From NCBI GenBank assembly GCA_027943245.1, contig JANDJZ010001758.1, positions 1 to 64,000 of the forward strand: a stretch of DNA of 64,000 bases, read 5' to 3'. The notes under the pieces are model-generated. The model ran no database searches, was not told where the DNA came from, and saw only the letters and a list, made by a program, of their open reading frames with translations. The stretch is from Acanthamoeba sp. SK_2022b (taxonomy: Eukaryota; Discosea; Longamoebia; Acanthamoebidae). Positions 1 through 64,000 of this stretch are shown piece by piece (position 1 is the first letter of the stretch; each line of letters starts with the position of its first letter). The translations under genes were made by a program, and so were the position numbers.

Positions 1-1
1 C

Positions 2-589
2 GTGCGCAAGGGATCCGGGATCCACGTGGTGTCCAACCAGCAAAAACACCTGGTGGTGCCGGGCGACAGCATCGAGTTCGCCACCGCGGGCCCGTTTGAG
101 CTGCTGCAGGCGCGCCAGCTGATCGAAAGCAACATCGCCGAATTCGCCGCCACCCAGGTGACCAAACAAGATATCGTGCAGTTGATGGAGATCCAGGAGC
201 ACGCCCGCAAAGAGGATCGCTTCCGCGACTCGCAGTGGGATCTGAAGTTCCACGTGCAGGTGGCGTTGGCCACCCAGAACACCGCCATGGCCACCATCGT
301 GGAAAAAATGTGGGTGCAGCGGGTCAACAACCCTTACTGGAAGAAACTGCACGAGCATATCGACGAACGTTCGATCGCCAGCTGGTGCGACGATCACGAT
401 CAGATCCTCAAGGCGCTGATGCGCAAAGATCCTTACGCCGCCAAACTGGCGATGTGGCAGCACCTGGAAAACACCAAGCAGATGCTGTTTAACGCCACCA
501 GCGACGACTTTGAATACAACGCCGATCGCTACCTGTTCGCCGAGAATCCGGTGGTGCATCTGGATGGCGTGAGCCACGAGCCGAAATAG
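2..589 (+). CDS. exuR: ExuR, GntR-family repressor of hexuronate genes (3' part)
   Basis: C-terminal 195 residues of a GntR/FadR-type regulator. The frame is open through the left edge, so the N-terminal winged helix (about 60 residues) lies outside the window. What is visible is the end of the DNA-binding domain (RKGSGIHV) followed by the all-helical FCD ligand domain, from about residue 30 to the end, with the [18 protein letters not shown] segment typical of ExuR. The family represses galacturonate and glucuronate transport and catabolism and is released by hexuronate. The yqj genes downstream match the usual neighbourhood exuR-yqjA. I recognise the sequence as ExuR rather than the paralogue UxuR, mainly from the C-terminal half and the neighbours. 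Confidence 0.93.
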
Positions 590-591
590 CC

Positions 592-614
592 CCGGCGGTC
601 AAAAACCGTCGGCT
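592..614 (+). terminator. Possible exuR terminator
   Basis: Hairpin immediately after the exuR stop: arms 592-599 and 605-612 (8 bp with one G-U pair), loop of five. No T-tract follows, so it is a weak call. Confidence 0.35.
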
Positions 615-775
615 TATGTCAGGTAATGTAAAATCCGCTGAATCGATGCCGGAACCGCCGTTTGCCGTGTACTATTTCACCGTCGGCAACGTAGATTTCC
701 CTGTTGCCAATCGTGCTATTTTGGTAGAGTTAGCCCACTTTTTTACCCATTGCTGCGGGGGCGGGACGCGAATAA

Positions 776-1222
776 ATGCGCTGGTTGTTTGCCATGCTGA
801 TTGCTGTTTTCTGCTGGACCGGTTCGGTCTCCGGCCAACAGCTATGCGTGGCGTCACCCAAGCCAACCCCCAGCGCGCTGAGCAGCCTGCCGCTGCTGGC
901 GGAGCCGGCGCTTTCCCCCTATGATCATGTGTATCGGGCGCCGGCCGAAGCGCGCCGCAAAGCCCCCGGCAAGTTGCCGCTGCTGCTGCCCAGAGCGCAC
1001 TCTTTCCCCGGTTCGCTGCTCGCGTCCTCCCTGACGGCACCGGTCTATACCCTGGCCGCAGAGCCGGGCTACCGAATTCGTTTCCCCCGCCAGGACACCC
1101 CGGCCCCCAACCGGCTTGCCCAGGTCGACTGGACGCTGGACGCCTCCAGGCAACAGAGCCGGCAGGCCGGCTGGAAAGAAAGCAACATGCAGTACCGTGG
1201 CACGCTGACTTACCACCTATGA
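776..1222 (+). CDS. Orphan small secreted protein
   Basis: A 148-residue protein I do not recognise. Residues 1-20 form a credible signal peptide (MRWLF, hydrophobic core, cleavage near SVSG|QQ), so export to the periplasm or envelope is likely. The mature part is proline- and alanine-rich with no catalytic motif visible. It ends in an amphipathic segment resembling a beta-strand (QYRGTLTYHL), which could mean outer-membrane or periplasmic beta structure; that is inference. It sits alone between exuR and yqjA with a weak ribosome binding site (GGGA at 763-766). The frame continues over the whole length without rare features. Function unknown. Confidence 0.6.
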   Translation: MRWLFAMLIAVFCWTGSVSGQQLCVASPKPTPSALSSLPLLAEPALSPYDHVYRAPAEARRKAPGKLPLLLPRAHSFPGSLLASSLTAPVYTLAAEPGYRIRFPRQDTPAPNRLAQVDWTLDASRQQSRQAGWKESNMQYRGTLTYHL

Positions 1223-1358
1223 CCGGTGTCGCACCGCTTAGAAACCTTAAAGCAACGCCGTTTCATCGTTATCAGCATTCAGGATCGCCGCGCGCTTTCA
1301 GCCCACGCCCGCTCCGCCGCTGAGATAAAAATAAACAATGACGTTTTAGGAACACCGG

Positions 1359-2039
1359 ATGGATATCATTAAAGAACTGATACATGCCTTGTGGCAGCAG
1401 GATTTTGAGACGCTGGCGAACCCTTCGTTGGTGTGGACCCTCTACATTCTGCTGTTCATGATCCTGTTTTTGGAAAACGGCCTGCTGCCGGCCGCTTTCC
1501 TGCCGGGCGACAGCCTGCTGATCCTGGTTGGCGTGCTGATCGCCAAAGGCACCATGGGCTTCCCGCTGACCATCGTCATCCTGACCGTCGCCGCCAGCCT
1601 GGGGTGCTGGGTCAGCTATATACAGGGCCGATGGCTCGGCAATACGCGAACGGTGCAAGGCTGGCTTTCGCACCTGCCGGCCCACTACCATCAGCGCGCT
1701 CACAACCTGTTCCACCGCCACGGGCTTTCCGCCCTGCTGGTCGGCCGCTTCCTGGCCTTCGTGCGCACCCTGCTGCCGACCATCGCCGGCCTGTCCGGCC
1801 TGAGCAACGCGCGCTTCCAGTTCTTCAACTGGATGAGCGGCCTGCTGTGGGTCTTGATCCTGACGACGCTGGGTTTCGCGCTGGGGAAAACCCCGGTGTT
1901 CCGCAAGTATGAAGATCAGCTGATGTTCTGCCTGATGATGTTGCCGCTGGTGTTGCTGGTGGTCGGGCTGGTCGGCTCGCTGATCGTGCTGTGGCGCAAA
2001 AAACGCGCCGGCAGCCAGAATCCGGGGAAAGGGGCGTGA
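1359..2039 (+). CDS. yqjA: YqjA, DedA-family inner-membrane protein
   Basis: Polytopic DedA/SNARE-associated family protein of 226 residues, close to the E. coli YqjA length. Visible family signatures are [12 protein letters not shown] (about residues 48-59, with the acidic residue needed by the family) and [16 protein letters not shown] (about 129-144, with the conserved arginines). DedA proteins sit in the cytoplasmic membrane. YqjA is required with its paralogue YghB for normal division and envelope energetics, and related members flip or recycle undecaprenyl phosphate. The gene overlaps mzrA by 4 nt (stop inside GTGA), so the two are translationally coupled. The ATG follows a TAGGAA ribosome binding site. 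Confidence 0.95.
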
Positions 2040-2410
2040 CAGCAAAGCGCCCGCGCTGGCAATACGTCTTGATGATCGCGCTCGCCCTGCTGGCGTTGGC
2101 GACGCTGTTGGTGCCCTGCATGGTGCGCACCGAGAGCGAGCTGCGCATTCGCGCCAGCCAGCAAGGGCTGTCGCTGCCCGACGGTTTTTACGTCTATCAG
2201 CGCCTGGATGAGCGCGGCATCCGCATCAAAAGCATTACGCCGGAAGGCGATGGCCTGGTCATCCGTCTGGATTCGCCGGAGCAGCAATTGCTGGCGCGCG
2301 AAGCGCTACAAACCATCCTGCCGCCCGGTTACCACATCGCGTTGAGCGAGTCCCCCGTGCCGTCGCACTGGGTACGCGAATTTGCGCGTTCCCCACTCAA
2401 TCTGGGATAA
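2036..2410 (+). CDS. mzrA: MzrA, modulator of EnvZ/OmpR
   Basis: Small bitopic membrane protein of 124 residues: a short basic N-terminus, one membrane segment (about residues 10-28), then a periplasmic domain containing the family block LPDGF...[12 protein letters not shown]. In E. coli MzrA binds the sensor EnvZ, raises OmpR phosphorylation and links the Cpx and EnvZ/OmpR stress systems. I chose the GTG at 2036, which overlaps the yqjA stop as GTGA. An in-frame ATG at 1991 would add 15 residues inside yqjA and is less likely. A terminator follows directly, so yqjA-mzrA forms a two-gene unit. Confidence 0.9.
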
Positions 2411-2411
2411 T

Positions 2412-2437
2412 CCCCTTCATAGGAAGGGGTTTCCTTT
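2412..2437 (+). terminator. mzrA terminator
   Basis: Perfect 7-bp stem CCCCTTC/GAAGGGG (2412-2418, 2423-2429) with a 4-nt loop, followed by a T-rich TTTCCTTT run two bases after the mzrA stop. Confidence 0.75.
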
Positions 2438-2517
2438 CATTGCCATTATCTTCATTTTCATTCGCATCGATTAGCTCAAGAATTAATCAGTCGGCACTGA
2501 GTCACGGCTGATTCTTT

Positions 2518-2632
2518 GGGGGCACGCCGGTTTCATGACTATGCTGAAGGGTAACTTCAGCCGGCGATGAACGCCCTCCTCTCGCGCTGCCGCCTTCGGC
2601 AGTCAGGAAAGCGGATGCCTGTTCAGGCATCC
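2518..2632 (+). promoter_or_regulatory. Structured leader upstream of yqjC
   Basis: A gene-free stretch just before the yqjC ribosome binding site folds on paper into three ordered hairpins. The first is compound: GGGGGC (2518-2523) can pair with GCCCTC around 2573-2578, CGCCGG (2525-2530) with CCGGCG (2561-2566), and CTGAAG (2544-2549) with CTTCAG (2555-2560). The second is CTGCCG/CGGCAG around 2588-2603. The third is a perfect 9-bp stem 2613-2621/2624-2632 ending 19 bases before the start codon. No T-tract follows, so it is more likely a leader or mRNA-stability structure than a terminator. I do not recognise a known riboswitch. Confidence 0.45.
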
Positions 2633-2651
2633 CATGAAAAGGAACTGAAAG

Positions 2652-3023
2652 ATGAAATTACGCCATTCACTGTTACTGCTGTTGCCACTCTGCACGCTGC
2701 CGGCGCTCGCTTCGGCCGCTGAGGGCGGCTGCGCCGCCAAAGCGCAAGACATCCAGCAGCAAATCGACTACGCCACCCAACACGGCAACACCCACCGCGT
2801 GGACGGGCTGAAAAAAGCGCTGAGCGAAGTACAGACTCACTGTACCGAAGCCGGCCTGCAGGCCGAACGCCAGAAAAATATCGCGGAGAAGCAGCGCAAG
2901 GTCGACGAGCGCCGACAGGAACTGAAAGAAGCACAGCAAACCGGCAAGCTGGACAAGGTCGCCAAGAAGCAGCAAAAGCTGGCGGAAGCGCAGGCTGAGC
3001 TGAAACGCGCCCAGGCGGAATAA
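2652..3023 (+). CDS. yqjC: YqjC, DUF1090 periplasmic coiled-coil protein
   Basis: A 123-residue exported protein of the DUF1090 family. Residues 1-22 are a signal peptide ending ASA. The mature protein is one long charged helix rich in Lys, Glu, Gln and Ala, with two cysteines (GGCAAKAQD and THCTEAG) spaced for a disulfide in a helical hairpin. YqjC is periplasmic and its precise role is unsettled. Gene order before yqjDEK is the E. coli order. RBS AAAGGAA precedes the ATG at 2652. A structured leader lies upstream, and 164 nt separate it from yqjD. Confidence 0.9.
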   Translation: MKLRHSLLLLLPLCTLPALASAAEGGCAAKAQDIQQQIDYATQHGNTHRVDGLKKALSEVQTHCTEAGLQAERQKNIAEKQRKVDERRQELKEAQQTGKLDKVAKKQQKLAEAQAELKRAQAE

Positions 3024-3187
3024 TTTTTTTACACCAGCGGATTTATCGATGAGAGCCCCATCACACGGGATTTCTTAAGCATATGGAATTGATGTCTGGT
3101 GTTATCTGCTGGCCATCACCCCTTTGCTCCGGCGAAAAAATCCGCTATGTTAAAAGTCTGTCGAAATAAACGTTAAGGAATAATCAC

Positions 3188-3493
3188 ATGGCACATGATT
3201 CAAATGCAGAAAACTTACGCGCTGAACTGAAGTCCTTAGCCGATACGCTGGAGGAAGTGCTGAACTCCTCCACCGATAAGCCGAAAGCCGAGCTGGAGAA
3301 GCTGCGTTCGAAAGCGGAAGGCGCGCTGAAAGAGAGCCGCGCTCGCCTGAGCGACGCCGGTGACAAGCTGGCTTCGCAAACCAAACAGATCGCCGGTCAG
3401 GCCGACGACTACGTGCGCGACAACCCGTGGACCGGCATCGGTATCGGCGCGGCGGTCGGCGTCGTGCTGGGCGTGCTGCTCGCGCGTCGTTAA
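3188..3493 (+). CDS. yqjD: YqjD, membrane-anchored ribosome-binding protein
   Basis: 101-residue member of the ElaB/YqjD/DUF883 family. An amphipathic, charged helical region (residues 1-75) is followed by a C-terminal membrane anchor with the glycine-rich segment WTGIGIGAAVGVVLGVLLARR. In E. coli YqjD attaches ribosomes to the inner membrane in stationary phase and inhibits growth when abundant, under RpoS control. The stop is two bases from the yqjE start, so yqjDEK is a tight operon. Confidence 0.95.
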   Translation: MAHDSNAENLRAELKSLADTLEEVLNSSTDKPKAELEKLRSKAEGALKESRARLSDAGDKLASQTKQIAGQADDYVRDNPWTGIGIGAAVGVVLGVLLARR

Positions 3494-3495
3494 TC

Positions 3496-3897
3496 ATGGC
3501 TGAACAACCGCAAGTGCGCGCGCAGGGCCCCGCTAAAGGGGTCCTGGATATCGGTCAGCGCATCATCACGATCCTGGTCGGCATGGTGGAAACCCGTGTC
3601 AGGCTGGCGGTGGTCGAGCTGGAAGAGGAGAAAGCCAACCTCATTCAGCTGCTGATCATGGCCGGTATGACGCTGCTGTTCACCGCCTTCGGTTTGATGA
3701 GCCTGCTGATCCTGATCTTCTGGGCCATCGATCCGGTCTACCGGCTGGTGGCGCTGGGCGCCACGACCGGGGTGCTGCTGTTCCTGGCCGTGGTCGGCAC
3801 CATCTGGACGCTGGTCAAGGCCCGTCGCACCACGCTGCTCGGCGCCACGCGCAAGCAGCTGGAACTCGACCGCGCCGAACTGGAGCGCGAGCCATGA
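3496..3897 (+). CDS. yqjE: YqjE, phage-holin III superfamily membrane protein
   Basis: 133-residue inner-membrane protein with two hydrophobic segments (about residues 50-75 and 82-105) between a charged N-terminal helix and a basic/acidic C-terminal tail (ARRTTLLGATRKQLELDRAELE). The sequence and its place between yqjD and yqjK identify it as YqjE. Molecular function is unknown, and co-transcription with yqjD suggests a stationary-phase membrane role. I used the ATG at 3496, which follows the yqjD stop directly; an upstream in-frame start inside yqjD is not needed. It overlaps yqjK by 4 nt. Confidence 0.93.
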   Translation: MAEQPQVRAQGPAKGVLDIGQRIITILVGMVETRVRLAVVELEEEKANLIQLLIMAGMTLLFTAFGLMSLLILIFWAIDPVYRLVALGATTGVLLFLAVVGTIWTLVKARRTTLLGATRKQLELDRAELEREP

Positions 3898-4181
3898 GCC
3901 GCCGCCGCTACCTGGAATGGAAAAAAGAAAGGCTGATTCGCCAGATCCAGCAGCAACGCCTGGATCTGGCCGAACACAAGTCTCTGTGGTTGGAGAAGAC
4001 CGAACGCATTGACCGCGGCTGGCAGACGGTGTTTGGCCTGCGCCGCTATCTGGTGCTCGGTTCCAGCGTCATGGCGCTGTACGGCATTCGCCACCCCAGC
4101 AAGATGATCCGCTGGTCGCGCCGCGCTTTCGGTGCCTGGAGCGCTATCCGCCTGTTTAAAAAGACCTTCTCCGCCAAGTAA
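3894..4181 (+). CDS. yqjK: YqjK-like protein
   Basis: 95-residue basic protein of the YqjK family. The N-terminus is a strongly charged helix (RRRYLEWKKERLIRQIQQQRLDL) and the C-terminal half carries a weakly hydrophobic segment around LVLGSSVMALYGI. The start overlaps the yqjE stop in ATGA. Function is not established, and its permanent linkage to yqjD and yqjE suggests a shared complex or pathway at the inner membrane. Confidence 0.88.
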   Translation: MSRRRYLEWKKERLIRQIQQQRLDLAEHKSLWLEKTERIDRGWQTVFGLRRYLVLGSSVMALYGIRHPSKMIRWSRRAFGAWSAIRLFKKTFSAK

Positions 4182-4475
4182 GCCTCACGCCTTTCCTTCA
4201 AACATCCTGTTGCTCCGCCCTCGTTTTCCCCCTAAAACAGCGCTGCTTATCCCGAGGGCCGGGCAACCTGCTGACCAGCGTCAGTTTATTAGCACGCTAA
4301 AGATTCAGATTTTTTGAAAAATTACGACAGTTTTACTTGCTAACAACCTGAGCACTTCCCGCTTAACATTCACTCCATCAATACGATATGGGCCGGACAG
4401 GGTGAGAGACCCGATATACCGCCCGTTGATATGACTACCGCCGAACAGGCGCACAAAAACACTTTGGAGTAGATG
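4182..4475 (+). promoter_or_regulatory. yqjF upstream region
   Basis: A gene-free stretch of 294 bases. It holds an AT-rich section (about 4290-4330) and the yqjF promoter region. In E. coli the LysR-type activator YhaJ binds upstream of yqjF, and YhaJ is encoded 1.1 kb downstream here, so the site should lie in this interval. I could not place a single convincing LysR box by eye. Confidence 0.4.
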
Positions 4476-4871
4476 ATGAAAAAATTAGAAGATACAGGTT
4501 TGCTGGTTGCTCGTATTCTGATGCCAATCCTGTTTATCGTGGCAGGCTACGGCAAAATGGGTGACGCTTATGCCGGTACCCAACAGTACATGCAATCGAT
4601 GGGCGTGCCTGGCTTCTTGCTGCCGCTGACCATCCTGCTGGAATTTGGCGGCGGTCTGGCGATCCTGTTCGGTTTCCTGACCCGCACCGTAGCGCTGTTC
4701 ACTGCCGGCTTCACCATTCTGACCGCGCTGCTGTTCCACACTGACTTTGCGGAAGGCGTAAACCAGCTGATGTTCATGAAAAACCTGACCATCGCCGGCG
4801 GCTTCATCGTGTTGGCAGTTGCAGGCCCGGGCGGCTTCAGCATCGACCGTCTTCTGAACAAGAAATGGTAA
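4476..4871 (+). CDS. yqjF: YqjF, DoxX-family membrane protein
   Basis: 131-residue inner-membrane protein of the DoxX family with four predicted membrane helices. Family landmarks are ARILMPILFIVAGYGK at the N-terminus, LEFGGGLAILFGF in the middle and SIDRLLNKKW at the C-terminus, nearly identical to E. coli YqjF. In E. coli the gene is induced by dinitrotoluene-type aromatics through YhaJ, which is why its promoter is used in explosive-sensing reporters; the physiological substrate is unknown. Two ATGs are adjacent (4473, 4476). The second gives the usual MKKLED start with better RBS spacing from GGAG. A strong terminator separates it from yqjG. Confidence 0.93.
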   Translation: MKKLEDTGLLVARILMPILFIVAGYGKMGDAYAGTQQYMQSMGVPGFLLPLTILLEFGGGLAILFGFLTRTVALFTAGFTILTALLFHTDFAEGVNQLMFMKNLTIAGGFIVLAVAGPGGFSIDRLLNKKW

Positions 4872-4885
4872 TCTAAACTGTCATT

Positions 4886-4918
4886 CAGGGCCCGGCATGC
4901 CGGGCCCTGTCGCTTTTC
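4886..4918 (+). terminator. yqjF terminator
   Basis: Perfect 10-bp stem CAGGGCCCGG/CCGGGCCCTG (4886-4895, 4900-4909) with CATG loop, then TCGCTTTT. Confidence 0.8.
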
Positions 4919-4941
4919 ACTCGGACACCAAGGAGATTCCC

Positions 4942-5928
4942 ATGGGACAACTCGTCGATGGCGTTTGGCAAGACATCTGGTATGACACGAAATCTACCGG
5001 CGGCCGTTTCAAACGTTCAACCGCTCAGTTTCGCAATTGGGTGACCGCCGACGGTCAGCCGGGCGAACACGGCGCAGGCGGCTTCCAGGCCGAAGCGGGC
5101 CGTTATCACCTGTATGTTTCTCTCGCCTGCCCCTGGGCGCACCGCACGCTGCTGATGCGCAAACTGAAAGGGCTGGAGCAGATCATTCCGGTCTCGGTAG
5201 TGCACCCGCTGATGCTGAAAAACGGCTGGACCTTCGGCCAGGATTTTCCTGAAACCACCGGCGATCCGTTGTATCACGCCGACTTCCTGTATCAGATCTA
5301 CCTGCAGGCCGATCCGCACTACAGCGGGCGCGTGACCGTGCCGGTACTGTGGGATAAACAGCGGCAAACCATCGTCAGCAACGAATCCGCCGACATCATC
5401 CGCATGTTCAACAGCGCGTTTGACGGCGTGGGGGCCCGCGCGGGCGATTACTACCCGGCCGAGCTGCGCGGCAAAATCGATGAGCTGAACGGTTGGATTT
5501 ACGATCAGGTGAACAACGGCGTGTACAAGGCCGGTTTCGCCACCAGCCAGGAAGCGTATGACGAAGCGGTCAACGGGGTCTTCAACGCGCTGGAGCGCCT
5601 GGAGCAGATCCTGGGGCAGCACCGCTACCTGACCGGCGATCGGCTGACCGAAGCCGACCTGCGTCTGTGGACCACGCTGGTGCGCTTCGATCCGGTGTAC
5701 GTCACCCACTTCAAGTGCGATAAACACCGCATCAGCGACTACCTGAACCTGTACGGTTTCCTGCGCGACATCTACCAGATGCCGGGCATTGCCGACACGG
5801 TCAGCCTGCCGCACATTCGCAACCACTACTACCGCAGCCACGCCACCATCAACCCGCACGGCATCATTTCCATCGGGCCGGCGCAGGATCTGGACGAGCC
5901 GCACGGCCGCGATCGGCTCTTCGGCTAA
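4942..5928 (+). CDS. yqjG: Glutathionyl-hydroquinone reductase YqjG
   Basis: 328-residue Xi-class glutathione transferase (ECM4/YqjG family). It reduces glutathionyl-hydroquinones to hydroquinones and glutathione in the cytoplasm. The catalytic cysteine is in SLACPWAHRTL (about residue 63). The N-terminal thioredoxin-like domain covers about residues 45-165 and the helical C-terminal GST domain about 175-325, including the family segment LTEADLRLWTTLVRFDPVY. The ATG at 4942 follows AAGGAG with good spacing; an upstream in-frame ATG at 4897 lies in the yqjF terminator and is rejected. The proximity of DoxX-type YqjF and the aromatic-responsive YhaJ suggests joint handling of quinone-like compounds. 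Confidence 0.95.
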   Translation: MGQLVDGVWQDIWYDTKSTGGRFKRSTAQFRNWVTADGQPGEHGAGGFQAEAGRYHLYVSLACPWAHRTLLMRKLKGLEQIIPVSVVHPLMLKNGWTFGQDFPETTGDPLYHADFLYQIYLQADPHYSGRVTVPVLWDKQRQTIVSNESADIIRMFNSAFDGVGARAGDYYPAELRGKIDELNGWIYDQVNNGVYKAGFATSQEAYDEAVNGVFNALERLEQILGQHRYLTGDRLTEADLRLWTTLVRFDPVYVTHFKCDKHRISDYLNLYGFLRDIYQMPGIADTVSLPHIRNHYYRSHATINPHGIISIGPAQDLDEPHGRDRLFG

Positions 5929-5931
5929 GAC

Positions 5932-5963
5932 AAAAAAATCCCCTTGCCGCCCGGCAAGGGGAT
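5932..5963 (-). terminator. yhaJ terminator (between convergent yqjG and yhaJ)
   Basis: 11-bp perfect stem ATCCCCTTGCC/GGCAAGGGGAT (5938-5948, 5953-5963). The run of seven A at 5932-5938 becomes the U-tract for the minus-strand transcript of yhaJ. Confidence 0.8.
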
Positions 5964-5978
5964 GTCATCCCACCGACG

Positions 5979-6875
5979 TTAACGCTGCGCGAACAGGCGC
6001 GGAATTTCGCGCAGGAACCAGGCTTTCGCCTCCCCCATGCTGTCGCGCCGCCAGGCCATGATGATATCGGCTTCGCGGCTGTATTCCGGCCCCACCACGC
6101 GCAGCCGCCCGGCCTCGATGTCTTTCTCCACCATCGGATACGGCATGGTCGCCACCCCCAGCCCGGCCAGCAGCGCCAGACGCTTGTCTTCGATGGTGCT
6201 CACCGTCAGACGCTGCTGCTTATCCAGCAGCTGCACGGTCAACACCGGGCGCTCGCGGGCGGTATCCGCCACCGCGATGCCGCGGTACTTCACGCGGGTC
6301 ACCTCGGACAACGGCTCCGGCTCCTGGTGGATAGGATGATCCGGCGCGGCGACGTAAACGCTCATTACCTTGTACAGTTTGCGGGTGTTGATCTCCGACG
6401 ACGCGCGAAAATGCATGTCCGGCGCGATCACGATGTCGGCGCGCCCCTGCTCCAGCCGTTCCCAGGCGCCCGCCAGCACCTCGGTGAAAATCGACACCTG
6501 GGTGTTGGCCTTCAGCGCCAGCTTGTCCACCAGCGGAAACAGCAGGCTCGGCGGCGACAGCGCTTCGCTGACGATAGTCAGGTGGGTTTCCCAACCGCGC
6601 GCCAGCGCCTCGGCGTCGGTCGTCAGCTTGTCGGCCGCTTCCAGCAGCACCCGCCCGCGCTCCAGCAACATGCGCCCTACGTTGGTGAACTTGGTGCGGT
6701 GGCCCGAACGGTCGAACAGCACCACGTCCAATTCTTCTTCCAATTTTTGCATGGTGTAGCTGAGCGCCGACGGCACCCGGCCCAATTCGTCGGCGGCCGC
6801 GGCGAAGCTGCCGCGGCGGTCGATCGCGTCCATCACTCTCAGCGCCTCAAGCGTGAGCGCCCGATCTCTGGCCAT
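5979..6875 (-). CDS. yhaJ: YhaJ, LysR-family transcriptional regulator
   Basis: 298-residue LysR-type regulator, the E. coli YhaJ length. The N-terminal winged helix-turn-helix (about residues 8-65) contains RRGSFAAAADELGRVPSALSYTM, and the effector domain follows from about residue 92. YhaJ activates yqjF in response to aromatic breakdown products and has been tied to virulence regulation in pathogenic E. coli. I chose the ATG at 6875 over the adjacent in-frame GTG at 6878 because it gives the standard MA-R/K-ERALTLEAL start. It is divergent from yhaK across 107 bp, the likely place for autoregulation. Confidence 0.93.
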   Translation of the reverse strand: MARDRALTLEALRVMDAIDRRGSFAAAADELGRVPSALSYTMQKLEEELDVVLFDRSGHRTKFTNVGRMLLERGRVLLEAADKLTTDAEALARGWETHLTIVSEALSPPSLLFPLVDKLALKANTQVSIFTEVLAGAWERLEQGRADIVIAPDMHFRASSEINTRKLYKVMSVYVAAPDHPIHQEPEPLSEVTRVKYRGIAVADTARERPVLTVQLLDKQQRLTVSTIEDKRLALLAGLGVATMPYPMVEKDIEAGRLRVVGPEYSREADIIMAWRRDSMGEAKAWFLREIPRLFAQR

Positions 6876-6982
6876 CACATCCCTCTGTCAGGAAATTTGA
6901 ATATGCCGACCAGATTAACTGGCTAACAATCCGACGTCCAGATGCTTACCATTTGGATAATGAATTTAGAGAGCCGATTGCC

Positions 6983-7684
6983 ATGATTACATGCAGAACA
7001 GCACAACAATGCGGGCAAGCTGACTTTGGTTGGCTGCAGGCTCGCTACACCTTTTCCTTTGGTCACTACTTCGATCCCAAACTGATGGGCTATGCGTCGC
7101 TGCGGGTGCTGAATCAGGAGGTGCTGGCGCCGGGCGCGTCGTTCCAGCCGCGCACCTATCCCAGCGTGGATATCCTGAACCTGATCCTGCAGGGCGAGGC
7201 GGAATACCGCGACAGCGACGGCAACGCCGCGCGCGCCAAAGCCGGCGAAGCGCTGCTGCTGGCCACCCAGCCGGGCCTGAGCTACAGCGAACAGAACGTC
7301 AGCAGCGATACGCCGCTGACCCGCCTGCAGCTGTGGCTGGACGCCTGCCCGGAACGCAACAACGAGCGGGTGCAGCGCCTGACGCTGCCGACGGCGGGCA
7401 ACCTGCTGCTGGCCTCACCGGACGGCGCGCAGGGCAGCCTGCAGCTACGCCAGCAGGTCTGGATCCACCATCTCGATCTGCAGCCAGGCGAAGAGCAAAC
7501 GCTGACGATTAACGGGCCGCGCGCCTATTTGCAGTCGATTCACGGCACCATCGCCGCCACCGGCGAACGCCACGAAGCGCAGCGCCTGACCTGCGGCGAC
7601 GGCGCCTTCGTACGCGAGGAGAATCGCCTGACGATCCGCGCCGAGACCCCGCTGCGCGCGCTGCTGATTGACCTGCCGGTGTAA
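6983..7684 (+). CDS. yhaK: YhaK, pirin-like bicupin
   Basis: 233-residue protein, equal in length to E. coli YhaK, a cytosolic bicupin of the pirin family that is sensitive to reactive oxygen and nitrogen species. The N-terminal cupin includes FSFGHYFDP and the segment around YPSVDILNLILQGEAEYRD, where pirins carry the metal ligands; the second cupin is degenerate. Some pirins show quercetin dioxygenase activity, but this is not shown for YhaK. Start 6983 (MITCRTA) was preferred over the upstream in-frame ATG at 6953 by length and homology. The divergent neighbour YhaJ is its probable regulator. Confidence 0.92.
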   Translation: MITCRTAQQCGQADFGWLQARYTFSFGHYFDPKLMGYASLRVLNQEVLAPGASFQPRTYPSVDILNLILQGEAEYRDSDGNAARAKAGEALLLATQPGLSYSEQNVSSDTPLTRLQLWLDACPERNNERVQRLTLPTAGNLLLASPDGAQGSLQLRQQVWIHHLDLQPGEEQTLTINGPRAYLQSIHGTIAATGERHEAQRLTCGDGAFVREENRLTIRAETPLRALLIDLPV

Positions 7685-7700
7685 GCCGGCCGGAAAACGA

Positions 7701-7737
7701 AAAACCCCGCGCAACTGGCGTTGCGCGGGGTTTTCTT
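7701..7737. terminator. Bidirectional terminator between yhaK and rnpB
   Basis: Perfect 15-bp stem (7701-7715 with 7720-7734), loop TGGC, flanked by A-runs on the left and TTTTCTTTT on the right. It can end the yhaK transcript on + and the rnpB transcript on -. Confidence 0.9.
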
Positions 7738-7742
7738 TTGTC

Positions 7743-7914
7743 GAGGGAGTTGACCGGTAAGCCGGGTTCTGTCGTGGACAGTCATTCCTCTAGGCCAGCA
7801 ATCGCTCACTGGCTCAAGCAGCCTACCCGGGTTCAGTACGGGCCGTACCATGTGAACCCCTATTTGGCCTTGCTCCGGGTGGAGTTTACCGTGCCACGAA
7901 CTGTTGCCAGCCGC

Positions 7915-7949
<35 letters not shown>

Positions 7950-8119
7950 TGATCCCGCTTGCGCGGGCCATCGGCGGTTTGCTCTCTGTTGCACTAGTCG
8001 TAGGCTTGCGCCTCCCAGGCGTTACCTGGCACCCTGCCCTATGGAGCCCGGACTTTCCTCCCCTCCATCTGTCTCCCCGAAGAGGACGGCAATGAAGCGG
8101 CGACTGTCTGGTCAACTCC
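7743..8119 (-). ncRNA. rnpB: RNase P catalytic RNA (M1 RNA)
   Basis: About 377 nt on the minus strand, matching E. coli M1 RNA along most of its length. Recognisable blocks on the minus strand are the 5' GAGUUGACCAGACAGUCGCC, the GAGGAAAGUCCGGGCUCC core (near 8055), the ACAGAGAGCAAACCGCCGAUGG region (near 7978) and the 3' GACAGAACCCGGCUU end. The first and last bases pair (GAGUUGACC with GGUCAACUC), forming helix P1, which sets the ends at about 8119 and 7743. The RNA is the ribozyme that trims 5' leaders from pre-tRNA with the RnpA protein. Small open frames on the plus strand here are meaningless. Confidence 0.97.
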
Positions 8120-8126
8120 GGCGCGG

Positions 8127-8155
8127 ATAGTAGCGTCGCGGCGGCGGCAGGTCAA
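8127..8155 (-). promoter_or_regulatory. rnpB sigma-70 promoter
   Basis: On the minus strand: TTGACC (8155-8150), 17 bases, TACTAT (8132-8127), then a GC-rich discriminator (CCGCGCC) and initiation near 8119. The GC-rich discriminator is the type seen at stringently controlled stable-RNA promoters. Confidence 0.85.
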
Positions 8156-8160
8156 CCGCT

Positions 8161-9024
8161 TTACGGCTGTTGTTGCTCCAGCGCGTGCTTATACAGCGCA
8201 TTTTTCTTCACGCCGTGGATTTCCGCCGCCAGCGCCGCCGCCTTTTTCAGCGGCAGCTCTTTTTGCAGCAGCGCCAGCGTGCGCAGCGCCTCGAGCGGCA
8301 GCGCATCCTCCTGCGCTTTGTGGCCTTCGACGATCAGCACCATCTCGCCGCGGCGGCGCACTTCATCTTCCTGCACCCACGCCAGCAGTTCGCCCACCGG
8401 TGCGCCGTGGATAGATTCCCAGGTTTTGGTCAGCTCGCGCGCCAGCACCACATAGCGCTGCGGGCCCCAGACGGTGACCATGTCCTGCAGGCTTTCCAGC
8501 AGGCGGTGAGTGGATTCGTAGAAAATCAGCGTGCGCGGTTCCTCCGCCAGCGCCATCAGCGTATCCTTGCGCCCCTTGGTTTTCGCCGGCAGGAAGCCTT
8601 CGTAGCAGAAGCGGTCGGAAGCGACGCCCGCGGCGCACAGCGCGGTGGTAGCGGCGCAGGCGCCCGGCAGCGGCACCACGCGAATGCCGGCCTCGCGGCA
8701 GCGGCGCACCAGGTGATAACCGGGATCGTTGATCAGCGGTGTGCCGGCGTCGGACACCAGCGCGATGCTCTGGCCTTCCTGCAGTTTCGCCAGCAGCTGA
8801 TCGGCCTTTTGCTGTTCGTTGTGGTCATGCAGCGCGAACAGACGCGCGTTGATCGCGAAGTGTTGCAGCAGCAATCCGGTATGGCGCGTGTCTTCCGCCG
8901 CGATCAGATCAACGCTTTTCAGTACCTCTAACGCCCGGTGAGTGATATCGCCCAAATTGCCGATGGGGGTGGGCACCACATACAGCGTTGATGCAGAAAT
9001 GACTGATTGTTGGTGTTGATTCAT
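8161..9024 (-). CDS. rsmI: 16S rRNA 2'-O-ribose C1402 methyltransferase RsmI
   Basis: 287-residue tetrapyrrole-methylase-fold enzyme using S-adenosylmethionine to methylate the 2'-hydroxyl of C1402 in the 30S decoding centre. Family motifs are [14 protein letters not shown] (residues 15-28), [12 protein letters not shown] (about 43-54), [15 protein letters not shown] (about 93-107) and [16 protein letters not shown] (about 118-133). Its C-terminal helical domain is intact. It is divergent from lpoA with 62 bp between starts, as in E. coli (yraL-yraM). Confidence 0.97.
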
Positions 9025-9086
9025 TGTTTCATCCGGGTTGCCGATTTAATATTGAGCATCTTGAAAAAAACATCACTGGATACAGT

Positions 9087-11126
9087 ATGCTTTCCTCAAC
9101 ATTCGTTCGTACCAAAGCAGGGCGTTCCAAGCCTGTCCGACTTACCGCAGTCATCGCGGCCGCCCTTTTCCTGGCAGGCTGTCCAAGTCGGGCCCCGCAA
9201 ACGCCGCCCGCCAATATACAGGACGAAGCGAGCGCCAGCTCCGATTACTACCTGCAGCAGTTGCAGCAAAGCAGCGATGATAACAAGGCTGACTGGCAAT
9301 TACTTGCTATTCGCGCCTTGCTGCGTGAAGGAAAACTGCCGCAGGCCGGCGACCAGTTGAATCAACTGCCGAAAAACCTCAGCGGTGCGCAGCAGACTGA
9401 ACGCCAGTTGCTGACCGCCGAACTGCAGATCGCCAACAAGAGCTACGTCAGCGCCCGCAGCACGCTGGGCCATCTGGACAGCGCTTCGCTGTCGCCGAAT
9501 CAGAAGGTGCGCTACTACCAGGCGCAGATTGCCGCCAATCAGGGCAAAGCGTCGCTGCCCTTGATCCGCGCCTATATCGCTCAGGAGCCGTTGCTGACCG
9601 GCAAACCGCACCAGGACAACCTGGATCAGACCTGGCAGGCGCTGCTGCAGCTGACGCCGCAGGAGATGAACAGCCTGGTGATCAACGCCGACGAGAACGT
9701 GCTGCAAGGCTGGCTGGATCTGCTGCGCGTCTATCAGGACAACAAGCAGGATCCCGATCTGCTGAAGGCCGGCATCAAAGACTGGCAGAACCGTTATCCG
9801 AAGAACCCGGCGGCCAAAACGCTGCCCGCTCGCCTGAACCAGGTGCTGAACTTCACCCAGGCCTCCACCTCGAAAATCGCCCTGCTGCTGCCGTTGAACG
9901 GCCAGGCGAAAGTGTTCGCCGACGCCATCCAGCAAGGCTTCGAAGCGGCGAAAAACGGCGGTTCCATGCCGGCACCGCAGCCTCAAGCCGCGCAACCGGC
10001 CAGCGCACCGGCCCCAACGGCGCCGGCCGATCAGGCCGCCACGGGTGACATCAACGCCAACGGCGCGGTCAGCCCTTCGGCGCAAGAGAGCCAGCCTGCG
10101 GTGACCGCCGCGCAACCGGCGGCGCCGTCCAGTGCGCCGATAACGCCGCTGCAGGCCGCTAACGCACAGGTCAAAGTGTACGATACCACCAGCCAGCCGC
10201 TGGCCGCCTTGCTGAGCCAGGCGCAGCAGGATGGCGCCACCCTGGTGGTCGGGCCGCTGCTGAAAGAGAACGTCGATCAGTTGTCCGCCAGCACCACCAC
10301 GCTGAACGTGCTGGCGCTCAACCAGCCGGAAACGCCGAAGGACAACCTGAACATCTGTTACTTCGCCCTGTCGCCGGAAGATGAAGCGCGCGACGCCGCC
10401 CGCCACATCTGGGAACAGCAGAAGCGTCAACCGCTGCTGCTGGTGCCGCGCGGCGCCTTCGGCGATCGCGTCGCCAAGGCCTTTAACCAGGAATGGCAGA
10501 AGCAAGGCGGGCAAACCGTGCTGCGTCAGGACATCGGCTCTGCCGGCGAACTGCGCCAGATGGTCAACAGCGGCGGCATCCGCATGACCGGTACGCCGAT
10601 ATCGAGCGCCCCGGCGCCGCAGAGCGTGACCATCGCCGGGCTGACTATTCCTGCGCCGCCGAGCGACGTGCCCGCCGCGACCGGCGGCAGCGTCGACGCG
10701 GTGTATATCGTCGCCACCCAGTCTCAGCTGACGCTGATCAAACCGATGATCGACATGGCCACCAGCTCGCGCGGCAAGCCGGCGATGTACGCCAGCTCGC
10801 GCAGCTATCAGGCCGGTGCCGGCCCGGACTTCCGCCTGGAAATGGAAGGCCTGCAGTTCAGCGACATCCCGCTGCTGGCCGGTTCAAACCCTCAGCTGTT
10901 GCAGCAGGCCAGCGCGCGCTTCCGCAACGACTACTCGCTGGTGCGCCTGTATGCGATGGGGATGGATGCCTGGACATTGGCCAACCACTTTGCTGAAATG
11001 CGCCAGCTGCCGGGCTTCCAGGTTTCCGGCACCACCGGTACGCTGAGCGCGTCGCCGAACTGCGTGATCAACCGCAAACTGCCTTGGCTGCAATACCGTC
11101 AGGGTACGGTCGTTCCGGTCTCTTGA
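9087..11126 (+). CDS. lpoA: LpoA, outer-membrane lipoprotein activator of PBP1A
   Basis: 679-residue lipoprotein. The signal peptide ends in the lipobox LAGC with the lipidated cysteine at residue 32. The N-terminal TPR-like helical domain (about 50-265) reaches across the periplasm, and a proline/alanine/glutamine-rich linker (about 292-350) interrupts the start of the C-terminal periplasmic-binding-fold domain. LpoA contacts penicillin-binding protein 1A through the peptidoglycan and stimulates its transpeptidase. I chose the ATG at 9087 because it gives the standard lipoprotein signal; an in-frame ATG at 9024 would bury it. The last 43 nt overlap yraN. Confidence 0.95.
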
Positions 11127-11476
11127 ACCCACGCGCCTCAGGGGCTGGCTATGAGTTACTGGCCCGCCGTCACCTGGAACACGCCGGGCTCACCTTCTGC
11201 GCCGCCAACGTCGCGGTGCGCGGCGGTGAGCTCGACCTCATCATGCGCGACGGCGCCACCTGGGTGTTCGTCGAAGTGCGCTACCGCCGCAACGACGCCT
11301 TCGGCGGCGCGGCCGCCAGCGTCACCTTTCGCAAACAACAGCGGTTGCTGCATGCCGCCGCCGTCTGGCTGGCGGGGCGCGGAGCCAGTTTTGACACATC
11401 ATCTTGCCGTTTTGATGTTTTGGCCATTACCGGTAGCCAGTTAGAATGGATACCCAACGCCTTCAATGCGGATTAA
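11084..11476 (+). CDS. yraN: YraN, UPF0102 endonuclease-fold protein
   Basis: 130-residue member of UPF0102. It shows the PD-(D/E)XK nuclease-like core GGELDLI (about residues 47-53) and FVEVRYR (about 61-67), with R in place of the usual catalytic lysine, as is normal for this family. A nuclease or Holliday-junction-type role has been proposed from the fold but is not proven. It starts inside the lpoA 3' end in another frame; a shorter start at 11129 just after the lpoA stop would lose the non-conserved N-terminus only. Confidence 0.88.
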
Positions 11477-11527
11477 TCGGGGTTTTGCGGCGCAGACCGG
11501 CCCTTTGACTTAGTGGATTAATACAAC

Positions 11528-12118
11528 GTGCTGGATAGAATTAAAGTCTGTTTTACCGAAAGCATCCAAACCCAGATCGCGGCGGCGGAAGCATTGCCGG
11601 ACGCCATTTCCCGCGCTGCGATGACGCTGGTTCAATCCTTACTCAACGGCAACAAAATCCTGTGCTGCGGCAACGGCACCTCGGCGGCCAACGCGCAGCA
11701 CTTCGCCGCCAGCATGATCAACCGTTTTGAAACCGAGCGCCCCAGCCTGCCGGCCATCGCCCTCAACGCCGACAACGTGGTGCTGACGGCGATCAGCAAC
11801 GATCGGCTGCACGACGAAGTGTACGCCAAGCAGGTGCGCGCGCTCGGGCACACCGGCGACGTGCTGCTGGCGATTTCCACCCGCGGCAACAGCCGTGATA
11901 TTGTGAAAGCGGTCGAGGCGGCCGTCACGCGCGATATGACCATCGTCGCGCTCACCGGCTACGACGGCGGCGAGCTGGCCGGGCTGCTCGGCCAGCAGGA
12001 TGTCGAGATCCGCATCCCGTCGCACCGCAGCTCGCGCATTCAGGAAATGCATATGCTGACCGTAAACTGCCTGTGCGATCTGATAGACAATACGTTATTC
12101 CCCCACCAGGACGATTAA
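11528..12118 (+). CDS. diaA: DiaA, DnaA initiator-associating protein
   Basis: 196-residue single SIS-domain protein (GmhA-like fold) that forms tetramers, binds several DnaA molecules and promotes timely initiation at oriC. The SIS core is visible at [18 protein letters not shown] (about residues 45-62) and [18 protein letters not shown] (about 118-135). Length and position between yraN and dolP identify DiaA rather than the heptose isomerase GmhA. The start is GTG at 11528. Confidence 0.95.
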
Positions 12119-12127
12119 GGAACTGAG

Positions 12128-12703
12128 ATGAAGCTAAAAGCCACATTTGCAGTGCTGTCCAGCGCCCTGCTGTTGCAAGGCTGTATCGCCGGCGTCGTCG
12201 TCGGCAGTGCGGCCGTCGCGACCAAAACCGCCACCGACCCGCGCAGCGTCGGGACCCAGGTGGATGACGGCACGCTGGAAGCCAGGGTCGAAAGCGCTCT
12301 GAGCAAAGACCAGCAGTTGAAGAAAGACGCCCGGGTGGTCGCCACCGCCTATCAGGGCAAAGTGCTGTTGACCGGCCAGTCGCCTAACGCCGATCTCACC
12401 GCGCGCGCCAAGCAGATCGCCATGGGCGTGGAAGGCACGACCGAAGTGTACAACGAAATCCGTCAGGGCACGCCGGTCAGCCTGAGCACCGCGTCCTCCG
12501 ACACCTGGATCACCACCAAGGTGCGTTCGCAGCTGCTCACCAGCGATACGGTGAAATCATCCAACGTGAAGGTCACCACCGAAAACGGCGAAGTGTTCTT
12601 GCTGGGCCTGGTCACCCAACAGGAAGGGCAGTCGGCGGCGCAGATCGCCAGCCAGGTGAGCGGCGTGAAGCACGTCACCACCGCCTTTACCTATGTGAAG
12701 TAA
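12128..12703 (+). CDS. dolP: DolP, outer-membrane BON-domain lipoprotein
   Basis: 191-residue lipoprotein formerly called YraP. The signal peptide ends LLQGC with the lipidated Cys at residue 19. Two BON domains follow (about 47-115 and 125-190), the second ending SGVKHVTTAFTYVK. DolP binds anionic phospholipid at the division site and supports outer-membrane integrity, amidase activation and BAM function. In E. coli it belongs to the sigma-E regulon; a separate promoter was not resolved here. It follows diaA by 9 nt, so read-through is likely. Confidence 0.95.
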   Translation: MKLKATFAVLSSALLLQGCIAGVVVGSAAVATKTATDPRSVGTQVDDGTLEARVESALSKDQQLKKDARVVATAYQGKVLLTGQSPNADLTARAKQIAMGVEGTTEVYNEIRQGTPVSLSTASSDTWITTKVRSQLLTSDTVKSSNVKVTTENGEVFLLGLVTQQEGQSAAQIASQVSGVKHVTTAFTYVK

Positions 12704-12711
12704 TCCGTTCT

Positions 12712-12745
12712 GGCGGGAGCGGCACCGTGCTGCTCCCGCCCGTTT
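12712..12745. terminator. Terminator between convergent dolP and mtgA
   Basis: 9-bp perfect stem GGCGGGAGC/GCTCCCGCC (12712-12720, 12732-12740), followed by a short CGTTTAAT. It lies between two convergent stops, so it could serve both transcripts. Confidence 0.6.
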
Positions 12746-13475
12746 AATCCAGCTTGTTCTCGCTTAAAAACGCTTCCCCGCCCAGCTGCCGCATCTGGCG
12801 CATGATCCACTGCTGTCGCTGCATCACATAGCCGGAAGGCGCATCGGCCCTGAAGCGATGCGGATTCGGCAATACCGCCGCCAATAGCGCCGCTTCCGCC
12901 GCGCTTAGCCGTTTGGCCGGCTTATGGAAAAAGCGTTGTGAAGCCTCTTCAACGCCAAACACCCCGTCGCCGAACTCGACGATGTTCAGATACACCGTCA
13001 GAATGCGCCGCTTGGTCCACACCAGCTCGATGCCCGACGTCAATCCGGCCTCCAGCCCTTTGCGTAGCCAGCTGCGGCCATCCCACAGAAACAGGTTCTT
13101 GGCGGTTTGCTGCGACAGCGTGGACGCGCCGCGGATGCGCGTCGGGCGCTTCTCGTTGTGGCTGAGCGCCTTTTCAATGGCCGCCACGTCGAAGCCCCAA
13201 TGGTCTGGAAACTTCTGATCCTCCGCCGCCATCACCGCCAGCGTCATCTGCGGCGAGATGTCGTCCATCGACACCCAATCCGAATGGGCGACGTAGCCAA
13301 AGTCGCCGCTCAGCCAGGCGCTGACTTGCCGCTCCACCATCACGGCGGAAAACGGCACCGGCAGGAAGGCAAAGGCCACAATGCCCAACACCCACAGGCC
13401 GAGAATCGCGATGACCCCGCGCTTCAGCCAATACCACGGGCGCAGTCGCCGCCATCCGCCGAGCGATTTTCTCAT
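12744..13475 (-). CDS. mtgA: Monofunctional peptidoglycan glycosyltransferase MtgA
   Basis: 243-residue GT51-family glycosyltransferase that polymerises lipid II glycan chains at the division site. It has a single N-terminal membrane anchor (about residues 18-38), then catalytic motifs [14 protein letters not shown] (about 82-95, containing the catalytic Glu) and [17 protein letters not shown] (about 115-131). It carries no transpeptidase domain, which defines the monofunctional class. Its start overlaps the elbB stop by 4 nt (ATGA), so elbB-mtgA is a coupled pair. Confidence 0.96.
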
Positions 13476-14125
13476 TCAGCCATTTCCAGTACCCGCGCCA
13501 CCAGCTTATCGATACCGAGGGCCGCCTGCGCGATCGACGGCGCCAGCATATAGGCCGGCGTGGTCACGACTTTGTGTTCGCTGTCCACCACGATATCGTC
13601 TACCGGACAAATCACCGGCTCGCCGCCCATGGCGTCAATCACTTCTCCCAGGTCCGGATCGTTGCCAATGGTCAGCCGCGCTTGTTGATCCAGCAGTTTC
13701 GGCAACAGCGCCGGCGCGATGCACATCAGGCCAATTGGTTTGCCGGCCTTATGCATCTCGCGCGTCAGACGCGCCAAATCCTCATCGACCCAACATTCCG
13801 CGCCGGCTTCGGCGAAATTGCTGAGGTTCTTGGCGGCGCCGAAGCCGCCGGGCACGATCAGCGCATCCATCTGCGCGGCCTCCGCCAGCGCCAGCGGCTG
13901 CACCGCGCCGCGGGCAATGCGCGCCGACTCAATCAGAACATTGCGCGACTCCGCCATCTCCTCACCTGATAAGTGATTAATAACATGGCATTGTGGTTTA
14001 TCGGGCGCAAAGCACACCGCCTGCGCGCCGGCACGGTCCAACGCCAGCAGCGTCAGCACCGCTTCATGGATCTCCGTACCGTCATAAACACCGCTGCCGC
14101 TGAGGACGACACCCACCTTTTTCAT
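13472..14125 (-). CDS. elbB: ElbB, DJ-1/PfpI-superfamily glyoxalase
   Basis: 217-residue member of the DJ-1/ThiJ/PfpI superfamily. The active-site nucleophile elbow is [14 protein letters not shown] (cysteine near residue 137), with the conserved acidic residue in the N-terminal [16 protein letters not shown]. coli ElbB (also GlxK/YhbL) has weak glyoxalase activity and was earlier named for an isoprenoid phenotype. The start at 14125 ([10 protein letters not shown]) follows an AGGAGT RBS on the minus strand; a longer in-frame start at 14176 is not conserved. Confidence 0.94.
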
Positions 14126-14223
14126 CACTCTTACTCCTGTCGCTGCTGTCAACTGGTTCGTGCTCGGAGTTGACAAACACTAATCTACATCACACATTTT
14201 AATGAATCTTCTAACAAGAGCGC

Positions 14224-14253
14224 TTACATTTGCTATGTTGTTGGCTGTATGAT
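14224..14253 (+). promoter_or_regulatory. Candidate arcZ promoter
   Basis: TTACAT (14224-14229), 18 bases, TATGAT (14248-14253), which would start RNA near 14260. Expression of arcZ in E. coli is repressed by ArcA-P, so an ArcA site may overlap; I did not identify one by eye. Confidence 0.5.
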
Positions 14254-14259
14254 GTTTAG

Positions 14260-14371
14260 GAATTCGCTACAACCTGCTCGACCAGAACACTGAAACCAAT
14301 ACGCAGGTTCACAATTTCCCTGGTGTTGGCGCAATATTCGCGCACCCCGGCTTAGGTCGGGGTCATTTTTT
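14260..14371 (+). ncRNA. arcZ: ArcZ Hfq-dependent small RNA
   Basis: The elbB-arcB interval carries, on the strand opposite arcB, the conserved ArcZ 3' half: the seed block TTTCCCTGGTGTTGGCGCA (about 14310-14328), GTATTCGCGCACC-like sequence, and a rho-independent terminator ACCCCGGC/GTCGGGGT with eight T. This is the same location, orientation and sequence as in E. coli, where ArcZ (about 121 nt, processed to about 55) activates rpoS translation and represses flagellar and other mRNAs. The 5' half has diverged, and its start is inferred from a promoter-like sequence. The 3' end overlaps the last bases of arcB antisense. Confidence 0.88.
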
Positions 14372-16702
14372 TTCAGCGTTCTCAACCCAAGCCCGCAGTA
14401 CCTGCACGTCGTTGCGCCACTCTTGTTTCAACTCATCCACCCAATCCTGCACGTTATCCCACCAGGCCGGCAGCGTCGGCGTTTGAATCTGTTGCGCCAG
14501 CTGCTGCAGGTGACGCAGACCGACCGAACCGGCGGCGCCTTTGATCTTGTGCCCTTCTTCGGTGATGCCTTTCTGATCGCGCGCCGTCATGTTGGAGTCC
14601 AGCACCGCCAGGTAGCCCGGCATCATCTGTTCGAACATCTCCAGGCTTTGGTGGATCAGCTGCGGGCCAACCAGGTCCATGTACTGCTCCAGCATCGCGG
14701 TATCGAGTAACGACTCATTAATCTGCATCGCCTTGTGCTCCGTTTTCTTTGAAGTGTGAGAAGGTTGATGATCCCAATAGTGTTTGATGACCTGGGTCAA
14801 CGCCGGCACCGACAGCGGCTTGCTCAGCACATCGTCCATGCCCGCCTCGAGGTACTCTTTTTTGTCTTTCAGCACGTTAGCGGTCAGGGCCACCAGCGGC
14901 GGCAGCGCCTGCCCGGCGTAGCGTTCGCGCAGCACCCGGGCGATGTCCAGCCCGGTCATGTCCGGCAGCTGGATGTCCAGCAGCACCAGATCGAACTCGT
15001 CCGGATCGAACATCGCCAGCGCGTCGTGGCCGTTCATCGCCACCTCGACGCTGTTGCCCAGTTTCTCCAGCACCGAGCGCGCCACGATCACGTTCAGCTC
15101 GATATCCTCCACCAGCAGGATGTGCAGCGCCGGCAACGGCAGTTCCTCTTCCTCCGGCACCGCGCTGGCGGCTTCCTGCACCGCCGGCGCCTGGATGGTC
15201 AGAGTGAAGCAAGAACCGTGCCCCTGTTCGCTGCGCACGGTGATGTCGCCGCCCATGCTCTGCGCCAGTCGCTTGGAGACCGCCAGCCCGATGCCGGTGC
15301 CGGTGGCCGGGCGGCCGCCGCGCTGATCTTTCACCTGGTAATACATGGCGAAGATCTTGTCCTGCTCGTCCTGCGGGATGCCCATGCCCGAGTCTTCCAC
15401 CTCGAACACCAGCTTCTCCTGCGCCTCACGCCGCACGCGCACCACGATTTGCCCCTGCTGGGTGAATTTCACCGCGTTGCCGATCAGGTTCCACAAAATC
15501 TGCCGCAGGCGCGTACCGTCGGTCACGATCTGCTGCGGCAGCGGCGTCTGCGGCTCCATGATGAACTGCAGCCCTTTCGGCTGCGCCAACAGGCCGGAGA
15601 GGTTCTCCAGATCCGCCAGGAAGCCGGTGAAGTCCACCGGCTGGTTGTCGAGTTGCACCTTGCGCCGCTCGAGCTTATCCATTTCGATAATGTCGTTGAA
15701 GATATTGCCGAGGGTGATGGCGCTGACGTGAATGGTCTTCAGGTATTTCAGCTGCTCGTCGTTCAGCTCGGTATCGAGCAGGATACGGCTCAGGCCAACG
15801 ATGCCGTTAAGCGGCGTACGCAGCTCGTGGCTGATCGTGGAGATAAAGGTGGTCTTCTCCCTGCTGGCGTTCTCCAGCGCGTCCTGGTAGCGCTTACGCT
15901 CGGTAATATCGCGGCCGAAGCCCATCAGCCCGTGGCGTTTGCCCACCCGGTCATAAAACGGGACCTTGCGCAGCTCGAAACAGGCCTTGCGACCGTCGGG
16001 ATACACCAGCCACTGTTCGTAGGTCAGCGAGACGTTGTGGCGGAACACCTTCTCGTCGGTCTCAATGACCTTTTCGGCGATCTCCTGGCCGTAGACGTCG
16101 AACGGCGTCAGGCCGATCAGCTGCTTCTCGCTCTTGCCGGTCAGCAGCTCCATCGCGCGGTTGCAGCCGGAAAATTCTTTGTCTTCGTTGCGGTAGTAGA
16201 CCAGATCCGGCGAGGCATCGAGGAAGGAACGCAGCAGCGCCGATTGCTGGCCCAGCTCAATCTGCGCCAGTTCACGCTGTTCCATCTCTTCCGTCAGCTT
16301 GTCCATCACCTGCAGGCGCTCTTCTTCCGCCTTGATACGGTCAGCGATCTCCTGGTTCAGCTGGCTGATATTGTCCTTAAGCTGCTGATTGAGCTCCAGA
16401 TCGCGGTGGCGCATTTCCTCCAGCTTGTCCACCAGCCGCGCCAGCCGCTGGCGCGACTCCTCCAGCTGCTCCACCACCACCGAGAGGAAGTAGACCGCCC
16501 ACGGGGTGATCAACAGGCCGAAGAAGATCGAACGCACCACGTCGATGCTTTCCACTTCGCCGCGCAGCAACATGGTCACCGCCATCTGCACCACCATCGC
16601 CAGCACCACCAGCGCCGAGGCCAGCAGCAGCGAGAAGCGCACCAACCCCAGTTTCACCATTAAATCGACGTAGTACTGGGCCAACACCCGGATTTGCTTC
16701 AT
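14363..16702 (-). CDS. arcB: ArcB, anaerobic redox-sensing hybrid histidine kinase
   Basis: 779-residue tripartite sensor kinase. Two membrane segments (about 22-44 and 58-78) are followed by a leucine-zipper/PAS linker with the redox cysteines Cys180 and Cys241. The kinase domain has the phospho-accepting His292 in SHELRTPLNG, then the receiver with Asp in LLDIQLPDMTG (near residue 576) and the HPt domain with His in GHKIKGAAGSVG (near 717). ArcB senses the quinone redox state and phosphorylates ArcA under low oxygen. The start at 16702 (MKQIRVLAQY) was chosen over an upstream GTG-type extension. The sRNA ArcZ lies at its 3' end on the other strand. Confidence 0.97.
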   Translation of the reverse strand: MKQIRVLAQYYVDLMVKLGLVRFSLLLASALVVLAMVVQMAVTMLLRGEVESIDVVRSIFFGLLITPWAVYFLSVVVEQLEESRQRLARLVDKLEEMRHRDLELNQQLKDNISQLNQEIADRIKAEEERLQVMDKLTEEMEQRELAQIELGQQSALLRSFLDASPDLVYYRNEDKEFSGCNRAMELLTGKSEKQLIGLTPFDVYGQEIAEKVIETDEKVFRHNVSLTYEQWLVYPDGRKACFELRKVPFYDRVGKRHGLMGFGRDITERKRYQDALENASREKTTFISTISHELRTPLNGIVGLSRILLDTELNDEQLKYLKTIHVSAITLGNIFNDIIEMDKLERRKVQLDNQPVDFTGFLADLENLSGLLAQPKGLQFIMEPQTPLPQQIVTDGTRLRQILWNLIGNAVKFTQQGQIVVRVRREAQEKLVFEVEDSGMGIPQDEQDKIFAMYYQVKDQRGGRPATGTGIGLAVSKRLAQSMGGDITVRSEQGHGSCFTLTIQAPAVQEAASAVPEEEELPLPALHILLVEDIELNVIVARSVLEKLGNSVEVAMNGHDALAMFDPDEFDLVLLDIQLPDMTGLDIARVLRERYAGQALPPLVALTANVLKDKKEYLEAGMDDVLSKPLSVPALTQVIKHYWDHQPSHTSKKTEHKAMQINESLLDTAMLEQYMDLVGPQLIHQSLEMFEQMMPGYLAVLDSNMTARDQKGITEEGHKIKGAAGSVGLRHLQQLAQQIQTPTLPAWWDNVQDWVDELKQEWRNDVQVLRAWVENAEKK

Positions 16703-17113
16703 AGCGGCTCCCATCAGACACAATCTTTTGAATCATACCGTAAATTTTTCCGCTGTGTCTGAGAGTCAAGTCCTGCTAACGGAAAATAGCGGCGTCTGGC
16801 GTGCAACGGGCGGTTCATTGCCGCCGAAACCATGAAAAACCACGTTGATCGTTCCGCTCATACTTAGGGATTAATCAATTGTAACTAAAAGACTTTTTAT
16901 GTGACACACCCCACACCGCGGCCGCTTGAGAATATCCTTCCGTTAATATATTAATGATGCACCGTGCATGACGCATGCTTTCGCAGACACGGATAGCGAA
17001 GCCTTGAGGCTTGAAGTAAGGGAAAGGATGTTATCCCGCGGTTTACTTTCACCTGCAGCCGCGTTGTGGCCAGCCCGGCAGGCTTCCTCATTTCCCTGAT
17101 GTGAGGATTGACC
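16703..17113. promoter_or_regulatory. Divergent intergenic region arcB / acid phosphatase
   Basis: 411 bases without a convincing gene. It contains the arcB promoter on the left and, near 16940-16960, an AT-rich CCGTTAATATATTAATG block that could be a -10 region for the phosphatase. A CRP-like half site (TTATGTGACA near 16898) has no second half. About 170 bases of untranslated leader precede the phosphatase ATG. Confidence 0.35.
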
Positions 17114-17821
17114 ATGTTAACCATCTATCGCACTACCCTGTTCGTCCTGTCTCTGACCGTTATTTTGCCCCTGAAGGCCACCACTACCGTGACCGGCTAT
17201 CTGAATGAGGAGCAACAACAAATCGCTACGCTGTTACCGCCGCCGCCTTCAACGGATACGCCGCAGAATCGGGCGGATCTGCAGGCGGTACTGACCATAC
17301 AGGCTGGCCGTACGGCGGAACAAGTCGCCAAGGCCAAGCAGGATGATCACCTAGAAGACGCCGCCTTCCCCTTCGCTCGCGATATCTTCGGCCCGACGTT
17401 CACCGTCGATCGCCATCCGCTCACCGCCGCCCTGTTCCGCCGGGTCTATCAAGACTTTGAACAAAGCCTGATGCCCGCCAAAGCTTTCTATGGTCGCCAG
17501 CGCCCCTATGAGGCCGACCGCCGCGTGAAACCGCTGCTGCCGCCGCCGGAAGGCGATTCCTACCCCAGCGGGCACGCGATGGACAGCTACCTGACGGCGA
17601 TCCTGCTGGCGCAGATGGTGCCGGAAAAACGCAGTGCGCTGTTTGAACGGGCGGCAAGCAATGCCCAAAGCCGGGTGATTGCCGGCGTGCACTATCCGAG
17701 CGATCTGGAAGGCGGTAAGCTGGCGGCGACGGCGCTCGCCGCACGGCTGTTGGCGAACCCGCAGCTACAGGCCGATTTGCAGCGCGCCCGCGCGGAGGTA
17801 CGCACCAACCTGCAGTTATAA
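17114..17821 (+). CDS. Exported class A-type non-specific acid phosphatase (PAP2 superfamily)
   Basis: 235-residue exported protein. A signal peptide covers residues 1-21 or so (hydrophobic FVLSLTVILPL, cleavage near LKA). The complete PAP2/class A acid phosphatase signature is present: K123-x6-R130-P131, PSGH at 151-154, and S186-R187-x5-H193-x3-D197. These enzymes hydrolyse a wide range of phosphomonoesters in the periplasm through a phospho-histidine. PhoN/PhoC of Salmonella and Morganella are the known models; I cannot assign an orthologue name. The ATG at 17114 has GAGG seven bases upstream and is preferred to a TTG at 17108. Its stop overlaps convergent yhcC by 6 nt. Confidence 0.88.
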   Translation: MLTIYRTTLFVLSLTVILPLKATTTVTGYLNEEQQQIATLLPPPPSTDTPQNRADLQAVLTIQAGRTAEQVAKAKQDDHLEDAAFPFARDIFGPTFTVDRHPLTAALFRRVYQDFEQSLMPAKAFYGRQRPYEADRRVKPLLPPPEGDSYPSGHAMDSYLTAILLAQMVPEKRSALFERAASNAQSRVIAGVHYPSDLEGGKLAATALAARLLANPQLQADLQRARAEVRTNLQL

Positions 17822-18748
17822 CGTCGGTGAATAACGCAGGGCGGCATCCAGCGCGCTGCCCTGCCCACCGCATTGCTGCAGATAAGCGCCCACCGCCTGC
17901 ATGCCGCTCCAGCGGTTTTCGCACCACAGCGGCGCCAGCAGCGTGGGCCGACGGGCGCTGGCGGACAGGCGGTGATACACCACCTCGCCAGGCGTGTAGC
18001 GGATCATCTCCCCGGCGCTGGCGGCATAGTCCTCCAGCGCCAGTTCTGGCAAACGCCCGGCATGCCACGCCCGCGCCAGGGTACTGCCAGTGACGACGTG
18101 CAGCGGATGCAGCTTAATGCCATCCACGCCGGTCTCCACCACCCGCTGCAGCGTGAGCAGATGATCGCGCTGGGTTTCTCCCGGCAGCCCGACGATCAGA
18201 TGGCAGCACACCTTCAGCCCGCGCTGCCGGGCCCGTTGCGCGGTCTGCTGATAGCAGCGGAAATCATGGCCGCGGTTGATGCGTTTGAGCGTTTTATCGT
18301 GCGCCGTCTGCAGCCCCAGCTCCAGCCACACTTCATAACCCTCCTCGCGATACCCCGTCAGCAGATCCAATGCGGCGGGCGGCACGCAGTCCGGCCGGGT
18401 GCCGACGCACAGGCCGACCATCTCGCTCTGCGCCAACGCCTGCCGATACATCGACGCCAGCAGTTCGACCTCCGCATAGGTGCTGGTATAGGCCTGGAAA
18501 TAGGCCAGATAGCGCCGCGCCCGGTTGACCCGCGCGGCCTGCTGCGCCAGCTGTTCGGCGATACTTTGCCGCTGCATCGCCTCATCGGCGAACGAAGCGA
18601 CGTTGCAAAACGTACAGCCGCCGCGCCCCAACGTGCCGTCGCGGTTAGGGCAGCTGAATCCGCCGTGCAGCGTGAGTTTATGGATCTTTTCGCCATAGCG
18701 GCGCTGGAGATCTGCGCCAAACATATTGACTAATTGCGGCAACTGCAT
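17816..18748 (-). CDS. yhcC: YhcC, radical SAM protein
   Basis: 310-residue radical S-adenosylmethionine protein of the YhcC family (TIGR01212-type). The [4Fe-4S] cluster motif is in FSCPNRDGT..GGCTFCN (cysteines at about residues 32, 46 and 49), followed by the radical SAM barrel with GTRPDCVP and ELGLQTAHDKTLKRINRGHD. It is related to the Elp3-like/oxygen-independent coproporphyrinogen branch; its substrate is unknown, though tRNA or metabolite modification has been suggested for the superfamily. It is divergent from gltB as in E. coli. Confidence 0.93.
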   Translation of the reverse strand: MQLPQLVNMFGADLQRRYGEKIHKLTLHGGFSCPNRDGTLGRGGCTFCNVASFADEAMQRQSIAEQLAQQAARVNRARRYLAYFQAYTSTYAEVELLASMYRQALAQSEMVGLCVGTRPDCVPPAALDLLTGYREEGYEVWLELGLQTAHDKTLKRINRGHDFRCYQQTAQRARQRGLKVCCHLIVGLPGETQRDHLLTLQRVVETGVDGIKLHPLHVVTGSTLARAWHAGRLPELALEDYAASAGEMIRYTPGEVVYHRLSASARRPTLLAPLWCENRWSGMQAVGAYLQQCGGQGSALDAALRYSPTL

Positions 18749-19440
18749 AATCTTGGTGATTCTCTGTGTTCAAAGCCGCGATGCTAATAAGAAACGGCTT
18801 TTCCCGCGATGACAGAGATCAACGCTTTCCCCGCAAGGCGCCACCAGGCATAACTATTCATCATAAACGCAAATAAATTCACTATAATTCTGATGAATTA
18901 TTCTAATCGTCGCGCAACCGTTAACGGCAATATGACAATGCGGTGAAAAACAGTGACAAACATCAACAAAGAAATATCTTATAGAATAAAATTCTGCTAT
19001 TAACCCCCGCACTAGCATGGTGCAGAGATTAAGGGGTTGCACTATAGTGAGACAGCTCACACTTCTGTGGGGATCGGCGTTGCCCCACGATAGTGCAAAA
19101 ACACATTAAAATACTTATTTTTCAAATAAATAAACATCATCAATTCGATAAGAATCTATCTTAAGCCCACATTTGACCTGCGAATTCTTTCTCGCTAAGT
19201 TGGAAGTCCGCTGGAAGCTTTCTGGACGGGCAAACGTCTCGTCATATTTATGCAGTAATTGAAGACTCCCTCTTAAAACAAGTCCTATACCACTTGTGAG
19301 ACCGTCACGAGAGGCCATTGATGGAGGGCGGAAAAGCAGATTAGCGGGGTTAACTTGCTGATTGGACTTCTGCCTGAAATTGGGAAGCCCCCTCGCAGTA
19401 GGTTGTGAGAGTCACGCAGAGCCTGGGGAGGTTCACTGAT
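18749..19440 (+). promoter_or_regulatory. gltB regulatory region and leader
   Basis: 692 bases with no supported gene. The left half (about 18840-19000) is AT-rich and could hold binding sites for Lrp, IHF or CRP, which control gltBD in E. coli (known biology; sites not resolved here). A TATAGT box at 19043-19048 is a possible -10. The right part (19100-19440) is a purine-rich leader with the gltB RBS GGGGAGG (about 19427-19433). Two short minus-strand open frames here have no coding character. Confidence 0.5.
19037..19098 (+). promoter_or_regulatory. Three-way-junction-like inverted repeats upstream of gltB
   Basis: Outer arms TTGCACTAT (19037-19045) and ATAGTGCAA (19090-19098) are perfect 9-bp complements. 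Between them lie two further perfect hairpins: GTGAG-ACAG-CTCAC (19047-19060) and GTGGGG/CCCCAC (19067-19072, 19083-19088). Nested this way they form a three-way junction if transcribed. The outer arms also resemble a paired operator (GCAC...GTGC), so a protein site is an alternative. I do not recognise it as a named RNA family. Confidence 0.5.
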
Positions 19441-25334
<5,894 letters not shown>

Positions 25335-25351
25335 ACCTTCCGTACCGCCAG

Positions 25352-25384
25352 AGGCCCGGCACATTGCCGGGCTTCTGTTTTTAG
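25352..25384 (+). terminator. gltBD terminator
   Basis: Stem GCCCGGC/GCCGGGC (25354-25360, 25366-25372), 5-nt loop, then TTCTGTTTTT, just after the gltD stop. Confidence 0.85.
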
Positions 25385-25499
25385 CCTGCCACGCTTTGTA
25401 ACAACCTCCCCTCACCTCATCGCGTCAACGCGCTATAGTATTGAGTTAGCACCATTGCGGGGCGCGGCTGCGCCTGACACCGAGATAAGGATAGCGAAC

Positions 25500-25979
25500 A
25501 TGAAATGCTCCATTTCCCTGTTGGCCGGCGCACTGCTGGCCGTCAGTTTCAGCGCTTCAGCCATGGCGCTGGATTCGCAGGAGGTCGGTTACAATATCGA
25601 AGCGCGCGGCGCGCGGCCGGTCGTGGCACAGTTGGGCAAGGCCGGGCAGTTCAGCGCCGTGGAAAACAGCATCCGGCTGGGGGACGACAGCTGGATTGCC
25701 CTGGCGCCCAAGCTGGCCGGCGGCGGCAATGCCGGCTTCACCGCCGGCATCAAATCGGCCCTCTCCGCAGCCCTGATCTACAATCCGGCGGCGGTGTTGC
25801 AGGCGCTCAACAAAGGCAACGATCTGCCACTCAATGACATTTGCACCGCGCCGCCGGAAGTGCAAGGCGACACCGCCATCACCAGTTTCCGCCAGCGCGC
25901 AACCCGCGCCTTGTCCACCGTGCGCGTAGGCGATCTCAGCGCACCGCGCGATGCCTGCATTGCCGCCTTGAAAGGCTGA
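25500..25979 (+). CDS. Orphan periplasmic protein
   Basis: 159 residues, not recognised. Residues 1-23 are a good signal peptide (KCSISLLAGALLAVSFSASAMA), so the product is exported. The mature domain has mixed alpha/beta character and two cysteines near the C-terminus (NDICTAPP and RDACIAAL), about 47 residues apart and likely disulfide-bonded. The E. coli position after gltD holds gltF, which this does not resemble to my eye. It has its own upstream interval (GATAAGGATAG RBS region) and a downstream terminator, so it is a single-gene unit. Confidence 0.7.
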   Translation: MKCSISLLAGALLAVSFSASAMALDSQEVGYNIEARGARPVVAQLGKAGQFSAVENSIRLGDDSWIALAPKLAGGGNAGFTAGIKSALSAALIYNPAAVLQALNKGNDLPLNDICTAPPEVQGDTAITSFRQRATRALSTVRVGDLSAPRDACIAALKG

Positions 25980-25995
25980 TCCGCTTCTGCCGGGC

Positions 25996-26026
25996 AAAAA
26001 AAAAGCACCCCATAGGGTGCTTTTTC
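25996..26026. terminator. Bidirectional terminator between the orphan gene and sspB
   Basis: AGCACCC/GGGTGCT stem (26004-26010, 26015-26021) with A-run before and TTTTTCG after, between convergent genes. Confidence 0.85.
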
Positions 26027-26043
26027 GTTTGTTCGCGCAGGGA

Positions 26044-26544
26044 TTACTTCACCACGCGCAGCGCCGGGCGGCCACCGCGCGGCGGCTGCGGCGGCTCGTC
26101 GTCCGGGCCGTTGTCTTCCGCGGTATCCGGGCGATCGCCGTCGATCACCGACATCAGGGTTTCCGAAGGGATCGTCTCATTGTCCAGGCCTTCGAACACG
26201 CCTTCGCTCTCGTCGTAGGCGGCTTCCGGTTCGAACATCGTGCCGGCGCCGTTTTCACGCGCATAGATCGCCAGCACGGCGGCCATCGGCACCGAAACCT
26301 GACGCGGCACGCCGCCGAAGCGCGCGTTGAACTGCACGTCTTCATTGCCCAACGCCAGGTTGCCTACCGCGCGCGGCGCGATATTCAGCACGATCTGGCC
26401 GTCACGCGCGAACTCCATCGGCACCTGCACGTCCGGGCGAGTCACGTCGACCACCAGGTGCGGCGTCAGCTGGTTATCCAGCAGCCAGTCATAGAACGCC
26501 CGCAGCAGATACGGGCGACGCGGCGTCATCTGAGACATGTCCAT
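26044..26544 (-). CDS. sspB: SspB, ClpXP specificity-enhancing adaptor
   Basis: 166-residue adaptor that tethers ssrA-tagged proteins, and RseA fragments, to ClpXP. The compact substrate-binding domain (about residues 5-110, with ITP-type strand GQIVLNIAPRAVGNL) is almost identical to E. coli. A variable acidic linker follows (about 115-155), then the C-terminal XB motif RGGRPALRVVK that docks on ClpX. It lies five nt after sspA and is co-transcribed. Confidence 0.97.
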   Translation of the reverse strand: MDMSQMTPRRPYLLRAFYDWLLDNQLTPHLVVDVTRPDVQVPMEFARDGQIVLNIAPRAVGNLALGNEDVQFNARFGGVPRQVSVPMAAVLAIYARENGAGTMFEPEAAYDESEGVFEGLDNETIPSETLMSVIDGDRPDTAEDNGPDDEPPQPPRGGRPALRVVK

Positions 26545-26549
26545 CGCGC

Positions 26550-27191
26550 TTAGCCCCGGGTTTGTAGGCGCATTTCACGCTCGGCTTCGGTCAGGGAAGC
26601 CAGGAAAGCGTCGCGTTCGAAGACGCGGGTCATGTAGCCTTTCAGCTCTTTGGAGCCGGCACCGCTCAATTCAATGCCCAGCTGCGGCAGACGCCACAAC
26701 AGCGGCGCCAGATAGCAATCCACCAGGCTGAACTCTTCGCTCATGAAATACGGCGCCTGGCCGAAGATCGGTGCGATCGCCAGCAGCTCCTCGCGCAGTT
26801 GGCGACGGGCGGACTCCGCTTCCTGACCGCTGCTCTTCTCGATCTTGTCCATCAGCGAGTACCAGTTCTTCTCGATGCGCAGCATCATCAGACGGCTCTC
26901 GCCACGGGCAACCGGGTAAACCGGCATCAGCGGCGGGTGTGGGAAACGCTCATCCAGGTATTCCATGATGATGCGGGATTCATACAGGGTCAGTTCGCGA
27001 TCGACCAGCGTAGGCACCGTCTGGTAAGGGTTGAGGTCAATCAGATCTTGCGGCAGGTTATCCATTTCGACCTGCTCGATCTCGACGCTGACACCTTTCT
27101 CCGCCAGTACGATACGTACTTGATGGCTAAAAATGTCGGTCGGGCCAGAGAACAGCGTCATTACCGAACGTTTGTTGGCAGCGACAGCCAT
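26550..27191 (-). CDS. sspA: SspA, stringent starvation protein A
   Basis: 213-residue glutathione-transferase-fold protein that binds RNA polymerase, activates phage P1 late genes and lowers H-NS during stationary phase and acid stress. The N-terminal thioredoxin-like domain (residues 10-88) includes FSGPTDIFSHQVRIVLAEKG and lacks a catalytic Cys/Tyr, as known for SspA. The surface pocket residues P-H-P are visible in ERFPHPPLMPVYP. The start at 27191 (MAVAANKR) follows AGGTTTTC with an RBS-like GGAGG a little upstream; longer reading to 27278 is not conserved. The E. coli neighbours rpsI-rplM are not present upstream. Confidence 0.96.
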   Translation of the reverse strand: MAVAANKRSVMTLFSGPTDIFSHQVRIVLAEKGVSVEIEQVEMDNLPQDLIDLNPYQTVPTLVDRELTLYESRIIMEYLDERFPHPPLMPVYPVARGESRLMMLRIEKNWYSLMDKIEKSSGQEAESARRQLREELLAIAPIFGQAPYFMSEEFSLVDCYLAPLLWRLPQLGIELSGAGSKELKGYMTRVFERDAFLASLTEAEREMRLQTRG

Positions 27192-27449
27192 GAAAACCTC
27201 CAAGTTATCTAGAAAATACTGCGAATAGCCAACTGACAGGCTGCTATCCTGAATAATCTTGCCGCAGGCCGGCAGCACGCAGCGCGACCCGAGCCCATGA
27301 AAAACCGGCCCAGGAGGTCAACTGCACGGCGAACAGGCGCAAAAGTGGGTGATAGTTTACCAGATTTTGCTTGTTTTGTGGGGACGGTGCGGTGAATTCA
27401 TGTTGAATTGTCTGATCTGCCACAGATTTTAGTCGGGGACGGCGGATGG
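27192..27449. other. sspA-zapE intergenic region lacking rpsI-rplM
   Basis: About 258 bases (308 to the zapE stop) with no gene. It contains the sspA promoter area on its left and the zapE terminator on its right. In E. coli the ribosomal protein operon rplM-rpsI occupies this spot; no trace of either coding sequence is visible. Confidence 0.6.
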
Positions 27450-27486
27450 AAAATAAATTTATCGCCGGCGGCAGGCAACCGGCGAT
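27450..27486 (-). terminator. zapE terminator
   Basis: 8-bp stem ATCGCCGG/CCGGCGAT (27461-27468, 27479-27486). On the minus strand it is followed by AAATTTATTTT. Confidence 0.65.
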
Positions 27487-27499
27487 AGGCCCGGCGGAC

Positions 27500-28627
27500 T
27501 CAGGGCAGATGCGGCAGCTTGAGGTACTCTTCGCTCTGCATTTCCTGCAGGCGCGACAGGCAGCGCTGGTACTCGAACTTCAGCCTCTCCCCCTGGTAGA
27601 TCTCGAACATCGACGCCTCGGCGCCGATCACCAGCTTGACGTGTCGCTCGTAGAATTCGTCCACCAGCGCCAGGAAGCGGCGCGCGGTATTCTCTTTCAG
27701 CGGCCCCATCACCTGCACATTATACAGGATCACGCTGTGATACAGCCGCGACAGCGCAATGTAGTCCAGCTGGCTGCGCGCCTCTTCGCACAGCGTGTGG
27801 AAATCCACCGCCAGCACGCCGTCCACCGAACGGATCGCCTGCAGCGGCCGATGGTTGATCTGCAGCACCGGCGCGTCCTCTCCCGCCTTGCCCGCCAGCT
27901 TGACGAACATCCGATCCAGGGTCGCGCGCGTCTGGTCGTTCAGCGGCGTCAGATAGAGGTGCGCCTGGGTCAGGGTGCGCAGACGATAGTCGATGCCGGC
28001 GTCGACGTTCATCACGTCGCAGTACTCATTGATCAGATCGATTGCCGGCAGGAAACGCGCCCGCTGCAGGCCGTTGCGGTACAGATCGTCCGGCGGGATG
28101 TTCGACGTGGCCACCAGCGTGATGCCGCGGGCGAACAGCGCCTGCAGCAGCGTGGCCAGCAGCATGGCGTCAGTGATGTCGGACACGAAGAATTCGTCGA
28201 AGCACAACACATCGGTCTCAGCCTTGAAGCCGTCAGCGACGATTTCCAGCGGATTTTCCCGCCCTTGCAGTTCGGTCAGCTCTTCATGCACCCGCAGCAT
28301 GAAGCGGTGGAAGTGCAGACGCATTTTGCGATCGCCCGGCAGGCTGTGGAAGAACATGTCCATCAACCAGGTTTTGCCGCGCCCGACGCCGCCCCACATA
28401 TACAGCCCCTGCACCGGACGCTGCGGCGCCGTTTCGCCGCCCTTGCCCAACAAACGGCTGAGCTTGCCGCGCAGCCCGCCCGCAGGCGCGCTCGCTGCGG
28501 GCTTTTGCAGCAGAGCCTGATAAATGCGATCCAGTTGAGCGACGGCCCGGCGTTGAACCTCATCGGCCTGATATTCCCCCGCGTCCAGCGCCTGCTGGTA
28601 GCGAGATAACGGTGATAGTGCCTGCAT
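27500..28627 (-). CDS. zapE: ZapE, division-associated AAA-type ATPase
   Basis: 375-residue ATPase (AFG1/YhcM family) with Walker A GGVGRGKT at residues 79-86, Walker B-like VLCFDEFFVSD (about 138-148), and a sensor segment LVATSNIPPDDLYRNGLQR (about 172-190). In E. coli ZapE joins the Z-ring late in constriction, destabilises FtsZ polymers with ATP and is needed for division at high temperature or low oxygen. It also interacts with the membrane insertase pathway and is linked to ubiquinone synthesis. It is divergent from zapG. Confidence 0.96.
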   Translation of the reverse strand: MQALSPLSRYQQALDAGEYQADEVQRRAVAQLDRIYQALLQKPAASAPAGGLRGKLSRLLGKGGETAPQRPVQGLYMWGGVGRGKTWLMDMFFHSLPGDRKMRLHFHRFMLRVHEELTELQGRENPLEIVADGFKAETDVLCFDEFFVSDITDAMLLATLLQALFARGITLVATSNIPPDDLYRNGLQRARFLPAIDLINEYCDVMNVDAGIDYRLRTLTQAHLYLTPLNDQTRATLDRMFVKLAGKAGEDAPVLQINHRPLQAIRSVDGVLAVDFHTLCEEARSQLDYIALSRLYHSVILYNVQVMGPLKENTARRFLALVDEFYERHVKLVIGAEASMFEIYQGERLKFEYQRCLSRLQEMQSEEYLKLPHLP

Positions 28628-28858
28628 CTGTTCGATGTTCCCTAAGAACGCTTAGAAATTATTTAGCCAACGTTGGCGGCAAGTTGATGCCGATTCGCAC
28701 CGTTATCGCCACAAATGCCCGCTGCGGGCGCCGTTGAAAACCCTGTAAACACTGGGTGGAAGCGCATCAGGATTCCACTCGGACAAGGTTAACGGTTATA
28801 GTGGATATTATTAAGTGAAAAATCCCTGCGGAACAACGAAGTCAAAATAGGAGTCATC

Positions 28859-29260
28859 ATGACCTGGGAGTATGCGCTGATTGGTTTGGTCGTCGGTATC
28901 GTGATTGGTGCGGTGGCGATGCGTTTTGGCAACCGTAAATTACGTCAACAACAAGTCCTGCAGAACGAGCTGGACAAGAGCAAAACCGAGCTGGAAGAGT
29001 ACCGCCAGGAGCTGGTCGGCCACTTCGCCCGCAGCGCCGAGCTGCTGGACAACATGGCTCGCGATTATCGCCAGCTGTATCAGCATATGGCGAAAAGCTC
29101 CAACAACCTGCTGCCGGATCTGCCGATGCAGGAGAACCCGTTCCGCTATCGCCTGACCGAAGCGGAAGCGGACAACGATCAGGCGCCGGTGGAAATGCCG
29201 CGCGACTATTCTGAAGGGGCCTCCGGCCTGCTGCGCGGCCAAAGCGCACGCCGCGACTGA
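28859..29260 (+). CDS. zapG: ZapG (YhcB), division/envelope coordination protein
   Basis: 133-residue membrane protein of the DUF1043 family. One N-terminal membrane helix (residues 4-22, YALIGLVVGIVIGAVAMRF) is followed by a cytoplasmic coiled coil (about 30-80, QQQVLQNELDKSKTELEEYRQELVGH region) and a disordered C-terminus. YhcB helps balance peptidoglycan, LPS and phospholipid synthesis with division and interacts with RodZ and divisome proteins. A good RBS (AGGAG) sits upstream of the ATG at 28859. Confidence 0.95.
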   Translation: MTWEYALIGLVVGIVIGAVAMRFGNRKLRQQQVLQNELDKSKTELEEYRQELVGHFARSAELLDNMARDYRQLYQHMAKSSNNLLPDLPMQENPFRYRLTEAEADNDQAPVEMPRDYSEGASGLLRGQSARRD

Positions 29261-29273
29261 TATTCCTTCTTCG

Positions 29274-29308
29274 CCCGCGGGGCCACCCGCGGGTTTATTT
29301 CCCCTTTG
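29274..29308 (+). terminator. zapG terminator
   Basis: 7-bp stem CCCGCGG/CCGCGGG (29274-29280, 29287-29293), then TTTATTTCCCCTTT. Confidence 0.75.
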
Positions 29309-29441
29309 TGCCTTATTGACCTTCCTTCGCATTACCTTTACTGAACTTTGCACGCAAATTCACGGTCTTACCCTTCACTATGACAAGGTGATTGCCTTAT
29401 CATCAAATTTTCATCGGCAGGTATTGAGAGAGTTATCATCA

Positions 29442-30812
29442 ATGAAGAAAAAGTCTTTAATTCTTAGTGCATTGGCAATGAGCCTCGGCCTGGCGTTCAG
29501 CGCCGTACCGGTGGCCAACGCGGCCCTGCCCGTTGCCGTTCAGGGGCAGCCGCTGCCGAGCCTGGCGCCGATGCTGGAAAAAGTCTTGCCCGCCGTAGTG
29601 AGCGTGCATGTCGCAGGCACCCAGGTGCAGCGTCAACAGCTGCCGGAAGAGTTCAGACGCTTCTTCGGCCCCAATTTCCCCGGCCAACAGCAGAGCTCCC
29701 GCCCGTTTGAAGGGCTGGGTTCCGGCGTCATCATCGACGCCGCCAAAGGCTACGTGCTAACCAACAATCACGTCATCAACAACGCCGATAAAATCCGCGT
29801 GCAGTTGAACGACGGCCGCGAACTGGACGCCAAGCTGGTCGGCCGCGATGAACAATCCGACATCGCCCTGCTGCAGCTCAGCGACACTAAAAACCTGACC
29901 GCCATCAAGATGGCCGACTCCGACCAGCTGCGCGTCGGCGACTTCGCCGTGGCGGTCGGCAACCCATTTGGCCTGGGCCAAACCGCCACTTCAGGCATCA
30001 TCTCGGCGCTGGGCCGCACCGGCCTGAATCTGGAAGGGCTGGAAAACTTCATTCAGACCGACGCCTCGATCAACCGCGGCAACTCCGGCGGCGCGTTGGT
30101 TAACCTGAACGGCGAGCTGATCGGCATCAATACCGCCATTCTGGCGCCGAGTGGCGGCAACGTCGGCATCGGTTTCGCCATTCCGAGCAATATGGCGCAG
30201 AACCTGAGCCAGCAGCTGATCGAATTCGGCGAAGTGAAACGCGGCCTGCTCGGCATCAAGGGCAGCGAAATGACCCCTGACATGGCCAAAGCCTTCAACA
30301 CCGACGCGCAGCGCGGCGCCTTCGTCAGCGAAGTGCTGCCGAAATCCGCCGCCGCCAAGGCCGGCATAAAAGCCGGGGATATTCTGGTTTCCGTCGACGG
30401 CAAGCCGGTGAACAGCTTCGCCGAGCTGCGCGCCAAGGTCGGCACCACTGCGCCGGGCAAAACCCTCAAAGTGGGCCTGCTGCGCGACGGCAAACCGCAG
30501 GAAGTCTCGGTCACGCTGGACAACAGCGAGAGCGCCTCGACCAATGCCGAAACCCTGTCGCCGGCGCTGCAGGGCGTTTCCCTCAGCAACGGTGCGCTGC
30601 CGAGCGGCGACAAGGGCGTGAAGGTAGAGAACGTGGATAAAGGCTCGACGGCGGCGCAAATCGGCCTGCAAAAAGGCGACGTGATCATCGGCGTCAACCG
30701 CCAGCGCGTGGACAGCATTACCGCGCTGCGCAAGGTGCTGGAAGCCAAACCACCGGTGATGGCACTCAATATCGTGCGCGGTAACGAAACCATTTATCTG
30801 CTGCTGCGTTAA
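29442..30812 (+). CDS. degQ: DegQ, periplasmic HtrA-type serine protease/chaperone
   Basis: 456-residue HtrA protease. Signal peptide residues 1-27 (cleavage NAA/ANA|ALP). The catalytic triad is His110 (LTNNHVIN), Asp140 (EQSDIALL) and Ser215 (RGNSGGAL). PDZ1 (about 255-345) and PDZ2 (about 365-455) follow. DegQ degrades and refolds damaged periplasmic proteins, assembling into cages. Length and missing long LA-loop distinguish it from DegP. It is upstream of degS but the 88-nt gap has its own hairpin and promoter-like sequence. The start at 29442 gives the signal peptide; earlier in-frame starts do not. Confidence 0.96.
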   Translation: MKKKSLILSALAMSLGLAFSAVPVANAALPVAVQGQPLPSLAPMLEKVLPAVVSVHVAGTQVQRQQLPEEFRRFFGPNFPGQQQSSRPFEGLGSGVIIDAAKGYVLTNNHVINNADKIRVQLNDGRELDAKLVGRDEQSDIALLQLSDTKNLTAIKMADSDQLRVGDFAVAVGNPFGLGQTATSGIISALGRTGLNLEGLENFIQTDASINRGNSGGALVNLNGELIGINTAILAPSGGNVGIGFAIPSNMAQNLSQQLIEFGEVKRGLLGIKGSEMTPDMAKAFNTDAQRGAFVSEVLPKSAAAKAGIKAGDILVSVDGKPVNSFAELRAKVGTTAPGKTLKVGLLRDGKPQEVSVTLDNSESASTNAETLSPALQGVSLSNGALPSGDKGVKVENVDKGSTAAQIGLQKGDVIIGVNRQRVDSITALRKVLEAKPPVMALNIVRGNETIYLLLR

Positions 30813-30822
30813 TTTGTGCAAA

Positions 30823-30853
30823 AACCGGGCTCGGTGACATACTGCGCCCGGTT
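30823..30853 (+). terminator. Hairpin between degQ and degS
   Basis: 8-bp stem AACCGGGC/GCCCGGTT (30823-30830, 30846-30853) with a 15-nt loop and no strong T-tract. It may act as a weak degQ terminator. Confidence 0.4.
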
Positions 30854-30900
30854 AACTCATGCTATCCTCCGAACATCGTTCACCACACCACGAAAACTCC

Positions 30901-31959
30901 ATGTTTGCTAAGCTCTTGCGTTCTGTCGTTATCGGTCTCATCGTTGCCGGCCTGCTATTGGCTGCCCTGCCCATGCTGCGCTCTTCCAACGGCCTGTTTG
31001 CAGAGAAAACCGAGAATACCAGCGACGAAACACCGGTGAGCTACAACAAGGCGGTGCGCCGCGCCGCACCCGCCGTGGTGAACATCTACAACCGCAACCT
31101 GAACGGCGCCGCCAACGTGCTGTCGCTCGGTTCCGGCGTGATCATGAACGAACGCGGCTATATCATCACCAACCGCCACGTGATCAAAGACGCCCAGCAG
31201 ATCACCGTGGTGTTGCAGGACGGCCGCCGCTACGAAGCGCTGCTGGTCGGCTCCGACGGCCTGACCGATTTGGCGGTGCTGAAGATCGATCCCGGCAACC
31301 TGCCGGTGATCCCAACCAACAAAAACCGCGTTGCCCACGTCGGCGACGTGGTGTTGGCGATCGGCAACCCGTATAACCTGGGGCAGACCGTCACTCAGGG
31401 CATCCTCAGCGCCACCGGGCGCATCAGTATGAGCACCACCGGCCGACAGACTTTCCTGCAGACCGACGCCTCAATCAACCGCGGCAACTCCGGCGGCGCG
31501 CTGGTCAACTCGCTGGGCGAGCTGATCGGCATCAACACCCTGACCTATGACAAAATCACCGACGGTGAAACGCCGGAGGGTCTCGGCTTCGCCATTCCAA
31601 TTGAATTGGCCACCAAAATCATGGACAAGCTGATCCGCGACGGCCGCGTGATCCGTGGCTATTTCGGCATTCAGGGTAAGGAGATCATTCCGCTGCGCTC
31701 CTCCAATTCCGGCATCGATCGCCTGCAGGGCATCATCGTGACCGAAATTACGCCGAACGGCCCGGCGAGCAGCGCCGGTTTCCAGATCAACGACATCATC
31801 ATCAACGTGGATAACAAACCGGCGGTATCCGTGCTGGAGACCATGGACCAGGTCGCGGAGATCAGACCGGGCACCGAGATACCGGTCATCGTGCTGCGCG
31901 ACGGCAAGCGCATTACGTTGAAAATGACGGTGGGTGAATTCCCGGAAGACAGTAATTAA
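30901..31959 (+). CDS. degS: DegS, site-1 protease of the sigma-E stress response
   Basis: 352-residue HtrA-family protease anchored by one N-terminal membrane helix (about residues 6-26). Catalytic triad His93 (ITNRHVIK), Asp123 (GLTDLAVL) and Ser197 (RGNSGGAL); one PDZ domain (about 250-345). The PDZ binds the YxF ends of unfolded outer-membrane porins, which activates cleavage of RseA and release of sigma-E. The start at 30901 gives a proper short cytoplasmic tail; an in-frame ATG at 30859 is not conserved. Confidence 0.96.
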   Translation: MFAKLLRSVVIGLIVAGLLLAALPMLRSSNGLFAEKTENTSDETPVSYNKAVRRAAPAVVNIYNRNLNGAANVLSLGSGVIMNERGYIITNRHVIKDAQQITVVLQDGRRYEALLVGSDGLTDLAVLKIDPGNLPVIPTNKNRVAHVGDVVLAIGNPYNLGQTVTQGILSATGRISMSTTGRQTFLQTDASINRGNSGGALVNSLGELIGINTLTYDKITDGETPEGLGFAIPIELATKIMDKLIRDGRVIRGYFGIQGKEIIPLRSSNSGIDRLQGIIVTEITPNGPASSAGFQINDIIINVDNKPAVSVLETMDQVAEIRPGTEIPVIVLRDGKRITLKMTVGEFPEDSN

Positions 31960-31960
31960 A

Positions 31961-31996
31961 AAAGGGCCGGCATTGATGCCGGCCCTTTGATTTTCA
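31961..31996. terminator. Bidirectional terminator between degS and murA
   Basis: Perfect 12-bp stem AAAGGGCCGGCA/TGCCGGCCCTTT (31961-31972, 31977-31988), A-rich before and GATTTTC after, between convergent genes. Confidence 0.9.
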
Positions 31997-32029
31997 TCCT
32001 GCCGACGCAACCGCGCCGGCGCTAATCAC

Positions 32030-33307
<1,278 letters not shown>

Positions 33308-33344
33308 CTAATCTGAAGCTGCCCGCCCGGCAGGGCAAACAGCC

Positions 33345-33599
33345 TTAAAATCCGTTGAGTTTGCGGTCTCGCTGCCACTCTTCAGGGGTGTACGCCTTGA
33401 TAGACAAGGCATGAATGCGGTTGTCCGCAATGTATTCCATCAGCGGTGCGTAAACCGTCTGCTGTTTTTTGACGCGGCTCATACCGGCGAACAGTTCACC
33501 GACCACGATCGCCTGAAAATGGCTGCCGTCGCCCGTCACATGTACTTCATCCAGTGCCAATGCCTGCATCAGCACGTCTTTAATCTCGTTGGTTTCCAT
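33345..33599 (-). CDS. ibaG: IbaG, BolA-family protein
   Basis: 84-residue BolA/YrbA-type protein, an acid-stress-related regulator that binds Fe-S glutaredoxin (Grx4) and nucleotides of iron metabolism. The BolA fold includes the helix-turn-helix-like segment [23 protein letters not shown] (split across residues 31-53) with a conserved Asp/Cys-free loop and the His in [13 protein letters not shown] as a cluster ligand candidate. It precedes murA and is separated from mlaB by a terminator. Confidence 0.95.
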
Positions 33600-33669
33600 A
33601 GTATCCAGTTCTGCCGCTAAAGGATCATAAACAGCCTAGTATCTTAGTGGAATACGATGTTTTCTTAAA

Positions 33670-33702
33670 CTAAAGAAAAAGCCCCTGCGTAACAGGGGCT
33701 TT
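33670..33702 (-). terminator. mla operon terminator
   Basis: 10-bp stem AAAGCCCCTG/CAGGGGCTTT (33678-33687, 33693-33702); on the minus strand it is followed by TTTCTTTAG. It separates mlaFEDCB from ibaG-murA, which are contiguous in E. coli. Confidence 0.85.
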
Positions 33703-33739
33703 GTATCGTTTTACCACGCAAGGGCGGCGTAAAACGCCG

Positions 33740-34042
33740 CTAACCGGCGGTATCGACAGGCATTATCGCCTGCAGGTTGTAGAGCGCGATCAGCGTTTTC
33801 AGGCGCTCGGTGGCGCCGAAAATTTTTAGCGCTACGCCGCGCTCGCGCTGCTCTTCCTGCAGATGCAGCAACAGCGCCAGCCCGGCGGAGTCCACCCGCT
33901 CCAGTTGCGCCACGTCGATCGCGGTTTTATCCGCCATCAGCGCATCGCGCTGCCGCCACAGCGGCTGCAGCGTTTCCCGGTCCAGTTCACCGCGCAGGAT
34001 CAGCGTCTGCTGCTGTGATTCGAAGCTGAGCGCTGCCGACAT
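33740..34042 (-). CDS. mlaB: MlaB, STAS-domain subunit of the Mla transporter
   Basis: 100-residue STAS-domain protein, part of the cytoplasmic side of the MlaFEDB ABC complex. The functional threonine/serine region is in QLERVDSAGLALLLHLQEE. MlaB stabilises MlaF and is needed for transporter assembly. The start at 34042 shares its base with the last base of the mlaC stop region (overlap of 1 nt). A longer open reading to 34138 is inside mlaC and not conserved. Confidence 0.94.
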   Translation of the reverse strand: MSAALSFESQQQTLILRGELDRETLQPLWRQRDALMADKTAIDVAQLERVDSAGLALLLHLQEEQRERGVALKIFGATERLKTLIALYNLQAIMPVDTAG

Positions 34043-34671
34043 CAGTTTTTCTTGTCCAGCGTAATAGGCTGCGCGGCGGCGGCCTGCAGCTGTTTGGTCA
34101 GGCCATCGATGCCCTGAGTACGCAGCGTGGACGCCCACTCGTTCTGCTTGGTGGTGATCATGCTGACGCCTTCGGCGATCATGTCATACGCCTGCCAATA
34201 GCCGGTTTTGCTGTTCTTGCGCCATTGGAAATCCAGACGTACCGGCGGGCGGCCGCCGTTGTCGATGATGGTGACGCGAATGGCCACGATGTCGGCATTG
34301 CCCAGCGGCTGTTCAGGCGCGATCTGGTAAGTCTGGCCGTGGTACATCGCCAGCGCCTGGCCGTAAGCCTGCTCCAGGTAAGACTGGAAGGCGGTGAAGT
34401 AGGCTTCGCGCTGCGCAGGCGTCGCGTCTTTGTAGTAACGGCCCAGCACCAGCGCACCGGCGTATTTCACCTGCACGAACGGCATCAGTTCCTGATGCAC
34501 GATGGAGCGCAGGTAGTTCGGGTCCTGCTTGATCTTCGGCTGTTCGTTCTTCAAACGGCTGAAGGTCTTCTGCGCCGCGTCTTGCATCATGCTGTAAGGA
34601 TTGGTTTGGTCGGCTGCGCTCGCCAGCGGTGCAACCACCAGCAGAGCCACCATCAGTAAACGTTTAAACAT
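34042..34671 (-). CDS. mlaC: MlaC, periplasmic phospholipid carrier
   Basis: 209-residue soluble carrier with signal peptide (residues 1-19, SAA|ADQ). It ferries phospholipid between the outer-membrane MlaA-OmpC complex and the inner-membrane MlaFEDB complex. The Tol2/ABC-substrate family region [28 protein letters not shown] (split, about 80-107) and [30 protein letters not shown] strands are clear. Confidence 0.96.
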
Positions 34672-34685
34672 GCAGGTATCCTCTC

Positions 34686-35234
34686 TTAATGATTTGGAAC
34701 AGCGGGTTGCGGTGCGGCGCCGGCAGCCGGCTCAGCGGCCGCGTCTCCCGATTTGGCGCTGTCCTGACCGCCGCTTTTATACAGGAACTGGCCGATCAGA
34801 TCTTCCAGAACCATGGCTGACTTGGTGTCCTGGATGGTGCCGCCGTCTTTCAGAATGGTGGTGCCCATGTCAGGATCTTCGAAGCCCACGTTAAGCGCCA
34901 GATATTGCTCGCCCAGCAGGCCGGAGGTGCGGATCGCCAGCGAGCTGGTATCCGGGATTTGGTCGTACTTTTTCTGGATATCCAGCGCCACGCGCGGCGT
35001 GTAGGTTTTCGGATCGAGCTCGATGTCCGCCACGCGGCCGATCACCACGCCACCGATCTTCACCGGCGAACGCGGTTTCAGGCCGCCGATGTTGTCGAAC
35101 GTCGCGTAAATGCGGTAGGTCGGCTCGCTGCCGATCGATTTAAGGTTCGCCACCTGCAGGCAGATAAACACGATGGCGCACAGCGCGATCAGCATAAATG
35201 CCCCAACCCAGATTTCACTCTTCTTCGTTTGCAT
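34686..35234 (-). CDS. mlaD: MlaD, MCE-domain lipid-binding subunit
   Basis: 182-residue protein with one N-terminal membrane helix (about 7-29) and a single MCE domain (about 38-115, [23 protein letters not shown]). It forms a periplasmic hexameric ring whose hydrophobic pore passes phospholipid. The C-terminal alanine/proline-rich tail ([16 protein letters not shown]) is variable. The start at 35234 ([11 protein letters not shown]) was chosen by homology; GTG-type upstream starts are not needed. Confidence 0.95.
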
Positions 35235-35238
35235 CGAA

Positions 35239-36021
35239 TCAATTCCCAAACATCAGTGCTGTCAGCACGAAATCCAATCCCAACACCGCCAGTGACGAAT
35301 GCACCACGGTACGCGTCGTCGCCTGGCTAATCCCTTCAGAGGTAGGCACGGCGTCGTACCCGTTGAAAATGGCAATCCAGGTTACGGTAATGGCGAATAC
35401 CACGCTTTTGATCAGGCAGTTGAGCAGATCTTTTTTCCACTCCACGGCGCCCTGCATCGCCGACCAGAAGAAGCCGCTGTCGATGCCCTTCCAGTCCACG
35501 CCGACCACCGAGCCGCCCCAGATGCCGATCGCCACGAAAATGATGGTCAACAGCGGCATGCTGATGAGCCCCGCCCAGAAGCGCGGCGCCACGATGCGCC
35601 GCAGCGGATCGACCGCCATCATTTCCAGGCTGGAGATCTGCTCCGTCGCCTTCATCAGGCCGATTTCCGCCGTGAGCGCGGAACCGGCGCGGCCGGCGAA
35701 CAGCAGCGCCGTCACCACCGGCCCCAGTTCGCGCAGCAGCGACAGCGCCACCATCATGCCGAGGCTGGCCTCGGCGCTGTAGGTGGTGAGCACGATATAG
35801 CCCTGCAGGCCCAGCACCATGCCGATGAACAGCCCAGAGACCATGATGATCAGCAGCGACTGCACGCCGACGCTGTAGAGCTGTTTCAACAACAGCGGCC
35901 ACTGCTTGCCGGGTTCCGGCCGGCCAATCAACGCGTTGAACAGCATCAACCCGGCGCGGCCGAAGCTGGCGCTGGTGTTGATGCCACTGCGCCCCAAGGA
36001 CGCTAACGCTCTTAATAACAT
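35239..36021 (-). CDS. mlaE: MlaE, permease of the Mla transporter
   Basis: 260-residue inner-membrane permease (DUF140/MlaE family) with about five membrane segments. The conserved central stretch [31 protein letters not shown], split here for length, is the interface helix with MlaF. It transports phospholipid together with MlaD and MlaF. Spacing of 4 nt on each side keeps it in the mlaFEDCB operon. Confidence 0.97.
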
Positions 36022-36025
36022 GAGC

Positions 36026-36841
36026 TTATTTACTCCCTAAGCCTAGCAGTTCGGTCTGATAATCCCCGGCCGGGTAACGGAACGGCACCGGCCCATCCGC
36101 TATACCATCCAGGAACTGGCGCACGCGCGCATCAGGATTGTTCTGCAATTGCTGCGTGGTGCCTTCGGCGATCACCCGGTGATCGGCCACGATGTAGGCG
36201 TAGTCGGCGATGCTCAGCACCTCCGGCACGTCGTGCGACACCACGATGCTGGTAATGCCCAGCGCATGGTTCAGCTCATCGATCAGCTTGACCAGCACCC
36301 CCATGGTGATCGGATCCTGGCCGACGAAGGGTTCGTCGAACATGATCATCTCAGGGTCCAGCGCGATCGCGCGCGCCAACGCCGCCCGGCGCGCCATGCC
36401 GCCGGAAAGCTCATTGGGCATCAGCTGGGCCGCGCCGCGCAGCCCTACCGCCTCCAGCTTCATCAGCACCGTGCTGCGCAGCAGGGGTTCAGGCAGGTTG
36501 CTGTGCTCGCGCAGCGGGTAGGCCACGTTTTCGAATACGGTCAAATCGGTGAACAGCGCGCCCGACTGGAACAGCATGCTCATCTTTTTGCGCGCGTCGT
36601 ATAACTGACGGCGGGACAACGCGGGAATGTTGTCGCCGTCGAACCAAATCTCCCCGCTGTCCGGCGTCAGCTGGCCGCCTATCAGGCGCAGCAGCGTGGT
36701 TTTGCCGATGCCCGATGGCCCCATGATTGCCGTGACCTTGCCTCGGGGCACCGTCAGGTTGATGTCTTCAAATATCCGCCGGTCGCCGCGCGAGAAGCTC
36801 ATGTCGCGCACTTCGACCAAATTATCTGCCTTATGGAGCAT
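36026..36841 (-). CDS. mlaF: MlaF, ATPase of the Mla transporter
   Basis: 271-residue ABC ATPase. Walker [10 protein letters not shown] (residues 41-49), signature [14 protein letters not shown] (near 146-159), Walker [18 protein letters not shown] (near 162-178) and switch His in VVSHDVPE. It powers lipid movement between the membranes; directionality is debated, with retrograde transport favoured in E. coli. Start 36841 (MLHKADNL) is used; an in-frame upstream ATG at 36865 would add eight residues. Confidence 0.97.
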
Positions 36842-37144
36842 GTTAATGGACCCTTTACGACTCATCTGTTGCTGAATCTACCCGTGATGTTAAAGCAATG
36901 GGCTCAATCCGTCTCATCTTTACAAAAACTTACTGCCATTTCGCGACCAATGGTGCCATTGGTTTTACTTTTCCGCGCCACCCGGTCAAAATTGGCGCCA
37001 TAACGAAAAAAAACGAAACTGTTCAACTATTAGCCGGGAAAAACCGTTGCTGTAGCTCTAGCGCGCGCAACGGAGGGCAAGCAATACCGCCGCATTGACG
37101 GCTTTAACCAACGAACCGGGATAATACCCGACAAAGGACCCTGC
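36842..37144. promoter_or_regulatory. Divergent promoter region mlaF / yrbG
   Basis: 303 gene-free bases. Near 37043-37071 an inverted repeat CCGTTG...CAACGG with long loop is visible, and a GATAATAC -10-like element (about 37120) lies upstream of yrbG. Nothing coding. Confidence 0.4.
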
Positions 37145-38122
37145 ATGTTTCTCGCGATAGCATTATTAATCGTTGGTTTATTTCTACTGGTGTATGGTGC
37201 AGACCGCTTAGTTTATGGTGCTGCCGTGATTTCCCGCTCGCTCGGCGTCCCGCCGTTGATCATCGGCATGACCATCGTCGGCATCGGCACTTCGCTGCCG
37301 GAGCTGATCGTGTCCACCACCGCCGCGCTGAACGGGCAGATAGATATGGCCGTTGGCAACGTATTAGGTTCCAACATTACCAACATTTTATTGATCCTGG
37401 GCGTGGCGGCGCTGATTCACCCGCTGGCCGCGCGCTCCGAGATACTGCGGCGCGAACTGCCGCTGATGTTAGCGGTCACAGTATTGTGCGGTTTCGTGTT
37501 GATGGACGGCACCCTGAGCAGGCTGGACGGCGTGTTGCTGCTGGCCGCCGCCGCCGGCTTCATCCTGCTGATGCTGAAAATCGCCCGGCTGGCGCAGCGC
37601 GAGGGCAGCGACAGCCTGACCATGGAACAGATCGCCGAGCTGCCGCAGGACAGCAGCAACACCGTGGCGGTGCTGTGGCTGGTGTTGGCGTTTATCATTC
37701 TGCCGCTCTCTTCCAGGATGGTGGTCGATAACGCGACGGTGATTGCGCACTATTTCGGCCTGAGCGAACTGGTGGTCGGGTTGACCATTATCGCCATCGG
37801 CACCAGCCTGCCCGAACTGGCCACCTCCATCGCCGGGGCGCTGAAGGGCGAGGATGATATGGCGATTGGTAATATCATCGGCTCCAATATTTTCAACACG
37901 GTGATCGTGCTGGGCGTCCCCGCCCTGCTATCGCCGGGTAGCGTGGACACCGCCGCCTTCCAGCGCGATTACTGGGTGATGCTGGCGGCCAGCGTGCTGC
38001 TGAGCGTGCTGTGCATCGGCCGCAAACACCGCATCGGCCACCTGGCGGGCGCGCTGTTATTATGCGGCTTTATTGCGTATCTTGCGGTGCTGTTCTTTAA
38101 CCCTTTCAGTACTTTCGGCTAA
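37145..38122 (+). CDS. yrbG: YrbG, calcium/cation exchanger family protein
   Basis: 325-residue inner-membrane protein of the CaCA superfamily with two homologous halves. Each carries the alpha-repeat signature: GIGTSLPELIVSTTAAL (about 45-61) and AIGTSLPELATSIAGAL (about 217-233). The family exchanges Ca2+ or Na+/K+; a function for YrbG has not been demonstrated in E. coli. It begins the yrbG-kdsD-kdsC-lptCAB unit, although deletion has no known LPS phenotype. Confidence 0.94.
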   Translation: MFLAIALLIVGLFLLVYGADRLVYGAAVISRSLGVPPLIIGMTIVGIGTSLPELIVSTTAALNGQIDMAVGNVLGSNITNILLILGVAALIHPLAARSEILRRELPLMLAVTVLCGFVLMDGTLSRLDGVLLLAAAAGFILLMLKIARLAQREGSDSLTMEQIAELPQDSSNTVAVLWLVLAFIILPLSSRMVVDNATVIAHYFGLSELVVGLTIIAIGTSLPELATSIAGALKGEDDMAIGNIIGSNIFNTVIVLGVPALLSPGSVDTAAFQRDYWVMLAASVLLSVLCIGRKHRIGHLAGALLLCGFIAYLAVLFFNPFSTFG

Positions 38123-38138
38123 ACCGACGGGAATGAGT

Positions 38139-39125
38139 ATGTCGAACATTGAGTTGCAACCGGGCTTCGATTTTCAGCAGGCCGGCAAAGAAGTGCTTCA
38201 GATAGAGCGTGAAGGGCTGGCTCAGCTCGACAGCTACATCAACGCAGACTTCACCCGCGCCTGCGAAACGATCGCCGCCTGCGGCGGCAAAGTGGTGGTG
38301 ATGGGCATGGGCAAATCCGGCCATATCGGCTGCAAGATCGCCGCGACCTTCGCCAGCACCGGCACCCCCTCATTCTTCGTTCACCCGGCGGAGGCCAGCC
38401 ATGGCGATTTGGGCATGGTCACCCCGCAGGACATCGTGCTCGCTATCTCCAACTCCGGCGAGTCCAGCGAGATCCTGGCGCTGATTCCGGTATTGAAACG
38501 CCAGCAGATCACCCTCATCTGTATGACTAACAATCCGGAAAGCTCGATGGGCAAAGCCGCGGATATCCACCTGTGCATCAAGGTGCCGCAGGAAGCCTGC
38601 CCGCTGGGGCTGGCGCCGACCACCAGCACCACCGCCACGCTGGTGATGGGCGATGCGCTGGCCGTCGCGCTGCTGAAAGCGCGCGGTTTCACGCCGGAAG
38701 ATTTCGCGCTGTCGCATCCGGGTGGCGCACTCGGCCGCAAACTGCTTCTGCGGGTTAGCGATATCATGCACAGCGGCGACGAAATGCCCCACGTCAGCGC
38801 CGACGCCTCGTTGCGCGACGCGCTGCTGGAGATCACCCGAAAAAATCTGGGCCTGACGGTGATTTGCGACGATCTGATGAAAATCGCCGGCATCTTCACC
38901 GATGGCGACCTGCGCCGGGTGTTCGACATGGGCATCAACCTGCACGAGGCGAAGATCGCCGACGTCATGACGCCGGGCGGCGTGCGGGTGCGCCCCAATA
39001 TTCTGGCGGTCGATGCATTGAACCTGATGCAACAACGCCACATCACTGCGCTGCTGGTTGCCGATGGCGACCAGTTGCTGGGTGTGGTACATATGCATGA
39101 CATGCTGCGCGCCGGCGTCGTTTAA
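38139..39125 (+). CDS. kdsD: D-arabinose 5-phosphate isomerase KdsD
   Basis: 328 residues, the E. coli length. An N-terminal SIS domain (about 40-180, VVVMGMGKSGHIGCKIAATF and ISNSGESSEI) isomerises ribulose 5-phosphate to arabinose 5-phosphate for Kdo. Two CBS domains follow (about 210-270 and 275-325). The second of two near ATGs (38133, 38139) gives the conserved MSNIELQPGFDFQQAG start. It lies 16 nt after yrbG. Confidence 0.97.
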   Translation: MSNIELQPGFDFQQAGKEVLQIEREGLAQLDSYINADFTRACETIAACGGKVVVMGMGKSGHIGCKIAATFASTGTPSFFVHPAEASHGDLGMVTPQDIVLAISNSGESSEILALIPVLKRQQITLICMTNNPESSMGKAADIHLCIKVPQEACPLGLAPTTSTTATLVMGDALAVALLKARGFTPEDFALSHPGGALGRKLLLRVSDIMHSGDEMPHVSADASLRDALLEITRKNLGLTVICDDLMKIAGIFTDGDLRRVFDMGINLHEAKIADVMTPGGVRVRPNILAVDALNLMQQRHITALLVADGDQLLGVVHMHDMLRAGVV

Positions 39126-39142
39126 TTAAGGAATAGAACGGA

Positions 39143-39697
39143 ATGGGTATGGTAGAAACCTGCTACGGGCCGGTAGAACAAGAGGTTATGGCGCGTGCCG
39201 GGAACATCCGCCTGTTGATTTGCGACGTTGACGGCGTGCTGTCGGACGGCCTGATCTTCATGGGCAACAACGGTGAAGAACTGAAGGCGTTCAACGTGCG
39301 CGACGGTTACGGCATCCGCTGCTTGAAAACCTCGGACATCGAAGTGGCGATCATCACCGGCCGCTCCGCCAAGCTGCTGGAAGACCGCGCGCAGACGCTC
39401 GGTATCACCCATCTGTATCAGGGGCAATCCGATAAGCTTTTGGCCTTCCGCGAACTGTTGGATAAACTGTCGTTAACGGCGGATCAGGTCGCCTATATCG
39501 GCGATGACCTGATCGACTGGCCGGTGATGGCGCAGGTCGGCCTGGCGGTCGCGGTGGCGGACGCCCACCCGCTGTTGACGCCGCGCGCCCACTACGTCAC
39601 CCGCATTGCCGGCGGCCGCGGCGCGGTGCGCGAACTGTGCGACATCATTCTTTTGGCTCAAAATAAGCTGGAGGACGCCAAAGGGCTGTCGATATGA
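39143..39697 (+). CDS. kdsC: 3-deoxy-D-manno-octulosonate 8-phosphate phosphatase KdsC
   Basis: 184-residue HAD phosphatase of the C0 tetrameric class producing Kdo for lipid A. The nucleophile motif is LLICDVDGVLSDG (Asp near 30 and 32), motif II IITGRS and motif IV YIGDDLIDWPVM. It is slightly shorter at the N-terminus than E. coli KdsC. The last 4 nt overlap the lptC start (ATGA). Confidence 0.96.
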   Translation: MGMVETCYGPVEQEVMARAGNIRLLICDVDGVLSDGLIFMGNNGEELKAFNVRDGYGIRCLKTSDIEVAIITGRSAKLLEDRAQTLGITHLYQGQSDKLLAFRELLDKLSLTADQVAYIGDDLIDWPVMAQVGLAVAVADAHPLLTPRAHYVTRIAGGRGAVRELCDIILLAQNKLEDAKGLSI

Positions 39698-40272
39698 GTA
39701 AAACCAAACTGTGGATCACCATCCTGTTGACGGTGATCGTTCTGGCGCTGATCGGCTGGAACATGACGGACTTCAGCGACGAGACGGCCCCTGGCCCGGT
39801 CAACGATCAGGATCCGACTTACCAGAGCCAGCACACGGTCACCGTGGTGTACAACCCGGCCGGCAAGCTGAATTACAAACTGGTGGCGGAAGACGCGAAG
39901 TATTACACCGCCGGCGAGCTGAGCTGGTTCACCCAGCCGGTGATGACGCTGTTCGATGAGAATGCGGTGGCCACCTGGTCAGTTCGCGCCGATCGCGCCA
40001 AACTGACTAAAGACCGGATGCTGTATCTGTATGGTCACGTCGAGGTAAACAGCCTGACCACCACCTCGCAGCTGGAAAAAATTAAGACGGACAACGCTCA
40101 GGTAAACCTGGTCACCCAGGACGTCACCTCCGATGACGAAGTCACGCTTTACGGGACCAATTTTACCTCTAACGGCATGAAAATGCGTGGGAACCTGCGG
40201 ACCAAAACCGCTGAGCTGATTGATAAGGTTAAGACCAACTATGAAATTCAGAACCAAAAACCAACTCCGTAA
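39694..40272 (+). CDS. lptC: LptC, LPS export inner-membrane bitopic protein
   Basis: 192-residue protein with one N-terminal membrane helix (about 6-24) and a periplasmic beta-jellyroll (about 60-185). It receives LPS from LptB2FG and hands it to LptA. The conserved GELSWFTQPVMTLFDENAVATW strand region is clear. It overlaps kdsC by 4 nt and lptA by 32 nt, as in E. coli. Confidence 0.96.
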   Translation: MSKTKLWITILLTVIVLALIGWNMTDFSDETAPGPVNDQDPTYQSQHTVTVVYNPAGKLNYKLVAEDAKYYTAGELSWFTQPVMTLFDENAVATWSVRADRAKLTKDRMLYLYGHVEVNSLTTTSQLEKIKTDNAQVNLVTQDVTSDDEVTLYGTNFTSNGMKMRGNLRTKTAELIDKVKTNYEIQNQKPTP

Positions 40273-40780
40273 CCTGTTGCTCGGCAGCTTAGTTTTGGCC
40301 GCCAGCGCCCCCGCACTGGCGCTGAAATCCGACTCCAGCCAGCCGGTGAGCATCGACTCGCTCAAGCAGTCGTTGGACATGCAAAGCAACGTCAGTACCT
40401 TCACCGACAACGTGGTGATCAAGCAAGGCACCATCGATATTCGCGCCGATAAGGTGGTGGTCACCCGTCCGGGCGGAGATCAGAATAAGACCTATATTGA
40501 AGCGTTCGGCAACCCGGTAACCTTCTACCAGATGCAGGACAGCGGCAAGCCGGTCAAAGGCCACGCGCAGAAAGTGCGTTACGACGTGGCGACCCAGCTG
40601 GTGACCCTGACGGGCAACGCCTATCTGGAGCAGCTCGACAGCAACGTGAAAGGCGATCGCATCACCTATCTGGTGCAACAGCAGCAAATGCAGGCGTTCA
40701 GCGATAAAGGCAAACGCGTGACAACGGTTCTGGTACCGTCGCAGTTGCAAGACAAAAACGGGCAAAAAAAGAGTAACTAA
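40241..40780 (+). CDS. lptA: LptA, periplasmic LPS bridge protein
   Basis: 179-residue exported protein, signal peptide residues 1-27 (SAPALA|LKSD). The OstA-fold beta-jellyroll (about 30-150, TFTDNVVIKQGTIDIRADKV) polymerises head to tail into the trans-periplasmic bridge between LptC and LptD. Start 40241 (MKFRTKNQ) yields the signal peptide. Followed by lptB after 6 nt. Confidence 0.97.
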   Translation: MKFRTKNQLRNLLLGSLVLAASAPALALKSDSSQPVSIDSLKQSLDMQSNVSTFTDNVVIKQGTIDIRADKVVVTRPGGDQNKTYIEAFGNPVTFYQMQDSGKPVKGHAQKVRYDVATQLVTLTGNAYLEQLDSNVKGDRITYLVQQQQMQAFSDKGKRVTTVLVPSQLQDKNGQKKSN

Positions 40781-40786
40781 TCACTT

Positions 40787-41512
40787 ATGGCAACACTCAT
40801 CGCAGAAAACCTGGCGAAAGCCTACAAGGGCCGTAAAGTTGTCGAAGACGTCAGCCTGAAAGTGAAATCCGGCGAGATCGTCGGCCTGCTCGGGCCGAAC
40901 GGCGCCGGTAAAACCACCACCTTCTACATGGTGGTCGGCATCGTGCCGCGCGACGCCGGGCGCATCGTGATCGACGAAGAAGACATCAGCCTGCTGCCGC
41001 TGCACGCCCGCGCGCGCCGCGGCATCGGATACCTGCCGCAGGAAGCGTCGATCTTCCGCCGCCTGAGCGTGTACGACAACCTGATGGCGGTGCTGGAGAT
41101 TCGCCCCGACCTCACCAGCGAACAACGCGAAGACCGCGCCAAAGAACTGATGGAAGAGTTCCACATCTCCCATCTGCGCGACAGCCTCGGCCAGGCGCTG
41201 TCCGGCGGTGAACGCCGCCGCGTCGAAATCGCCCGCGCGCTGGCGGCCAACCCGAAATTCATTCTGCTGGACGAACCCTTCGCCGGGGTGGATCCGATTT
41301 CCGTTATCGACATCAAAAAAATCATCGAGCACCTGCGTGACAGCGGCCTGGGCGTGCTGATCACCGACCACAACGTGCGCGAGACGCTGGACGTATGTGA
41401 ACGCGCCTACATCGTCAGCCAGGGCAAACTGATTGCCCACGGCACGCCGGATGCTATTCTGGCCGACGAGCAGGTAAAACGCGTTTATCTGGGCGAAGAG
41501 TTCCGCCTCTGA
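40787..41512 (+). CDS. lptB: LptB, ATPase of the LPS exporter
   Basis: 241-residue ABC ATPase. Walker [10 protein letters not shown] (36-44), Q-loop [18 protein letters not shown] (about 82-99), signature [16 protein letters not shown] (about 138-153), Walker [14 protein letters not shown] (about 157-169) and switch His in [10 protein letters not shown] (about 188-197). It powers extraction of LPS from the inner membrane by LptFG. The gene is 52 nt upstream of rpoN. Confidence 0.98.
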
Positions 41513-41564
41513 GCGCCGGCGCGCCCTTCGGGGCGACACCGTTAACGGAAGTAGACAGAAAACT

Positions 41565-42998
41565 ATGAAGCAAGGTTTGCAACTCAGGCTCAGCCAACAG
41601 CTGGCCATGACTCCTCAGCTCCAGCAGGCGATCCGCCTGCTGCAGTTGTCCACGCTTGAGCTTCAGCAAGAGATCCAGCTGGCGCTGGAGAGCAATCCAC
41701 TGCTTGAACAGACCGATCTGCACGACGAAATCGACGCCAAAGAAACCCAGGAAACCGAGGGGCTCGATACCCGCGAGGCGCTGGAACAAAAAGACATGCC
41801 GGAAGAGCTGCCGCTGGACGCCACCTGGGATGAGATCTACACCGCCGGCACGCCGTCCGGTACCGGCACCGACTACAGCGACGACGAGCTGCCGGTCTAT
41901 CAGGGCGAGACTACCCAAACGCTGCAGGATTACCTGATGTGGCAGGTGGATCTGACGCCGTTCTCCGATACCGACGCCGCCATCGCCACCTCCATCGTCG
42001 ACGCGGTGGACGACACCGGTTATCTCACCGTGCCGCTGGAAGACATTCTGGAAAGCCTGGGCGACGAGAACGTGACCCTCGAGGAAGTCGAGGCGGTGTT
42101 GAAGCGCGTGCAGCGTTTCGATCCGATCGGCGTCGCCGCGCGCGATCTGCGCGATTGCCTGCTGGTGCAGCTCTCCCAATACGCCAAAGATACCCCTTAT
42201 CTGGCCGAAGCGCGGCTGATCATCAGCGACCATTTGGATCTGTTGGCCAACCACGACTTTCGCAGCCTGATGCGATCAACCCGGCTAAAAGAAGATACAC
42301 TGAAAGAAGCGATGCTGCTGATTCAGTCGCTCGATCCGCGCCCGGGGCAGTCGATCAATACCGGCGAATCGGAGTACGTAATTCCGGACGTGCTGGTGCG
42401 CAAAACGCAGAACACGTGGACGGTCGAGCTCAACGGCGACAGCATACCGCGTTTGAAGATCAATCAGCAGTACGCCGCGCTGGGCAACAGTGCCCGCAGC
42501 GAAGCCGACGGCCAGTTCATCCGCAGCAACCTGCAGGAAGCCAAGTGGCTGATTAAAAGCCTGGATAGCCGCAACGAGACGCTGCTGAAGGTCACCCGCT
42601 GCATCGTCAGCCAACAGCAGGCGTTCTTCGAGCAAGGCGAAGAGTTTATGAAACCCATGGTGTTGGCGGATATCGCCCAGGCCGTGGAGATGCATGAATC
42701 GACGATCTCGCGCGTCACCACGCAGAAGTTTCTGCACAGCCCGCGCGGCATTTTCGAATTGAAATATTTCTTCTCCAGCCACGTGAATACCGACAGCGGC
42801 GGCGAAGCCTCCTCGACGGCGATCCGCGCGTTGGTGAAGAAATTGATTGCGGCGGAAAACCCCGCCAAACCACTCAGCGACAGCAAGCTGGCCACCCTGC
42901 TTTCCGATCAGGGGATCATCGTGGCGCGGCGCACCGTCGCCAAGTACCGAGAGTCTTTGTCCATCCCGCCGTCGAACCAGCGTAAACAGTTGGTTTGA
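41565..42998 (+). CDS. rpoN: RNA polymerase sigma-54 factor RpoN
   Basis: 477 residues. N-terminal glutamine-rich region I (residues 1-50, [20 protein letters not shown]) for activator response, acidic region II, the core-binding domain (about 110-300), the -12 binding HTH (about 360-400, [24 protein letters not shown]) and the RpoN box [10 protein letters not shown] (454-463) that reads the -24 element. It directs nitrogen, PTS-linked and other activator-dependent genes. The following genes form the usual rpoN-hpf-ptsN-rapZ-ptsO operon. Confidence 0.98.
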
Positions 42999-43021
42999 CC
43001 TCTATTGAGAAGGAAGACACT

Positions 43022-43309
43022 ATGCAGCTCAACATTACCGGACACCACATCGAAATCACCGATCCGTTGCGCGAGTTCGTGAACAACAAGTTCGCCAAAC
43101 TCGAACAGTATTTTGATCGCATCAATCAGGTGTATGTTGTATTAAGTGTGGAAAAAGTGCAGCAAATTGCGGAAGCAACGGTGCACGTGAATGGAGGCGA
43201 GTTGCACGCCACCTCGGAAGACGAGAATATGTATGCCGCAATTGATACGCTGATCGACAAATTGGCACGTCAATTGAACAAACATAAAGACAAATTGAAG
43301 CAACACTGA
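43022..43309 (+). CDS. hpf: Ribosome hibernation promoting factor HPF (short form)
   Basis: 95-residue short HPF that binds the 30S decoding area and promotes 100S dimer formation with RMF in stationary phase. The fold is visible as MQLNITGHHIEITDPLREF, the NQVYVVLSV strand and the C-terminal helix ending KHKDKLKQH. The start at 43022 has AAGGAAG upstream. 23 nt separate it from rpoN, while a structured 155-nt gap separates it from ptsN. Confidence 0.96.
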   Translation: MQLNITGHHIEITDPLREFVNNKFAKLEQYFDRINQVYVVLSVEKVQQIAEATVHVNGGELHATSEDENMYAAIDTLIDKLARQLNKHKDKLKQH

Positions 43310-43354
43310 CACCCTAACCCATTCCGTGAGGTTGCCTCCGTCGCAGCCTCGCCC

Positions 43355-43451
43355 TTCGGCGCGTGACCCGCATGGGTGACGCGCCGAACGGTAATCAGGG
43401 TTAAAACCGACGAAAAACCGCCTTGCCGGGTGCGCCCGGCGGCGCGGTTTT
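43355..43451 (+). promoter_or_regulatory. Two hairpins between hpf and ptsN
   Basis: First hairpin: TTCGGCGCGTGACCC pairs with GGGTGACGCGCCGAA (43355-43369, 43374-43388), one mismatch, GCAT loop. Second: outer arms AAAACCGC/GCGGTTTT (43414-43421, 43444-43451) enclose GCCGGG/CCCGGC (43425-43430, 43435-43440). The second resembles an intrinsic terminator with a short T4. Together they could attenuate or process the operon so that hpf and ptsN levels differ. Confidence 0.5.
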
Positions 43452-43464
43452 AAGTGAAGATGAG

Positions 43465-43926
43465 ATGAACAACGAATATATGCAATTAAGCTCGGTGTTA
43501 AACATCGAGTGCACCAAAAGCTCGGTACACTGCACCAGCAAGAAGCGGGCTTTGGAAATTATCAGCGAACTGGCCGCCAAACAGCTCAATCTGCCTTCGC
43601 AGGTGGTGTTTGACGCGGTTCTCACCCGGGAGCGCATGGGCAGCACCGGTATCGGCAACGGTATCGCCATTCCCCACGGCAAACTGGAAGAGGACACACT
43701 GCGGGCCGTTGGCGTGTTTATCCGTCTCGACCAACCCATCGCTTTCGACGCTATCGACAACCAGCCGGTCGACCTGCTGTTCGCGCTGCTGGTGCCTGCC
43801 GATCAGTGCAAAACCCATTTGCATACCCTGTCGCTGGTCGCCAAACGCCTGGCCGACAAAACCGTATGCCGCCGCCTGCGCGCCGCGCAGAGCGACGAAG
43901 AGCTTTACCAAATCATCACCGAGTGA
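43465..43926 (+). CDS. ptsN: PtsN, nitrogen PTS enzyme IIA
   Basis: 153-residue EIIA-Ntr. The phospho-accepting histidine is His71 in GNGIAIPHGKLEED. PtsN receives phosphate from NPr (ptsO, downstream) and in its unphosphorylated form controls K+ uptake (TrkA, KdpD) and other targets. It ends at QIITE, about ten residues short of the E. coli C-terminal tail, which is not conserved. Start 43465 (MNNEYMQL) chosen over an upstream in-frame ATG at 43423 inside the hairpin region. Confidence 0.96.
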   Translation: MNNEYMQLSSVLNIECTKSSVHCTSKKRALEIISELAAKQLNLPSQVVFDAVLTRERMGSTGIGNGIAIPHGKLEEDTLRAVGVFIRLDQPIAFDAIDNQPVDLLFALLVPADQCKTHLHTLSLVAKRLADKTVCRRLRAAQSDEELYQIITE

Positions 43927-44055
43927 GGCCCGGCCGGCGTGACTTCCAGCCCGGATAACGCTACTGTTTCACGATGATGGATCCGGCTGCGGCCGGAATA
44001 ACAAAGTTTCCACCGGTGGCGATGAACGCCGCCGCGATGCCAGGGGAGTTGCCAC

Positions 44056-44910
44056 ATGGTGCTGATGATTGTCAGCGGCCGTTCCGGTTCCGGAAAATCC
44101 GTCGCCTTGCGGGCGCTGGAAGACATGGGTTTTTACTGCGTTGACAACCTGCCTGTGGTGCTGCTGCCGCAGCTCGCCAACACGCTGGCAGAACGCAATA
44201 TTTCCGCGGCGGTCAGCATCGACGTGCGCAACATGCCGGAATCGCCGGAAGTGTTCGAATACGCGATGACTCAGCTGCCGGACAGCTTCTCGCCGCAGCT
44301 GCTGTTCCTCGATGCCGATCGCAACACGCTGATCCGCCGTTACAGCGACACCCGCCGCCTGCACCCGCTCTCCAGCAAGAACCTGTCGCTGGAAAGCGCC
44401 ATCGACGAAGAGAGCGATCTGCTCGAACCGCTGCGCTCGCGGGCTGACCTGATTATCGACACCTCGGAAATGTCGGTGCACGAACTGGCCGAAATGCTGC
44501 GCACCCGCCTGCTGGGCAAGCGCGAGCGCGAGCTGACCATGGTGTTCGAATCCTTCGGCTTCAAGCACGGCATTCCGATCGACGCCGACTACGTGTTCGA
44601 CGTGCGCTTCCTGCCTAACCCGCACTGGGATCCGAAGCTGCGGCCGATGACCGGTCTGGACAAGCCGGTCGCGTCGTTCCTCGATCGCCATACCGAAGTG
44701 CACAACTTCATCTACCAGACCCGCAGCTACCTGGAGCAATGGCTGCCGATGCTGGAAACCAACAACCGCAGCTACCTGACGGTCGCCATCGGCTGTACCG
44801 GCGGTAAACACCGCTCGGTGTACGTGGCGGAACAGCTGGCCGATTACTTCCGCTCGCGCGGCAAGAACGTGCAGTCGCGCCACCGCACGCTGGAAAAGCG
44901 CAAACAATGA
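44056..44910 (+). CDS. rapZ: RapZ, GlmZ-adaptor and glucosamine-6-phosphate sensor
   Basis: 284 residues. N-terminal kinase-like P-loop GRSGSGKS (8-15); the C-terminal RNA-binding and GlcN6P-sensing domain ends [16 protein letters not shown] (about 247-262) and RTLEKRKQ. RapZ targets the sRNA GlmZ for RNase E cleavage and is titrated by GlmY, adjusting glmS expression to amino-sugar supply. It overlaps ptsO by 4 nt. The gap from ptsN (129 nt) is longer than in E. coli and holds nothing recognisable. Confidence 0.97.
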
Positions 44911-45179
44911 CGGTCAAACAGACGGTTGAAATCAAAAACAAGCTGGGCATGCACGCGCGTCCGGCGATGAAACTGTTCGAGCTGGTGCAAAGCTTCGACG
45001 CCGAGGTGATGCTGCGCAACGAAAGCGGCACCGAAGCCGAAGCCAGCAGCGTCATCGCGCTGCTGATGCTGGACTCCGCCCAGGGCCGGCATATCGAAGT
45101 CGAAGCGACCGGCCCCGACGAAGTCAACGCGCTGGCGGCGGTGGTCGAGCTGTTCAACTCCGGGTTTGATGAAGATTAG
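44907..45179 (+). CDS. ptsO: NPr, nitrogen PTS phosphocarrier
   Basis: 90-residue HPr-family protein. Active His16 in [16 protein letters not shown] and the regulatory-type helix [15 protein letters not shown] are clear. It passes phosphate from PtsP (EI-Ntr) to PtsN. The gene starts in the ATGA overlap with rapZ and is the last gene of the rpoN operon; a hairpin follows. Confidence 0.97.
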
Positions 45180-45196
45180 CCGCTGAAGCCCTCTCG

Positions 45197-45230
45197 CGAA
45201 TGCGTCGTACCGGCGCGTTCGTTCCCTTTG
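45197..45230 (+). terminator. Probable rpoN operon terminator
   Basis: 8-bp stem CGAATGCG/CGCGTTCG (45197-45204, 45214-45221; one G-U pair) followed by TTCCCTTTG, 17 bases after the ptsO stop. Confidence 0.45.
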
Positions 45231-45419
45231 CCTCCTATCCCTGACACAACCTCCCGCTTTTCACTTTGCGTACCCGCTTCCAAAATCAGCAGTAACTGCC
45301 TGTAAATGCGAGGCATGGATTTACCATCACGGCGCTAACCGCAATAGTGTGCCACGACAGAAACGGGCTGCAGCCGGGTATTTCCCTCTCACTGCGAGCG
45401 GGGATGATAAGTTTACAAT

Positions 45420-45454
45420 TTGTGAACACCTAAGGCAGCCGCTATAATGTTCAC
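45420..45454 (+). promoter_or_regulatory. higBA promoter with overlapping inverted-repeat operator
   Basis: TTGTGA (45420-45425), 17 bases, TATAAT (45443-45448). GTGAACA (45422-45428) and its perfect complement TGTTCAC (45448-45454) cover the -35 and the -10/start. This layout suits autorepression by the HigA-type antitoxin. Confidence 0.6.
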
Positions 45455-45475
45455 CAGGCAGGAATCGAGGGAACG

Positions 45476-45787
45476 ATGCATATCATTTCCAGGGAACCGT
45501 TCAATAACGCAACGAAGCAATACCCTAATGAAGCCGCTGCTCTCGAGGCCATTTATAAAACGTTGCGACGCGGCGAGTTCCGCACGCCGGACGAGTTAAA
45601 AGCGCTTTTTCCTTCGCTCGATCGTATGAAATACAAAGAGAAATGGTGGGTCATTGACGTCGGCGGCAACCACCTGCGAATTTTGTTCTTTGCCAGCTTT
45701 GAGACACAGAAAGTATTCATAAAGCACATTGTTAGCCACGCCGAGTACGACAAGCTGATGCAGCACTATCGAAGGAGTTCATCATGA
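45476..45787 (+). CDS. HigB-type mRNA interferase toxin
   Basis: 103-residue RelE-superfamily protein of the E. coli HigB type: central FPSLDRMKYKEKWWVIDVGGN (split over about 46-66), then RILFFASFETQKVFIKHIVSHAEYD (about 68-92). In the family these proteins cleave mRNA on the ribosome and are neutralised by HigA. The toxin gene comes first, typical of higBA, and overlaps the antitoxin start by 4 nt. The reading frame is intact. It lies in an accessory spot right after the ptsO operon. Confidence 0.88.
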   Translation: MHIISREPFNNATKQYPNEAAALEAIYKTLRRGEFRTPDELKALFPSLDRMKYKEKWWVIDVGGNHLRILFFASFETQKVFIKHIVSHAEYDKLMQHYRRSSS

Positions 45788-46206
45788 TTACAGATGCCAT
45801 TAAGGCCGCCGATGCGCTGCTGCGCGCCGTGCCCTTATTGCAGGGCAGCGGTTCTCAGCAAGACTACCGGGAAGCGCTCGAATTGGTGGAATATCTGCTG
45901 GAAAACGATGAACACCATCCGCTGATTGACATGCTGGCAAAAAAGATCGCCGAATATGAAGATAACGGCGCCGAGTTTACCGCATTCAACCAGCGTATCG
46001 CCCAACTCCCGCAGGGGGTGGCCGCGCTTCGCGTATTGATGGAACAGCACCAACTCAGCCAAAGTGATTTTGAACATGAGATCGGCAAAAAGTCGTTGGT
46101 CAACCAAATCCTAAGCGGCAAAAGATCGCTGACCATTCCGCACATTATGGCGCTGGCCAAACGCTTCAATCTGCCCCCGGCCCTCTTTCTGCCGGAAGCA
46201 GATTAG
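45784..46206 (+). CDS. HigA-type antitoxin
   Basis: 140 residues. The C-terminal XRE helix-turn-helix (about 85-135, QLSQSDFEHEIGKKSLVNQIL then RSLTIPHIMALAKRFN) would bind the operator upstream; the N-terminal helical region (1-75) contains acidic repeats suited to toxin binding. The start in ATGA overlaps the toxin stop, coupling the two. Matches the long HigA class that partners E. coli-type HigB. Confidence 0.88.
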   Translation: MITDAIKAADALLRAVPLLQGSGSQQDYREALELVEYLLENDEHHPLIDMLAKKIAEYEDNGAEFTAFNQRIAQLPQGVAALRVLMEQHQLSQSDFEHEIGKKSLVNQILSGKRSLTIPHIMALAKRFNLPPALFLPEAD

Positions 46207-46211
46207 CCCCC

Positions 46212-48128
46212 TCAACTCCGGCTCAGGCAGTCCAGCGCCACCGCTTTAAAGCTGTCGAAGCTGTCGCTGCCCAACAGACGGCTCATTGAGCGTTCACGCA
46301 CGAAGGTGACGAACAGCTCGTAGATCGCCATCGCCTCTTCATAGTCGCTCTTGCTGATCGCCAGCAGGAAAATCACGTGCGCGACCTCGCCTTCTCCCCA
46401 GGCGACGCCCTGCGGCGCCAGCAGCGTCACCACCACGGTCTTTTTGGCCAGCAGCCCCAGCGAGTGCGGCAGCGCGATGCCCTCGCCCAGCAGCGTGGAG
46501 ACGATCGCCTCGCGTTCGACCAGCGACGGATAGAAGTCCGCGCCGACGTACCCTTCCCGCTCCAGCTGGCCGCACACCCGGCTGAACAGCTCCGCCTGCG
46601 TCAACGGCTCGTTGAGCACCATGAAATGCTCGGCGTCGAAGAACTTCTCCAGCATGTACGGTCGGGTGCGATCCACCAGCACCAGCTTGCCCAGTTGCTC
46701 CAGTTGGTAATCGGTCGGGAACGGCGACATCACCACCACCGGCTTGTTCTTTTCGCCGATGCGGGCGTTGGAAATCACGAAGTCTTCGTCGATATGCGCA
46801 AGCATCTCGTAATCGCGCAGCGAGACAATGCGCGTCATCACCAGCTGCGGATACTTGCGCGCAATCTGCGCCTGGATCATGCGCACCGTCGAGTTGCCGG
46901 TATCGCACACCAGCATCACCTGCGGGTGGCGCTCATAACCGATGTTGTAATGCCGCTCCAGCCCCACGCCGATGTGCAGCACCAGATAGCCGATTTCGTT
47001 CTCGCTCAGGGTATAGGGGGTGTATTTGCCCCAGCTGGAGACCGCCGCCAGCGTCACGTCGTAAGCCATCGGATAGTGCTGCTTGATGTTGGCCAACAGC
47101 GGATTGGGGATATTGATCTGGTATTTCACCCGCGTAATCATGGTCTTGATATGGGTGAGCAGATCGGCCCGCAGCTGCTCGTCGCCCTGCAGGTTGTAGT
47201 TATAGTGTGCGTTGATGTAGGACAGGATGTAGTCCACCAGCGCTTCTTCATCGTCGGCGTTGATCTCGGTCGGCTGCACGTCCTGCACGCGCCGCGCGGC
47301 AATGTTGACCCGCAAATAGGCCTCTTCGGCCATCGAGATCTCTTTACCGGAGGCCGAACGCAGCTCCGCCGCCAGGCGGGTCGACACCTGACGCACCGCG
47401 TCGTCGCCGTCTTCCACCTCGAAGTCCGGCAGTGGATAGCCGTCGTTGATGCGCCGCAGCGCCACCGCGCAGTAGAAGATCAGGTACTGCTCGCCCTCGT
47501 CGGTCAGGCGAATGGCATATTGCGACAGCAGCGGGTGCAGCAATCCGGCGAACGCCGCTACCTGCGGCTGCAGCAGGATCTCGTTGTTGAGCAGCGGGTT
47601 CTCGGCGTCGGCCAGCTGCAGCTGGAACAGCAGATCGGTGAGGCAAGCGCGGATCGCCATCTCGGCGCCGAACAGCTTCATGCCGTAGCGCGGCTTGGTT
47701 TCGATCGTCAATTGATAGTGCGCCAGACGCTCTCTCACCTCAGCCATGTCGTTTTGCAACGTACCGCGGCTGACGAACCACTCGTCGGCCAAATCCTCCA
47801 GTTTAAGGGAGAAGGCTGAGGTCAAAAAACGCACCAGCAGATAATGCACCCGCTCCTGTGCGCTGCGCGGGGTGGCGTGCTTGCGGCGCTCCTGATGCTG
47901 CAGGGCGCTGAACAGCGCGGCGTTATCGACCTGCAGGCGATAGCCGGCCCCGCGGCTATGCACGAAACGCGCGCCGTATTTGTCCAGGATCTCGTTCAGC
48001 GCGGTGATGTCCGCCCGCACCGTGCGGGTGGACACGGCGAAACGCTTCGCCAGCTCATCCTGCGGCAAAGTCTCGGTTTGCAAAGCATCGAACAAGTAAG
48101 CCAAACGCGGGTAAGGAAATCGCACCAT
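46212..48128 (-). CDS. PTS-responsive transcriptional activator (HTH-PRD-EIIB-EIIA)
   Basis: 638-residue MtlR/LicR-type regulator. N-terminal helix-turn-helix (about 20-45, LPQDELAKRFAVSTRTVRAD) with no RNA-binding CAT domain, so it acts on DNA and is not a BglG-style antiterminator. Two PRDs follow: the second carries histidines in DLLTHIKTM and IGYLVLHIGVG. An EIIB-like domain has Cys near 408 (VCDTGNSTV), and a C-terminal EIIA-fructose-type domain has His near 555 (GIALPHS). Such proteins integrate phosphorylation by HPr and a cognate EII. It is the last gene of the 55.0-46.2 kb cluster, and likely controls it. No PTS permease is encoded nearby. Start 48128 by RBS; an upstream in-frame start exists at 48176. 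Confidence 0.88.
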   Translation of the reverse strand: MVRFPYPRLAYLFDALQTETLPQDELAKRFAVSTRTVRADITALNEILDKYGARFVHSRGAGYRLQVDNAALFSALQHQERRKHATPRSAQERVHYLLVRFLTSAFSLKLEDLADEWFVSRGTLQNDMAEVRERLAHYQLTIETKPRYGMKLFGAEMAIRACLTDLLFQLQLADAENPLLNNEILLQPQVAAFAGLLHPLLSQYAIRLTDEGEQYLIFYCAVALRRINDGYPLPDFEVEDGDDAVRQVSTRLAAELRSASGKEISMAEEAYLRVNIAARRVQDVQPTEINADDEEALVDYILSYINAHYNYNLQGDEQLRADLLTHIKTMITRVKYQINIPNPLLANIKQHYPMAYDVTLAAVSSWGKYTPYTLSENEIGYLVLHIGVGLERHYNIGYERHPQVMLVCDTGNSTVRMIQAQIARKYPQLVMTRIVSLRDYEMLAHIDEDFVISNARIGEKNKPVVVMSPFPTDYQLEQLGKLVLVDRTRPYMLEKFFDAEHFMVLNEPLTQAELFSRVCGQLEREGYVGADFYPSLVEREAIVSTLLGEGIALPHSLGLLAKKTVVVTLLAPQGVAWGEGEVAHVIFLLAISKSDYEEAMAIYELFVTFVRERSMSRLLGSDSFDSFKAVALDCLSRS

Positions 48129-48179
48129 TCTGTGTCCGTCAATCAGGCAACCCGCCCGGTGAACCGGGCGGGCCACGGG

Positions 48180-49394
48180 TTACTTCGGCGGCGGCAGGAA
48201 CGCCATTTGCGAGGGGCTGCCGATCGGCAGATAGCCGCCCACAAAGCTGAGTTTGCCGTCCGTCGGGTTTACGCTGAAACGGGTAACGTTATCGCTGCGC
48301 TGGTTCAACGCATACAGATAGCGGCCATCCGGGCTCAGCGCCAGCGAACGCGGGTAATCGCCACGCGTCCAGGTTTCCGCCACCGGCTTCAACTCACCGC
48401 CGGCGCCCACGCTGAACTGGGCAATGCTGTTATGCAGCCGGTTGGCGACGTACAGCGTGTCGCCGTTCTTGCTGAGCGCCAGCCCCGAAGCGAAGCTGGT
48501 ACCCTGATAGTCGGCGGGCAGCGCGGAAACCGCATGCAGTTGTTTCAGAGTACCTTTTTGGCGATCAAAACGGTAGCTGGTCAACGTCGAGGCCTCTTCG
48601 TTCACCAGCAGCACGGTTTCGCCGTCCGGATGGAACACAAAGTGACGCGGCCCCGCGCCGGCGGAAGAGGCGGCGATCCACGGCGGATCGTTCGGCGTCA
48701 GCCGGCCGCTCGCGGCGTCAAAGCGCCATTGGTAGATGCGATCCAACCCCAGATCGGTGGAGAACACGAACTTGCCGCTCGGATCGCTGGCGATCATATG
48801 GGCATGCGGGCCGTTGTGATCGCTGATGGCGAAGCTGCCGTTCACCGCCGCCGCCGGTTTGGCCGCGCCCGCCGGGCCCTGCTGTTGCTGCACCGAGCTG
48901 GCGGCGCCCAGGCTGCCGTCCGCTTCGATCGGGAAAGCCGCCACGCTGCCGCTGACGTAGTTGGCCACCAGCAGATGCCGCCCGTCCGGCGTCGATGAGA
49001 GATACACCGGCCCCGCCCCCTGCGAATCCACCTGGTTGAGCTGCGTCAGGCCGCCGTCGGCCGGATTGACCCGGTAAGCGGTGATGCCGCCGTGTTTGCC
49101 GCCGTTGAAATCGGCCACTTCGCTGGCGACATACAGCGTCTTGCCATCGGCGCCCAGCGTCAGCTGCGCCGGATTCGGCACTTTGCTGACCAGCGTAGTG
49201 TGGCTCAGCGCGCCGCTGGCCGGATCGACCTGCACCCGATAAACGCCTTCGCCGTTGGGATTGTAGGTGCCGATATAGGCGAAATGAGATGACGTGGAAT
49301 TCATTGCATCCTCAGCATGCAGCGCCGGGCCGGTCACGGCCAGCAGCGCCAGGAACAACGCGGTGCGTCGGGTTGGAGTCTGCCAGTTTCGCAT
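48180..49394 (-). CDS. Exported lactonase-type seven-bladed beta-propeller
   Basis: 404-residue member of the lactonase/6-phosphogluconolactonase (Pgl, PF10282) family. Blades are visible as repeated strands such as YVASEVADFNGGKHGGITAYRV, LLVANYVSGSVAAFPI and LYALNQRSDNVTRFSV. Unusually for this family in enterics it carries a signal peptide (residues 1-27, FLALLAVTGPALHA), so it would act in the periplasm. The active-site residue is not certain in this family, so activity is inferred. It sits inside the amino-sugar-acid cluster; a lactone of the substrate is a plausible target. Confidence 0.75.
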   Translation of the reverse strand: MRNWQTPTRRTALFLALLAVTGPALHAEDAMNSTSSHFAYIGTYNPNGEGVYRVQVDPASGALSHTTLVSKVPNPAQLTLGADGKTLYVASEVADFNGGKHGGITAYRVNPADGGLTQLNQVDSQGAGPVYLSSTPDGRHLLVANYVSGSVAAFPIEADGSLGAASSVQQQQGPAGAAKPAAAVNGSFAISDHNGPHAHMIASDPSGKFVFSTDLGLDRIYQWRFDAASGRLTPNDPPWIAASSAGAGPRHFVFHPDGETVLLVNEEASTLTSYRFDRQKGTLKQLHAVSALPADYQGTSFASGLALSKNGDTLYVANRLHNSIAQFSVGAGGELKPVAETWTRGDYPRSLALSPDGRYLYALNQRSDNVTRFSVNPTDGKLSFVGGYLPIGSPSQMAFLPPPK

Positions 49395-49416
49395 AGTAAT
49401 CCTCAGTATAGGTAAC

Positions 49417-49434
49417 GGCGCGGCATGCCGCGCC
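49417..49434. repeat. 18-bp perfect palindrome in the cluster
   Basis: GGCGCGGCATGCCGCGCC lies between the aldolase gene and the lactonase gene, 23 bases upstream of the lactonase start. As RNA it makes a 7-bp hairpin with a 4-base loop; it could be an mRNA processing or attenuation point. Confidence 0.5.
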
Positions 49435-49481
49435 AGGGGAAAACTTTCGCCTCCCAGCGTTTACCTCATCCCATTGCGCGT

Positions 49482-50222
49482 TCAGCCCACCAGCTTTTTG
49501 GTCATCGCCAGCAGGGTTTTCACGTCCTGCGGACGCGTGTCGCCGCTGGCGGCGTCGATGATCGAGCTGTAGATATGCGGGATCACGCGTTTCACGCCGG
49601 CCGCCAGCGCGATCTCGACGATCGGCTCGTAATTCTCCAGATCGATGCCGCCGGTCGGCTCCAGCATAAAGTCATGCTCGGCGCAGGCCTTGGCTACGTA
49701 CTGGTACTCGTCCTTGCACTTCAGGCCGCCCATCGGGAAATACTTGATCGAGCTGCCGCCCATGTCCTTCAGCAAGGCGATGGCGGTTTCCACCGGCACG
49801 ATGCCATCAGGCGCTGCGGCACTCAATGGGCCGGTAGAAATCTTCACCCAGCCGACGCGGCCGGTCGGCGATACCAGGCCGTTGACCACGCTGTCGTTTT
49901 GGCCCAGCAGCGCGCGGCTGGCGCCGACGCCGGTAAACACCTGGTTAACGTGCTGCGGCTGCACCTGCTGAGCGATCAGGCTGACCATCGCCGACTGTTT
50001 CGGATCGCCGGCGCCCAGGCCGACCGAGAGCGCGTTTTCAATCAGGCGCGCATAGCGCAGCATGTCGGTCACCGCGCTGTCGACGTCCGGGTAGTTCTTG
50101 GAGAGTACGCCCACCAGCACATGGCCTTCCGCCGCGGCGTAGATGTCCTGCGCGTTGGCTTTGGAGCCAGCCAGCACGTTCAGGCAGACGCGGTCGCGAT
50201 AGTAGTTAGGCTGCAGCTTCAT
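49482..50222 (-). CDS. 2-dehydro-3-deoxy-phosphogluconate (KDGP)-type aldolase
   Basis: 246-residue TIM-barrel enzyme of the DgaF/EF_0839-type KDGP aldolase family. The Schiff-base lysine is Lys160 in GGSSIKYFPMGG; acidic and glycine residues closing the barrel are in FMLEPTGGIDLENYE. It is expected to cleave a 2-keto-3-deoxy sugar acid phosphate into pyruvate and a triose phosphate in the cytoplasm. The start overlaps the preceding PLP-enzyme gene by 4 nt, so the two reactions are probably consecutive. Confidence 0.88.
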   Translation of the reverse strand: MKLQPNYYRDRVCLNVLAGSKANAQDIYAAAEGHVLVGVLSKNYPDVDSAVTDMLRYARLIENALSVGLGAGDPKQSAMVSLIAQQVQPQHVNQVFTGVGASRALLGQNDSVVNGLVSPTGRVGWVKISTGPLSAAAPDGIVPVETAIALLKDMGGSSIKYFPMGGLKCKDEYQYVAKACAEHDFMLEPTGGIDLENYEPIVEIALAAGVKRVIPHIYSSIIDAASGDTRPQDVKTLLAMTKKLVG

Positions 50223-51337
50223 GCTTGTTTCTCCGTAAACAGGTTCTTGATACAGCTAAAGACGGTCATCAGCTGTTGCTCGTCGACGCTGCGCACGTCG
50301 ACCTCAATCTTGCCCTCGTTGGCCTTGTAGCCGCGGAAGTAGATGGCAATATCGCCGGTTTTCAGCGCCTGAACGATGTCATAGGTCGACCGCCCCAGCA
50401 CCGCTTCGTCGAAAGTGATCTCGGCGCGGGCGATATCGCGGCCGGCGCTGTCCCAGACGGTTTTGGCGCTGACGCCGGTCAGGGTGTTGAGGCTATCGAG
50501 GAACGGCGTCATCCGCGCCACCATCTGTTGCCCGGTGGTTTTCTCAAGCGTCAGATAGCTTTCAATCGCCTGCGTCAGCCCGAGGATGCCCTCTTTGCCG
50601 ACCTTCATCGCCCGGCCGATACCGCCGGACTGCAGCTTCACCCACTCGACGTACTGTTTCTTGCCGATCACGAGACCGCTGGTCGGCCCCTCGATGGCTT
50701 TGGCGCCGCTGTAGATCACCAGATCGGCCCCCATCTGGTAGTAACACATCAGATCTTCTTCCGCCGCGGCGTCGACGATCAGCGGCAGGTTATGCTTGCG
50801 CGCCACTACCGCCGCCTGTTCGACGGACAGAATGCTTTTCTGCACGCAGTGGTGCGATTTGACGTACAGGATCGCCGCCGTCTGCGGCGTGATGCAGGCT
50901 TCAATCTGCTCCGGCGAACATTCGTTGGCGTAGCCCGCCTCCACCACCTTGCCGCCGCCCAGCGCCACCATGGTGTCCACCGGCGCGCCGAAGTTGACGT
51001 TGTGACCGCGCGGCAACACGATCTCGCGCGGCACGGCGATCGGCGCCGAGTGCAGGTTCACCAGCAGATTGGCGTTATCTTTGACGATCGCTGCCGCCAC
51101 CGACTGGGCGATGCCCGCCGAGGCGCAGGAAACGATCACCGCGTCCTCCACGTTGAGCAGATCGGCGATGTAGGCGCCGGTCTTGTTGACCAGATCCTTG
51201 ATTTCGAAATAGTGATTCAGGCCGTAGTCAACGGCGTCAATCACGTCCTGGCGCGGCGTGGAAACGCCGAGAATGGTCATGCGGCCGGAGGTGTTGATCA
51301 CCTGCTTCAAACCGTATTTTTCATAAATCGAAGACAT
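50219..51337 (-). CDS. DgaE-type PLP-dependent ammonia-lyase
   Basis: 372-residue fold-type I PLP enzyme in the SelA-like/DgaE group. The PLP lysine is Lys213 in YSGAKAIEGPTSG; the cofactor phosphate region is VSCASAGIAQSVAAA (69-83) and the aspartate pairing the ring nitrogen is in LIVDAAAEEDL (about 189). DgaE of Salmonella removes ammonia from D-glucosaminate 6-phosphate, giving KDGP, and the KDGP aldolase gene follows immediately here. Overlaps the upstream amidohydrolase gene by 17 nt. Substrate identity is inferred from family and context. Confidence 0.85.
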   Translation of the reverse strand: MSSIYEKYGLKQVINTSGRMTILGVSTPRQDVIDAVDYGLNHYFEIKDLVNKTGAYIADLLNVEDAVIVSCASAGIAQSVAAAIVKDNANLLVNLHSAPIAVPREIVLPRGHNVNFGAPVDTMVALGGGKVVEAGYANECSPEQIEACITPQTAAILYVKSHHCVQKSILSVEQAAVVARKHNLPLIVDAAAEEDLMCYYQMGADLVIYSGAKAIEGPTSGLVIGKKQYVEWVKLQSGGIGRAMKVGKEGILGLTQAIESYLTLEKTTGQQMVARMTPFLDSLNTLTGVSAKTVWDSAGRDIARAEITFDEAVLGRSTYDIVQALKTGDIAIYFRGYKANEGKIEVDVRSVDEQQLMTVFSCIKNLFTEKQA

Positions 51338-52460
51338 GGGCTGCCTCCCCTTGTTCGGTTAATAGGATTTCCCCGGCCACCACCGCGGCCAGCGGCACCA
51401 ACAGCTGTTCGCCCTCGGCGGTTTGCCCTTCGGCGTCGGCGAACACCTGCGGTTCGCGGCGCAGTTCAAACAGCGTGAAATCGGCGTCATAACCCGGCTC
51501 CAACCGCCCTTTGCCGCTCAGCTGCAGCGCCGACGCGGCGTTCTCCGTCACGCAGGCGATCACCTGCGGCAGCGTCAGGCCGACGCTGAAGAATTTGGAC
51601 ATCACCGTCGCCAGGCTGTGCACCGGCCCGTTCATGCGGTTGCGGCAGTAAATATCTGAGCTGATGGTATGCGGCAAAATGCCCAGCGAGATCGCCTGGC
51701 GCGCCACCTCGAAGCTGAAGCTGGCGGTGCCGTGCCCCACGTCGAGCAACACGCCGCGCCGCAGCGCCCGCTGGATCGACTCGCGCAGCGTGCCCGCCGG
51801 CGTCAGAATGCGGTTCGGTTTGCCGTTGTAGCAGTGGGTGATGATGTCGCCACGGGTCAGCAGATCGGCGATCTCGTCCAGATTCGGCGGGTTGTTGCCG
51901 ATATGCACCATCAGCGGCAGCTGGCGGTTTTCCCGCTGGATCTCTTTGGCCAACACCAGCGGCCGGGTGCCGTTCTTGCCCACCACGCTGCTGCTCATGC
52001 GCGCCTTGATGCCGATGATAAAACCGGGATGGTTGGCGATGGCCTGGCCGGCCTCGTGCTTGTCGATATCCGTCAACTCCGCCAGCTCGTTCTGCCGCAG
52101 CAGGCCGATGCGCGAGATGTTGAGGAAGGCGAACACGTTGGTTTTGGCGCTGCGCGTCAGCTGATAAAAGGCGTCGATATCGTCGGCGCCGGTGCTGCCG
52201 GCATCGACCACGCTGGTGACACCGCTGGCGACGCCGACCCGATCGGGCTCGTCATGGTAAATCGGCGAGTCGGGATAGCAGTGCACGTGCGCATCGATCC
52301 AACCGGCGCTCAGGCGGCAGTTGCCCGCCAGATCCAGTTGGCGAACGGCGCTGACGTCCGCCGCCAACCGCCCGACCGAGGCTATTTTGCCGTCTTTCAC
52401 CGCCAGATCGATCAGCGTGTCGTCCGCCAGTCTGGCACCTCTGATTACTAAGTCATACAT
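51321..52460 (-). CDS. Metal-dependent amidohydrolase/deacetylase
   Basis: 379-residue amidohydrolase-superfamily enzyme (EF_0837/AHA_3915-like family as I recall it). The metal site is complete: His58 and His60 (IDAHVHCYP), Lys152 for carbamylation (GIKARMSS), His186 (MVHIGNN), His209 (ITHCYNG) and Asp269 (ISSDIYCRN). This matches a binuclear dihydroorotase/deacetylase-like centre. It would remove an acyl group or open a cyclic amide before the ammonia-lyase step. Cytoplasmic, no signal peptide. Confidence 0.85.
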   Translation of the reverse strand: MYDLVIRGARLADDTLIDLAVKDGKIASVGRLAADVSAVRQLDLAGNCRLSAGWIDAHVHCYPDSPIYHDEPDRVGVASGVTSVVDAGSTGADDIDAFYQLTRSAKTNVFAFLNISRIGLLRQNELAELTDIDKHEAGQAIANHPGFIIGIKARMSSSVVGKNGTRPLVLAKEIQRENRQLPLMVHIGNNPPNLDEIADLLTRGDIITHCYNGKPNRILTPAGTLRESIQRALRRGVLLDVGHGTASFSFEVARQAISLGILPHTISSDIYCRNRMNGPVHSLATVMSKFFSVGLTLPQVIACVTENAASALQLSGKGRLEPGYDADFTLFELRREPQVFADAEGQTAEGEQLLVPLAAVVAGEILLTEQGEAAHVFDL

Positions 52461-52483
52461 ACCGCATTGCTCCTGTTAGCCCG

Positions 52484-52510
52484 GGCGCCGCCGCAGCATC
52501 GGGCGGCGCC
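52484..52510 (-). other. Intra-operon hairpin
   Basis: Stem GGCGCCGCC/GGCGGCGCC (52484-52492, 52502-52510), 9 bp perfect, between the DUF4310-type gene and the amidohydrolase gene. No T-tract, so a processing or stability element is more likely than a terminator. Confidence 0.5.
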
Positions 52511-52523
52511 TGGCGCAGGCCTC

Positions 52524-53177
52524 TTAAGAAATGGCTACCGGGAAGATCGCCCCCAGGATCATCGCGCCGAGGATCGCTCCGCCGGTGATCGGTTTACCCC
52601 AGATATAGAACAGCAGCGCGCCGAGCAGCGAACCGATGCCGATCGGGATCGAGGCGGTCATCGCCGACAGGATGATCAACGGCCCGAGGAAGCGGCCCGA
52701 CGAGTTGCCCGCGCCCATCATCACGTCCGCCCCGTAGGTGGAGTTGCTCTGATTGATGGTGAATTTGCGCGCCAGGATGATCACGTAACCGATCGCCAGG
52801 CCGATGACGAGGCCGGTGGCCAGCGAAGCGGCGAAGTTGGCGACCGGGAACACGATGCCGGCCCCCAGCAGCAGCGCCGGTACGCCCAGCCCGACGCCGG
52901 TCTGGATCGCGCCACCGATGTCCAGGATCCCCACCAGCGAACCTTCGATGATGCGCGCGAACAGGAAGCTGGCGCCGAACGCCGCCACCGCGCCATACAC
53001 GCCGGTATCCATCCCCGCCCGCAGCATGGAAACGAACGCCACTTCGTTAAAGGCGCCGATGCCGTACAGGTAGTACATGTGCGTCCCGGCGAACACGCCG
53101 GAGGACAGCAGGCCAACAAAAATCGGGAATGACCAGTCGGCGTACCAGAAGCCTTTTTGGGTTTGCTCTTCCATCAT
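52524..53177 (-). CDS. DUF4310-type polytopic membrane protein
   Basis: 217-residue inner-membrane protein I recognise as the DUF4310 (EF_0833-like) family. About six membrane segments are visible, with glycine-rich loops (GILDIGGAIQTGVGLGVPALLLG; YGADVMMGAGNSSGRFLGPL, split). The C-terminal half repeats IGIGSLLGALLFYIWGKPITGGAILGA. No known transporter signature. It sits 8 nt downstream of the DUF4311 gene, and the two probably form one membrane complex. Function not established. Confidence 0.85.
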   Translation of the reverse strand: MMEEQTQKGFWYADWSFPIFVGLLSSGVFAGTHMYYLYGIGAFNEVAFVSMLRAGMDTGVYGAVAAFGASFLFARIIEGSLVGILDIGGAIQTGVGLGVPALLLGAGIVFPVANFAASLATGLVIGLAIGYVIILARKFTINQSNSTYGADVMMGAGNSSGRFLGPLIILSAMTASIPIGIGSLLGALLFYIWGKPITGGAILGAMILGAIFPVAIS

Positions 53178-53185
53178 CCCGCTCC

Positions 53186-53962
53186 TTATTTACCGCTCAG
53201 GGTGTTGTGAATGGCGTCCAGCCAGCCCGGCACGCCGAGGCTGAAGGACTCGAGAACTTTCATGTCGAAGCCGCGGAAGAAGCCGCTCAGCACGAACAGC
53301 AGCACGATCACCGCCATCATGATCTTGGTGATCTTGTTCCAGCCGCTCTCTTCCACGCCTTTGCCGATCAGAATGCCCAGCACCAGGCCCGGTACGGCGT
53401 TGCCCATGATCAGCTGCGCCAGGCCGCCGAAGATGGTGCCCCAGAAGCCGGAACGGCGCCCGGCGTCGATCGCCGCCAGCCAGAAGATCACCGGCATCAC
53501 GGTGTTCACCAGCAGGTTGGCCGCCGGCACCAGCACCTTGATCGCGGTGACCTGCAGCGCGGCAGGCACGGCGGAAGCGGTGGTATTGAGGAACGCCACC
53601 ACCAGCATGCCGATGATGCCGCAGGCAATGGCCATTTTTTTCGGATCGTGCAGCGTTTGCGCCAGATTGCGGTTCTTGACCATCAGGGCCGCCGCGCCCC
53701 AGTGCGGGATGATGCGGTGGTCGACGTCCTGCGTGAAGGAGCCCGCCGCCACGGAAGACGCCCAGGCGTTGAAGAAGAAGCCCAGACCGAATGAGAAGTG
53801 GGAAGCCGGATCGCCCTCGCAGGAATTCAGCTCGCCCAGGGTGCGAAACGCCCCCATGCCCTGTGTTGTCGGTGCGTGGAACATGCGCGCGGCGCCGGCC
53901 CCTACGCCGACCCCCACCAGCCCACCGATAATAATCGATTTAAATAAGATGATTAAAAACAT
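53186..53962 (-). CDS. DUF4311-type polytopic membrane protein
   Basis: 258-residue inner-membrane protein, DUF4311 (EF_0832-like) family. It starts with a glycine-rich helix (SIIIGGLVGVGVGAGAARMFHAP) and keeps a conserved polar stretch THGM-like: FRTLGELNSCEGDPASHFSFGLG (split over about 39-61) with a single Cys and two acidic residues, a possible substrate or metal site. About six membrane segments. It is the larger partner of the DUF4310 protein. Function unknown; predicted permease subunit by context. Confidence 0.85.
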   Translation of the reverse strand: MFLIILFKSIIIGGLVGVGVGAGAARMFHAPTTQGMGAFRTLGELNSCEGDPASHFSFGLGFFFNAWASSVAAGSFTQDVDHRIIPHWGAAALMVKNRNLAQTLHDPKKMAIACGIIGMLVVAFLNTTASAVPAALQVTAIKVLVPAANLLVNTVMPVIFWLAAIDAGRRSGFWGTIFGGLAQLIMGNAVPGLVLGILIGKGVEESGWNKITKIMMAVIVLLFVLSGFFRGFDMKVLESFSLGVPGWLDAIHNTLSGK

Positions 53963-53992
53963 CAGTATACCCTTTCATTTATGCTAACGTTT

Positions 53993-54289
53993 TTATTTCG
54001 TGACGAAGACAACCTTCTCGGTATTGATAATGGTTACGTTCACGGTTATTTCCAGAGAAACGGCATAGCTCTTTCTTTCACGCGGCAAAAAGAAGAAAAG
54101 AAATTTCTCTTTAGTTATTTTCTCTTCCGCTTTCACTACGCTGACGTCCTGCGGCTCGATACGCAGCAGAATATTGTTGGTGGACTTTAATACCGCGCCC
54201 TGCACATTAGCCAAGGCGGAAGCAAAAGCTTTCGCTTTGCTGTCGCCTTTACCCTCCACCTTTACCGATGTGGTATATTGCTCTTTCAT
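53993..54289 (-). CDS. DUF4312-type small protein
   Basis: 98-residue soluble protein, DUF4312 (EF_0831-like) family: KEQYTTSVKVEGKGDSKAKAF at the start, then alternating strands and a basic segment FFFLPRERKSYAVSLEI. The predicted fold is a small alpha/beta unit, dodecin-like in its opening (a strand, then KAKAFASALANVQ helix). Its ATG overlaps the stop of the SFCGS gene by one base (TAATG). Function unknown; probably a cytoplasmic partner of the two membrane proteins. Confidence 0.82.
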   Translation of the reverse strand: MKEQYTTSVKVEGKGDSKAKAFASALANVQGAVLKSTNNILLRIEPQDVSVVKAEEKITKEKFLFFFLPRERKSYAVSLEITVNVTIINTEKVVFVTK

Positions 54290-54654
54290 TATGGATTGCC
54301 ATGTTTTTTGACGTAGGCTTCCACCAGTTTCTGGCCCAGCTCTTCTTTATCCATAAAGCCGAAGCCCAGCACGTTGTAGCCTTCGTTAATTGCCGTCACG
54401 CCCTCTTCCACCGAACGCATGCCATATTTAGCCTTGTAGCCGTGTTTGGTTTGCGCGGTAATCGCGCCGGCGCCGCCGCTGCCGCAAAAAGAGATGCCCA
54501 GCTGCGCGTTTTCCGCTTTCATGACGTCGCCGAGCTTCATGTCCGCCGCGACGCCGGGGATGACTACCGCTTTTCCGCCTGCGCTTTCAACGCCTTGGCC
54601 AACTTTTTGCCCTTTGCCCAGACGATCGCCGATCACTACGGTAATTTGACCCAT
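54289..54654 (-). CDS. Glycine-rich SFCGS-family protein
   Basis: 121 residues, the EF_0830/AHA_3911-type family named for its invariant SFCGSGGAGA (about 54-63). The N-terminal strand-loop ITVVIGDRLGKGQKVGQGVE and the central cysteine in a glycine loop give a Rossmann-like or EIIB-like impression: an exposed Cys between strand and helix would suit phosphorylation or nucleotide binding, but this is inference. It precedes the DUF4312 gene with a 1-nt overlap. Confidence 0.85.
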   Translation of the reverse strand: MGQITVVIGDRLGKGQKVGQGVESAGGKAVVIPGVAADMKLGDVMKAENAQLGISFCGSGGAGAITAQTKHGYKAKYGMRSVEEGVTAINEGYNVLGFGFMDKEELGQKLVEAYVKKHGNP

Positions 54655-54690
54655 GGTATATTCTCCTGATTGAAATCGATGCGTTAACCG

Positions 54691-55038
54691 CTATGCGTTA
54701 TTATCTTTCGCCACTTCGAAGTGCACTGACAGCAAATAGGCTTCTTCGATAGGCAATGTGCCAAACTGATTCACCACGCGCTCCGCCATTTGCATGGATT
54801 CGGCAGAGATTTCGTCGAACAACGATTTATCCACCTCCGGCAACGGCTCACCGGTTATTGAACGCAGCACCATGGCGCGAATATGCGATTCCAGCATCTG
54901 TTGCTGCACCGCATTGGTATAAATATTTTCAGCATTCAGCATCGCGGTAATATCCGCCAACACCCGAGCAGCGATCGCTCCGGCTTCGCTGACATCGGAT
55001 TGTTCAATTTCTTTTATCGAAGCAGATCCATCATTCAC
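54691..55038 (-). CDS. Stand-alone PRD-domain protein
   Basis: 115-residue single PTS-regulation domain (EF_0829/AHA_3910-like). Conserved histidines are in LESHIRAM and YLLSVHFEVAKDN, the two positions phosphorylated in PRDs of BglG-type regulators, but no nucleic-acid-binding domain is attached. It is the first gene of the ten-gene cluster and may sense PTS state or gate the neighbouring transporter or regulator. Start is GTG at 55038, preceded by AGGGG; no in-frame ATG fits the conserved N-terminus. Confidence 0.82.
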   Translation of the reverse strand: MNDGSASIKEIEQSDVSEAGAIAARVLADITAMLNAENIYTNAVQQQMLESHIRAMVLRSITGEPLPEVDKSLFDEISAESMQMAERVVNQFGTLPIEEAYLLSVHFEVAKDNNA

Positions 55039-55121
55039 TTTTCAGTACCCCTAGATCCTACATTAATCAGTAAGCCGTAAAGCGCATCACCTGAATAACC
55101 CGCTTTCTGTGATGTCTTTAC

Positions 55122-55136
55122 CCTACCCTCGGTAGG
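55122..55136. promoter_or_regulatory. Inverted repeat upstream of the DUF4310/4311 cluster
   Basis: CCTACC-N3-GGTAGG, perfect 6-bp arms, 84 bases upstream of the first start codon of the minus-strand cluster. It is a candidate operator for the HTH-PRD regulator. No convincing -24/-12 sigma-54 promoter was found in 55039-55461. Confidence 0.4.
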
Positions 55137-55309
55137 ATTTTCTGTGTAGACCGGTTTTTTCCAGTTCGAAGTGGAAATCGAATGACGCGCGGGGATCCAT
55201 TTCGCAAAACGGCGCGGCGGTGAAAAAGTCAATGAGATAACAAATAGATAACCGGGCTAACCGTTTCTTTTGCCACGATTGACGATAAAAGCCTTCGTGA
55301 TCGGGATCT

Positions 55310-55404
55310 CTTTCTTTTCTCGCCCCAACCGCCTACTATCAATAGGACAAATCGACATTACCCACACCCCCGCTCCTCTGGCGCGGGGGTGTTGCTTTGT
55401 GTTG
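55310..55404 (+). promoter_or_regulatory. rnk leader with premature terminator
   Basis: A promoter-like TACTAT at 55333-55338 is followed by a perfect 10-bp terminator stem ACACCCCCGC/GCGGGGGTGT (55364-55373, 55383-55392) and a T-rich tail (TGCTTTGTGTTGTTTTT). It ends 57 bases before rnk on the same strand. A conserved rnk leader attenuator is known in enterobacteria (Rfam rnk_leader, from memory), and position and shape agree. Confidence 0.65.
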
Positions 55405-55461
55405 TTTTTCCGAATTTATGGGTGCACAGACTGGCACCCTTTGATTTGACTGGAGAGTGGA

Positions 55462-55872
55462 ATGACCAAACCCATCATTACTATTAATGAGCTGGATGCG
55501 GAACGCCTGGATGCGCTATTGGAACAACCGGCCTTTGCCAACACCGACGTCGCCGCCGCGCTGAACGACGAGTTGGATCGCGCGGAAATCCTGCCGCCGG
55601 AGAAAATGCCGGCCAACGTGGTGACCATGAACAGCCGCGTGCGTTTTCGCGATCTGCACACCGATGAAGAGCACGTGCGCACGCTGGTTTACCCGGCATC
55701 GCTGAAAGACAGCCACGATCAGCTGTCGGTAATGGCGCCGCTGGGCGCAGCGCTGCTCGGCATGCACGTCGGCAAGCAGATCTCCTGGCAATTGCCGAAC
55801 GGTGAAGAAGCGCGGATTGAAGTGCTGGAATTGCTGTACCAGCCGGAAGCGGCGGGCGAATACCACCGTTAA
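55462..55872 (+). CDS. rnk: Rnk, GreA/GreB-fold RNA-polymerase-binding protein
   Basis: 136-residue regulator of nucleoside diphosphate kinase. N-terminal short coiled coil (about 1-45, [23 protein letters not shown] region) and C-terminal FKBP-like domain shared with GreA ([36 protein letters not shown]). It binds RNA polymerase in the secondary channel without Gre cleavage activity. RBS GGAG before the ATG at 55462; leader terminator upstream. Confidence 0.95.
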
Positions 55873-55881
55873 GCGGTTCTC

Positions 55882-55911
55882 AGGGCGGCATCCGGCCGCC
55901 CTTTCTGTTTC
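55882..55911 (+). terminator. rnk terminator
   Basis: 7-bp stem AGGGCGG/CCGCCCT (55882-55888, 55896-55902) then TTCTGTTT, overlapping the stop of the convergent permease gene. Confidence 0.75.
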
Positions 55912-56698
55912 AGAGGCAGATAGCGATCAGCACGGCGATCAGCAGCAGCACGTAGATTTTGGCATGCAGCGCATCGCTCACCTTAGGCAAACAGCGCCTG
56001 GCAAACACGATCCCCGCAATTCCCGCGACCACCAGCAACCCCAGAATGTTCAGATTGACGTAGCCCAGATACTGCGGCCCGCTCATCTCGTGCCACCCCA
56101 ACACGATATACATCAGCGCCCCGATCACCGCCACCGGGATCGACAGCGGATTAGCGGCGCTGACGCAATACTTCATGTCGTAACCATGGCGGCGCAGCAG
56201 CGGCACGGTCATCACGCTGCCGCCCACCCCCAGCAGGGTGGCGATGCCGCCGATCAGCGGCCCACCGCCCCACAGCGTAACGGGGGACAGTTCGGCGCGC
56301 GCCGGTTTGATCAAAAAACCCCGGCGGAACAGGCAGTCGGCGATGGTCACTGCCATATAGACCACAAACAGCCCGCGGATCACGCCGTCCGCCAGCAGTG
56401 AAGAGGCGAACGCGCCCAGCGCCGCGCCGATGCCGATGAAAAAGATCAGCGGCACGATGGTTTCACGCAGCAGGTTGCCGCTGCGCCAGTTGGTCAGCGT
56501 GGCGTAACTCGCGTTGAGGATCATCACCGCCGTCGAGGTCGCCACCGCGATATGCATCGCCTGGCCGGGCTGCTCGCCCGAGGCGGAGATCAGGTGATAG
56601 ACGAAAGGCACCACCACAAAGCCGCCGCCGAAGCCGAACAGAATGGTGGTGATGCCGGTCAGAAAACCGGCACCCAGTACAATCAAGGTTTCAATCAT
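55910..56698 (-). CDS. TauE/SafE-family membrane permease
   Basis: 262-residue inner-membrane protein with about eight helices in two homologous halves. The family glycine motifs occur once per half: TILFGFGGGFVVVPFV (about 18-33) and TLLGVGGSVMTVPLLRRHG (about 160-178). TauE/SafE proteins export sulfite, sulfoacetate or organic anions. The ATG overlaps the stop of the formyltransferase gene by 8 nt, so it belongs to the three-gene cassette and would export or import that pathway's product. The longer frame to 56821 lies inside the upstream gene. Confidence 0.88.
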   Translation of the reverse strand: MIETLIVLGAGFLTGITTILFGFGGGFVVVPFVYHLISASGEQPGQAMHIAVATSTAVMILNASYATLTNWRSGNLLRETIVPLIFFIGIGAALGAFASSLLADGVIRGLFVVYMAVTIADCLFRRGFLIKPARAELSPVTLWGGGPLIGGIATLLGVGGSVMTVPLLRRHGYDMKYCVSAANPLSIPVAVIGALMYIVLGWHEMSGPQYLGYVNLNILGLLVVAGIAGIVFARRCLPKVSDALHAKIYVLLLIAVLIAICL

Positions 56699-57572
56699 GG
56701 CCGTGCGCCCGCACGAAGTCGTCGAACCCGGCGCAGAACTGCCCCGCCAGCGGGTGGAAACGATCGCCGACGAACAGCCCCAGATACTGCTCTCGCACGG
56801 CGTCATGGTCCACCAGCTCAATGCCCGCCTGCTCTGCCTGCGCCAGCGTCTGCGCGTCCGGGAAGCCCCAGTAGCGCGAATCGCCCTGCTTTTCCGCCGC
56901 TATCGCTTCGCTATGCTCCGCCCGCATCAGCTGGCGCGCTAGGAAAGTGCCGCTCTGCACGCCCAACAGCATCATGTTTTCCAGGAACGACAGATCGTGA
57001 CGCAGCTCGGCGGGCAGGCGGGCGATCACCGGGCCGGCGTCCCAGTGCTCATCCATTTCATGCAGCGTTACCGCACAGTCCCTGTCACCGTTCATCATCG
57101 CGCGGAACAGCGTCATCACCCCGCGATAGCGCGGCAAATCCCCCGGATGCAGGTTCCAGAGCAGCTTGCCGCGTCGGCTGAAGGCGCGAACATAGTCGGC
57201 GGAGAATTTCTGATAACAGCGCAGGGAGATCACCCCATCCATATGCCCCAGGCTGCTGATAAACGCGGTGTCGTTGATGTCGAGAACGCGATGCGCTTTG
57301 ACCCCGGCGGCGGCCAGGAACAGCGCCGGCGGCTGATAGGCGCCCTCGCAGGCGGCGGCGTTGCGGCCCACGAACGGGAACACGAAATCGTTCAGCACTT
57401 CGCGCTCATACAGCCCCAGGCGGCGAACAGCCGGCTCCTGCGTGCGCCCGGCGCTTTTCGCCAGGGGGAAATACACCGTAAAGGCACACTCGCCTTTCAG
57501 GGCGGCGATCAGATCCTGACACACCAGCCAGGAGAAAATGTCGTTGCCGACAAAGAGCGCTACGTTTTTCAT
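56691..57572 (-). CDS. Formyltransferase of the Fmt/ArnA/N-formyl type
   Basis: 293 residues. The folate-dependent formyltransferase triad is present with canonical spacing: Asn140 and His142 in WNLHPGDLPRYRG, and Asp178 in HEMDEHWDAGPVI (36 residues after the His, as in Fmt and ArnA). The N-terminal region differs from methionyl-tRNA formyltransferase and there is no tRNA-binding C-terminal domain, so a small-molecule amine or hydroxylamine is the likely acceptor. It overlaps its neighbours by 4 and 8 nt. Confidence 0.85.
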   Translation of the reverse strand: MKNVALFVGNDIFSWLVCQDLIAALKGECAFTVYFPLAKSAGRTQEPAVRRLGLYEREVLNDFVFPFVGRNAAACEGAYQPPALFLAAAGVKAHRVLDINDTAFISSLGHMDGVISLRCYQKFSADYVRAFSRRGKLLWNLHPGDLPRYRGVMTLFRAMMNGDRDCAVTLHEMDEHWDAGPVIARLPAELRHDLSFLENMMLLGVQSGTFLARQLMRAEHSEAIAAEKQGDSRYWGFPDAQTLAQAEQAGIELVDHDAVREQYLGLFVGDRFHPLAGQFCAGFDDFVRAHGHD

Positions 57573-59023
57573 ACTTCAGCCTTCTTTGCGTTGAAAATAG
57601 GGTTGTTAAACACGATCTTGCTAATATCCCGCGTGATGGACTCCATCGCCGAGGTGTAAAACAGATCGCCCTTGGCGGGCGCGCCGAGCGAGTAGAGATG
57701 CTGCTCGCGGCCGCGCCGGTCGGCGATTTTCAGCGTGTGCGGGTTGCACTTCACGCCGCCGAACAGGTTCTCTTGCACCAGCCCGTCTTGCAGCAGCTGA
57801 TGGCTCAGGCGGTTGGGCGGCAGTTGATAGGAAGGCGTGGTGCAGTTGAACAGATACTGCGCGTGCACCCGCGTCTCATGGCAACGGAGGGTAAACCCAT
57901 CCGCTCCCTTACTGATATCCGCCAGGCCGCCGCAGGCGCGCAGGCGTTGGCTCTCCAGCGCCGCCACGATCTTGTTGGCGTTCTTGATCGGCATGGCGTG
58001 CCGATTGCGCATCCAGGAGGAGTTGTAAAAGCGCATGAAGACCTGCCGGTTGTTGGCATCCATCTTGACCCAGGCGGCGCACACCGCCGGGTGGATCGCC
58101 GCCAGATAGCTGCAAATATGCTCCCGGGCAAAACGCGCGCGATCGAGGCTGTCTGCCAGATCGCGATAGCAATCGCGCCTTTCCCCCAGCGCCGAGAGCA
58201 CCGTCAACCGCTCCGGCCCCGGATAGTGGCGCGCCAGCGCGGCATTGATCGCATGCACCAGCTGATGCGCGTCAATGAAATCGCAGCCGGCGACAAAGCG
58301 CCGCACCCCCTCCACAAACGCCTCCGGCGGCGGACGCATCAGCGCCGGCTGCACGCTGGGGAACAGGCCCGAGCGCGATAAAGCGCAGATGTCGGTCGCC
58401 CCCAGGCGCTCCATCAGCTCTACGATGGCGTCAATCGCCGTCAGGCTGCAGCCGATCACGCCGATGGTCGAATAAGGGTTGATCGGCGGCAGATCCTGGT
58501 GGGCCTGATAGGCGATCACCCCGTCCACCGGATAGAGACATTCCGGCGGGTTGTGCCCTGAGCACAGCACCAGCGCGTTCATCTGCTCGGCGCCGCCGCA
58601 GGCGGTGGTCAGCCGATAGCCGGCTTCGTGCGGCGCGATGGCATTCACTTCGGCGGTCACGAAATTCAGCGTCACATTACTGTCCGCCGCCATATAAATC
58701 GTCATGTCGCGAATAAAATCGAGATATTCCCGATACAGCCAGCGCGGCGGATAACGATCCTGGCAAAACTGCGGGAAATGCATGGCAATCCAATCAACAA
58801 AGTGCGCATCGTCGAAAATATCCGCCGACATGTTTTCCGGCGTCATATTTAATATATGGCTGTCAAAATCGCTGCTGTATGCCATACCGCCTTTGAAGCC
58901 CTGCTTGTCGAAAACCTTCAGGGAAAGCGGTCTTTTGCAATGATTAACCGACTTATTTTTTATAAAGTTATACGCAAAAGAGATCCCGGCGGCTCCGCCG
59001 CCAATCACACCGAACTTATACAT
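57569..59023 (-). CDS. FAD/NAD(P)-binding oxidoreductase
   Basis: 484-residue flavoprotein of the NAD_binding_9-type family. FAD motif GVIGGGAAGIS (residues 5-15) and a second Rossmann motif TIGVIGCSLTAIDAIVELME (about 186-205) are clear. Relatives include HpyO-like hydroxylases and other NAD(P)H-dependent N- or C-monooxygenases. Coupling to a formyltransferase recalls N-hydroxylation then N-formylation as in hydroxamate siderophore and formyl-amino-sugar chemistry; substrate unknown. First gene of the cassette, starting MYKFGVIGGG, overlapping the next by 4 nt. Confidence 0.82.
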   Translation of the reverse strand: MYKFGVIGGGAAGISFAYNFIKNKSVNHCKRPLSLKVFDKQGFKGGMAYSSDFDSHILNMTPENMSADIFDDAHFVDWIAMHFPQFCQDRYPPRWLYREYLDFIRDMTIYMAADSNVTLNFVTAEVNAIAPHEAGYRLTTACGGAEQMNALVLCSGHNPPECLYPVDGVIAYQAHQDLPPINPYSTIGVIGCSLTAIDAIVELMERLGATDICALSRSGLFPSVQPALMRPPPEAFVEGVRRFVAGCDFIDAHQLVHAINAALARHYPGPERLTVLSALGERRDCYRDLADSLDRARFAREHICSYLAAIHPAVCAAWVKMDANNRQVFMRFYNSSWMRNRHAMPIKNANKIVAALESQRLRACGGLADISKGADGFTLRCHETRVHAQYLFNCTTPSYQLPPNRLSHQLLQDGLVQENLFGGVKCNPHTLKIADRRGREQHLYSLGAPAKGDLFYTSAMESITRDISKIVFNNPIFNAKKAEV

Positions 59024-59306
59024 GAAATATCACCTTATAGTCATTGAACTGCACTAAGAACTATTGCTTCAGGTGTTGGAATAAAATGACGCTTTATTCC
59101 TTATTAACTTCTTGTATTGCGAGAACGAGAACGTTCGTCCCACCCCGGTGTGAAAACTTGCATGGGTTGCCTGGCCGATAAAATAGCGGCGCCCCGAACA
59201 AGCGTTATTTTTCTGCCCCGATAGTAGGGCGACGGCCGTTGGCTTGCTTTATATGAAGGGCCAACTATCATTGCGTTTCGGCCAATCTGCCCGCCAAAGA
59301 GGACAC
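59024..59306. promoter_or_regulatory. Divergent control region of the FAD-formyltransferase cassette
   Basis: 283 gene-free bases between divergent starts. A compact palindrome ACGAGAACGTTCGT (about 59122-59135, core GAACGTTC) lies about 100 bases upstream of the oxidoreductase start. It is the best candidate for the AraC-family regulator's or another factor's site. Confidence 0.4.
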
Positions 59307-60089
59307 ATGCGCAATGTCCGCATTGATGACATCGACCACGTAACGCGCGCGGTGATCGCCATCGGCACCGACTACCCACCGGGGCATCTGTTGCCGATGC
59401 ACAGCCACCGGCGCGCGCAGTTGCTGTACGGCGCCACCGGCGTCATGCACGTTTTCACCCAGCAAGGCAATTGGGTCGTCCCGCCGCAGCACGCGGTGTG
59501 GCTGCCGCCGCAGATGCCGCACGCGGTGAGGATGGTCGGCGTCACCACCCGCAGCCTGTACCTCGAACCCGGCGCGTTGCCCGCCGAACGGCCGCAGGTC
59601 TGCCAGGTGGTCAGCGTCACTCCGCTGATGCGTCAGCTGTTGATGGCGGCGGTGGATATGCCGCTGGAGTATGAACAAGAGGGGCGCGACGGAGCGCTGG
59701 CGACGCTGCTGCTGCATGAGCTGGCTAGGCTGCAGCCTTTGCCGTTGCACATCCCGCTGCCCGCCGATCCTCGGCTGGGCGAGCTGTGCCACGCCTTTTT
59801 GCAGCACCCCGATGCCCACGACTCCGCGCAGCGGTGGGCGCCTCGCCTGTACATGAGCATTCGCACCTTCAGCCGCTTCTTTCGCGCACAGACCGGCCTG
59901 CCGTTTTCGCAATGGCGCCAGCGCGCCTGCGTGGTGCTGGCGTTGGCGCTGCTGGCCGAAGGGCGCAGCGTGACGCAGGTGGCGATGGAGATGGGATATG
60001 ACAGCAGCGCGGCGTTTTCAACCATGTTTCGCCGCGTGCTGGGGCAGGCGCCCTCCTCCTATCTGACGGAAGACGGGCGCGACGGTTGA
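59307..60089 (+). CDS. AraC-family transcriptional regulator
   Basis: 260 residues. N-terminal cupin sensing domain (about 10-120, with HSHRRAQLLYGATGVMHVFT and WLPPQMPHAV) and C-terminal double helix-turn-helix (about 165-255, MSIRTFSRFFRAQTGLPFSQW and SVTQVAMEMGYDSSAAFSTMF). The arrangement resembles the NimR/YeaM-type subgroup, which controls a neighbouring exporter. Divergent from the three-gene cassette, so it is the likely regulator. ATG at 59307 preceded by AGAGGA; a longer in-frame start at 59244 is less likely. Confidence 0.88.
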   Translation: MRNVRIDDIDHVTRAVIAIGTDYPPGHLLPMHSHRRAQLLYGATGVMHVFTQQGNWVVPPQHAVWLPPQMPHAVRMVGVTTRSLYLEPGALPAERPQVCQVVSVTPLMRQLLMAAVDMPLEYEQEGRDGALATLLLHELARLQPLPLHIPLPADPRLGELCHAFLQHPDAHDSAQRWAPRLYMSIRTFSRFFRAQTGLPFSQWRQRACVVLALALLAEGRSVTQVAMEMGYDSSAAFSTMFRRVLGQAPSSYLTEDGRDG

Positions 60090-60093
60090 CGGG

Positions 60094-60480
60094 TTAGCGG
60101 AATTTCTTGTGGTTGGCGTCGCGGGTCTGTTTGAACCCCTGCGCCAGCTGCTTCGCTTCGGCGACTTTGCCCTGGTTGGCCAGCGCCAGCGCCTGATCGA
60201 TCTGGCCGATCAGGGTATCCAGCCCGTGGCGGAAATCTTTCATTTCCGGACTGTCGGCGGCTTTGTCCTCCAGCTTCGGCGGAGTGCCCTGTTTGGCGTC
60301 CTGCGCGGCGGCGCGCATGTTTTGCAGGCTCTGTTTAAGGGTAGCGGCGGAATCGGTATTCAGCACCGTTTTATAGTTTTCCGCCAGGGTGTCCATATCG
60401 TCGCCCAGATCGGCGGCGGCCGCCAGCGAACTGGCCGCCAGCAGCGTCAACGCCGCCAACGCTTTCAGGGTATTCTGCAT
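60094..60480 (-). CDS. cybC: Soluble cytochrome b562
   Basis: 128-residue periplasmic four-helix-bundle heme protein. Signal peptide to about residue 22 (ASSLAAA|ADLGDD). The heme ligands are conserved: the Met of LGDDMDTL (mature residue 7) and the His of RDANHKKFR near the C-terminus. No CXXCH motif, so heme is held non-covalently as in E. coli b562. The middle block TPPKLEDKAADSPEMKDFRHG is nearly identical to E. coli. Physiological partner unknown. It follows pmbA, as in E. coli. Confidence 0.95.
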   Translation of the reverse strand: MQNTLKALAALTLLAASSLAAAADLGDDMDTLAENYKTVLNTDSAATLKQSLQNMRAAAQDAKQGTPPKLEDKAADSPEMKDFRHGLDTLIGQIDQALALANQGKVAEAKQLAQGFKQTRDANHKKFR

Positions 60481-60618
60481 GTTTGCTCACCTTCCAGTTA
60501 TTGTTTTAATAAACCCACCGTTACCATAGGCAAGGCCGGGCAAAACCGAAACCGGAGATTTGTAAGCAAGGTTGAGGCGGGATAACGCGCAGCCGGCAGG
60601 CACCGGCCGCGCAGAGGA

Positions 60619-61959
60619 TCACTGACCGGCGATCTTCATTTCCGGCAGCAGCACCGAACCGCACTGGATATTGCTGCGGGTTTCGATATCGCTGCCGACG
60701 CTGACGATATTGCGCAGCATGTCTTTCAGGTTGCCGGCGATGGTGATCTCGCTGACCGGGTATTGGATCTCGCCGTTTTCGACCCAGAAACCGGCGGCGC
60801 CGCGCGAGTAATCGCCGGTAACGCCGCTGACGCCCTGGCCCATCAGCTCGGTCACCACCAGGCCGGTGCCAAGCTGTTTCAACATGCCGGCAAAGTCCGC
60901 GCCCTGCCCGGCAATGCGCCAGTTATGGATGCCGCCGGCATGACCGGTGCTGTGCAGGCCCAGCTTGCGCGCCGAGTAGCTGGTCATCAGCCAGGTTTGC
61001 AGCACGCCGTCCTTGACGATATCGCGCCGCTGGGTGCGCACGCCCTCGCTGTCGAACGGCGTCGACGCCAGCCCTTTCAGCAGGTGCGGATGCTCCTCGA
61101 CGGTCAGCCACGCCGGCAGGATCTGTTTGCCGAGCGAGTCCAGCAGGAAGGTCGATTTGCGGTAAACGCTGCTGCCGCTGATGGCGCCCACCAGATGGCC
61201 GAACAGCCCGGTGGCCACCTCGGAGGCGAACAGCACCGGCGCCTTCATGGTCGACAGTTTGCGCGGCGCGAGGCGCGCCAGCGTGCGACGGGCGCACTCT
61301 TGCCCCACCCACTCGGGGCTGTGCAGATCGCTCATCGCACGGCCGATGGTGTAAGCGTAATCTCGTTCCATATCGCCGTCCTGCTCAGCAATGACGCAGC
61401 TGGACAGCGAATGGCGGCTGGAACAGTAGCTTTGCAGCATGCCGTGGCTGTTGCCGAACACCTTGATGCCGTAGTGGCTGTTGAAGCTGCCGCCTTCGGT
61501 GTTGGTGATGCGCTTGTCCGCCGCCAGCGAAGCCTGCTCGGCGCGCGCCGCCAGCTCGATGCCGCGCTCGGCGTCCAGTTCGATCGGGTGGAACAGATCG
61601 AGATCCGGCGCCTCGAACGCCAGCAGATCTTTCTCCGCCGGGCCGGCGCAGGGATCTTCAGAGGTGTAGCGCGCGATATCCAACGCCGCCTGCACGGTGC
61701 GGGCGATGGCGTCCGGGCTGAGATCGGTAGAAGAGGCGCTGCCTTTGCGCTGACGGTGATACACGGTAATGCCCAGCGCGCCATCGCTGTTGAACTCGAC
61801 GTTTTCCACCTCGCCGAAGCGGGTACTGACGCTGATGCCGGTCGATTTGGTGACCGCGACTTCCGCCGCGTCGGAACCGGCGCGGGCCAGCTCCAGCGCC
61901 TGAGAAACGGCCTGTTCCAGCGCCTTGCGCTGTTCTGCAACTTGAGTGACTACTTTCAT
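60619..61959 (-). CDS. pmbA: TldE (PmbA), subunit of the TldD/TldE metalloprotease
   Basis: 446-residue PmbA/TldE protein. With TldD it forms a heterodimeric protease that trims leader peptides, including microcin B17 and CcdA. Family landmarks are [39 protein letters not shown] and the C-terminal [20 protein letters not shown]. The metal-binding HExxH is in TldD, not here, consistent with the known pair. Start 61959 ([10 protein letters not shown]) matches the family; the longer frame to 62124 does not. Confidence 0.96.
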
Positions 61960-62134
61960 CAATCTGCCATAATTAATCAGAAAATCGTTGAGAAAAGTGC
62001 CGGAGCGGCGTAGTTGTGCACGCGGGGCGGCGCGCAAAAATCCTGAGATCTCTGCCGTTGAGTCTAACAGGAACCGCGTTGAATTTCGCATAAAGCCGAA
62101 CGGCAAAGCCGGGATAACATGCAAAAGCCGCGCA

Positions 62135-62473
62135 TTACTCGACGATCAGTTTTACCGACTTGCCGATATTCGCCATCATGTTGACCAACGCGTCCAGCGT
62201 GAACTTCTCGGTTTTCTGATTCACCACGTCGGACACGCGCGGCCGGGAAGTGTGCAGATAACGCGCCGCCTCCTCCTGGCGATAACCTTCTTCCTCAATC
62301 CACGCGCTAATCTCACCCATCAGCTGTTTTTTCAGTGCGATAAGCTGCGCAATTTCCGCATTGGACTGCGCTTGCAATTGCCGAGCCTCGTCGGCGGAAA
62401 ATCCCAGATCCGCAAACACATTGCCGCCTGCGGGCGTAACGTGGCGTGAACCGGTATCAATCGGTTTGGTCAT
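62135..62473 (-). CDS. XRE-family antitoxin
   Basis: 112-residue protein of the HigA2/HTH_37 class: acidic linker, then a helix-turn-helix (about 65-105, [20 protein letters not shown] and [18 protein letters not shown]). Overlaps the toxin gene by 17 nt. It would bind the 22-bp palindrome upstream and neutralise the toxin. It sits between pmbA and darP, which are adjacent in E. coli. Confidence 0.85.
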
Positions 62474-62819
62474 GACCTTTACTCCGCTCATTAATAACCG
62501 CGTCATAACGCGCTTTGATTATCTGAATATCGTGGCGGCTGGTTTTCTCCGTCTTCTTCTGAAAGCTGTGCAAGACGTAGATCGCTTCGCTGAACTTTGC
62601 CACATAGACCACCCTGAACGCGCCGCCGGTGACATATAAACGGATTTCGATAACGCCGCTTCCGCAGCTGACCATCGGTTTCCAATTACCGGGTTCCAGA
62701 CCTCTTTGCACTTTACTCAGTTCAAATCCTGCCGCTTTTCGCGCATCGATTGGAAAGGCCAGCAAATCCGCTAACGATGAACCGCGCCAATCAATGGCTT
62801 TCTCGATGCCATCATCCAT
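62457..62819 (-). CDS. RelE/HigB-type (Gp49-like) toxin
   Basis: 120 residues of the phage-derived Gp49-like/HigB family: an N-terminal WRGSSLADLLAFPIDARKAAG helix region, core strands around EIRLYVTGGAFRVVYVAKF, and YVLHSFQKKTEKTSRHDI near the C-terminus, the usual signature of these mRNA interferases. Of two in-frame ATGs (62828, 62819) the second has the proper spacing from AAGGAG. The frame is intact. Toxin-first order as in higBA systems. Confidence 0.85.
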   Translation of the reverse strand: MDDGIEKAIDWRGSSLADLLAFPIDARKAAGFELSKVQRGLEPGNWKPMVSCGSGVIEIRLYVTGGAFRVVYVAKFSEAIYVLHSFQKKTEKTSRHDIQIIKARYDAVINERSKGHDQTD

Positions 62820-62833
62820 GAATACCATCTCCT

Positions 62834-62855
62834 TTTGTATAAAATTTTATACAAA
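62834..62855. promoter_or_regulatory. 22-bp perfect palindrome, toxin-antitoxin operator
   Basis: Arms TTTGTATAAAA and TTTTATACAAA meet without spacer, 15 bases upstream of the toxin start codon. TATAAAAT inside the palindrome also reads as a -10, so antitoxin binding would block transcription. Confidence 0.7.
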
Positions 62856-63009
62856 CATGATGATAAAAACAACAGCATGAATTCAGAGGACAGGTGCCAA
62901 GACATGATTGTGCCCCAGCGCGGCAGCTATACTCAGTTTGCTCAAGGCACGCAATTGGCGGGTTGCCGGACAACCTGTTAGGATTAGCCTCTTTTTAACG
63001 GAGCCTACC

Positions 63010-63558
63010 ATGAACAAACAGCCTGAAGACTGGCTCGACGATGTCCCGGAGAATGAAAACGAGGACGATGACGAGATTATCTGGGTCAGTAAAAGTGAGA
63101 TTAAACGTGATGCCGAAGCGCTGAAAGACCTGGGGGCCGAAATGGTCGATCTGGGCAAAAACGCGCTGGACCGCATTCCGTTGGACGAAGATCTGCGTGC
63201 CGCCATCGAGCTGGCGCAAAAGATCAAGAAAGAGGGCCGTCGCCGTCAGCTGCAGCTGATCGGCAAGATGCTGCGCGCCCGCGATATCGAGCCGATCCAG
63301 ACCGCGCTCGACAAGCTGAAAAACCGCCACAACCAGCAGGTTTCGCTGTTCCATAAACTGGAAGCGCTGCGCGACCGCCTGGTGGAAGAAGGCGATGACG
63401 TCATTCCGTCGATCCTGGATCTGTATCCGGCCGCCGATCGCCAACAGCTGCGTTCACTGGTGCGCAACGCGCAGAAAGAGAAGGCTGCCAACAAGCCGCC
63501 TAAGGCTTACCGCCAGATCTTCCAATACCTGCGCGAGCTGGCCGAAGCGGCCGACTAA
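63010..63558 (+). CDS. darP: DarP (YjgA), 50S subunit assembly factor
   Basis: 182-residue helical protein of the DUF615/YjgA family that associates with late 50S precursors and helps large-subunit maturation. The acidic N-terminus ([25 protein letters not shown] region) and basic helical body with [16 protein letters not shown] are diagnostic. The start 63010 has an ACGGAG RBS; upstream in-frame ATG at 62908 adds unrelated sequence. Confidence 0.95.
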
Positions 63559-63588
63559 GCGCCGCCGCCATCCCGGGATGAAGCCGTT

Positions 63589-63888
63589 TCATCCCCGGTG
63601 ATGGGCCGGCTCGCCGCTGCTTTCGCGGATATTGAAGCGCAGGCTGCCTTCCAGCTCTTCTTCCGCCTCTTCAAACAGCAGAATGATCGCGCCGAAACGA
63701 CGCTTGCTGCGGGCATTCAGGTGAGTGAACTCGATTTCCACCGGCAGGCCGATATCGCCGGTCACCACGTCCCACAGCGCGTCGAGGTTGGCGCCAAACC
63801 CCTCGTCCAGCGCAAACTTGCGCGCGAAATCGCGGTAGAAGGCCGGCACATCCTGGATCTGTTCAAAATCAAACTCTACTTTTGCCAT
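63589..63888 (-). CDS. Barstar-family ribonuclease inhibitor
   Basis: 99-residue barstar-fold protein (YhcO-like): VEFDFEQIQDVPAFYRDFAR, then GFGANLDALWDVVTGDIGLPVEIEF, where barstar's RNase-binding helix and loop carry Asp and Glu side chains (N-L-D-A-L-W-D). It ends with an acidic tail. It lies 5 nt after the ribonuclease gene stop on the same strand, so toxin and inhibitor are made from one message. Start 63888. Confidence 0.9.
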   Translation of the reverse strand: MAKVEFDFEQIQDVPAFYRDFARKFALDEGFGANLDALWDVVTGDIGLPVEIEFTHLNARSKRRFGAIILLFEEAEEELEGSLRFNIRESSGEPAHHRG

Positions 63889-63893
63889 CAAAC

Positions 63894-64000
63894 TCACTCC
63901 ACACGAATGAAGTTTTTGTAATGGTCGCGCGTGACGAAGATCAGACCGTCGCTCGAATACAGCAGGCGATCGGCGCCGCGCCGGCCACACTGGTAATTGA
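63894..64000 (-). CDS. Barnase-like ribonuclease (C-terminal part)
   Basis: Only the last 34 codons are in the window; the gene enters from the right edge. The visible end contains ADRLLYSSDGLIFVTRDHYKNF, which matches the C-terminal strand region of microbial N1/barnase ribonucleases, including the catalytic His in DHY and the LxYSSD block. Secreted guanyl-preferring RNases of this type are inactive in the cell while bound by barstar. Whether a signal peptide is present cannot be seen. Confidence 0.85.
   Translation of the reverse strand, partial: NYQCGRRGADRLLYSSDGLIFVTRDHYKNFIRVE

Follow-up and report, generated by a model that had tools for sequence, protein, structure and literature searches.

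A ten-gene bacterial operon with a DUF4310/DUF4311/DUF4312/SFCGS module and a proposed role in the import and catabolism of an N-acylated amino-sugar acid

Locus layout and family assignments

The window (the whole stretch of DNA that was analysed, 64,000 nucleotides) belongs to a Serratia-like contig, and the operon on it is bacterial. Ten open reading frames, all on the minus strand, occupy positions 46212-55038. Ten minus-strand genes had been listed here in a sequence-only reading; every one is present as an open reading frame and was assigned by family models, the curated models confirming the families.

The first gene in transcription order (54691..55038) encodes a small PRD protein of the EF_0829 family (TIGR03582, 132 bits, cut-off 69). 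It is followed by the SFCGS protein (54289..54654; TIGR03577, above cut-off; 121 residues), the DUF4312 protein (53993..54289; TIGR03578, above cut-off, and PF14189) and the membrane proteins DUF4311 (53186..53962; TIGR03580, above cut-off, and PF14188) and DUF4310 (52524..53177; TIGR03579, above cut-off, and PF14187). Successive junctions up to DUF4310 are a gap of 36, an overlap of 1 and gaps of 30 and 8 bases.

The second half of the operon consists of an amidohydrolase/deacetylase of the EF_0837 family (51321..52460; TIGR03583, 538 bits, cut-off 432), a DgaE-type PLP ammonia lyase (50219..51337; subfamily model TIGR01437, above cut-off), a 2-dehydro-3-deoxy-phosphogluconate aldolase (49482..50222; TIGR03581, above cut-off), a lactonase-type propeller of seven blades whose N-terminus resembles an export signal (48180..49394; PF10282) and a regulator (46212..48176), for which Pfam gives HTH_11, Mga and PRD domains and an EIIA-type domain at the C-terminus. 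The junctions from DUF4310 onward are a gap of 63, overlaps of 17 and 4 and gaps of 87 and 3 bases. The regulator frame as listed opens with GTG, the next in-frame ATG being at 48128. Its EIIA-type domain matched PTS_EIIA_2 (Pfam) with an E value of 1.5e-16, and His571 is present in every alignment row except that of Enterococcus faecalis, whose regulator lacks both the domain and the histidine.

An operator-like palindrome, TTTCCA-N8-TGGAAA (55158..55177), precedes the first gene by about 120 bases. No other such site occurs in the window when up to one mismatch is allowed (0.10 expected). The same palindrome was found, at up to one mismatch, in 74 of 83 upstream regions (0.28 expected) and at one place per genome in all eight genomes searched. 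We infer that it is the target of the operon's own regulator. A sigma-54 pattern was found in none of 84 regions upstream of the operon. Terminator-like sites numbered 16 (9.4 expected) and sigma-70-like sites two (4.1 expected from shuffles).

Conservation and genomic context

The operon is present in Serratia, Yersinia, Pantoea, Erwinia, Klebsiella, Bartonella and Enterococcus. The genome loci compared (80, nearly all from Enterobacterales) share one order and strand for nine core genes in 76 cases, so the arrangement is not due to chance; three of the exceptions (L007, L053 and L077) are cut by a contig end and DUF4312 went undetected in the fourth (L040). The lactonase gene is an optional member, found in 33 of the 80 loci, L007 and L077 ending before its place. 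No close DNA match was found in E. coli genomes, and none of 275 pattern matches in viral contigs encodes a relative.

DUF4311, taken as the marker of the module, and the amidohydrolase are confined to the same nine of 349 sampled Pseudomonadota genomes. The sequence-only reading had named loss of the DUF genes independently of the enzymes as a check on itself, and these counts favour that reading. One weak DUF4311 match (L091) was rejected as a chance hit, being a DjlA-like glycine-rich helix.

Bacillota operons that hold the enzymes and lack the DUF genes contain another transporter. The three enzymes are grouped in Priestia with a gluconate symporter and a PfkB kinase, and in Niallia their neighbours are a PTS EIIC, a PfkB kinase and a 6-phosphoglycosidase of the MupG type. 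Because the same enzymes stand beside a symporter or an EIIC elsewhere, the DUF/SFCGS module appears to fill the transport slot. Genes of the two transporter types sought, GntP- and EIIC-like, were absent within 3 kb at the 80 genome loci. So were PfkB-like genes (linked kinases only; two loci cut short), and no PfkB-like gene was found near any of the 83 module loci without another entry route (two cut short). E. faecalis stands apart from these in having a KDG-type kinase alongside the module, with EIIC and MupG/GH170 types beside the enzymes as in Niallia. As the 80 loci are nearly all from Enterobacterales, the kinase pattern represents few independent lineages. Two Bartonella plasmids carry an HPr-EI fusion gene downstream of the operon.

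Proposed pathway and alternative readings

The predicted SFCGS model and its fold matches indicate an RpiB/LacAB fold. Residues 45-117 of SFCGS aligned with 54-127 of TIGR02133, keeping the catalytic-cysteine position, and Cys57 is invariant in 189 of 189 alignment rows. RpiB/LacAB isomerases also have a histidine for ring opening and, near the C-terminus, arginines for the phosphate; no histidine is among the columns that are invariant in 49 SFCGS sequences. A PDB sequence search with SFCGS gave no useful match. SFCGS is proposed to be a phosphocarrier subunit.

DUF4310 and DUF4311 would be the permease subunits and DUF4312 an accessory one. The DUF4310/DUF4311 predicted model was helical; as it was of low confidence (pLDDT 69.8) and had no significant match in a fold search, a membrane fold is not claimed. 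Profile comparison gave no support for a relationship between DUF4310 and DUF4311.

The aldolase is of the DgaF type by equivalog-level assignment (NF047796, 386 bits, cut-off 300). The lyase aligned with Salmonella DGL (7lc0) with an E value of 3.8e-88 and scored 375 bits, below the cut-off of 600, against the equivalog model for D-glucosaminate-6-phosphate ammonia lyase. Its Arg304, Arg335 and Arg349, the counterparts of which lie near the substrate phosphate in the Salmonella relative, are conserved in 86 of 86 rows. The PDB relatives of the amidohydrolase are 8wzy, 2ics and 2ogj; from its family it is proposed to be an N-deacetylase. Judged by these enzyme families, the most likely substrate is N-acetyl-D-glucosaminate (GlcNAc1A) or a relative, an N-acetylated sugar acid possibly produced from oxidised chitin.

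On balance, and with a little less than even confidence, the operon is read as a system that takes up an N-acylated 2-amino-2-deoxy-aldonic acid, in all likelihood GlcNAc1A or close to it, by PTS-dependent phosphorylating transport and then degrades it; GlcNAc1A is the most likely substrate. The exported lactonase, where present, would open the corresponding lactone. DUF4310 and DUF4311 would form the membrane part of the permease, with phosphate passing from PEP through EI, HPr and the EIIA-type domain of the regulator (or another EIIA) to SFCGS, whose invariant cysteine would work in the manner of an EIIB; the acid would then enter the cell as its 6-phosphate. The amidohydrolase would strip the acetyl group, and the lyase, as its family and phosphate arginines suggest, would eliminate ammonia from D-glucosaminate-6-phosphate. 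The aldolase would yield pyruvate and glyceraldehyde-3-phosphate, and the regulator would act at the single upstream palindrome. It is more tentatively suggested that the four module proteins make up a PEP-dependent phosphotransferase permease of a class not yet recognised. A relative of RpiB isomerases would serve there as the cysteine phosphocarrier, and the permease would import and phosphorylate GlcNAc1A, giving a phosphorylative counterpart of the Ong pathway.

Several observations tell against the main reading. DUF4310, DUF4311, DUF4312 and SFCGS showed no similarity to Pfam EII domains (EIIB, EIIC or EIID) at E values up to 1. In E. faecalis the module coexists with a KDG-type kinase and an EIIA-less regulator. 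The poor membrane model without a match, the lack of an LPMO association, the lyase score below the equivalog cut-off and the few lineages behind the kinase pattern also count against it, and the HPr-EI could serve only the regulator. Serratia and Klebsiella are also reported, in the available part of the source, to have the unphosphorylated ong route (PMC9537276).

A serious if doubtful alternative keeps the pathway and substrate class and takes the module as a non-phosphorylating importer. Phosphorylation of the acid or of KDG would then fall to an unlinked kinase, and the PTS parts (the PRDs, the EIIA domain and the Bartonella HPr-EI) would regulate the operon only. PRD regulators are controlled by HPr and EII phosphorylation, so the HPr-EI could be needed for control alone and serve only the regulator. 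The missing EII similarity and the E. faecalis kinase fit this account, but the other 83 module loci (two cut short) lack a nearby PfkB-like gene and the lyase phosphate arginines are retained even in loci without a linked kinase.

Less probable is a transporter and pathway as proposed that act on a different N-acyl-aldonate (another epimer or acyl group) or a disaccharide acid. In its favour, GlcNAc1A is read from enzyme families only, the lyase falls below its equivalog cut-off and an association with LPMO is absent: LPMO_10 was found in two of the nine genomes with the module and in 20 of the 340 without it (Fisher P 0.10, phylogeny not corrected for), which leaves the link unsupported. Among six hand-picked cluster genomes, four have an LPMO. 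Against it, DgaF is assigned at equivalog level to a product of the D-gluconate series, and Priestia has a gluconate-type symporter in the place of the module. An active sugar-phosphate isomerase or sensor role for SFCGS, with the DUF membrane proteins serving some purpose other than uptake, would agree with the isomerase fold and its cysteine position and with membrane proteins that match no known transporter fold (in the low-confidence model), but is very improbable, as an aldonic-acid pathway requires no aldose-ketose isomerase, a transporter occupies the place of the module in the two module-free operons and no GntP- or EIIC-like gene was found within 3 kb at the 80 genome loci.

The sequence-only reading had proposed uptake and degradation of an N-acylated or cyclised amino-sugar acid through an undescribed membrane importer. 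Co-occurrence and the replacement transporters in Bacillota agree with this. It is nevertheless upheld only in part, because the substrate comes from the enzyme families, nothing points to a lactam and the exported lactonase is optional. The phosphorylating PTS-dependent uptake, for which the evidence is indirect, the RpiB-type fold of SFCGS and the operator are additions to it.

The four central proteins carry DUF-type names only, despite the presence of the operon in the genera listed above. Literature searches returned no paper naming the DUF4310, DUF4311, DUF4312 or SFCGS proteins, none naming more than one of EF0830 to EF0839 and none mentioning 8WZY. If the module is a phosphorylating permease, it represents a new class of sugar transporter in which the RpiB fold has been reused for phosphate transfer. 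Should GlcNAc1A be the substrate, the operon offers a route for oxidised-chitin aldonic acids to bacteria that lack clear Ong enzymes. The Aeromonas strains of PMC11653859 are an example, the available part of that source reporting only distant OngB or OngC alignments, or none of significance. The proposal can be tested directly through the operator and the kinase pattern.

Comparison with known systems

The Salmonella dga pathway for D-glucosaminate (DgaABCD, DgaE and DgaF; PMC9529869, from the available part of the source) shares the lyase and aldolase families and the order of the late steps, and phosphorylating uptake is likewise proposed here. The present operon differs in lacking the mannose-type EII DgaABCD among its ten genes, in adding the amidohydrolase and the DUF/SFCGS module and in having a DgaE below the equivalog cut-off.

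The Pseudoalteromonas Ong pathway, which acts on oxidised chitin through an unphosphorylated acid and a KDG kinase, shares with the proposed route, as far as the available part of PMC9537276 describes it, the GlcNAc1A substrate, deacetylation followed by deamination and KDPG as end intermediate; no KDG kinase is linked to the present operon (3 kb, 80 loci, two cut short). The fold of OngB is D-aminoacylase-like (PMC12017989, available part), whereas the amidohydrolase here belongs to the EF_0837 family and is weakly similar to D-aminoacylases (best E value 1.2e-5, the others worse).

With PTS permeases the operon shares an EIIA-type domain, the linked HPr-EI of Bartonella and an invariant cysteine in a soluble alpha/beta subunit, whereas its four module proteins lack EIIB, EIIC and EIID similarity. 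SFCGS has the predicted fold and cysteine position of RpiB/LacAB isomerases but is shorter, and the proposed pathway has no isomerase step.

The chb cluster of L. paracasei (a cellobiose-type PTS with GH170; PMC12791066) shares its EIIC and MupG/GH170 types with the genes beside the enzymes in Niallia and E. faecalis. Its substrate is unoxidised diacetylchitobiose, and a term search of the available part of that source found no mention of an amidohydrolase.

The E. coli yhf operon likewise combines a small PRD protein, a small RpiB-like protein whose Cys-Gly motif is similar and a membrane protein, YhfY, YhfU and YhfT being involved. Profile comparison gave weak matches for YhfU (E values of 0.04 local and 0.005 global) and YhfY (0.0015) and no support for YhfT against DUF4310 or DUF4311. 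A deep DUF2620 profile was out of reach, as only two sequences from 249 genomes scored above the cut-off. If the module is a permease of a new class, the yhf operon may encode a sister class.

Cluster, contig and conservation

The interval 46212-55038 is filled by ten minus-strand ORFs, as the sequence-only reading had it, and NCBIfam and Pfam agree on the identity of each. The carrying contig (108,766 bases) belongs to an assembly of 44.9 Mb in 1129 contigs, which exceeds anything expected of a bacterial isolate. The cluster DNA is 97.5% identical to Serratia marcescens 106R across 8834 aligned bases and the contig is thus Serratia-type; within a eukaryotic assembly it probably stems from contamination or from a bacterial associate. 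Genes for a HigB-type toxin and an HTH antitoxin (45476-46206) lie directly past the regulator gene, and an annotated RelE/RelB pair occupies the matching position in Klebsiella pneumoniae (locus L095, 17669-18185). RapZ and an HPr-type protein, presumably NPr, are encoded close to the cluster end (44056-45179); an HPr-like ORF was found near the cluster in 18/80 genome loci. The divergent upstream neighbour (55462-55872) encodes a Rnk/GreA-type protein.

Conservation was assessed on the best 80 of 528 stretches encoding a relative. The nine core genes (all except the lactonase) occur in a single order and strand in 76 of these 80 loci; contig ends interrupt three of the remainder (L007, L053 and L077) and DUF4312 was undetected in the fourth (L040). 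The lactonase is present in 33, two of the 80 ending before its position. Independent loss of the DUF genes and the enzymes, named beforehand as the observation that would count against a joint pathway, was not seen: among 349 Pseudomonadota genomes, centre genome included, DUF4311 and the EF_0837 amidohydrolase each scored above the cutoff in nine, and these were identical genomes.

Several loci are irregular. In Serratia rubidaea NCTC12971 (L021) several cluster genes are broken across many ORFs, resembling assembly frameshifts. Aeromonas caviae KAM479 (L096) is without the amidohydrolase and DgaE, and a single ORF (10738-11349) begins as DUF4310 and continues as the second half of DgaF, explained by either the deletion of a block or a misassembly. 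In Enterococcus faecalis IDRL-9065 (L093, 15573-16315) dgaF is divided between two overlapping ORFs and is missing from the annotation table. Between the regulator gene and dgaF, locus L142 (3168-5383, genome G044) carries two further ORFs, one of 587 residues that matches nothing in Pfam and one for a CesT-like secretion chaperone; they look like an effector-chaperone pair inserted into the operon.

Probable operator

The palindrome TTTCCA-N8-TGGAAA lies close to the operon start in 74/83 loci when one mismatch is allowed (57 of them perfect matches), where 0.28 would be expected from the remainder of the loci; E. faecalis, the Xenophilus locus and one Bartonella are among the nine without it. 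The sole site in the window is at 55158-55177. A stricter 20-base pattern, allowing up to two mismatches, occurs at exactly one place in each of eight genomes (4.0 to 5.6 Mb), 138 to 229 bases ahead of the first ORF, so the regulon would be this operon alone.

Possible phosphorylation and the transport step

Three indirect lines of evidence favour phosphorylation of the cargo during uptake by the DUF4310/DUF4311/DUF4312/SFCGS module. One of 84 module loci (E. faecalis) and both module-free loci have a PfkB-like gene at most 3 kb away from the cluster, a pattern from few lineages, since nearly all loci are Enterobacterales, two PfkB queries were used and at least two loci are incomplete. On two Bartonella plasmids the complete operon is followed by ptsP, an HPr-EI fusion in both; in the one sequence examined, the histidine motifs of both HPr and EI can be recognised. 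Arg301, Arg332 and Arg346 of Salmonella DGL, a DgaE relative (7lc0), are modelled close to the substrate phosphate (PMC9529869). Their aligned counterparts in the cluster DgaE, Arg304, Arg335 and Arg349, are kept in 86/86 rows (two sequences entered twice); the third is replaced by Cys in all three ABC-linked relatives. Kinase-bearing operons retain these arginines too, and the kinase there may therefore precede DgaE.

Uptake by the module without phosphorylation is somewhat unlikely. Speaking for it, and against phosphorylation, are the lack of EII similarity of the module proteins in Pfam, the absence of EIIA from the E. faecalis regulator and the co-occurrence there of kinase and module; HPr and EI are possibly needed for the regulator alone. 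The EIIC-MupG route beside the E. faecalis module would release an unphosphorylated acid.

The E. faecalis locus combines the module with a lactose/cellobiose-family EIIC, a MupG protein, a 99-residue protein without a family match and, besides the enzymes, a PfkB kinase akin to KDG kinases. On a Priestia plasmid the enzymes are accompanied by GntR, a GntP symporter and a PfkB kinase, and on a Niallia megaplasmid by GntR, a PfkB kinase, EIIC and MupG; the DUF module was not seen in either locus. ABC transporters adjoin amidohydrolase and DgaE relatives in three alphaproteobacterial loci. The module is therefore exchangeable with transporters. That it constitutes a new permease class is a tentative proposal, on balance doubtful. 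No paper on the system was found via DUF4310, DUF4311, DUF4312, SFCGS, EF0830 to EF0839 or N-acetylglucosaminate, in a search with most subscription journals outside its scope.

Substrate and related systems

Judged from the enzyme families, the substrate would be an N-acyl-glucosaminate, because DgaE and a deacetylase-type amidohydrolase precede DgaF; the equivalog-level DgaF match suggests KDPG as the last intermediate. The group of this amidohydrolase (cog3964) has been studied biochemically before; a literature search for that biochemistry returned no relevant paper. An exported lactonase would fit a sugar oxidised at C1, since such oxidation first yields a lactone. A link to LPMOs was unsupported (genes in 2/9 module genomes versus 20/340 others), and the acid may therefore be scavenged or made by another oxidation.

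In Lactobacillus paracasei, diacetylchitobiose use requires a cellobiose-type PTS and a GH170 (MupG-type) enzyme (PMC12791066). By analogy, and speculatively, the Niallia and E. faecalis versions might take in GlcNAc-GlcNAc1A, a disaccharide acid, and free N-acetyl-D-glucosaminate (GlcNAc1A) from it without a phosphate, which would account for their kinase. The ong cluster, which handles oxidised chitin through the unphosphorylated acid, is reported in Serratia and Klebsiella as well (PMC9537276), so both routes may coexist. In the E. coli K-12 yhf operon (locus L098, 8033-13423), YhfU (DUF2620) has the motif Cys-x-[ST]-G-[AG]-G in common with SFCGS, YhfY is a small PRD protein and YhfT is a membrane protein. 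From these resemblances, the yhf operon is a possible sister system.
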